A program made the translations under genes and the position numbers. Positions 1 to 35,565 of a DNA stretch of 35,565 bases are shown one piece after another (the stretch's first letter is position 1; every line of letters begins with the position of its first letter). Origin of the DNA: an uncultured Nocardioidaceae bacterium (GTDB taxonomy: Bacteria > Actinomycetota > Actinomycetes > Propionibacteriales > Nocardioidaceae); NCBI GenBank assembly GCA_902805845.1, contig CADCUI010000042.1:1-35565 (forward strand). Direction: 5' to 3'. Under the pieces are notes generated by a model. It made no database searches. It was not told the DNA's origin and saw nothing but the letters and a program-made list of their open reading frames with translations.

Positions 1-2379
<2,379 letters not shown>

Positions 2380-2394
2380 CGCCCGGGAGCCGAG

Positions 2395-2472
2395 CCGCCC
2401 ACCATGTCTGGCCGACCCGCCCACCATGTCTGGCCGACCCGCCCGGCATGTCTGGCCGACCCGCCCGGCATG
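2395..2472. repeat. 22-bp tandem repeat, about 3.5 copies
   Basis: Three full units start at 2395, 2417 and 2439 and a partial one at 2461. Each begins CCGCCC and contains CATGTCTGGCCGAC; units 1-2 have ACC before the ATG and units 3-4 have GGC. The array begins 16 bases after the aconitase stop and ends about 25 bases before the SOS box. It does not form an obvious terminator hairpin, although GGCC cores are self-complementary. Its role is unknown; it looks like a short intergenic repeat that spreads by slippage. Confidence 0.85.
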
Positions 2473-2496
2473 CTGAGCGAATCGACCTGACCGCGT

Positions 2497-2512
2497 TCGA
2501 ACTCGTGTTCGA
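2497..2512. promoter_or_regulatory. LexA (SOS) box
   Basis: TCGAAC-TCGT-GTTCGA is an exact match to the actinobacterial/Gram-positive LexA consensus TCGAAC-N4-GTTCGA; the palindrome extends to 18 bp, TTCGAACTCGTGTTCGAA (2496-2513). It covers the -35 region and lies 8 bases upstream of the -10 box of the gene at 2533, so bound LexA would block that promoter. The match and its placement are seen directly; LexA control is inferred. Confidence 0.88.
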
Positions 2513-2520
2513 ATGCAGGC

Positions 2521-2526
2521 TATGCT
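2521..2526 (+). promoter_or_regulatory. -10 box of the SOS-controlled small gene
   Basis: TATGCT fits TANNNT and is followed by 6 bases and the ATG at 2533, the spacing expected of a leaderless transcript. The LexA palindrome occupies the -35 position. Confidence 0.7.
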
Positions 2527-2532
2527 GCCGGG

Positions 2533-2904
2533 ATGACTTCGCTCGTGACCCCGCCGGGATGGCCGCCCCTGGTCCGACCTCCGGGTGCGCCCGCCTGGGA
2601 GCGCACGGCGAGCGCCTGGCTGCTGGACATCTGTCCGCCGGAGTACCGCGGTTACCCCGTCCTGCGACGCCACACCGTGGTGCTCGCCCGACTTGCCGTG
2701 CTGCACGTCGAGGCCTGCCAGGCGGCCGTACGCCGAGGGCTCAGCGAGGCCCGTGCGACCCTGCGGCAGGTCGCCGACGGCGACACCATCGAGGCGGCGG
2801 TGACGACGCTGCAGGCCGAGGAGGCCCGGTTGCTGGCCGAGAGGCGGGCCGCCGGGCTCGTCGAGGAGGCGTTGCGCGGACGGCGGTTCGTCGCTCGGCT
2901 CTGA
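2533..2904 (+). CDS. Small conserved-type hypothetical protein under SOS control
   Basis: A 123-residue soluble protein of unknown function. I recognise no catalytic motif. The N-terminus is Pro/Trp-rich ([17 protein letters not shown], residues 7-23), followed by [18 protein letters not shown] and then two helical stretches rich in Ala, Arg and Glu (about residues 50-110) that could form a coiled coil, ending RGRRFVARL. The ATG is chosen because a TATGCT -10 box ends 7 bases before it; no Shine-Dalgarno sequence is present, as expected for a leaderless message. A perfect LexA box overlaps its promoter, so it is probably induced by DNA damage. It stands alone between aconitase and dxs; the dxs promoter starts about 90 bases further on. 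From memory, similar proteins occur in Nocardioides genomes without a function. The coding call is good; the role is unknown beyond the inferred SOS link. Confidence 0.85.
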
Positions 2905-2990
2905 GAGCCGCCCTGGCCCGTCGAGGCCCGTCACGAGCACCGTCACCCGGTCCGAGCGCCGACAGCCGGGCCGGGCTGGGAGCGGGGCCT

Positions 2991-2996
2991 TAGACT
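2991..2996 (+). promoter_or_regulatory. -10 box for dxs
   Basis: TAGACT fits TANNNT. Initiation 7-9 bases downstream would begin the message near 3003-3005, giving a leader of about 30 bases with GGGAGG before the ATG at 3035, or a leaderless message beginning at the GTG at 3005. Confidence 0.5.
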
Positions 2997-3034
2997 GGCG
3001 ATCCGTGTCCATCGAGCTGGGAGGGCAGTCGCTC

Positions 3035-4948
3035 ATGGGTCTCCTCGAGTCGCTGACCGGTCCACGCGACCTGCGCCACCTCAGCGACGACGACCTTGAC
3101 GCGCTGGCCACCGAGCTCCGCGACCGCCTGGTGACCACCTGCGCGCCGCGAGGCGGACACCTCGGCCCCAACCTCGGGGTTGTCGAGCTCACGCTGGCGA
3201 TCCACCGGTGCTTCGAGTCACCGCGGGACCGCATCGTGTTCGACACCGGGCACCAGGCCTACGTGCACAAGATGCTCACCGGCCGGGCGGGTGACTTCGC
3301 CTCACTGAAGCAGGAGGGCGGGCTCTCGGGCTACCCCAGCCGGCAGGAGTCCGAGCACGACCTCGTCGAGAACTCCCACGCCTCCACGTCGCTGTCCTAC
3401 GCCGACGGCCTGGCAAAGGCCTACCATCTCCGCGGCGAGGACCGGCACGTCGTCGCCGTGATCGGCGACGGCGCGCTGACCGGCGGCATGGCGTGGGAGG
3501 CGCTGAACAACATCGCCTCGACCGACGGCGCCGCCGAGAACCGCAAGCTCATCATCGTCGTCAACGACAACGGCCGGTCCTACACGCCGACCGTCGGGGG
3601 TCTCGCGAACCACCTCAACTCGCTGCGGACCGACCCCCGTTACGAACCCGTGCTCGACCTCGTGAAGCGGCGGCTCCAGGGGGTGCCGGGGGTGGGGCCG
3701 GCGGTCTACGACGCGCTGCACGCGGTGAAGAAGGGCATGAAGGACGCGCTGGCGCCGCAGGGGCTCTTCGAGGACCTCGGGCTGAAGTACGTCGGCCCCG
3801 TCGACGGTCACGACCGGGCGGCGATGGAGCAGGCGCTGCAGCACGCGAAACGCTTCAATGGCCCGGTCATCCTCCACGCGATCACCAAGAAGGGCTTCGG
3901 CTACGGCGCCGCCGAGCGGCACGAGGCCGACCAGTTCCACTCGCCGGGACCGTTCGACGTCGAGACCGGGCTGGAGGCGGTCCGGGGGCTCATCTGGACC
4001 GACGTCTTCGCCGACGAGATGCTCCGCATCGGACGTGAGCGGCCGGACGTCGTCGGCATCACCGCAGCCATGCTGCACCCCGTCGGGCTCAACCACTTCG
4101 CGCACGAGTTCCCCGACCGCGTCTTCGACGTCGGGATCGCCGAGCAGCACGCGGTGACCTCGGCGGCGGGTCTGGCGATGGGTGGGCTGCACCCGGTCGT
4201 CGCCGTCTACGCCACCTTCTTGAACCGGGCCTTCGACCAGATCCTCATGGACGTCGCCCTGCACCGGTGCGGCGTCACGTTCGTCCTCGACCGAGCCGGT
4301 GTCACCGGTGACGACGGGGCGTCCCACAACGGCATGTGGGACATGTCGATCCTCCAGGTGGTGCCGCGCCTGCGGATCGCCGCTCCTCGCGACGGCGCCC
4401 GGCTGCGCGAGCTGCTGCAGGAGGCCGTCGAGGTGTCTGACGCCCCGACCGTCGTCCGCTTCCCCAAGGGGCCACCTCCCGCCGACATCGACCCCGTCGA
4501 CCGCGCCGGTGACGTGGACGTGCTGGTCCGCACCGGCTCGGCCGACGTACTCATCGTGTCGGTGGGGGCGATGGCCACCACCTGCCTGGAGGTGGCCGAC
4601 CGGCTCGTGGACCAGGGGATCGGGGTCACCGTCGTCGACCCCCGCTGGGTCAAGCCCGTGTCCCCCGTCCTGGTCGACCTCGCCCGTCGGCACCGGCTCG
4701 TCGTGAGCGTCGAGGACAACGGCATCGTCGGTGGCTGCGGCTCGGCGCTGCTGCAGACCCTCAACGAGGCGCGCGTCGACACGCCGGTGCGCCTGCACGG
4801 CATCCCGCAGCGGTTCCTCGACCACGCGAAGCGTGCTCGCATCCTCGAGCAGCTGGGGCTGACCGCGCAGCCGCTCGCGCTCAGCATCGTCGAGGACCTC
4901 ATGGCCCTCGACCGGGGCGAGAGCCTCGTCCACGTGGATAGGGCATGA
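3035..4948 (+). CDS. dxs: 1-deoxy-D-xylulose-5-phosphate synthase
   Basis: Condenses pyruvate and glyceraldehyde 3-phosphate with thiamine diphosphate, the first step of the MEP route to isoprenoids. The 637-residue product matches the family length. The N-terminus [17 protein letters not shown], the substrate-domain [23 protein letters not shown], the ThDP/Mg motif [16 protein letters not shown] (about residues 144-158), and the pyrimidine-domain [14 protein letters not shown] and [18 protein letters not shown] are all present. I chose the ATG at 3035 because it gives the usual N-terminus and has GGGAGG 10 bases upstream; a GTG at 3005, ten codons earlier, lies 8 bases after a -10 box and is an alternative. 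Its stop overlaps the next gene's ATG (ATGA), so the PAC2 gene is translationally coupled. Very secure. Confidence 0.97.
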
Positions 4949-5868
4949 CGGAGCCTGCGCGCTTCGTCCACATCGTCGACGAGGTCGGGGAGCTCGCGAG
5001 CCAGGGTGCGGCGGGTCCTGTCATGGTGATGGCGCTCGAGGGCTTCCTCGACGCGGGATCAGCGGCCCGGCTGGCGGCCGAGCACCTGACCGCGCAGTCG
5101 TCCGGGCGGGTGGTGGCCAGCTTCGAGATCGACGCGTTCTACGACTACCGCGCGCGCCGCCCGCCGATGGCCTTCGTGGAGGACCACTACGAGGCGTACG
5201 TCGCCCCCAGGCTGGTCGTCCGGGTGATGCACGACTCCACCGGGACGGCGTACCTCCTCCTCACGGGGCCGGAGCCCGACACCCACTGGGAGGTGTTCGC
5301 GCGGTCGGTGCGCGAGGTCGTCGAGCACTTCGGGGTCCGCCTGACCGTGTCGCTGGGCTCGGTGCCGATGGCCGTGCCGCACACCCGCCCGGTGATGGTC
5401 ACCCACCACGCCACCCGGTCGGGGCTCCTCTCGGCGGAGAACATCTGGCGCGGCACCATCCAGATCCCGTCCAGCGCGCAGGCGCTGCTCGAGCTGCGGC
5501 TGGGGGAGTGGGAGCACGACGCGATGGGCTTCGTGGCACACGTGCCGCACTACGTGGCCCAGGTCGACTACCCGGCGGCCGCCGTCACTCTCGTCGAGAG
5601 CCTCGAGGTGGTCACCGGACTGCAGTGGCAGCTCGGTGCGCTGGAGGACACCGCCCGCACCAGGCTGGCGGAGATCGCTGCTCAGGTCCAGGAGTCCAGC
5701 GAGGTGCTGCAGGTCGTCCAAGGGCTGGAGCAGCAGTACGACGCGTTCGCCCGCGGCGACGACCAGGGGCCGCTGCCCCTCGCCGAGGAACGTGACCTGC
5801 CGACGGCCGAGGAGCTCGGCGAGGAGCTGGAACGATTCCTGGCGGGGCTCGACAGCGACGACGACTGA
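4945..5868 (+). CDS. PAC2 family protein
   Basis: A 307-residue protein with the PAC2 (proteasome assembly chaperone 2) fold, an ATP-grasp-like/Rossmann-type domain found in actinobacteria whose role is not firmly established; a link to proteasome assembly or protein turnover is suggested only by the family name. Typical features are [17 protein letters not shown] near the start, [15 protein letters not shown] (about residues 52-66), [13 protein letters not shown] and [13 protein letters not shown] in the middle, and a helical acidic C-terminus ([27 protein letters not shown] region). The ATG overlaps the dxs stop by four bases, which fixes the start and suggests co-transcription with dxs. 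Family call is good, function open. Confidence 0.88.
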
Positions 5869-5918
5869 CTCGCGGACCACCGCCCGCTGCCGACCACTCC
5901 GATCCCCGAGGACGACCC

Positions 5919-6791
5919 ATGCCCGCCACCGCCGAGGAGCTCCTCGAGCTGCTCGACCTGGAGACCATCGACCTCAACCTGTTCCGAGGCCAGCAGCCGA
6001 ACACCCAGATGCAGCGGGTGTTCGGCGGTCAGGTCGCGGCGCAAGCGCTGGTGGCCGCGGCCCGCACGGCACCACCGGAGGTGTCGGTGCACTCGATGCA
6101 CAGCTACTTCCTCCGCCCCGGCGACACCGCGGTCCCGATCATCTACGACGTCGACCCGGTCCGGAACGGGACGTCGTTCGCTACCCGGCGAGTCCTGGCG
6201 CGCCAGCACGGCCGCCCCATCTATGCACTCACGGCGAGCTTCCACGTCGAGGAGCAGGGGTTCGAGCACCAGGACGTCATGCCCGACGTGCCGTCGCCCG
6301 AGGAGGCGTTCGACGTGGCGGAGGCCATGAGCGCCGCCGGCCCCGAGCGCCGGGAGGAGTGGCTGCGGGAGTGGTCGGCACTCGACCTCAGGCACGCTGG
6401 CGACTCAGGTCCGGGCGGAGCCCTGGACGGTCGGGAGCACCCGGCTCAGGTGCGGTACTGGATCCGGGTCGGGGACCGACTGCCCGACGACATGTTGGTG
6501 CACCGGGCGGCGCTGACCTATGTCAGCGACATGACGCTGCTCGGCGCCACGCTGGTCCCGCACGGGCTGCTTCCCACGTCGAAAGAGGTGCAGGCCGCGT
6601 CCCTCGACCACACCGTCTGGTTCCACCGGCCCTACCGCGCCGACGAGTGGCTGCTCTACGACCAGGTGTCCCCCTCGGCCGCCGGCGCCCGGGGCCTGGC
6701 CTTCGGTCGGCTCTTCACCGAGGACGGCCGACTGGTCGCCTCGGTCGCCCAGGAGGGGCTCATCCGACCTCGACCCCAACCCCGAGCCTGA
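5919..6791 (+). CDS. tesB: Acyl-CoA thioesterase II
   Basis: Hydrolyses acyl-CoA thioesters to free fatty acid and CoA. The 290-residue product has the double-hotdog layout of TesB: an N-terminal hotdog containing FGGQVAAQALVAAART and SMHSYFLRPGD (about residues 31-68), and a C-terminal hotdog carrying the expected Asp in YVSDMTLLG, Thr in SLDHTVWFHRPYRADEWLLYD and Gln in SVAQEGLIR, corresponding to the Asp-Thr/Ser-Gln catalytic set of the E. coli enzyme. The ATG has GAGGA 6 bases upstream. The gene follows the PAC2 gene by 50 bases and may be in the same transcript as dxs. Its last codons and stop lie inside a short tandem repeat (6774-6809), so the C-terminal RPRPQPRA tail may be variable among strains. 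Confidence 0.95.
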   Translation: MPATAEELLELLDLETIDLNLFRGQQPNTQMQRVFGGQVAAQALVAAARTAPPEVSVHSMHSYFLRPGDTAVPIIYDVDPVRNGTSFATRRVLARQHGRPIYALTASFHVEEQGFEHQDVMPDVPSPEEAFDVAEAMSAAGPERREEWLREWSALDLRHAGDSGPGGALDGREHPAQVRYWIRVGDRLPDDMLVHRAALTYVSDMTLLGATLVPHGLLPTSKEVQAASLDHTVWFHRPYRADEWLLYDQVSPSAAGARGLAFGRLFTEDGRLVASVAQEGLIRPRPQPRA

Positions 6792-6809
6792 CCCCAACCC
6801 CGAGCCTGA
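6774..6809. repeat. 18-bp tandem duplication across the tesB stop
   Basis: Two exact copies of CCCCAACCCCGAGCCTGA at 6774-6791 and 6792-6809. The first copy supplies the last codons and TGA stop of tesB; the second duplicates them downstream, probably by slippage. Confidence 0.85.
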
Positions 6810-6862
6810 CCCAGGACGCCGGCGGAGCGCTGACGTCCCACGCCCGCCTGACGCCCCACCCG

Positions 6863-6976
6863 CGAGTCGGCGCTTGTGCACACGCGGCGCGTGCACAAGC
6901 GCCGACTCGGCACGGTTTGCGCGTGCACAAGCGCCGACTCGGCACGGTTTGCGCGTGCACAAGCGCCGACTCGGCA
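6863..6976. repeat. 19-bp inverted repeat plus 32-bp tandem repeats between convergent genes
   Basis: The element GTGCACAAGCGCCGACTCG occurs on the + strand at 6891-6909, 6923-6941 and 6955-6973 with an exact 32-base period (units contain GGCACGGTTTGCGC between the elements), and once inverted at 6863-6881. The inverted copy and first direct copy form a perfect 19-bp stem with a 9-base loop. The block sits between the ends of two convergent genes, so the hairpin could terminate transcription from both sides. It also looks like a repetitive extragenic palindrome. It is not a CRISPR: the spacers are identical 13-base sequences. Confidence 0.88.
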
Positions 6977-6993
6977 GGGGGGTGGTCCCCTGC
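6974..6993 (-). terminator. Hairpin just after the glycoside-hydrolase-like gene
   Basis: GCAGGGG and CCCCTGC flank a 6-base loop and end 3 bases beyond the stop codon of the minus-strand gene. There is no U tract, which is usual for high-GC actinobacterial terminators. Confidence 0.5.
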
Positions 6994-6995
6994 GT

Positions 6996-8279
6996 TCAGC
7001 GGACGGGGATGCGGGTCACCTCGGCCCCGACCCGGACGACGCGGGTCCCGGCCCGGTCGGTCACCGTCACGCTGGCGGGCGCGACCGACGTCCGGACCTT
7101 GGCTACCGGGTCGTAGACGGAGGCGTTCCGGTAGGCCAGGAGGCTGTGCGTCCCGTTCGACCTCTCGGTCAGCAGCCACTTCACGTCCGCCGGCGCGTCG
7201 ACCACCAGCGGCACACGACGTACGGGGCGGGTCGGGAGGGTGTCCTTCAGCGACGCGAGGAACCCCTTCATGGTGGTGAACTCCGGCTTCAGCGTCCACG
7301 TTGACGGGTCGAGCTGGGGGCACTCGAGGAGGCCGAAGTTCGACTCGATCGCGGTGTTGGTCGGGTTGGGGTCGTCGAGCATCTCGTAGCGGATGGTCTT
7401 GCACTTGCGGCTGAAGCCCTCCAGCACCGCACGAGGCGCATACAGCGCTGCGACGTCCGGGGGCGCCGGCCGGTGCCCCGTCCGGCTGTTGAGCGCGGTG
7501 GTGTAGCCGGTCTCGGTGATCCAGGTACGAACCGGTCCGAACGTCTCGTTGACCCACCTCAGGCGCTCGTCGAGGTTGTTGTCGGGCCGGTGCCCGCCCG
7601 GATAGGAGTGCAGCCCCGCCCGGTCGATGAAGTTGGTGACCCCCGCCCTGGCCAGCTTCAGGTGGTCGCCGTAGGGGTCGGGGGTGTAGAGCATGAGCGA
7701 GGGGCTGATCACCTTGACGTGGGACAGCGAGGGGGTCGCCTCCACGAACTCCTTGATGATGCGCTGGTAGGCGACGGCGGCCGGCGCCCAGTCGGTCCGC
7801 ACCCGCGAGCCGTCCCGGTTGTGGTTGGGCTCGTTGATGCCCTCGATGCCGATGCAGACATCGGCGGCGTGGTCCCGGATGTGGAGAAGGGTCCGCTTGA
7901 GCTCGGCCTCCGACATCGACCAGTCCTCGGGCGCCACGAGCATGAGCCACTGGATGCCCAGGGCGCGGCAGCGCTCGACCATCTGCAGCGTGGACGGCAG
8001 GCCGGGGGTGTACTTGCCCCGGAAGAAGGCGGCGCCCATCGTCTGGAGCTGGAGCGACCAGGCTCCCACACCGCCGTAGACGGTCTTCTGGAAGTTGGGG
8101 TGAGCACAGACGCCGTAGCTCTGCCGTACCCGCTCCGACCACACGGGCTTGACGAGGGGCAGGGTGCCCGCGGATGCGAAGGTGGAGGAGGCGCCCACGA
8201 AGGCGGTGGAGGCGGCGGTGACCGCCGCGGCGGAGAGAACGGTGCGACGGGTCAGCACACCGTCGGTGAGTGGGGTCAT
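6996..8279 (-). CDS. Tat-exported glycoside-hydrolase-like TIM-barrel protein
   Basis: A 427-residue exported protein that probably acts on a cell-surface or external polysaccharide. The N-terminus has a twin-arginine signal (T10-R11-R12-T-V-L) followed by an Ala-rich hydrophobic stretch ending near residue 38. The body looks like a clan GH-A (GH5/GH39-type) barrel: WLMLVAPEDW on one strand, then GIEGINEPN with the putative acid/base Glu150, and TWITETGYTT with the putative nucleophile Glu256, the expected strand 4 and strand 7 positions. A C-terminal beta-rich portion (from about residue 345) resembles an accessory sandwich domain. The ATG is 6 bases after TAACTT on the same strand, so the message is probably leaderless. 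It is divergent from an O-antigen-ligase-like gene, which fits work on an exported glycan. The exact family and substrate cannot be read from sequence. Confidence 0.82.
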   Translation of the reverse strand: MTPLTDGVLTRRTVLSAAAVTAASTAFVGASSTFASAGTLPLVKPVWSERVRQSYGVCAHPNFQKTVYGGVGAWSLQLQTMGAAFFRGKYTPGLPSTLQMVERCRALGIQWLMLVAPEDWSMSEAELKRTLLHIRDHAADVCIGIEGINEPNHNRDGSRVRTDWAPAAVAYQRIIKEFVEATPSLSHVKVISPSLMLYTPDPYGDHLKLARAGVTNFIDRAGLHSYPGGHRPDNNLDERLRWVNETFGPVRTWITETGYTTALNSRTGHRPAPPDVAALYAPRAVLEGFSRKCKTIRYEMLDDPNPTNTAIESNFGLLECPQLDPSTWTLKPEFTTMKGFLASLKDTLPTRPVRRVPLVVDAPADVKWLLTERSNGTHSLLAYRNASVYDPVAKVRTSVAPASVTVTDRAGTRVVRVGAEVTRIPVR

Positions 8280-8285
8280 GCCACA

Positions 8286-8291
8286 AAGTTA
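8286..8291 (-). promoter_or_regulatory. -10 box of the glycoside-hydrolase-like gene
   Basis: On the minus strand TAACTT fits TANNNT and is followed by 6 bases and the ATG at 8279, so the transcript is probably leaderless. Confidence 0.6.
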
Positions 8292-8335
8292 TGGTGGCCT
8301 TTGAACCCTATGTCCGCTTTACCCGAAAGGACCGA

Positions 8336-8341
8336 TAGATT
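8336..8341 (+). promoter_or_regulatory. Possible distal -10 box for the O-antigen-ligase-like gene
   Basis: TAGATT fits TANNNT but has no clear -35 partner. If used, it would give a leader of nearly 190 bases that contains the hairpins at 8384-8425. Confidence 0.35.
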
Positions 8342-8383
8342 AGGTCTGAGGACCCTTGCCAAGGTGGTCCGTTCGGGCTACAA

Positions 8384-8425
8384 GGGGGCTATCCCCCCGA
8401 GCGGCGGTTGGTATCCGCCTCGGGG
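8384..8425 (+). other. Two overlapping hairpins upstream of the O-antigen-ligase-like gene
   Basis: GGGGG (8384-8388) can pair with CCCCC (8393-8397) across a CTAT loop. Alternatively CCCCGA (8395-8400) pairs with TCGGGG (8420-8425) and GGCGG (8403-8407) with CCGCC (8415-8419) around a 7-base loop with a 2-base bulge. The two folds share 8395-8397, so they exclude each other. I do not recognise a known riboswitch; it may be a terminator/antiterminator or an operator. Confidence 0.5.
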
Positions 8426-8468
8426 CGCCCACTTTCCCGGAGCGTTCGTGGCGGACGTCAGGTGACGG

Positions 8469-8474
8469 TAGAAT
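8469..8474 (+). promoter_or_regulatory. Possible proximal -10 box for the O-antigen-ligase-like gene
   Basis: TAGAAT fits TANNNT well and would place the transcript start near 8481, about 55 bases before the TTG start. In that case the hairpins at 8384-8425 lie upstream of the transcript and would act as DNA sites. Confidence 0.45.
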
Positions 8475-8535
8475 CGTCTGGCATCCCGGGGGACGGCACC
8501 CGGTGTGCTCGTCCTGGTGCACGAGGAGCCTCGCG

Positions 8536-9837
8536 TTGAAGTACACGCTGCTGCTTCTCTTCATTCTGCTTCCGCTGCAGTGGTTCGTCGTGCGGTTGCC
8601 GGTGCCCGGACTGGGCGCACGGCCCCTGTACTACCTCGGCGTCCTGGCGGTCACGGGCGCCGTGGTCCTGGCGTTCCGGTTCAGCGTCTTCCGGCCGGTG
8701 ATCGCCTTCACGGCTCCGTTCGTCGCGGCGTACGCCGTGCTTGTGACGGTGTGGCTGGGCACCGGCTTCTACCACGGTCAGGGCTTTCGGGACCAGGTCG
8801 AGCAGGCCGCCCTGGTCGTCGCGATCGTCGCCCTGGCCGGTCTCACCTACCGAGGGCTGTCTCGCCCGGACTCGGGGTTCGTGGCCTGGGCCCGCTGGTC
8901 GGCGCTGGCGTGCACCGGATCGTTCCTCATCGCGCTGGCCGTCTCCGTGTCCGTGAACGGCATCGATGCCGGGGGAGTCCTGCAGCGGACCCTGCAGAGT
9001 GCCAATCCGGACATCCTGACGAGCGACCTCTTCAACCCCGCCTTCGAGGGCTTCGGGCTGTCGGCAGAGGAGGCCAAGTCCCAGCTGCGGCACGAGGCCA
9101 ACGGGGCGGTGCTGACCGCGGTCTACATCTCGGCGGCGGCGGCCCTCATGCGGCCGTTCCGCTCCCGCGTCGCCCTGCTCCTCTACCGCGTCTCCATGGT
9201 CGTGTCCCTGCTGATCCTCGTTGCCTCCCTGAGCAGGTCGGTGATCATCGCCCTGCTGGCCTGGCCGCTGCTCGCCTTCTGGAGGACCCTGCGCTCGGGG
9301 ACCATGACGAGCCGTCAGGTGGCCGTCGCGGGCACCGCCGCCGTCGGCGTGGGCGGACTGCTGGCAAGCGGTCTCCTCTCGGTCATCTGGCTCCGTTTCA
9401 CCCAGGACACCTCGTCCTACGCGTCCCGGGAGACCCTCCTGCAGGACGCGCTGGCGAACATCCGGGACAACTGGCTCACCGGCGGGGTGAGCACGGTCGG
9501 GGCAAGCTCGCACAACCTCGTCCTCGACACCTGGCTGCGCGCCGGGGTCTTCGCGGCGGCGGCCGCCGTCGTCATCCTCGGGCTGATGATCGCCCTCTGG
9601 CTCGGCCTCGCGAGCCGTCTCCACCTGGAGCCGGCGTGGCTGCTGCCCATCACCGGGGCGCTCACGCTGCCGATCGTCCGGGCCTTCACCATCGGCGGCG
9701 GTGCCCTCCCTCCGGTGCAGTGTGTGTGCCTGGGGCTGGTCGCCGGCTTCGTCACCTGGCGGCTCACGGAGCGAGCCAGGGAGCGGGAGCTCCGCAGGAG
9801 GAGCGCCGAGCCGCTCCCGCAGATGGCCTTGCCCTGA
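8536..9837 (+). CDS. O-antigen ligase/polymerase-like membrane protein
   Basis: A 433-residue integral membrane protein with about 11-12 hydrophobic segments, beginning LKYTLLLLFILLPLQWFVV. The Wzy_C/WaaL-type signature is the periplasm-facing loop with NWLTGGVSTVG and SHNLVLDTWLRAGVF, where the His and Asn are conserved in ligases and polymerases; SRSVIIALLAWPLLAF is a typical preceding segment. Such proteins polymerise or attach lipid-linked glycans outside the membrane. The start is taken as the TTG at 8536, which has GAGGAG 7 bases upstream and opens directly into the first transmembrane segment; the frame is open further upstream, but that part is Arg/Pro-rich and overlaps the leader. 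It is a lone gene, not in a visible glycan cluster, divergent from the glycoside-hydrolase-like gene and convergent with the ligase gene 46 bases away. Confidence 0.83.
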   Translation: MKYTLLLLFILLPLQWFVVRLPVPGLGARPLYYLGVLAVTGAVVLAFRFSVFRPVIAFTAPFVAAYAVLVTVWLGTGFYHGQGFRDQVEQAALVVAIVALAGLTYRGLSRPDSGFVAWARWSALACTGSFLIALAVSVSVNGIDAGGVLQRTLQSANPDILTSDLFNPAFEGFGLSAEEAKSQLRHEANGAVLTAVYISAAAALMRPFRSRVALLLYRVSMVVSLLILVASLSRSVIIALLAWPLLAFWRTLRSGTMTSRQVAVAGTAAVGVGGLLASGLLSVIWLRFTQDTSSYASRETLLQDALANIRDNWLTGGVSTVGASSHNLVLDTWLRAGVFAAAAAVVILGLMIALWLGLASRLHLEPAWLLPITGALTLPIVRAFTIGGGALPPVQCVCLGLVAGFVTWRLTERARERELRRRSAEPLPQMALP

Positions 9838-9883
9838 CCCACGCGGCGCTCCCGCCGTCACCAGCCGACAGGTCGCCGGAGCG

Positions 9884-11413
9884 TCAGACGTGTCCGAGGC
9901 GGCGGACGGTGTCCACGTCGTCGATCTCGTCCACCGGCTTGTCGTCGCGGTAGCGGAGCACGCGGGCGAACCGCAGGGCCAGGCCGGCGGGGTAGCGGGA
10001 GGACCGCTGCACACCGTCGAAGGCGATCTCCACGACCTGCTCGGGGCGCACGTGCACCACGTGGCCGTCCCGCCCGGTCTCGAGCTCGAGGAAGCGCGCC
10101 GTCTGCCAGGCGAGCATCTCGTCGGTCATCCCCTTGAACGTCTTGCCCAGCATCGCGAAGCCGCCCGTCGCCGGGTCGGCCGCGCCCAGATGGAGGTTCG
10201 AGAGGTAGCCCTGGCGCCGGCCGCTGCCCCACTCGACCCCCAGCACGACGAGGTCGAGGGTGTGCCGGGGCTTGACCTTCACCCAGCCCGAGCCGCGCCG
10301 GCCCGCCTCGTACGGCGTGGCGAGCGCCTTGACCACCACGCCCTCGTGGCCGGCGGCGACCGATTCGGCGAAGAACGCCTCCGCCTCGGCCACCGAGCTC
10401 GTCACCACCCGAGGCACCTGCTGCGCCGGGGGGACGGTCGTCGCCAGCGCCTCCAGGCGCCGGCTGCCGTCGGCGTCGACGAGGTCCGTGCCGTCGAGGT
10501 GGAGGATGTCGAAGAAGTACGGCGTGAGCGGCGTGCGGACCCGCTGCCCGTCGACGTCGCTGCTGCTCGCGGTCCGCGAGCCGGTCTCCTGGAACGGCCG
10601 GGGTCGCCCGTCCGGGTGCAACGCGATGACCTCCCCGTCGAGGACCACGCCCTCCACGTCGAGGGCAGACACCGCCTCGACGACCTCCGGCACGCGGTCG
10701 GTCACGTCGTCGAGGCTGCGGGTGAACACGCGCACCTCCGCACCGACGCGGTGGACCTGCACCCGGATGCCGTCGAGCTTGCGGTCGACGACGACCCTCC
10801 CGTCCCCGACCTTGGCGAGGGCGGCTGCCACGTCGGGCGCCGACGCCGCCAGCATCGGTCGCACCGGGCGGCCCGGCACGAGACCGACCCGGTCGAGTGC
10901 CTCCCGGCCGCCGCTCAACGCGGCGACGGCGACCTCTCCGGAGGACGGCGTGAACATCGCAGCCCGGCGCACCGCCGACGTCGGGACGCCGGCGACCTTG
11001 GCGACCGCGTCGAGGAGGACGGAGTCCTGGGCTCCCTGCCGCAGGTTCTCGAAGACCAGCGCCCGCAGCCACTGCTGCTCGGTGGCGGTGGCCCGGCCGA
11101 AGAGGCGCTCCACGGCCGCGGCGCGGGACGCCCGCGAGCCGGAACCGGCGAGGCGGCTGATCGACCCGAGTGCCGCGTCGACCTCGACCACGGTCAGGTC
11201 GGGGGTGTCCGCCGGCGGGGGCAGCGACTGCAGGGAGCGGTACCCCAGGCCGATCCTGCGCTGCCTCGGCACGCCGGAGAGGTAGGTGGCGACCACCTCC
11301 ACCTCATCGGGGTCGGCGCTCCGCAGCAGGTCGGCGATGAGCGCCGTCTTGGCGGAGCGGGCGCTGGTCGCCGTGACCTCGGCCGAGGCGCGGACGAGCC
11401 GGTCCAGGAGCAT
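9884..11413 (-). CDS. lig: ATP-dependent DNA ligase
   Basis: Seals DNA nicks using ATP via a lysyl-AMP intermediate; in bacteria that already carry the NAD-dependent LigA it is an accessory repair ligase. The 509-residue protein has an N-terminal DNA-binding domain (about residues 1-180, with GLGYRSLQSL and GSGSRASRAAAVERLF), the nucleotidyltransferase motif RKLDGIRVQVH with catalytic Lys212, LDGEVIAL, a GHEGVVVKAL motif IV, GSGWVKVKPRHTLDLVV (motif V) and an OB-fold domain. Length and order match the stand-alone LigB/LigC-type actinobacterial enzymes rather than multi-domain LigD. The ATG at 11413 is chosen because CACAAT lies 6 bases upstream and because upstream codons read through an intergenic palindrome. 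It is divergent from a DNA glycosylase gene. Confidence 0.94.
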   Translation of the reverse strand: MLLDRLVRASAEVTATSARSAKTALIADLLRSADPDEVEVVATYLSGVPRQRRIGLGYRSLQSLPPPADTPDLTVVEVDAALGSISRLAGSGSRASRAAAVERLFGRATATEQQWLRALVFENLRQGAQDSVLLDAVAKVAGVPTSAVRRAAMFTPSSGEVAVAALSGGREALDRVGLVPGRPVRPMLAASAPDVAAALAKVGDGRVVVDRKLDGIRVQVHRVGAEVRVFTRSLDDVTDRVPEVVEAVSALDVEGVVLDGEVIALHPDGRPRPFQETGSRTASSSDVDGQRVRTPLTPYFFDILHLDGTDLVDADGSRRLEALATTVPPAQQVPRVVTSSVAEAEAFFAESVAAGHEGVVVKALATPYEAGRRGSGWVKVKPRHTLDLVVLGVEWGSGRRQGYLSNLHLGAADPATGGFAMLGKTFKGMTDEMLAWQTARFLELETGRDGHVVHVRPEQVVEIAFDGVQRSSRYPAGLALRFARVLRYRDDKPVDEIDDVDTVRRLGHV

Positions 11414-11419
11414 CCGGTC

Positions 11420-11425
11420 ATTGTG
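11420..11425 (-). promoter_or_regulatory. -10 box of the DNA ligase gene
   Basis: CACAAT on the minus strand is followed by 6 bases and the ATG, the spacing of a leaderless promoter. Confidence 0.5.
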
Positions 11426-11458
11426 CCGGTGTAGGCCGGCCCGTGGCTCGGTCGCGGG

Positions 11459-11513
11459 GCAGGCACTCCCTCGATCGGTGTCATCAGGTGGCACCGATCA
11501 GGGGAGTGCCTGC
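11459..11513. repeat. Long imperfect inverted repeat between divergent DNA-repair genes
   Basis: GCAGGCACTCCC (11459-11470) is the exact complement of GGGAGTGCCTGC (11502-11513), and inside it GATCGGTG (11473-11480) pairs with CACCGATC (11492-11499), leaving only a 2-base mismatch on each side and an 11-base loop. The stem is 20 paired bases. Lying between divergent promoters it could be an operator or a repetitive palindrome; its size and perfect outer arms favour a repeat element. Confidence 0.85.
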
Positions 11514-11526
11514 AGCCGCTGCGACG

Positions 11527-11532
11527 TACAGT
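11527..11532 (+). promoter_or_regulatory. -10 box of the DNA glycosylase gene
   Basis: TACAGT fits TANNNT and is followed by 7 bases and the GTG at 11540, so transcription probably starts at the start codon. Confidence 0.65.
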
Positions 11533-11539
11533 GAGGGCC

Positions 11540-12484
11540 GTGTCAGCCGGGGACCTCGCCGTCGAGCGCGTGTGGCGGCCGTCGTGGCCGTGCCCGGTGG
11601 CGCAGGTGCTGGGGTCGTTACGCCGGGGAGCCGGTGACCCGACGTACCACCGCGACCCCGACGGGACCGTGTGGAAGGCGTGGCGGACCCCTGCGGGGCC
11701 GGTGACGCTGGCGGTGCGCGCGCTGTCCGCGGAAGGTCTGGTCCGGGCGTCGGCCTGGGGACCTGGTGCCGGCTGGGTGCTGGACGGCCTGCCGGTGCTC
11801 CTCGGGGCGACCGACGACCCCACCGGTTTCGTCCCGCGGCACGCCGCGCTGGCACGTGCCTGGCAGCGCCACCCCCACTGGCGGGTCCCGCGCACCCGCC
11901 TGGTCGTCGACGCCCTGGTGCCCGCGGTCCTCGAGCAGAAGGTGACCGGCAAGGAGGCCTTCGCCTCCTACCGGCACCTCGTACGTCGCCACGGGGCCCC
12001 TGCCCCTGGTGGTGACCTGGCCGCCCGTCGCCGGCTGATGGTGGCGCCGCCACCCTCCGCGCTGCGGCGCGTGCCCTCCTGGGAGTGGCTGCGGTTCGGG
12101 GTCGACCCGGCCCGGTCCCGCAGCGTGGTCCGCGTCGCGCAGGTCGCCGACGCCCTGGAACGGCTCGTCGACGTGAGCACCGAGGAGGCCGACCGGCGGC
12201 TCCGGACGGTGCCCGGCGTCGGGGTGTGGACGTCGGCGGAGGTGCGCGCTCGTGCACTCGGGGACGCCGACGCCGTCAGCTTCGGCGACTACCACGTCGC
12301 CAAGGACGTCGGCTGGGCGCTCACCGGCCGCCCCGCCGACGACGCGCAGATGGCAGTCCTCCTCGAGCCCTACCTCGGCCACCGGCTGCGGGTGCAGGTG
12401 CTGGTCGGGCTCGACGGCCTCCGCCGACCTCGGCGGGGCCCGCGGATGACCCTGCCGACGCACCTGCCGACGACGGTGGGCTGA
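11540..12484 (+). CDS. HhH-GPD DNA glycosylase (3-methyladenine glycosylase-like)
   Basis: A 314-residue base-excision repair protein of the AlkA-like HhH-GPD superfamily. The helix-hairpin-helix is LRTVPGVGVWTSAEVRARAL (about residues 220-239) and is followed by DADAVSFGDYHVAKDVG, where the Asp of the GDYH motif is in the catalytic position; LVPAVLEQKVTGKEAFASYRHLVRRHG is the typical helix that wedges DNA. There is no iron-sulfur Cys cluster at the C-terminus, which separates it from MutY/Nth. The start at GTG 11540 follows from the -10 box; GTG 11531, in frame, overlaps that box. It ends 13 bases from the stop of the convergent phospholipase D gene. Substrate specificity cannot be read, but alkylated purines are usual for this branch. 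Confidence 0.88.
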   Translation: MSAGDLAVERVWRPSWPCPVAQVLGSLRRGAGDPTYHRDPDGTVWKAWRTPAGPVTLAVRALSAEGLVRASAWGPGAGWVLDGLPVLLGATDDPTGFVPRHAALARAWQRHPHWRVPRTRLVVDALVPAVLEQKVTGKEAFASYRHLVRRHGAPAPGGDLAARRRLMVAPPPSALRRVPSWEWLRFGVDPARSRSVVRVAQVADALERLVDVSTEEADRRLRTVPGVGVWTSAEVRARALGDADAVSFGDYHVAKDVGWALTGRPADDAQMAVLLEPYLGHRLRVQVLVGLDGLRRPRRGPRMTLPTHLPTTVG

Positions 12485-12497
12485 GGGCTACATCTGA

Positions 12498-13775
<1,278 letters not shown>

Positions 13776-13781
13776 GGGACG

Positions 13782-13812
13782 AATCTAGCCTGTCGGTGCC
13801 GCTCGTTAGGCT
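13782..13812. promoter_or_regulatory. Back-to-back promoters for the phospholipase D gene and uvrB
   Basis: Minus strand: TAGATT at 13787-13782, then 6 bases to the GTG at 13775. Plus strand: TAGGCT at 13807-13812, then 6 bases to the ATG at 13819. The two -10 boxes face away from each other within 31 bases, so each promoter's -35 region overlaps the other's. No LexA box is present here. Confidence 0.7.
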
Positions 13813-13818
13813 TGGCGC

Positions 13819-15930
13819 ATGAGGCCCGTCACCGACCTGAAGCGCAAGGTGGCACCGTTCGAGGTGATCTCGGAGTTCCAGCCCTCGGGCGACCAGCCCA
13901 CGGCCATCGACGACATCGAGCGCCGGGTCCGCGCCGGCGAGCAGGACGTCGTGCTGCTCGGCGCGACCGGCACCGGCAAGACCGCGACCGTCGCCTGGGC
14001 GGTCGAGCGGCTCCAGCGCCCCGCCCTGGTCATGCAGCCGAACAAGACCCTTGCCGCGCAGTTCGCCAACGAGCTGCGCCAGCTGCTGCCCAACAACGCG
14101 GTGGAGTACTTCGTCTCCTACTACGACTACTACCAGCCCGAGGCCTACGTCCCGCAGACGGACACCTACATCGAGAAGGACTCCTCGATCAACGAGGAGG
14201 TGGAGCGGCTCCGGCACTCCGCGACGAACTCGCTGCTCACCCGCCGCGACGTGATCGTGGTCTCGACGGTGTCCTGCATCTACGGCCTCGGCACGCCGCA
14301 GGAGTACGTCGACCGGATGGTGCGGCTGCGCGTCGGGGGCGAGGTCGATCGCGACCAGCTGCTGCGCCGCCTGGTCGAGATCCAGTACACCCGCAACGAC
14401 CAGGCGTTCACGCGTGGCACGTTCCGGGTCCGCGGCGACACCCTGGAGATCTTCCCCGTCTACGAGGAGCACGCCGTCCGGGTCGAGCTGTTCGGCGACG
14501 AGATCGAGCGGCTGATGACGCTGCACCCGATCACCGGCGAGGTCGTGACCGAGGACGACGAGCTCTACATCTTCCCGGCCACCCACTACGTCGCGGGGCC
14601 GGAGCGGATGGAGCGGGCCATCCGCGGCATGGAGCTCGAGCTCGCAGACCGGCTCGCCGAGTTCGAGCGGCAGGGGAAGCTGCTCGAGGCCCAGCGGCTG
14701 CGGATGCGCACGACGTACGACATCGAGATGATGCGCCAGGTGGGCAGCTGCTCGGGCATCGAGAACTACTCGATGCACATCGACGGCCGGTCCCCGGGGT
14801 CGGCGCCGAACTGCCTCCTCGACTACTTCCCCGAGGACTTCCTGCTCGTCGTCGACGAGTCGCACGTCGCCGTCCCGCAGATCGGCGGGATGTACGAAGG
14901 CGACATGTCGCGCAAGCGCAACCTCGTCGACCACGGCTTCCGCCTCCCCAGCGCCATGGACAACCGGCCGCTCAAGTGGGAGGAGTTCCTCGACCGCATC
15001 GGCCAGACGGTCTACCTCTCCGCCACGCCGGGCAACTACGAGCTCGACAAGGCCGGCGGCCTGGGCAACGTCGTCGAGCAGATCATCCGGCCCACCGGTC
15101 TGGTCGACCCCGAGGTCGTCGTGAAGGGGACCAAGGGGCAGATCGACGACCTCATCCACGAGATCAGGGTGCGCGCGGACCGCAACGAGCGGGTGCTCGT
15201 CACGACGCTGACCAAGAAGATGTCGGAGGACCTGACCGACTACCTCCTCGAGGCCGGGATCCGCACCCGCTACCTGCACAGCGAGGTCGACACCCTGCGT
15301 CGGATCGAGCTGCTCCGGGAGCTGCGCCTGGGGGAGTACGACGTGCTGGTCGGCATCAACCTGCTGCGGGAGGGGCTCGACCTTCCGGAGGTCTCCCTGG
15401 TGGCGATCCTCGACGCCGACAAGGAAGGCTTCCTCCGGTCCGACAAGTCGCTGATCCAGACCATCGGTCGCGCGGCGCGCAACGTCTCCGGCCAGGTCAT
15501 CATGTACGCCGACAAGGTGACGCCGTCGATGGAGCTGGCAATCGACGAGACCAACCGCCGTCGGGAGAAGCAGGTCGCCTACAACGCCGAGCGCGGACTC
15601 GACCCGCAGCCGCTCCGGAAGAAGATCGCCGACATCACCGAGATGCTGGCGCGTGAGGACGAGAGCACCGAGCAGCTCCTGCAGAGCTGGCAGCACCTGG
15701 ACCCCCGCAGCAAGAAGGCGCCGGTCCCGGGCCTGTCGAAGCTCAAGGCGCACACGGCCGACCTCGCCGGCCTCCCGACGGCCGACCTCGCCGAGCTGGT
15801 GCAGCAGCTCACCGAGCAGATGCACACGGCCGCGGCGGAGCTCCAGTTCGAGGTGGCTGCGCGGCTGCGCGACGAGATCTCCGACCTGAAGAAGGAGCTG
15901 CGGCAGATGGTGGAGGCGGGAGCCCGGTGA
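13819..15930 (+). CDS. uvrB: Excinuclease ABC subunit B
   Basis: Damage-verifying helicase subunit of UvrABC nucleotide excision repair. The 703-residue length is normal. It has Walker A GATGTGKT (residues 48-55), the beta-hairpin region [21 protein letters not shown] that inserts between DNA strands, the DESHVAVPQ Walker B, the helicase motif [24 protein letters not shown], and the C-terminal UVR domain (about residues 660-697, [19 protein letters not shown]) that contacts UvrC. The ATG is 6 bases after TAGGCT. The last bases GTGA overlap the next gene's start. Very secure. Confidence 0.98.
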
Positions 15931-16364
15931 CGGCCCGAGAGGTCCAGGTGACCTTCGACTGCGGCGACCCAGCCGCCCTGGCGGCGTTCTGGGCCGAGGT
16001 GCTCGGCTACCGGCTCGACCCGCCGCCGCCGGGGTTCGCGACCTGGGAGGCCGCGCTCGAGGCGTGGGGGGTGCCGCCGGAGCGGCGCAACGACCGGTCG
16101 GCGGTGAGCGACCCGGACTCGAGGGGTCCGCGGCTGTTCTTCCAGAAGGTCCCGGAGGGCAAGGGGGCCAAGAACCGTGTCCATCTCGACGTCCGGGCCG
16201 CGCCCGACCTCGCCGGGGAGGAGCGGATGACGGCGCTGGAGCGGGAAGCCACCCGCCTGGTCGGGCTGGGTGCCACCCGGCTGGAGCGCGTCGAGCCGGG
16301 TGGCCTGCAGGCAGGGCATGTGGTCATGCAGGACCCGGAGGGCAACGAGTTCTGCCTTGACTGA
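15927..16364 (+). CDS. VOC/glyoxalase-like domain protein
   Basis: A 145-residue protein of the vicinal oxygen chelate superfamily, the glyoxalase-like type common in actinobacteria. Features are the opening [45 protein letters not shown] with the His of the metal site, and a C-terminal [15 protein letters not shown]. It has the length of one domain of the fold; the substrate is unknown. The GTG start overlaps the uvrB stop (GTGA), so it is coupled to uvrB, but this does not show a role in repair. The MmcQ-like gene starts inside its last codons. Confidence 0.85.
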
Positions 16365-16752
16365 CGCGAGGCGGCTCGGCCGCAGCGAGGTGCTCGCCCA
16401 CTGCCTGGCCAGGCCCGGCGCCTGGGAGGACACCCCGTGGGAGGGCGACGTCGTCACCAAGGTGCACGACAAGATCTTCGCGTTCCTCGGTGGTGAAGAG
16501 GGCTCGGCGGGCGTGGGGCTCAAGTGCGGCGCGACCCGTGAGGAGGCCGACGAGTGGCTCGCCCGGTTCCCGGCCGACGCCTCGATCATGGCCTATCTCG
16601 GCCGCTCCGGGTGGAACTCGCTGCGCCTCGGCGGCGAGATCCCCGACGGCGAGCTCCTGGAGGCCGTCGACGAGTCCTACGCCCGGGTCGTCGGCCGGCT
16701 GCCGAGGAAGCACCGACCTCCGGGCTGGGACGGCGCCGTGGTGCGACCCTGA
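16357..16752 (+). CDS. MmcQ/YjbR family protein
   Basis: A 131-residue protein of the MmcQ/YjbR (CyaY-like fold) family, small basic proteins often described as DNA-binding, although the function is poorly known. Typical sequences are EVLAHCLARPGAWEDTPWEG, KIFAFLGGEEGS, GLKCGATREEADEW and GWNSLRLGGEIPDGELLEAVDESYARV. The TTG at 16357 gives the standard N-terminus and overlaps the preceding stop by eight bases; upstream in-frame codons lie inside the VOC gene and are not family-like. It is probably the third gene of the uvrB transcript. Confidence 0.85.
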   Translation: MTDARRLGRSEVLAHCLARPGAWEDTPWEGDVVTKVHDKIFAFLGGEEGSAGVGLKCGATREEADEWLARFPADASIMAYLGRSGWNSLRLGGEIPDGELLEAVDESYARVVGRLPRKHRPPGWDGAVVRP

Positions 16753-16796
16753 CTGCTGCGCGCCCGACCTGGGTACGTCTGGAACAATGAGCCGCG

Positions 16797-16948
16797 GTGG
16801 AGGGGAGGACCCCTTCGCAATGGTGTGGTCATCACGGTCGTCCGCCCCGCGCGGGCACCGGTGCCGTTGGTCCCTCGGTCGCCGTTCCGGCACCCGCGGG
16901 CGGAAGGGACCTCCGGAGACCGGTCGATTTCCCGCAAGCTCCGGAGGT
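16797..16948 (+). promoter_or_regulatory. Candidate manganese (yybP-ykoY-like) riboswitch before the TerC gene
   Basis: The leader before the TerC gene starts with GGAGG-GGAG (16799-16807), matching the P1/L1 start (GGGGAG) of yybP-ykoY RNAs, contains GGTCATCACGGTCGTC (16826-16841) similar to their conserved CGTCATCACGG, and closes with GGGACCTCC (16906-16914), matching the GACC-P1 end. GGAGG (16799-16803) pairs with CCTCC (16910-16914) to make P1, and CCGCCC (16842-16847) with GGGCGG (16898-16903) inside. ACCTCCGGAG (16909-16918) is also the exact complement of CTCCGGAGGT (16939-16948), which contains the Shine-Dalgarno sequence, so P1 formation would free it. AACAAT (16783-16788) is a possible -10 box that would start the RNA near 16795. 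The class assignment rests on remembered consensus and on TerC being its known partner. Confidence 0.72.
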
Positions 16949-16956
16949 AGTCACGG

Positions 16957-17967
16957 ATGAACGTTCCGGCATGGGTCTGGTGGGCCACGCTGATCATCAC
17001 GACGGTGGTCCTGATCTTCGACGTCTTCGTCGTCGGTCGGCGGCCGCACGAGCCCTCGCGCAAGGAGGTCACCTACGCGCTCTGCGGGTACATCGGGGCG
17101 GCGATCGCCTTCGGGATCGCGGTGTGGGTCTTCGCCGGACACAAGTACGGCACCGAGTTCTTCGCAGGCTGGCTGACGGAGTACTCCCTGTCGGTCGACA
17201 ACCTGTTCATCTTCATCATCATCATGAGCCGGCTCGGGGTGCCGCGTCAGTACCAGCAGTCGGCGCTCCTGATCGGCATCGTCCTGGCACTGGTCTTCCG
17301 CGGGATCTTCATCGCTGTCGGAGCCGCGGCGATCAACCAGTTCAGCTGGGTGTTCTACCTGTTCGGGGCCTTCCTGATCTACACCGGCGCCAAGCTGGCG
17401 AAGCAGGGGCCCGAGGACGAGGACGAGTACCGCGAGAACAAGCTCGTCACCTACGTCCGCACCGTGCTGCCGCACACCGACGACTACCGCGAGGGCAAGA
17501 TCGCCGTGCGGGAGGGCGGCAAGTGGCTGTTCACTCCGATGTTCGCCGTCATCGTCGCCCTCGGCACCACCGACCTGCTGTTCGCGCTCGACTCCATCCC
17601 GGCGATCTACGGGCTCACCCGTGAGCCGTACCTGGTGCTCACCGCGAACATCTTCGCGCTCATGGGGCTCCGCCAGCTGTACTTCCTGCTCGGCGGGCTG
17701 CTCGAGCGGCTGGTCTTCCTCACCTACGGGCTGGCGTTCCTGCTGGCCTTCATCGGCGTGAAGCTGGTCCTGCACGCCCTGCACGAGAACGAGCTGCCGT
17801 TCATCAACGGCGGCGAGCACGTCGAGTGGGCCCCGGAGATCCCCACCCTGATCTCGCTCGGGGTCATCATCGTCACGCTCGTGGTGACGACCATCCTGAG
17901 CCTGCTGGTCTCGAGTCGCGAGAGCAAGCGGGAGCGTGAGGCTCAGAGCGGCCCTCGCCGGGACTGA
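16957..17967 (+). CDS. TerC family integral membrane protein, probable Mn2+ exporter
   Basis: A 336-residue membrane protein with about 8-9 hydrophobic segments. It has the TerC/Alx signatures: EYSLSVDNLFIFIIIMSRL with the conserved Asp and Asn, and GTTDLLFALDSIPAIYGLTREPYLVLTANIFALMGLRQLYFLL. Members of this family are now linked to manganese efflux, and some to tellurite resistance. A hydrophilic acidic loop (about residues 148-180, GPEDEDEYRENK) is typical. The ATG has GGAGG 9 bases upstream, and that site is within the 3' arm of the leader's switching stem, so translation is probably metal-controlled. The gene follows the MmcQ-like gene by 204 bases, most of them the leader. Confidence 0.92.
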   Translation: MNVPAWVWWATLIITTVVLIFDVFVVGRRPHEPSRKEVTYALCGYIGAAIAFGIAVWVFAGHKYGTEFFAGWLTEYSLSVDNLFIFIIIMSRLGVPRQYQQSALLIGIVLALVFRGIFIAVGAAAINQFSWVFYLFGAFLIYTGAKLAKQGPEDEDEYRENKLVTYVRTVLPHTDDYREGKIAVREGGKWLFTPMFAVIVALGTTDLLFALDSIPAIYGLTREPYLVLTANIFALMGLRQLYFLLGGLLERLVFLTYGLAFLLAFIGVKLVLHALHENELPFINGGEHVEWAPEIPTLISLGVIIVTLVVTTILSLLVSSRESKREREAQSGPRRD

Positions 17968-17980
17968 GCGCCGGCCTCCC

Positions 17981-18010
17981 CCGGACGAGCCGGTCACCCG
18001 ACTCGTCGGT
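17981..18010 (+). terminator. Possible terminator after the TerC gene
   Basis: GACGAG (17984-17989) pairs with CTCGTC (18002-18007) across a 12-base loop, 16 bases past the stop. There is no U tract, so this is a weak call. Confidence 0.35.
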
Positions 18011-18085
18011 GGGCCTCGAGGATGTTGCTTCCCTTGAGCACGTGAACGCGCTGTAATCGTCCCCGGGCTGGTCGGAGGAGGAGCG

Positions 18086-19066
18086 GTGACGCGCACGGAT
18101 ACCGAGGTGGACCTGCTCATCGTGGGCGCGGGACCGGTGGGGCTGTACGCCGCCTACTACGCCGGGTTCCGTGGGCTCTCGGTGGCGGTGGTGGACTCGC
18201 TGCCGGAGCTGGGCGGTCAGATCACGGCGATGTACCCCGAGAAGGACATCCTCGACGTGGCCGGCTTTCCGGTGGTCAAGGGCAAGGACCTCGTCGAGGG
18301 GCTCGTGACGCAAGCCGCCACCGCGCGGCCGACGTACCTGCTGTCGCGCACCGCGCAGACGCTCATTTCCGAGGCCGAGGAGCTCCGCGTCGGGCTCGAC
18401 GACGGCACCACGGTGCACGCCAGGTCCGTGATCATCACCGCCGGGATCGGCAAGTTCACGCCCCGGCCGCTGCCGGCCGCGCAGGACTGGCCGGGACCCG
18501 AGGTGGCGTTCTTCGTGCCGTCGTTCGCCGAGTACGCCGGCAAGGACGTGGTCATCGTGGGAGGTGGGGACAGCGCGTTCGACTGGGCGCTCGCCCTCGA
18601 GCCGGTGGCCGCCTCGGTGACGCTGGTCCACCGCAGGGACGCCTTCCGGGCCCACCAGGCGACCGTGGACAAGGTGCTGGGCGGCACCGCCTCGGTGCTG
18701 ACGAACTCCCACGTCACGCGGCTCGTCGGCGGCAGCGGCCTCGAGTCGGTGGAGGTCGAGAACGTCAAGACGCACGAGACCACGTCGGTCAAGGCTCAGG
18801 CCGTCGTCGCGGCCCTCGGCTTCGTGGCGGACCTCGGCCCGATCCAGCAGTGGGGGCTGGAGGTCGTCAAGCGGCACATCGTCGTCGACTCCGCCACCCG
18901 CACGAACGTGCCCCGCGTCTTCGCCGCCGGGGACATCACCGAGTACCCCGGCAAGGTGCGGCTGATCGCCGTGGGCTTCGGCGAGGCGGCGACCGCGGTC
19001 AACAACGCGGCGGTGGCGATCAACCCCGCGGCGCACCTGTTCCCCGGCCACTCCTCAGAGGGCTGA
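18086..19066 (+). CDS. Ferredoxin-NADP+ reductase type 2 (thioredoxin-reductase-like flavoprotein)
   Basis: A 326-residue FAD/NAD(P)H enzyme related to thioredoxin reductase but lacking its CxxC pair, as in the Bacillus YumC-type ferredoxin/flavodoxin-NADP+ reductases. Visible are the FAD site LIVGAGPVGLYAAYYAGFRG (about residues 10-29), GGQITAMYPEKDILDVAGFP, the NADPH site VIVGGGDSAFDWAL (about residues 154-167) followed by HRRDAFRAH, and the FAD-closing AAGDITEYPGKVRLIAVGFGEAA. The GTG start has a strong purine run (GGAGGAGGAG) just upstream. The kinase gene begins 6 bases after its stop, which suggests one transcript, although the enzyme has no evident link to signalling. It could donate or take electrons at ferredoxin used by the sulfite reductase in this window, but that is speculation. 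Confidence 0.9.
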   Translation: MTRTDTEVDLLIVGAGPVGLYAAYYAGFRGLSVAVVDSLPELGGQITAMYPEKDILDVAGFPVVKGKDLVEGLVTQAATARPTYLLSRTAQTLISEAEELRVGLDDGTTVHARSVIITAGIGKFTPRPLPAAQDWPGPEVAFFVPSFAEYAGKDVVIVGGGDSAFDWALALEPVAASVTLVHRRDAFRAHQATVDKVLGGTASVLTNSHVTRLVGGSGLESVEVENVKTHETTSVKAQAVVAALGFVADLGPIQQWGLEVVKRHIVVDSATRTNVPRVFAAGDITEYPGKVRLIAVGFGEAATAVNNAAVAINPAAHLFPGHSSEG

Positions 19067-19072
19067 GCCGGG

Positions 19073-21040
19073 ATGCAGTGCGACGGACCCGCGTCGATCG
19101 TGATCGTCGACGACGCCGCGGAGGTCCGGCTGCTCATGAAGACCCGGCTGCGGCTCTCCGGCGCCTTCCGCGTCGTGGGCGAGGGGGGCGACGGCTGGCA
19201 GGCCATCGAGCTGGCGCGCACGCACGAGCCGGCACTGATGCTCCTCGACGTGTCGATGCCCGGCATGGACGGGTTGGAGGCACTGCCCGAGGTGGTCCGC
19301 GCGTCGCCCGGGACGCAGGTCGTGCTCTTCAGCGGGTTCGAGGAGCAGGGCCTGGTGGAGAAGGCCCACGAGCTCGGGGCGGCGGCATTCATCGAGAAGT
19401 CCGTGCCGGTGGACACGCTCGTGGACCGGCTCCTGCTCCTGGTGGACCGTCCGCGCGCCGTGGTCGACCGCACGACCGACGCCGGCGAGGAGGCCGCGGC
19501 GGACCAGGAGGTGCTCGACGAGCACCTGGAGCGGTTCCGTCAGGTGTTCGAGGAAGCCGCGATCGGGATGGCGACAATGACCCTCACCGGGCGTCTGGTG
19601 CGGGCCAACCGGGCACTGGCCGGCCTCCTGGGGCTGCCTGCCGACGAGCTCATCGGCCGGGCGTACGGCGACCTCACCGACGGCCGGCGCGAGGCGGTGG
19701 CGGCGATCCTGGACGACGTGCGGCAGCGTCCCCTCGACGTCGTCCATCTCGAGCACGGCGTACCCCGACCCGGTCCCACCGGGCGACGATGGGTCCGGGC
19801 CACCCTCGCGCCGGTGCGCGACTCCGGCGGACGTGCGCTCTACCACTTCCTCCAGGTGCAGGACATCACCTCGGAACGGGCGGCGCTCGAGGAGCTCCGA
19901 CGGAGCGAGGAGCGTTTCCGGCTCCTCGTGGAGGCCGTGGAGGACTACGCGATCTTCATGCTCGACCCCGAGGGGCGCGTCGCCAGCTGGAACAACGGGG
20001 CGCAGCGCAGCAAGCTCTACACCGCCGACGAGATCATCGGACAGCACTTCCGGGTGTTCTACCCGCCGGAGGAGCAGGCGCGGAAGCACCCCGAGCACGA
20101 GCTCGAGGTCGCCATCCGAGAGGGCCACTACGAGGAGGAGGGCTGGCGGGTCCGCAAGGACGGCACGCGGTTCTGGGCCAACGTCCTCATCACGGCCGTG
20201 TTCAACGCCTCCGGGCACCACCTCGGCTTCGCGAAGGTCACTCGCGACACCTCGGACCGGCGGCGGCTGGAGCAGGAGCGCGAGGAGGCGGTGCGCGCAC
20301 TGGCAGCCGCCAATGCGGAGCTGGAGTCGCTCAACGCCCGGCTGCAGCAGGCCGCCGAGGACCAGTCGCAGTTCCTCGCGGTGACCGCGCACGAGCTGCG
20401 CACCCCGGTCGGGGTGCTCGCGGGGTCCGCGGAGACGCTGTCCCAGCACTGGGACGCTCTGGACCCGGACGACCGAGCCGATCTCTGGGGGGCGATGACC
20501 TCCAGCACGTCGCGGCTGCGGCGTCTGCTCAAGGACCTGCTCACCGCCTCGCGGCTGCAGGCCAGCGCCCTGGACATGCAGCACGAGCGCGTCCTCGTCA
20601 GCGACGTCATCGGCGACGCGATCGCGACCCTGCGTTCCACCCACCCCGACGCCGAGGTCGTGCACGAGGGGTCGTGCGATCTCGCCGTCTCGGGAGACCG
20701 GGACCGGCTGGCCCAGGCACTCGACAACCTGCTCACCAACGCGTTGCGGCACGGGAAGTCACCAGTGAAGGTGCGGGTCGACGCCGGGTCCGGCACCGTC
20801 GACATCCGGGTGACCGACTCCGGCGGCGGCGTCACGCCGGCCATGCAGGACCGGCTGTTCGAACGGTTCGCCACCGGCCGCAGCCGAGGCGGCACGGGGC
20901 TGGGGCTGTTCATCGTGCGCGAGCTCACCAGGGCGCAGGGCGGTGACACCGCCTACGAGCCGGCGACGCCGTCGAACCCCTCCGGCGCCTTCGTCATCAC
21001 CCTGCCGTTCGCGCCCGCGGACGGTGCTTCCGCCGGATGA
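19073..21040 (+). CDS. Receiver-PAS-PAS hybrid sensor histidine kinase
   Basis: A 655-residue cytoplasmic kinase with no transmembrane segment. Domains in order: receiver (about residues 8-120; acidic pair Asp13-Asp14, phospho-acceptor Asp59, Ser87, Lys109), linker, PAS (about 155-275), second PAS (about 278-395; AIFMLDPEGRVASWNNGA and GWRVRKDGTRFWANV), a short coiled coil, HisKA with AHELRTPVG (His440), and HATPase_c with the N-box NLLTNALRH, DSGGGV and GGTGLGLFIV. All residues needed for both phosphoacceptance and kinase activity are present. A receiver at the N-terminus means the kinase itself may be controlled by another kinase, or may form an internal relay. The next gene encodes another receiver, the likely partner. 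The start at ATG 19073 follows directly on the flavoprotein stop. Confidence 0.93.
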   Translation: MQCDGPASIVIVDDAAEVRLLMKTRLRLSGAFRVVGEGGDGWQAIELARTHEPALMLLDVSMPGMDGLEALPEVVRASPGTQVVLFSGFEEQGLVEKAHELGAAAFIEKSVPVDTLVDRLLLLVDRPRAVVDRTTDAGEEAAADQEVLDEHLERFRQVFEEAAIGMATMTLTGRLVRANRALAGLLGLPADELIGRAYGDLTDGRREAVAAILDDVRQRPLDVVHLEHGVPRPGPTGRRWVRATLAPVRDSGGRALYHFLQVQDITSERAALEELRRSEERFRLLVEAVEDYAIFMLDPEGRVASWNNGAQRSKLYTADEIIGQHFRVFYPPEEQARKHPEHELEVAIREGHYEEEGWRVRKDGTRFWANVLITAVFNASGHHLGFAKVTRDTSDRRRLEQEREEAVRALAAANAELESLNARLQQAAEDQSQFLAVTAHELRTPVGVLAGSAETLSQHWDALDPDDRADLWGAMTSSTSRLRRLLKDLLTASRLQASALDMQHERVLVSDVIGDAIATLRSTHPDAEVVHEGSCDLAVSGDRDRLAQALDNLLTNALRHGKSPVKVRVDAGSGTVDIRVTDSGGGVTPAMQDRLFERFATGRSRGGTGLGLFIVRELTRAQGGDTAYEPATPSNPSGAFVITLPFAPADGASAG

Positions 21041-21086
21041 GGGGCGGCTCCGACGGCTGGTCCGGACGGGTGGGCGCGCGAGCACT

Positions 21087-21092
21087 TACGAT
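21087..21092 (+). promoter_or_regulatory. -10 box before the receiver-ATPase gene
   Basis: TACGAT fits TANNNT and is followed by 6 bases and the GTG at 21099, so the receiver-ATPase and HipA-like genes could also be expressed independently of the kinase. Confidence 0.55.
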
Positions 21093-21098
21093 GCCCCG

Positions 21099-21836
21099 GT
21101 GGCCATCCGCACGCTCCTCGTGGACGACGTGGTGTCCGTACGCCGCCTGGTGCGCACGGCGCTGCGGGTCCGAGGCGGCTTCGAGGTGGTCGGTGAGGCC
21201 GGCGACGGCGCGGAGGCCGTCCGGCTCGTGGGCACCTTGCTCCCCGATGTCGTGGTGCTCGACCTGGGCCTTCCCGACCTGGCGGGTCAGGAGGTGCTCA
21301 GCGGCATCCGCGTGCACTCGCCGGGCTCGAAGGTCGTCATCTTCTCCGGGTCGGAGTCCGAGCGCAGCACGATCGGCGAGCAGGTCCACGGGTTCGTGCT
21401 CAAGGACACCAAGATCGACTACCTCGTCGACCTCCTCCAGTCGGTGGGCATGCGCGACGCGAGGGAGAGCGCGATCGAGCTGCCGCGCGCGCTGACCAGC
21501 GCCGCCGAGGCGCGGAGCTTCGTGACGAAGACGGTCCTGGACTGGGAGCTCGCTGCGCTGCTGGACGACGCAGTGCTCGTGGCCAGCGAGCTGGCGACCA
21601 ACGCGGTGACCCATGCCGACTCCGCCTGCAGGATCCGGCTGTCGCTCCAGCCCACGGCTCTGCGGATCGACGTGGTGGACACCGGAACCGGCACCCCGGA
21701 GCCGCGGCCGGAGAGCTTCACCGAGGACCACGGGCGTGGCCTCCACCTGATCGACGCCCTCGCCACGGCCTGGGGGCTGGAGCAGATCCCCGGAGACGGG
21801 AAGGTCGTGTGGGCGGAGCTCGCCCGATCGCGGTGA
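21099..21836 (+). CDS. Response regulator receiver fused to an RsbW-like ATPase
   Basis: A 245-residue two-domain protein. Residues 1-115 are a receiver with Asp9-Asp10, phospho-acceptor Asp55 (VVVLDLGLPD), Ser83 and Lys102. Residues 135-240 are a HATPase_c domain of the anti-sigma/serine-kinase type: ASELATNAVTHA (N-box, Asn168), VVDTGTGTP and HGRGLHLIDAL. There is no DNA-binding domain and no HisKA domain, so it is not a classical response regulator or histidine kinase. The likely output is phosphorylation or sequestration of an anti-anti-sigma/sigma-type partner, switched by receiver phosphorylation. The GTG at 21099 is chosen because TACGAT lies 6 bases upstream and it gives a normal receiver start. 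Its stop overlaps the HipA-like gene's start (GTGA). Confidence 0.9.
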   Translation: MAIRTLLVDDVVSVRRLVRTALRVRGGFEVVGEAGDGAEAVRLVGTLLPDVVVLDLGLPDLAGQEVLSGIRVHSPGSKVVIFSGSESERSTIGEQVHGFVLKDTKIDYLVDLLQSVGMRDARESAIELPRALTSAAEARSFVTKTVLDWELAALLDDAVLVASELATNAVTHADSACRIRLSLQPTALRIDVVDTGTGTPEPRPESFTEDHGRGLHLIDALATAWGLEQIPGDGKVVWAELARSR

Positions 21837-22603
21837 GCCGACTGCCGACCGTCCGTGCGACGCGCTACGTCGTACCCCTGCGCGAGGGTGGGTCGCTGCC
21901 CGGAATCGTCGAGGCCGACGACCTCGGGACCTATGTCTGCAAGTTCCGGGGCGCCGGTCAGGGGGTCCGCGTGCTGGTGGCCGAGGTCATCGTCGGTGAG
22001 CTGGCCCGTCGCCTGGGCATCGCCGTCCCCGACCTGGTCGCGGTGGAGCTCGACAAGGCGATCGCCCGCTACGAGGCGGACGAGGAGGTGCAGGACCTGC
22101 TGCACGCCAGCCTCGGTCTGAACCTCGGCATCGACTTCCTCCCCGGCGCGTTCGGCTTCGACGCCGGGTGCCGGCCCGACCCGGAGACTGCGGCGCGTGT
22201 CCTGTGGCTGGACGCGCTGACGGCCAACGTCGACCGCTCGTGGCGCAACCCCAACCTGCTGATGTGGCACGGCAACATGTGGGTGATCGACCACGGGGCC
22301 TGCCTGTACTTCCATCACTCCTGGGTCGGCGGCATCGGTTCGGCCGAGCGTTTCGCCCGCCAGCCGTACGCGCTCGACGACCACGTGCTCGCGTCGTACC
22401 TGCCCGGCCTCGCGGCGGCCGACGAGGAGCTCGCCCCGAGGGTGACCGAGGGGCTGCTGCGCGAGGTGCTCGCTCTCGTCCCGGAGGAGTGGGTGGAGCC
22501 GGTGCCGCAGGCCGACGTCGATGCGGTGCGCTCGGCCTACGTCGAGTTCCTGCTCGCCCGGGTCTCCGGTGACCGGCCATGGCTCCCGAGGGCAGCGGCA
22601 TGA
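21833..22603 (+). CDS. HipA-like kinase
   Basis: A 256-residue protein of the HipA-related kinase family (shorter than HipA toxins, about 440 residues). VCKFRGAGQG near residue 35 resembles the ATP-binding lysine strand. The kinase core is LDALTANVDRSWRNPNLL, with catalytic Asp134 and Asn139, and WVIDHGACLYF with Asp153 in the DFG-like position. The GTG at 21833 overlaps the stop of the receiver-ATPase gene; an upstream GTG at 21809 is less likely because it lies inside that gene. The next gene, a DUF3037 protein, overlaps by four bases. HipA-like/DUF3037 pairs recur in bacterial genomes; whether they are toxin-antitoxin modules is not established. The substrate is unknown. Confidence 0.85.
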   Translation: MSRLPTVRATRYVVPLREGGSLPGIVEADDLGTYVCKFRGAGQGVRVLVAEVIVGELARRLGIAVPDLVAVELDKAIARYEADEEVQDLLHASLGLNLGIDFLPGAFGFDAGCRPDPETAARVLWLDALTANVDRSWRNPNLLMWHGNMWVIDHGACLYFHHSWVGGIGSAERFARQPYALDDHVLASYLPGLAAADEELAPRVTEGLLREVLALVPEEWVEPVPQADVDAVRSAYVEFLLARVSGDRPWLPRAAA

Positions 22604-22995
22604 GCGCCACCACTCGGCCCCCCATGGCCTTCCAGTACGTCGTGCTGCGGTGCGTGCCCAGGGTCGACCGGGAGGAGTTCCTCAACGTGGGTGTGGTGCT
22701 GCAGTGCCAGGACGCGGACTTCCTGGCCTGCGCGAGCCATGTCGACGACGACCGGCTCCGTGCGCTCGCCCCTCAGGTCGACGCGGGCGGGGTCCGTTCC
22801 GCCCTCGCAGCGGCCGCCGCGGTGTGCCGGGGCGACGCCGACGCTGGGGCGGCCGGCCAGGCACCTCCCGGCACGCGGTTCGGCTTCCTCAGTGCCCCGC
22901 GCAGCACCGTCGTCCAGCCCGGACCGATCCACGGCGGGCTCACCACCGACCCCGCGGCGGAGCTCGAGCACCTGCTGGAGGCGCTGGTGCGGTGA
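22600..22995 (+). CDS. DUF3037 protein
   Basis: A 131-residue DUF3037 protein. Typical features are FQYVVLRCVPRVDREEFLNVGVVLQCQDADFLA near the N-terminus and RFGFLSAPRSTVVQPGPIHGGLTTDPAAELEHLLEALV at the C-terminus. The ATG overlaps the stop of the HipA-like kinase gene (ATGA), as expected for a two-gene module, and an in-frame ATG at 22579 lies inside the kinase gene. No enzyme motif is evident; it may be a partner or substrate of the kinase. Confidence 0.85.
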   Translation: MSATTRPPMAFQYVVLRCVPRVDREEFLNVGVVLQCQDADFLACASHVDDDRLRALAPQVDAGGVRSALAAAAAVCRGDADAGAAGQAPPGTRFGFLSAPRSTVVQPGPIHGGLTTDPAAELEHLLEALVR

Positions 22996-23028
22996 GCGCG
23001 TCGGCCCGGCACCGGCCGGTGTCGCTCG

Positions 23029-23034
23029 TAGGCT
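23029..23034 (+). promoter_or_regulatory. -10 box of the small gene at 23041
   Basis: TAGGCT is followed by 6 bases and the ATG, matching other leaderless promoters here. Confidence 0.6.
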
Positions 23035-23040
23035 GTCGTC

Positions 23041-23409
23041 ATGGTGCAGATCCTCGGCTCGGGCCGCACGGTCGCAGGTGCCGTCGTCGCCTTTGACATC
23101 ACCTGGGAGGGCGACCTCTCCGCCGACAGCTCGGTGCTGTGGTCGATGGAGGTGTCGACCTCGGACGGGACCGAGTCGGTCGACCTCGGCTACCAGCGCA
23201 ACGGCGGTGCCTTCACCGCCCAGTTCGTCGACGACCCGGCATCCGGGCGGCGCGAGGAGGTGCCCGAGGACGCGGACCTCGGCAGCGGTCAGATCACGGT
23301 GCGCTTCCCCGCCAACGTCGTGGGCGTGGCGGTCGAGTGGCCGGTGTGGCGCGCGGTCATCGCGGTCGACGGCGTCCCGACGACGTCGGAGGTCGTCGCG
23401 GTCAGCTGA
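23041..23409 (+). CDS. Small hypothetical protein, predicted beta-rich
   Basis: A 122-residue acidic protein I do not recognise. It alternates hydrophobic and Asp/Glu/Ser-rich segments (VVAFDITWEGDLS, VSTSDGTESVDLGYQRNGGAF, WPVWRAVIAVDGVPTTSEVV), which suggests a beta-sandwich. It has no signal peptide or membrane segment. The ATG is 6 bases after TAGGCT, so the start is well supported. Codon use matches its neighbours. It ends 6 bases before the convergent lpdA stop. Function unknown. Confidence 0.75.
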   Translation: MVQILGSGRTVAGAVVAFDITWEGDLSADSSVLWSMEVSTSDGTESVDLGYQRNGGAFTAQFVDDPASGRREEVPEDADLGSGQITVRFPANVVGVAVEWPVWRAVIAVDGVPTTSEVVAVS

Positions 23410-23415
23410 CGTGGG

Positions 23416-24810
23416 TCACAGGTGCACCATGTGCCCGGCGATGCCCTCGACGGCCTCCATGACGGCCTCGGACAGCGTCGGGTGGGCGAAGATGTTGCGC
23501 GCGACCTCGTCCGCGGTCAGGTCCCACTTCTGCGCGAGCGTCAGTGCGGGGAGCAGCTCGGTGACGTCAGGTCCGATCATGTGCGCCCCGACGATCTCGT
23601 TGTACTCGGCGTCGGCCACGATCTTGACGAATCCGACGGCCTCGCCCAGCCCCTGCGCCTTGCCGTTGGCGGAGAACGGGAACTTGGCGGTCTTCACGTC
23701 GTAGCCGCGCTCCTTGGCCTGCGCCTCGGAGTAGCCGAACGAGGCGATCTGCGGCTGGCAGTACGTCGCCCGCGGGATCATGTCGAAGTCGATCTCGACG
23801 GTCTCCGCGCCGGCGATGGTCTCGGCGGTGAGGATGCCCATCGCCGAGGCCGTGTGCGCCAGCATCATCTTGCCGGTGACGTCGCCGATCGCGTAGACGC
23901 CGTCGATGTTGGTCCGGCCCCGGGCATCGACCTTGATCGCTCCGCGGTCGGTCGTCTCCACCCCGGTCTTGTCGAGCCCGAAACCGTCGAGCCGCGGTGC
24001 GAACCCGATTGCCTGGAGCACCTTGTCGGTCTCCAGCGTCTCCTCGGACCCGCCCTTGGACACCGTGACCTTCACCTTGTCGCCCGAGTCGTCGATCGTC
24101 TCGACCTTGGTGCCGGTGAGGACCTTGACGCCCAGCTTCTTGTAGTGGCGGGCCAGCTCCTTGGAGATGTCCTCGTCCTCGGTGGGCACCATCCGGTCGA
24201 GGAACTCCACGATCGTGACGTCGACCCCGAAGTTCGCCATGACGTAGGCGAACTCGACGCCGATGGCGCCGGACCCGGCGATGACGATGCTCTCCGGCAG
24301 CTCTGGGTCGAGGATCTGCTCCTCGTAGGTCACCACGCGCTCGGACAGCTCGGTGCCGGGGATCAGCCGCGTCGTCGCTCCGGTCGAGATGATCACGTGG
24401 TCCCCGGTCACCTCGGTGGTCCCGCCGTCCTGGGTCTCCACCGAGATGGTCTTCGGGTCGACGAAGGTGCCCCAGCCGTCGATCTTGGTGATCTTGTTCT
24501 TCTTCATGAGGAAGTGGACGCCCTTGACGATGCCGGCGGAGACCTGCCGGCTCCGCTTGTGGGTGGCGCCGTAGTCCATCGTCGCGTCGCCCGAGATGCC
24601 GAAGACGTCCTTCTCGTGCTGCAGGACGTGGGCGAGCTCGGCATTGCGCAGCAGTGCCTTGCTCGGGATGCAGCCGACGTTGAGGCAGACTCCGCCCCAG
24701 TACTGCTTCTCGATCACGGCGACGTTGAGCCCGAGCTGCGAGGCGCGGATGGCGGCGACGTACCCGCCGGGACCGGCGCCGAGGACGACGACATCGAAGT
24801 GCTGGGTCAT
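23416..24810 (-). CDS. lpdA: Dihydrolipoyl dehydrogenase
   Basis: The E3 flavoprotein that reoxidises dihydrolipoamide in pyruvate, 2-oxoglutarate and branched-chain dehydrogenase complexes and the glycine cleavage system. The 464-residue product has the FAD motif [20 protein letters not shown] (residues 8-27), redox pair Cys42-Cys47 in [16 protein letters not shown], the NAD motif [32 protein letters not shown], and the C-terminal [12 protein letters not shown] with the active-site His of the other subunit. TAGGCT ends 8 bases before the ATG. It is downstream of the sulfur operon on the same strand but has its own promoter. Confidence 0.97.
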
Positions 24811-24817
24811 GCCTCCG

Positions 24818-24823
24818 AGCCTA
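24818..24823 (-). promoter_or_regulatory. -10 box of lpdA
   Basis: On the minus strand TAGGCT is followed by 7 bases and the ATG at 24810. Confidence 0.6.
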
Positions 24824-24880
24824 CTTCGTGCCCCGCGGGGTCAGGACGGCCGCTCGGCGTCCTCGCCGCCCCTCGGCGAC

Positions 24881-25624
24881 TCAGACGGGGACCAGCTCGA
24901 CGGCGCCGACCGCGTAGCGCGCCAGCACCGTCCGCGCGACCTCGGGGTGGGCACCGAACGGCTGGGAGACCGCGACCGCTCCCGCCTCCACGGCGAGCTC
25001 GGCGGCCCGGTCGTAGAGCAGGCCCGGGGCCAGGAACAGTGCTCCGACCGCGATGTGGCGGCGGCCCTGGGCGCGGAAGGCGCGGACCGCCTCGCCCGAG
25101 GCCGGGGGTGCGGCGGAGGCGAAGGCGATCATCGTGGGCAGCCTGTGCCGGCTGCCCCACAGCCGTGCCAGCCGGTGGATGGACTGGGTCGCGATCGGGT
25201 CGGACGTCCCGGCCGCAGCGAGCACCAGGGCGTCCAGCTCGCGCAGCGGCGCGCCGACGAGCGCCTCGCGCAGCCGCCGGTCGAGCACGTCGAGGAAGTC
25301 GCTCTCGAGGCCGAGCACGGCGGTGACCCGGATCCGGAGCCCTTCGTGCCGCGCCGTCGCACCGGCGACCACCGTCGGGACGTCGACCTTCGCGTGGTAG
25401 GCCTCGGACAGCAGCAGGGGTACGACGACGATCTCGTCGTAGCCCTCGGCCACGAGCCGGTCCACCACCCCTCCGAACGTCGGCTGCGCGAGCTCGAGGA
25501 AGGCTGCCTCGATCCGCAGGTCGGGACGCATCCGGCGGACCTCCTCGGTGAGGGCCTGCACGGTCTCGGCGGAGCGCGGGTCTCGGCTGCCGTGGGCGAG
25601 AGCCACCAGGGCGGGAGCGGTCAC
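24881..25624 (-). CDS. Sirohydrochlorin chelatase (CbiX/SirB family)
   Basis: A 247-residue class II chelatase-type protein that inserts metal, probably Fe2+ for siroheme, which the sulfite reductase in this operon needs. It has two repeated chelatase halves: ALVALAHGSRDPRS (metal-ligand His11) and DEIVVVPLLLSEAYHAKVDVP in the first, HIAVGALFLAPGLLYDRA in the second. Both the length and layout match the actinobacterial CbiX-like gene beside sir and cysH. The GTG start overlaps the cysH stop (GTGA), the last of three such overlaps in the operon. A cobaltochelatase role is possible, but no cobalamin genes are here. Confidence 0.88.
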   Translation of the reverse strand: MTAPALVALAHGSRDPRSAETVQALTEEVRRMRPDLRIEAAFLELAQPTFGGVVDRLVAEGYDEIVVVPLLLSEAYHAKVDVPTVVAGATARHEGLRIRVTAVLGLESDFLDVLDRRLREALVGAPLRELDALVLAAAGTSDPIATQSIHRLARLWGSRHRLPTMIAFASAAPPASGEAVRAFRAQGRRHIAVGALFLAPGLLYDRAAELAVEAGAVAVSQPFGAHPEVARTVLARYAVGAVELVPV

Positions 25625-26436
25625 GGGATGAGACTCCTCTCGAGTCGTCCGACGTCACGGTGGTGCGTCAGGGGCGTCGGTGCTGCGTCGGTGCTGTGGA
25701 TGCCGCACTCGGTCTTCGGGGTGCCGGCCCATCGACCGCTGCGGGGATCCTCCCCGGCGGCCACCTGGCGGGTGCAGGGTGCGCAGCCGATGGAGGGGTA
25801 GCCGTCGTACTGCAGGGGGTTGACGAGCACGCCGTGGTCGGCGATGTAGCGGTCCACCTGCTCGTCGCTCCAGCGCGCGAGCGGGGACACCTTCACCTTG
25901 CGCTTCGCAGCGTCCCACCCGATCACCGGCGCGATCACGCGGTTGCGGGTCTCGGCACGTCGCAGACCGGTTGCCCAGGCGTCGTAGCCGGCGAGCGACT
26001 GCTCGAGCGGACGCACCTTGCGCAGTGCGCAGCACAGGTCGGGATCCCGGGCATACAGGTTCGGGCCGTGCTCCGCGTCCTGCTCGGCGACGGTCTGCAG
26101 GGGCGAGATCGTCAGGAGGTTGACGGGCAGGGTCGCGGCGACGGCGTCGCGGGTGCCGATGGTCTCGGCGAAGTGGTAGCCGGTGTCGAGGAAGACCAGG
26201 TCGATGCCCGGCGCCGCACGCGACGCCAGGTGGGCGAGCAGGGCGTCGCCCATCGACGAGGTGACGCAGAACCGCTGACCGAAGGTCGCGACGGCCCACT
26301 CGATGATGACCTCCGCGGGCGCCAGCTCGAGCTCCGCGCCGGCGTGCCGGACCAGGTCGCGCAGCTCATGGTCGCTGCGTCCGGCCGTCTCGGCGCCCCG
26401 CGCGCGGAAGGCACGGGTTGCGGTCGCGGCGGTCAT
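25621..26436 (-). CDS. cysH: Adenylyl-sulfate (APS) reductase, thioredoxin-dependent
   Basis: Reduces activated sulfate to sulfite with thioredoxin. The 271-residue protein has the PP-loop-type VTSSMGDALLAHL start and the cluster cysteines Cys135-Cys136 and Cys218/Cys221 that bind a [4Fe-4S] cluster, so it uses APS rather than PAPS; the catalytic Cys244 is in the conserved KTECGIH tail. The ATG at 26436 overlaps the stop of the zinc-ribbon gene (ATGA) and has GGAGG upstream; an earlier in-frame codon lies within that gene. The ATP sulfurylase genes (cysDN) that supply APS are not in this window. Confidence 0.95.
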   Translation of the reverse strand: MTAATATRAFRARGAETAGRSDHELRDLVRHAGAELELAPAEVIIEWAVATFGQRFCVTSSMGDALLAHLASRAAPGIDLVFLDTGYHFAETIGTRDAVAATLPVNLLTISPLQTVAEQDAEHGPNLYARDPDLCCALRKVRPLEQSLAGYDAWATGLRRAETRNRVIAPVIGWDAAKRKVKVSPLARWSDEQVDRYIADHGVLVNPLQYDGYPSIGCAPCTRQVAAGEDPRSGRWAGTPKTECGIHSTDAAPTPLTHHRDVGRLERSLIP

Positions 26437-26618
26437 GAGGGTGCCTCCACAGGCTCGACCGGCGGGCGACGAAGCTGACCGAGGAACTTCAGGCTGAAGG
26501 CACGCAGGCACGCGCGGCACTCCCAGGCCCCGTGGCCCGAGCCCTCGGTCGGCACGTGCGGACGCAGGTCCTCCTCGGCGCAGTAGGGGCAGTGGAAGGG
26601 GACCGCGCGCTCGCTCAT
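26433..26618 (-). CDS. Small zinc-ribbon-like protein of the sulfur operon
   Basis: A 61-residue protein with two CxxC-type pairs: HCPYCAEED (Cys10, Cys13) and WECRACLRAF (Cys34, Cys37), a spacing typical of a zinc ribbon. The remainder, KFLGQLRRPPVEPVEAP, is basic then Pro/Glu-rich. It is joined to both neighbours by four-base overlaps: its ATG overlaps the sir stop and its stop overlaps the cysH start. The same small protein sits between sir and cysH in Streptomyces and other actinobacteria (from memory), so it is a conserved part of the pathway; its role is unknown. Possibly a metal or electron-handling partner of the reductases. Confidence 0.88.
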   Translation of the reverse strand: MSERAVPFHCPYCAEEDLRPHVPTEGSGHGAWECRACLRAFSLKFLGQLRRPPVEPVEAPS

Positions 26619-28351
26619 GCGCTGACCTCGAGCACCCGGTCGCCGCGGAGGAAGGCCTCGTCGGCGCGCGCCACCCACTGGGCGAAGGGCTCGTCCTCCG
26701 CCCGCTCGGCCAGGTAGGCGCTCACCACGTTGGTGACGTAGTCGTCGAGCCCCGCGCTGGTCACCTTGTGGGCCCGCAGCTTCCGGCCGAACGGGGTGGT
26801 GGTCTGCGCGGCGAGCCCGAGGCCACCCCCGAGGTGCACCTGGAAGCCCTCGACCTGGCGGCCGTGCTCGTCCATGACGAGCTGGCCCTTGAGCCCGATG
26901 TCGGCGACCTGGGTGCGGGCGCAGGCGTTCGGGCAGCCGTTGACGTTGACGCTGATCGCGGTGTCCAGGTCGGGAAAGCGACGCTCGAGCTCCTGGACGA
27001 GGTCGGCGGCGCGCTGCTTCGTCTCGACGATGGCCAGCTTGCAGAACTCGATGCCCGTGCACGCCATCGCCGAACGGCGCCAGGCGGAGGGGCGGGCCGA
27101 CAGCCCGATGCGGTCGAGGTCGGCCAGCACGGCCTCGACGTCGCCCGAGGCGACGCCGAGGACGACCAGCTTCTGCTGGGAGGTCAGCCGGACCCCCGCT
27201 GCGCCGTACCTCTCCACGAGGTCACCCAGGGCGCTCAGCAGGGTCCCGGAGACCCGGCCGACCGTCGGGGCCGCGCCGATGTAGAAGTTCCCGTCCTTCT
27301 GCTCGTGCACCCCGACGTGGTCGCCCTGCACGGCCACCGGACCGGGGGAGGGACCGTCGAGGAGCCTGCGGTGGAGGTACTCGGTCTCCAGGACCTCGCG
27401 GAACCTCTCCACGCCCCAGTCGGCCACCAGGAACTTGAGGCGGGCACGGTTGCGCAGCCGGCGGTACCCGTAGTCGCGGAAGATCGAGGTCACGCCCTCC
27501 CAGGCGTCGGCCACCTCGTCGACCGGGATCCAGACGCCCAGCTTCTTGGCCAGCATCGGGTTGGTCGAGAGACCGCCGCCCACCCACAGGTCGAAGCCAG
27601 GGCCGTGCTCGGGGTGCACGGTGCCGACGAAGCTGACGTCGTTGACCTCCGGGGCAGCGTCGAGGCTCGGGTGGCCCGACACCGAGGTCTTGAACTTGCG
27701 CGGAAGGTTGGAGAACTCGGGGTTGCCGATGTAGCGGCGCTTGATCTCGGCGAGCGCGGGGCTGCCGTCGATGATCTCGTCCTTGGCGACACCGGCGACG
27801 GGCGACCCGAGGAACGGGCGGGGGGAGTCACCGCACGCCTCGGTCGTCTCCAGGCCGGCTGACTCGAGCAGCTCCCAGATGGCGGGGACGTCCTCGATGC
27901 GGACCCAGTGGTACTGGATGTTCTGGCGGTCGGTGATGTCGGCGGTGTCCCGGGCGTAGCGGGTCGACGCCTCGCCGAGTGCGCGGAGCTGCCGGGGGCC
28001 CAGCAGGGCGCCGTCCGAGCGGACCCTCATCATGAAGAACTCCGCGTCGAGCTCGTGCGGCTCGACGGTGGCCGTCTTGCCGCCGTCGAAGCCCGGAGCA
28101 CGCTGGGTGTAGAGGCCGAGCCACCGCATCCGGCCGCGCAGGTCGTTGGGGTCGATCGAGCTGAAGCCCCGCTTCGAGTAGACGTTCTCGATGCGCGCCC
28201 GCACGTTGAGCGGGTTGTCGTCCTTCTTGACCTGCTCGTTGGAGTTCAGTGGCTCGCGGTATCCCAGCGCCCACTGTCCCTCTCCGCGCCTGGCGCGGCT
28301 GGCGCGGCTGCCGGCGGCGCGCGGCGGCCGGGTGTCTCCGTTGCTCGTCAT
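26615..28351 (-). CDS. sir: Ferredoxin-dependent nitrite/sulfite reductase (probable sulfite reductase)
   Basis: Reduces sulfite to sulfide with siroheme and a [4Fe-4S] cluster, using ferredoxin electrons. The 578-residue length matches the NirA/SirA type. It has two related halves; the cluster and siroheme cysteines are in the second: ACTGIEFCKLAIVETK and VNVNGCPNACARTQVADIGLKG (C-x5-C ... C-x3-C). The first half has TADITDRQNIQYHWV and GDSPRPFLGSP. Operon partners cysH and the chelatase make sulfite reduction much more likely than nitrite reduction. The ATG at 28351 gives MTSNGDTRPPRA; the frame stays open upstream, but that part overlaps the attenuator and has atypical composition. A leader peptide precedes it. 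Confidence 0.94.
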   Translation of the reverse strand: MTSNGDTRPPRAAGSRASRARRGEGQWALGYREPLNSNEQVKKDDNPLNVRARIENVYSKRGFSSIDPNDLRGRMRWLGLYTQRAPGFDGGKTATVEPHELDAEFFMMRVRSDGALLGPRQLRALGEASTRYARDTADITDRQNIQYHWVRIEDVPAIWELLESAGLETTEACGDSPRPFLGSPVAGVAKDEIIDGSPALAEIKRRYIGNPEFSNLPRKFKTSVSGHPSLDAAPEVNDVSFVGTVHPEHGPGFDLWVGGGLSTNPMLAKKLGVWIPVDEVADAWEGVTSIFRDYGYRRLRNRARLKFLVADWGVERFREVLETEYLHRRLLDGPSPGPVAVQGDHVGVHEQKDGNFYIGAAPTVGRVSGTLLSALGDLVERYGAAGVRLTSQQKLVVLGVASGDVEAVLADLDRIGLSARPSAWRRSAMACTGIEFCKLAIVETKQRAADLVQELERRFPDLDTAISVNVNGCPNACARTQVADIGLKGQLVMDEHGRQVEGFQVHLGGGLGLAAQTTTPFGRKLRAHKVTSAGLDDYVTNVVSAYLAERAEDEPFAQWVARADEAFLRGDRVLEVSA

Positions 28352-28389
28352 GTAATGGCGTTCCTTGGTGGGAGACGCACGAACGCGAA

Positions 28390-28419
28390 CGACCCCGACG
28401 CCGTTGTCGAGGGGTGTCG
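28390..28419 (-). other. Hairpin close to the sir start
   Basis: CGACCCCGAC (28390-28399) can pair with GTCGAGGGGTGTCG (28406-28419), allowing two single-base bulges, across a 6-base loop. It ends about 40 bases before the sir ATG in the mRNA. It could be the terminator or sequestering stem of the attenuator, but lacks a U tract. Confidence 0.5.
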
Positions 28420-28454
28420 GCGACCGCACGCCTGGCCGGGAGGGCGGAGGCGTT

Positions 28455-28483
28455 CCGTCACCCGCTGATCGGCGGGGGGACGG
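28455..28483 (-). other. Hairpin just after the leader peptide
   Basis: Outer CCGTC/GACGG and inner CCCGC/GCGGG stems, with small unpaired insertions, form a hairpin starting 2 bases beyond the leader-peptide stop in the mRNA. A ribosome at that stop would cover it, as an attenuator needs. Confidence 0.55.
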
Positions 28484-28485
28484 GG

Positions 28486-28575
28486 TCAGACCGACATACA
28501 CATCATGCTGCGCGTGCGCCCGAGGTCCACATGGCGTCGAACCACGAGGATCCGGGAGGTGGCAGCACTGGTCAC
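28486..28575 (-). CDS. Leader peptide of the sulfur-assimilation operon
   Basis: A short 29-residue frame before sir with RRHVDLGRTRSMMC near its end, closely matching the RRHVDLxRxSSAxC signature of the actinobacterial 'putative leader peptides' that precede sulfur-metabolism genes. From the GTG at 28575 it reads with nine or ten residues before the motif, the usual layout; an internal GTG at 28545 would give 19 residues. The GTG at 28575 is 7 bases after GACACT (leaderless). A cysteine codon near the end suits sensing of charged tRNA-Cys. The following hairpins could act as an attenuator for sir, the zinc-ribbon gene, cysH and the chelatase. The motif match is from memory of the family. Confidence 0.82.
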   Translation of the reverse strand: MTSAATSRILVVRRHVDLGRTRSMMCMSV

Positions 28576-28582
28576 GCCGACC

Positions 28583-28612
28583 AGTGTCAGGGGCCGAAGC
28601 CTCCGGCATCAA
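28583..28612 (-). promoter_or_regulatory. Promoter of the sulfur operon
   Basis: On the minus strand TTGATG (28612-28607) and GACACT (28588-28583) are 18 bases apart. The -10 box ends 7 bases before the leader-peptide GTG. Confidence 0.55.
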
Positions 28613-28618
28613 ATGGCG

Positions 28619-28635
28619 ATCTCACATTGCGAGAT
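28619..28635. promoter_or_regulatory. Near-perfect 17-bp palindrome, candidate sulfur-operon operator
   Basis: ATCTCACATTGCGAGAT has one mismatched position per arm and lies just upstream of the -35 box of the sulfur promoter, about 50 bases before the likely transcript start, and also about 55 bases upstream of the glyA -10 box. This placement suits an activator; the regulator is not identified. Confidence 0.5.
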
Positions 28636-28688
28636 TCGCGTCCGCAATCTGGTACGTCGCGCCTGCTGCGCCAGTCAGTCATGGTCAC

Positions 28689-28694
28689 TAGGCT
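28689..28694 (+). promoter_or_regulatory. -10 box of glyA
   Basis: TAGGCT is followed by 6 bases and the ATG at 28701. Confidence 0.65.
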
Positions 28695-28700
28695 GTCGGC

Positions 28701-30146
28701 ATGCCCGAAGACCTCTCCGCAACCGTGAGCACCGCGTACGACGCCGCCCTGCAGGTGATCGCCTCCGTCGAGCCGCGGGTCGCGGAGGCGACCCGACAGG
28801 AGCTCGTCGACCAGCGCGGCTCCTTGAAGCTGATCGCCAGCGAGAACTACGCCTCTCCCGCGGTGCTGCTCACCATGGGGAGCTGGTTCTCGGACAAGTA
28901 CGCCGAGGGCACCGTCGGGCATCGGTTCTACGCCGGCTGCCAGAACGTGGACACCGTCGAGGCGCTCGCGGCCGAGCATGCCCGTGAGCTCTTCGGCGCC
29001 GAGTACGCCTACGCCCAGCCGCACTCGGGGATCGACGCCAACCTGGTGGCTTTCTGGTCGATCCTCGCCCATCGGGTCGAGAGCCCCAGCCTCGAGAAGC
29101 ACGCGGTCAAGAGCGTCAACGACCTGGCCGAGGCCGACTGGGAGCGGCTGCGCCGCGAACTCGGCGACCAGCGCATGCTGGGCATGTCGCTGGACGCCGG
29201 CGGCCACCTCACGCACGGCTTCCGCCCGAACATCAGCGGCAAGATGTTCCACCAGCGGTCCTACGGCACCGACCCCGAGACGGGACTGCTCGACTACGAC
29301 CGGGTCCGCGAGGCGGCGCGCGAGTTCCGACCGTTGATCCTGGTGGCCGGCTACTCCGCCTATCCGCGGCGGGTCGACTTCGCGAAGATGCGCGAGATCG
29401 CCGACGAGGTGGGCGCCACGCTCATGGTCGACATGGCGCACTTCGCCGGCCTGGTGGCCGGCAAGGTCTTCACCGGTGACGAGAACCCCGTGCCGCACGC
29501 CCACGTCGTCACCACGACCACCCACAAGTCGCTGCGCGGTCCGCGCGGCGGCCTGGTGCTGGCCACCCAGGAGTACGCCTCAGCGGTGGACCGAGGCTGC
29601 CCGATGGTGCTCGGTGGACCGCTCTCCCACGTCATGGCCGCCAAGGCGGTGGCGCTGGCAGAGGCGCGACAGCAGGGTTTCCGCGACTACGCCGGCCAGG
29701 TCGCGGCCAATGCCCAGTCGCTGGCCGAGGGGTTCCTGAGGCGGGGAGCCACGCTCGTCACCGGCGGCACCGACAACCACCTGGTGCTGCTCGACGTGAC
29801 CTCGTTCGGGGTGACGGGTCGCCAGGCGGAGACGGCGCTGCTGGATGCCGGGATCGTCACGAACCGCAACTCCGTGCCCGCAGATCCCCACGGCGCCTGG
29901 TACACCTCGGGCATCCGCTTCGGCACGCCGGCCCTGACGACGCGTGGCTTCGGCCACGCCGAGTTCGACCGGGTCGCCGAGCTGGTGGTCGACGTCCTGT
30001 CCGGCACCACGCCGCGGACGACGGCAGCCGGCGTTCCGTCGAAGGCGACGTACGACCTTGCCGACGGTGTGGTGGAGCGGACCCGCGCCGCCTCCGCCGA
30101 GCTGCTGGAGAAGCACCCGCTCTACCCCGGCCTCGAGCTGGCCTGA
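28701..30146 (+). CDS. glyA: Serine hydroxymethyltransferase, long form
   Basis: PLP enzyme that interconverts serine and glycine while loading one-carbon units on tetrahydrofolate. The 481-residue product is longer than the standard GlyA (about 420) and belongs to a longer actinobacterial type with an insertion around residues 115-190 ([19 protein letters not shown]). Present are [26 protein letters not shown], the PLP-site [12 protein letters not shown] and [14 protein letters not shown] with the Schiff-base Lys, and [12 protein letters not shown]. The ATG is 6 bases after TAGGCT. It is divergent from the sulfur operon; serine and glycine metabolism connects to cysteine synthesis, but the shared region is the only direct link. 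Many actinobacteria also have a shorter GlyA elsewhere. Confidence 0.94.
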
Positions 30147-30189
30147 GCCGGTTGCCGCGTCGCACGGTGCCCGGCGCCGCGAGGATCGT

Positions 30190-30195
30190 TACCGT
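30190..30195 (+). promoter_or_regulatory. -10 box of the YihY/BrkB gene
   Basis: TACCGT fits TANNNT and is followed by 6 bases and the ATG at 30202. Confidence 0.55.
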
Positions 30196-30201
30196 AGGTG
30201 C

Positions 30202-31281
30202 ATGTCAGCCGCCAACGACGACGGCGCCGCCGGTGGGAACGCCGGCGCCTCGGAGCAGCCGTGGTGGTCCAGGACGGCGACGACGCTGTGGCGGTTGGTG
30301 GTCTCGACGGTCGCGAGCTGCTTGCGCAACCGGGTCACCGGACTCGCGGCGGAGGCGGCCTTCTTCGCGTTGCTGTCGCTGCCACCGCTGATCTTCGGGC
30401 TCGCGGGGTCCATCGGCTACGTGGTCAGCACCTTCACCGACCAGCGCATCGGCGCCTTCAAGCGCGACGTGGTCGACCTCGCCCTGCAGGCCTTCACTGC
30501 TGACACCGTCGACAAGATCATCGTCCCGACGATGGACGACGTCCTGGCCGGTCCGCGCTACGACGTGATCTCGATCGGCTTCGTGCTGGCACTCTGGTCG
30601 GGTTCCCGTGCCCTCAACGTGTTCGTCGACACCGTCACGATCATGTACGGGCTCGGCGGGCATCGCGGGATCGTCAAGACCCGGATGCTGTCCTTCGGCC
30701 TCTACGTCCTCGGGCTCCTCACCGGCATCATCACCATCCCGCTCGTGGTGGCCGGCCCCGGCCTGGTGGACCGGGTGGTGCCGCAGCGGCTCGACGTCCT
30801 CAACGCGCTCTACTGGCCCGTCGTGGTCCTCATGTGCGTCGTCTTCACCGCGACGCTGTACCACGTGTCCGTGCCGGTGCGGACCTCGTGGCGCTACAAC
30901 CTCCCCGGCGCCGCGCTCACGATGGCGATCTGGGTCTTCGGCTCGGCGCTGCTCCGCTGGTTCCTCACCGTCTCGGCCGGGGACTCGACCTCGATCTACG
31001 GACCGCTGGCTGCTCCCATCGCGGTGATGATCTGGCTCTACATCCTCGCCATCGCCGTCCTCATCGGCGCCGCCGTGAACGCCTCCTTCGACCAGCTCTG
31101 GCCTGAGTCGGAGCCGGCCCGGGCGCGGATCGAGCTGGTGCGCCGGCTCCGCGCACACGCCCACCTGCCGCGCATCCGCAGGCAGGTGGGCCCCAGGTAC
31201 GCCGACGACCTCGTCGAGGCGCGCGAAGACGACGTCGAGGAGACCGTCGTCCTGCGTCGTTCCGGCTCCGACGTCGCGTAG
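30202..31281 (+). CDS. YihY/BrkB family membrane protein
   Basis: A 359-residue integral membrane protein of the YihY/virulence-factor BrkB family, whose function is unclear (an old ribonuclease BN label is wrong for this family). Six hydrophobic segments are visible between about residues 50 and 295. Motifs: LAAEAAFFALLSLPPLIFGLAG, GSRALNVFVDTVTIMYG, and the C-terminal SIYGPLAAPIAVMIWLYILAIAVLIGAAVNASFD. The N-terminus is Ala/Gly-rich and the C-terminal cytoplasmic tail is charged. The ATG is 6 bases after TACCGT; a further upstream start would overlap the preceding gene. Its TAG stop lies within the next gene's -10 box. Confidence 0.88.
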   Translation: MSAANDDGAAGGNAGASEQPWWSRTATTLWRLVVSTVASCLRNRVTGLAAEAAFFALLSLPPLIFGLAGSIGYVVSTFTDQRIGAFKRDVVDLALQAFTADTVDKIIVPTMDDVLAGPRYDVISIGFVLALWSGSRALNVFVDTVTIMYGLGGHRGIVKTRMLSFGLYVLGLLTGIITIPLVVAGPGLVDRVVPQRLDVLNALYWPVVVLMCVVFTATLYHVSVPVRTSWRYNLPGAALTMAIWVFGSALLRWFLTVSAGDSTSIYGPLAAPIAVMIWLYILAIAVLIGAAVNASFDQLWPESEPARARIELVRRLRAHAHLPRIRRQVGPRYADDLVEAREDDVEETVVLRRSGSDVA

Positions 31282-31284
31282 ATT
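31279..31284 (+). promoter_or_regulatory. -10 box of the K+ channel gene, overlapping the previous stop
   Basis: TAGATT starts with the TAG stop of the YihY gene and is followed by 6 bases and the GTG at 31291, so the channel gene may have its own leaderless promoter. Confidence 0.55.
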
Positions 31285-31290
31285 CGGGCC

Positions 31291-32373
31291 GTGCCCGATC
31301 GCCGACCCGAGATCACTCTGGGGGCGATCAGGTTCCCGCAGGTGGCTCCCTCGCCGTGGTGGGCGCTGTCACGGCGGCTGCTGATGGCGCTGGGCCTGCT
31401 CGCTGCCACGGTGCTGCTGGTGTACGTCGACCGGGACGGTTACACCGACAACAACGACCCCACGGGCAAGGTCGACTTCAGCGACGCGGTCTACTACACG
31501 ACAGTCACGCTCAGCACGACCGGGTACGGCGACATCGCACCGAGCTCCCAGGCGGCTCGCGTGGTGAACGCGTTGCTCGTCACGCCGCTGCGGGTCGCCT
31601 TCCTGGTCGTGCTCATCGGGACCACGCTGGAGGTGCTGGCCAGCCAGGGCCGGGAGGCCTACCGGGCATCACGATGGAGGAATCGCTTGAACCAGCACGT
31701 GGTGGTGGTGGGCTACGGCACGAAGGGCCGCAGCGCCATCGAGACGCTCCTGAACGGCGGGCACACCAAGGACGACATCGTCGTGGTGGACCCGGACCGG
31801 CTCGCCGGTCAGGAGGCCAACGACGACGGCATGACCGTCGTGATCGGCGACGCCACCCGGCGTGACGTGCTGCGCAGGGCCGGTGTGGACAAAGCCAGCC
31901 AGGTCATCATCACCACCGACCGGGACGACGCCACCGTCCTGACCGTGCTCAACGTGCGTCAGCTCAACTCGACGGCGTACACCGTGGCCGCGGTCCGGGA
32001 GGGCGACAACGTGCCCCTGGTGCGGCAGAGCGGCGCCGACGCCGTCGTCACCTCCTCGGACGCCGTCGGGCGGCTCGTCGGGCTGTCGGCGATCAGCCCC
32101 GCGCTGGGCGGTGTCCTCGAGGACCTGTTGAGCTACGGCCACGGCCTGGAGGTGGCCGAGCGCGAGCTGCTGGTGCCCGAGGTGGGGAAGCGGCCGCAGT
32201 CGTTGCCGGACCAGGTGATCGCGGTGATCCGCGACGACACCGTCCACCGCTACTTCGACCCGGTGGTCACCCAGCTCGCGCGGGGTGACCGGCTCATCGT
32301 GGTGCGACCCGCGGAGGAGCTGCCGTGGGCACCTCGTCCTGGCACCCACGGGGAGCCGACGCCTGACGACTAG
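31291..32373 (+). CDS. Two-TM potassium channel with TrkA-N/RCK domain
   Basis: A 360-residue Kch-like channel. A first transmembrane helix (about residues 30-46), a pore loop with the selectivity filter TTGYGD (residues 76-81), and a second helix (about 91-115) are followed by an RCK domain: NQHVVVVGYGTKGRSAIETLL with the G-x-G-x-x-G nucleotide site at residues 141-146, IGDATRRDVLRRAGVDKA, and a C-terminal RCK-C-like part (RDDTVHRYFDPV..LARGDRLIVV). The pairing with a gated cytosolic ring suggests ion or nucleotide control. The GTG start is 6 bases after TAGATT. It is probably separate from the sulfotransferase gene, which is convergent 20 bases on. Confidence 0.93.
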   Translation: MPDRRPEITLGAIRFPQVAPSPWWALSRRLLMALGLLAATVLLVYVDRDGYTDNNDPTGKVDFSDAVYYTTVTLSTTGYGDIAPSSQAARVVNALLVTPLRVAFLVVLIGTTLEVLASQGREAYRASRWRNRLNQHVVVVGYGTKGRSAIETLLNGGHTKDDIVVVDPDRLAGQEANDDGMTVVIGDATRRDVLRRAGVDKASQVIITTDRDDATVLTVLNVRQLNSTAYTVAAVREGDNVPLVRQSGADAVVTSSDAVGRLVGLSAISPALGGVLEDLLSYGHGLEVAERELLVPEVGKRPQSLPDQVIAVIRDDTVHRYFDPVVTQLARGDRLIVVRPAEELPWAPRPGTHGEPTPDD

Positions 32374-32393
32374 CCCGGGACAGCCCGCCCGGG

Positions 32394-33350
32394 TCAGGGC
32401 AGTCCGTGCTGGTCGGCGACCGGCGACCGGCTCCAGTGGGTCAGATCGCGTCCCAGGAGCTGACCGAGCAGCTCCACGTCGTCCGCCAGAGCGGAGGCGA
32501 TCGTCGCCCGCGCCGACTCGGTGACGTGCGGCCTCTCCTCCGACCGCCACAGCGCCCGCTTGAGCCCAGCCACTCCTGGCAGGCGAGTGGTCCGCGACCA
32601 TGCCCGCAGCCGCCGCATCCCAGGGGCGAACAGCCGCGGTGGGCGGTGCATCACCTGCCGCAGCGCCAGCGAGCGGTACGTCTTGTCACTGGGGTTGCGG
32701 ACCCTGAAGTCAGGCAGTGGCGTAGCGGGCAGACCGGCGAAGTCGGCGAGCTCGTGCCACACCTTGTGGGGATTCTCGACCAGGTCGTCGAAGCAGATCA
32801 GGTGCACGGCCTGGCGACCCACCTGCTCGACGACCCGGGCGACCGCACCGCCCTGGCTCCCGACGAGCGGGTAGTCGACCAGCTTCGGGTCGAGGGGGCG
32901 CACCCCGGGGAGGCGGCCGGTGACGCTGCGGCTCCATGCCCGTTCGAGCTCGGGCTCGTCCTCGTTCAGCGCGATCAGCTGGGTCCGGTGGTAGGACGCG
33001 ATGAGGTCGACGGGGTTGCGCACGCAGACGACGAATCGGGCCTCGGGTTGCGCCGCGGCGATGTCGGGCACCGCGGTCACGGAGTACAAGTAGCAGGTCG
33101 ACCCGTCGCCGCGCACGCGGGCCGCCGCCGCCTCGGGTGACGAGAAGAGCCGGTCGTACGCCTCCCGGGTGTCGATCCCGTAGTGGCGCCGCAAGGCGGG
33201 GTAGTCCGCCGCCCAGAAGAACGGCTCCTTGGGCACCGACCAGTAGACGTCGGGGTGGTCGGCCAGCCAGCACGCGATCGACGTCGTGCCCGCCTTCGGA
33301 GCGCCGATGAGGAAGAGGTCGGGCAGTGCAAGCTTGCTCTGTGCTGCCAT
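32394..33350 (-). CDS. PAPS-dependent sulfotransferase family protein
   Basis: Transfers sulfate from PAPS to a carbohydrate, lipid or other small acceptor. The 318-residue protein has the 5'-phosphosulfate-binding loop IGAPKAGTTS (residues 15-24, Lys19), the 3'-phosphate site RNPVDLIASYHR, and a C-terminal FDDLVENPHKVWHELADFAGLP helix-turn region typical of the family. It has no signal peptide. The ATG at 33350 gives the standard short N-terminus; an earlier in-frame start at 33407 is less family-like. It lies 96 bases downstream of a sulfatase gene on the same strand. The substrate is unknown. Confidence 0.88.
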   Translation of the reverse strand: MAAQSKLALPDLFLIGAPKAGTTSIACWLADHPDVYWSVPKEPFFWAADYPALRRHYGIDTREAYDRLFSSPEAAAARVRGDGSTCYLYSVTAVPDIAAAQPEARFVVCVRNPVDLIASYHRTQLIALNEDEPELERAWSRSVTGRLPGVRPLDPKLVDYPLVGSQGGAVARVVEQVGRQAVHLICFDDLVENPHKVWHELADFAGLPATPLPDFRVRNPSDKTYRSLALRQVMHRPPRLFAPGMRRLRAWSRTTRLPGVAGLKRALWRSEERPHVTESARATIASALADDVELLGQLLGRDLTHWSRSPVADQHGLP

Positions 33351-33446
33351 GTCTTCACCGCCCTGCTCGGTCCGTCCGACAGTGCTTAGCACAACGCGAC
33401 CGACCACCGCAGGAGTTCCGTCGCCATTCTGATACGGACCCGGAGG

Positions 33447-35090
33447 TCAGCGTTGCAGTGCGGCTGCCATCGGCATCCGGCACTGCAACCCGTCGCAGGC
33501 ACGCATCCGCTGGAGCTCCCGACGCAGGAGCTCGACGGTGTCGGCGTGCCGGGCGGCTGCGACGACGTTGCGGTACTGCTGGGGGTCACGGACGAGGTTG
33601 TACAGCTCCTCCTCACCGGTGGCGTAGTCCACGTAGAGCCAGCGCTGCGTGCGGATGCCGATCGCGTAGCGGAGGTCGGCCGGCTCGCCTGGCTCGCGTG
33701 GTCGGCCGCTCTCACCGGTCTCGCGCACGACCCCGAACAGCGGACCGGTCTCGGTCAGCACCGCCCTCGTCCAGCCGCGGTCGCCGTACCGTGCCACCCC
33801 CAGCATCGAGACCCCGTCGACGGGCGAGCTCGGCGTGACGCCGGCGAGGTCGGCGATGGTGGGAGCGAGGTCGATGGAGGTGAAGGGATCGGTGCGACGC
33901 ACCCCGGCGGGGATGCCGGGTCCGCGCATCAGCAGCGGCACCCGAAGCGCAGGCTCGTGGGGGAAGGTCTTGCCCTGGCGGATGCGCTGCTCACCCAGGA
34001 AGTAGCCGTTGTCCGACGTGAGCACGACCAGGGTGTTCCGCAGCGTCCCTGTCTCCCGGAGGACGTCGACGGTGCGCTTCACCTGCTTGTCGACGAGGAA
34101 CAGGCTCTCGGCGCGCTGGCGGGCGACCGCCCTGCTCGCCAGGAGCTCCTCCTGGCTGAGTGGCGGTCGCGAGCGGAGGTGCGACGGCTTGTCGGTGAAG
34201 TCGGGGTCGTTCCACGACGCGCCGGGGGAGGCAGTGATGCGGCTGTCGAACTTCCCCCTGATGCGGGCGGGCCGAGCGGGAGTGGCGAAGTTGGTGCGCT
34301 GTCCGGCGCCGTTGACGACCGTCTGGGGGTCGTCGGGCTCCACGGGTCCGCCGTGGTGCGGGGCGGTGTAGGAGGCGTAGAGGACGAACGGTCGACCGGC
34401 TGCCGCGTTGCGGCGGATGACCTCCTCCGAGAGGGTGCCGTAGACGGTGGTCTGGTAGCTGCCGCGGTAGTTGGTGAAGCCGCTGCCGTTCTCCGACAGT
34501 GTGGTGTCGAAGTAGCGGTAGGTGCCGCCCGCCTCCGGGTCGTCGGCGGGCATGCCCCCGTCGATCGAGGCCCGCCATGTCGTCCACCCCGGCGGGACGT
34601 AGGAGAACGAGCTCCCGGTGGTGGAGCCCCGCACGGGGGTGGGGCCGTACCCGTTCAGGTACTTGCCGATGAGGGTGGTGTCGTAGCCGGCGTCCTCCAG
34701 CCAGGTGGCGAACGTCGACCGGTCGTCGAAGCTGCTGAAGCCGTAGGGCGGCCCGACGTCGAACACCCGGTGGTTGTGGGTGTAGACGCCGGTGAGGAGC
34801 GACGCCCTGGCGGGGCAGCACAGCGGGTACGGCGAGAAGCTGTTGACGAACTGTGCGCCCTCGTCGGCCAGGAGTCGGCGGCTCAGCGGCATGAAGGCGA
34901 GGTCGTCCGCGCGCATGTCGTCGAGGAGGATCACCACGACGTTGGGCCGGCTCTCGACCCTCGCGGTGGCCGCGGTCGTCCGCACGCTTTCGTCGTACGA
35001 CGTGTCGGATGCGCGGCCGTGCGGCGCGGCCCCCAGTACCGCCGTCACGAGCACAGCGCACGTCAGCCACCGAGCGGCGGTGCGAAGCAT
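33447..35090 (-). CDS. Secreted sulfatase
   Basis: A 547-residue exported type I sulfatase that hydrolyses sulfate esters outside the membrane. A Sec signal peptide covers about residues 1-28 (LTCAVLVTAVLGAAPHGRAS). The formylglycine motif is CCPARASLLTG (residues 91-101, C-x-P-x-R with Cys91 the likely modified residue). Metal ligands Asp57-Asp58 are in VVVILLDDMRADDL, and VLTSDNGYFLGEQ supplies the distal Asp/Asn. This is the CxPxR type, requiring a formylglycine-generating enzyme that is not in this window. The ATG has GGAGGAGGG about 10 bases upstream. With the sulfotransferase it could make an add/remove sulfate pair for a glycan or lipid. Confidence 0.93.
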   Translation of the reverse strand: MLRTAARWLTCAVLVTAVLGAAPHGRASDTSYDESVRTTAATARVESRPNVVVILLDDMRADDLAFMPLSRRLLADEGAQFVNSFSPYPLCCPARASLLTGVYTHNHRVFDVGPPYGFSSFDDRSTFATWLEDAGYDTTLIGKYLNGYGPTPVRGSTTGSSFSYVPPGWTTWRASIDGGMPADDPEAGGTYRYFDTTLSENGSGFTNYRGSYQTTVYGTLSEEVIRRNAAAGRPFVLYASYTAPHHGGPVEPDDPQTVVNGAGQRTNFATPARPARIRGKFDSRITASPGASWNDPDFTDKPSHLRSRPPLSQEELLASRAVARQRAESLFLVDKQVKRTVDVLRETGTLRNTLVVLTSDNGYFLGEQRIRQGKTFPHEPALRVPLLMRGPGIPAGVRRTDPFTSIDLAPTIADLAGVTPSSPVDGVSMLGVARYGDRGWTRAVLTETGPLFGVVRETGESGRPREPGEPADLRYAIGIRTQRWLYVDYATGEEELYNLVRDPQQYRNVVAAARHADTVELLRRELQRMRACDGLQCRMPMAAALQR

Positions 35091-35435
35091 CGATCCGTCC
35101 CTCCTCCACGGGCCGAAGCGAGGCGCTTTCGACGTGGACCGTGAGAAATGTAGTCGGGAACTTGGGTCAACCTGTGGCTATTCGGTTTGCACCGACGACC
35201 GACGGGCAATCTGACCGCGCACAGGCGACTGCCCGTCGGGGGTCGGGGAGCCTGCTACGCAGCCTCCTCCCCGACGTGGGGCGGGGGACTCGTCTCCGCC
35301 TGTGCTCAGGGCTGCTCGGTCCGCTGGTTCCAGGGCTCACGGTCTCCCATTTGCCGCGAGCGCGGAGTCTCCCACCAGCGGCCGGGCAGTCCGCCGTTGC
35401 CGCGGATGAGCCGAGGGCATGGTGCTAGGACCAAC
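35091..35435. other. Intergenic region with two adjacent strong hairpins
   Basis: Between divergent genes; no convincing gene is visible. CCGACGGGCA (35199-35208) pairs exactly with TGCCCGTCGG (35230-35239), and GTCGGGGAG (35242-35250) with CTCCCCGAC (35267-35275). The stems are 2 bases apart. They may be a leader RNA or small RNA of unknown strand, or the terminator of an unseen transcript. No tRNA, tmRNA or RNase P motif was seen. Confidence 0.5.
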
Positions 35436-35464
35436 GGACAATAGCGGCTATACCGGGGTAGCTT
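35436..35464 (+). promoter_or_regulatory. Promoter of the partial gene at the window end
   Basis: GGACAA (35436-35441) and TAGCTT (35459-35464) are 17 bases apart, and the -10 box ends 8 bases before the GTG at 35472. ATAGCGGCTAT (35441-35451), an inverted repeat, lies in the spacer and could be an operator. Confidence 0.45.
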
Positions 35465-35471
35465 GGACGAG

Positions 35472-35565
35472 GTGAGCTACGACGACTTGGCCGTCTGTGG
35501 TGAGGCCGCCTCGCTCGTCGGCCGGGTACTCCTCGGCTCCCGCTCGACCGGGGCGGAGAGCGGCA
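35472..35565 (+). CDS. Start of an unidentified gene, truncated by the window end
   Basis: GTG at 35472, 7 bases after a TAGCTT -10 box, opens a frame of 31 codons to the window end: it begins MSYDDLAVCGEAASLVGRVL. No motif is complete enough to name a family, and the 3' part lies outside. It is read as a gene start because of the promoter spacing and the open frame. Confidence is modest. Confidence 0.5.
   Translation, partial: MSYDDLAVCGEAASLVGRVLLGSRSTGAESG

Follow-up and report, generated by a model that had tools for sequence, protein, structure and literature searches.

The open reading frame of 123 codons at 2533-2904, here called X together with its protein, is probably a LexA-repressed, DNA-damage-inducible gene of this uncultured member of the Nocardioidaceae, as judged from sequence comparison. 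Control of X by LexA is in itself very likely, and induction by damage follows if LexA acts here as it does elsewhere. The window, that is, the whole stretch of 35,565 nt that was analysed, contains a single perfect LexA-type site, at 2497-2512, in front of X. Predicted LexA control is a lineage-specific state within a protein family that extends across the class.

The LexA box and the promoter of X

The features of the locus are the following:

73-2379, + strand: upstream neighbour, aconitate hydratase AcnA, identified by profile matches; its N-terminal part precedes the window
2496-2513, strandless: extended arms TTCGAAC-N4-GTTCGAA, 18 bp, read from the sequence
2497-2512, strandless: LexA box (SOS box) TCGAAC-N4-GTTCGA, TCGAACTCGTGTTCGA, with 0 mismatches in both arms, kept upstream of orthologues
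2521-2526, + strand: probable -10 element TATGCT, from a reading of the sequence and the recurrence of TA-N3-T in orthologous promoters
2533-2904, + strand: X, 123 aa, of an uncharacterised actinomycete family, from the ORF list and homologue searches
3005-4948, + strand: downstream neighbour, 1-deoxy-D-xylulose-5-phosphate synthase (dxs), identified by profile matches

With the two profiles used, the AcnA match begins at positions 119 (of 463) and 201 (of 888). Two ORFs that overlap X (181 aa on the + strand, 2448-2993, and 327 aa on the - strand, 2263-3246) were set aside because the conserved frame is the one of 123 aa, which shows 54-83% identity for the other 27 family members in the alignment. 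A 22-bp tandem repeat of 3.5 copies (94% match) occupies 2389-2466 and ends about 30 bases 5' of the LexA box, and a perfect 32-bp tandem repeat of 2.8 copies is found at 6887-6976 of the window.

The preliminary description of this DNA had claimed a perfect LexA box, which is confirmed without a mismatch; the source genome (3,279,375 bases in 91 contigs) has four such boxes and none of the reversed control pattern. An 18-bp palindrome had also been claimed. Its arms do reach 2496-2513; the palindrome is interrupted at its centre by TCGT, which is not self-complementary, leaving 16 of 18 positions palindromic. The stretch between box and gene reads ATGCAGGCTATGCTGCCGGG and is followed by the ATG at 2533. 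The positions proposed for a TATGCT promoter, with its -35 region overlapped by the box and its -10 element six bases before the ATG, proved correct: for a 17-base spacer the -35 hexamer falls at 2498-2503, within the box, and is a poor -35 match. A sigma-70 consensus scan of 2380-3010 returned no promoter. The case for one is therefore made by the -10 element and by a recurrent TA-N3-T element 5-12 bases past the box, present in 41 of 95 orthologous promoters versus 6% in shuffles.

A LexA dimer bound to 2497-2512 would cover the -35 region and block the promoter of X. After DNA damage, self-cleavage of LexA stimulated by RecA would free the promoter, and the transcript would start at or near the ATG, making it leaderless. 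Its product is predicted to be a soluble, mostly helical protein of 123 aa. Both LexA (L138) and RecA (L141) are encoded in the source genome.

Another of the perfect boxes lies 5' of a cassette encoding DUF6504, HEPN_SAV_6107 and DnaE2. A further one (locus L049, 1501-1516) spans the ATG of a gene that runs for 502 codons or more and had no Pfam match at E 0.001; we take this gene to resemble the DUF222/HNH family, for which the Pfam scan gave no confirmation. The fourth (locus L052, 1501-1516) is situated within a DUF4383 coding region, perhaps by chance. When one mismatch is allowed, the genome has 20 sites versus 10 for the control pattern. All but two of these 20, on contig 86, were inspected. 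Several fall in coding frames; the one-mismatch sites in promoters include recA, uvrA and the interval between lexA and a gene with a LysM domain. In that interval, on contig 53 (L138, 1089-1241), four one-mismatch boxes are found, and the LysM gene is divergent from lexA.

The motif published for LexA of Actinobacteria starts with TCGAACa, as does the box of X (PMC2248561), and the SOS boxes described for Streptomyces venezuelae are of the TCGAAC type (PMC9380542). The source genome resembles the S. venezuelae regulon in that its lexA, recA, dnaE2 and uvrA bear such promoter sites; it differs in X, since the main-text table of selected regulon members has no gene identifiable as X (PMC9380542) and the box is missing at the Streptomyces-like orthologues studied here. 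A limited literature search found no published study of a Nocardioides LexA regulon.

Conservation of the box among orthologues

At all 104 homologue loci of the Nocardioidaceae, the 300 bp preceding the aligned start were scanned for the best site, and a stretch of up to 300 bp starting 100 bp into the gene served as control. Perfect boxes were found at 73 loci, where 0.04 would be expected in 104 x 300 bp at genome density; 22 loci had one mismatch, 4 had two and 5 had three or more. Boxes with at most one mismatch thus occur at 95 of 104 loci and at none of the 104 controls (1 with two mismatches, 103 with three or more). Family f76, the second one studied in this order, had 44 matches, and every one was inspected: 16 sites were perfect, 12 had one mismatch, 12 had two and 4 had three or four, so that 28 of 44 are within one mismatch versus 0 of 44 in the control (2 with two mismatches, 42 with three or more). 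A set of 96 boxes with at most one mismatch, comprising 94 boxes from the Nocardioidaceae, with that of the window omitted, and 2 of family f6, is identical in 94-96 sequences at 10 of the 12 arm positions and in 91 and 85 at the other two, and the flanks are mixed. The conservation table leaves out rows L048, L126 and L137.

At several loci (L018, L022, L074, L085 and others) there are possible earlier starts, about 14-23 codons upstream, which begin with MF or VF and add a Pro/Arg-rich extension. At L124 an ATG sits within the box itself. In the genera g8, g17 and g23, all six genomes (L080, L081, L083, L100, L102, L114) retain X with a lost or degraded box (2-5 mismatches); these genomes constitute a natural experiment on losing LexA control.

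Outside the order, 73 class-wide loci were studied, consisting of the 13 best matches and 60 genomes picked to spread over families, among which f92 is the commonest with 20 loci. Ten had a perfect box, 10 had one mismatch, 3 had two and 50 had three or more, compared with one control at two mismatches and 72 at three or more. The positives within two mismatches cluster in f92 (20/20), f117 (1/1) and f6 (2/3), and 17 of the 20 loci of the distant f92 are within one mismatch. Two Nonomuraea sequences (L243, L245) share the features of f92, which is therefore probably Streptosporangiaceae. The remaining 49 loci, from 25 families and with 4 loci of the Streptomyces-like f3 among them, have no box within two mismatches, so that 25 of the 28 families sampled outside the order are box-free. 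In f3 as a whole the box was found in 0 of 13 loci (0/9 and 0/4). Further loci of the family-stage scan gave a box in f6 (2/3) and none in f5 (0/1) or in a weak hit from another class-level group (0/1).

A check for the box upstream of orthologues had been proposed. Its conservation is borne out in the family, in f76 and in f92, and does not extend to the class-wide set, most of whose sites have three or more mismatches. The claimed membership of the SOS response is likewise upheld for some lineages and not for the whole protein family, the Streptomyces-like loci being box-free. Other actinomycete lineages encode the same protein without a LexA box.

A tree built from 93 X proteins served to map the state of the box; it included 13 of the 104 family loci (f1), 10 of the 44 of f76 and 3 of 9 of f3, and left out 10 of the 73 class-wide loci as near-copies or very divergent. 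At least nine changes are required. Most deep forks are poorly supported, and gain and loss of the box are therefore indistinguishable on this tree. A TTGTC-type motif characterizes the RecA-independent damage promoter; upstream of 19 loci (18 without a box within one mismatch, and L124 with its one-mismatch box) nothing better than three mismatches to this motif was detected.

The X protein and the DnaE2 cassette

Homologues of X were detected in 104 of 197 family genomes and, with the single sequence as query, in 15 of 396 genomes of the phylum. A profile of 38 rows found 87 of 196 genomes of the order and 152 of 394 of the class, the latter representing 69 of 138 genera; the order and class samples partly overlap the family, as they include Nocardioidaceae genomes. 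Named relatives with X comprise MAGs of Nocardioidaceae and Marmoricola together with Nocardioides jiangsuensis, at whose orthologue (L032) the box is perfect. In one family genome (G033, contig 1, about 5177-5544) X is present as two overlapping pieces in different frames.

The protein had been described as 123 residues with no recognised domain, and a search of Pfam and NCBIfam with the window protein indeed gave nothing at E <= 1. A match to Pfam ThcOx by 9 of the 38 members (best E 0.00084) was treated as chance, and so was the best hit of a PDB sequence profile search (E 0.024). The best NCBIfam match over the 38 members is a capsid protein, in one member at 0.016. A phage origin was rejected, as no match exists in 50,697 phage records and PHROGs gave only weak ones (best 0.0051, 5/38 members). 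In a plasmid collection, five records showed partial matches below 60% identity; in four of them the best site within 700 bp upstream has 1, 2, 2 and 2 mismatches, counts that come without a control.

Eleven positions are invariant in the 38 members, namely W10, P11, V14, W22, A26, W29, P35, L51, R74, L100 and A113. An AlphaFold model built from five sequences is helical from residue 22 and of low confidence (mean pLDDT 65.7, pTM 0.43), and Foldseek found no fold match for it in the PDB (best E 3.7). The mean hydropathy of X is -0.03. Its pI is 10.0 in the window protein and ranges from 6.1 to 10.1 in the eight orthologues examined, so that charge provides no argument for DNA binding.

The cassette with DnaE2 offers the closest comparison. 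X shares with the DnaE2 mutasome and its DUF6504 and HEPN_SAV_6107 companions a LexA box in the source genome and a largely common presence across the family. One may ask whether X is a functional partner of this mutasome (DnaE2 plus accessory proteins), needed for translesion synthesis and lost after loss of the cassette, a proposal that we regard as rather doubtful. Searching the 197 family genomes with a 400-aa DnaE2 segment at E <= 1e-80, a cut-off that divergent copies may escape, gave DnaE2 matches in 79 genomes, and the DUF6504 protein was found in 94. X occurs in 74 of the 79 dnaE2-positive genomes and in 30 of the 118 without a dnaE2 match, the distribution being 74 with both, 30 with X only, 5 with dnaE2 only and 88 with neither. 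The five dnaE2-only exceptions all come from assemblies that are incomplete or fragmented (77-93% complete, 150-540 contigs), and genus g7, with 71 genomes, has none (37 both, 14 X only, 20 neither). The raw association (Fisher 2.7e-23) ignores kinship. X and DUF6504 occur together in 89 genomes, X alone in 15, DUF6504 alone in 5 and neither in 88; some genomes scored as X only by the dnaE2 cut-off do have the DUF6504 gene.

A lexA tree of 41 genomes was used for correction, in which the 40 g7 genomes had been picked so that 18 lack X, 8 have X only and 14 have both X and dnaE2. X changes five times on it and DnaE2 six times. Only two independent X pairs lie on supported branches, too few for a sign test; in these DnaE2 is concordant in 0.7 on average and never opposite. 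After tree correction, the raw link between X and dnaE2 does not support a claim. A match to lexA is present in 189 of 197 family genomes. In the tree set, the LysM gene near lexA was found in 17 of the 18 genomes that lack X and in 22 of the 23 that have it. This persistence implies that the SOS system is retained where X is absent, and the retention of the LysM gene in such genomes speaks for a tie of X to the mutasome. Against such a tie stand the 30 family genomes that keep X without a dnaE2 match. All eight X-only genomes of the tree set retain a perfect box, which argues that LexA control is kept for X itself. Unlike a cassette member, X is encoded at another locus (contig 42, versus contig 14 for the cassette) and not in that operon. 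It shows no similarity to the HEPN protein of the cassette, and DUF6504, HEPN, polymerase and LysM are all absent from the families matched by the 38 members.

Other readings and the possible role of X

The neighbourhood of X bears on a second alternative, in which LexA binds, its control is incidental and X is a housekeeping protein of an acn-dxs locus. Of 117 loci across the class, 57 have a match to acn and/or dxs no more than 1.5 kb from X, a sign of one old locus, and most of the loci examined outside the order have no box. This alternative is unlikely nevertheless. In f92, acn and dxs are both absent within 1.5 kb in 20 of 20 loci, yet all have a box within two mismatches; neither gene is near X in 18 of 30 family loci; and a signature of 12 bases has been conserved over a long time.

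SOS checkpoint proteins that slow cell division include SulA in E. coli and the LysM-domain inhibitors ChiZ, DivS and YneA, and these proteins are unrelated between phyla. X, as a small single gene under a LexA box, resembles them and might by analogy be a cytosolic protein of this kind, lacking the LysM domain of the ChiZ/DivS/YneA type. We consider this quite improbable: a LysM gene distinct from X is already encoded in the genome, divergently from lexA and with intervening boxes, at the position that the SOS division inhibitor usually takes in actinobacteria; and X is box-free in many lineages, which would bear a cost if it were a division inhibitor made constitutively.

That the box is a chance palindrome or the site of another regulator was rejected as extremely improbable on the genome-wide counts and the orthologue conservation: sites with up to three mismatches do abound in the window (43 versus 16 expected), so that weight can be given only to perfect or near-perfect sites in promoters, and the box of X is a perfect one in promoter position, conserved in orthologues and not in their controls, with near-identical sites at lexA and recA.

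For X as a LexA-repressed gene, the favoured role, put forward speculatively, is that of an adaptor in DNA-damage tolerance. The Trp/Pro-rich N-terminus (W10, P11, V14, W22, A26, W29, P35) and the conserved arginines R46, R53, R74 and R105 resemble a binding adaptor. Such an adaptor would work in the same situations as the LexA-linked DnaE2 cassette without strictly needing DnaE2. On a broader and equally tentative proposal, X might found a class-wide, undescribed actinomycete family of damage-tolerance adaptors, in which LexA control has been gained or released several times and which acts with the error-prone polymerase machinery in some or all of its range.

X is a conserved predicted LexA target outside Pfam and NCBIfam, whose family reaches half of the genera sampled from the class. 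The box-bearing and box-free lineages provide a natural comparison, and X offers a concrete lead to an unexplored part of the bacterial DNA-damage response.
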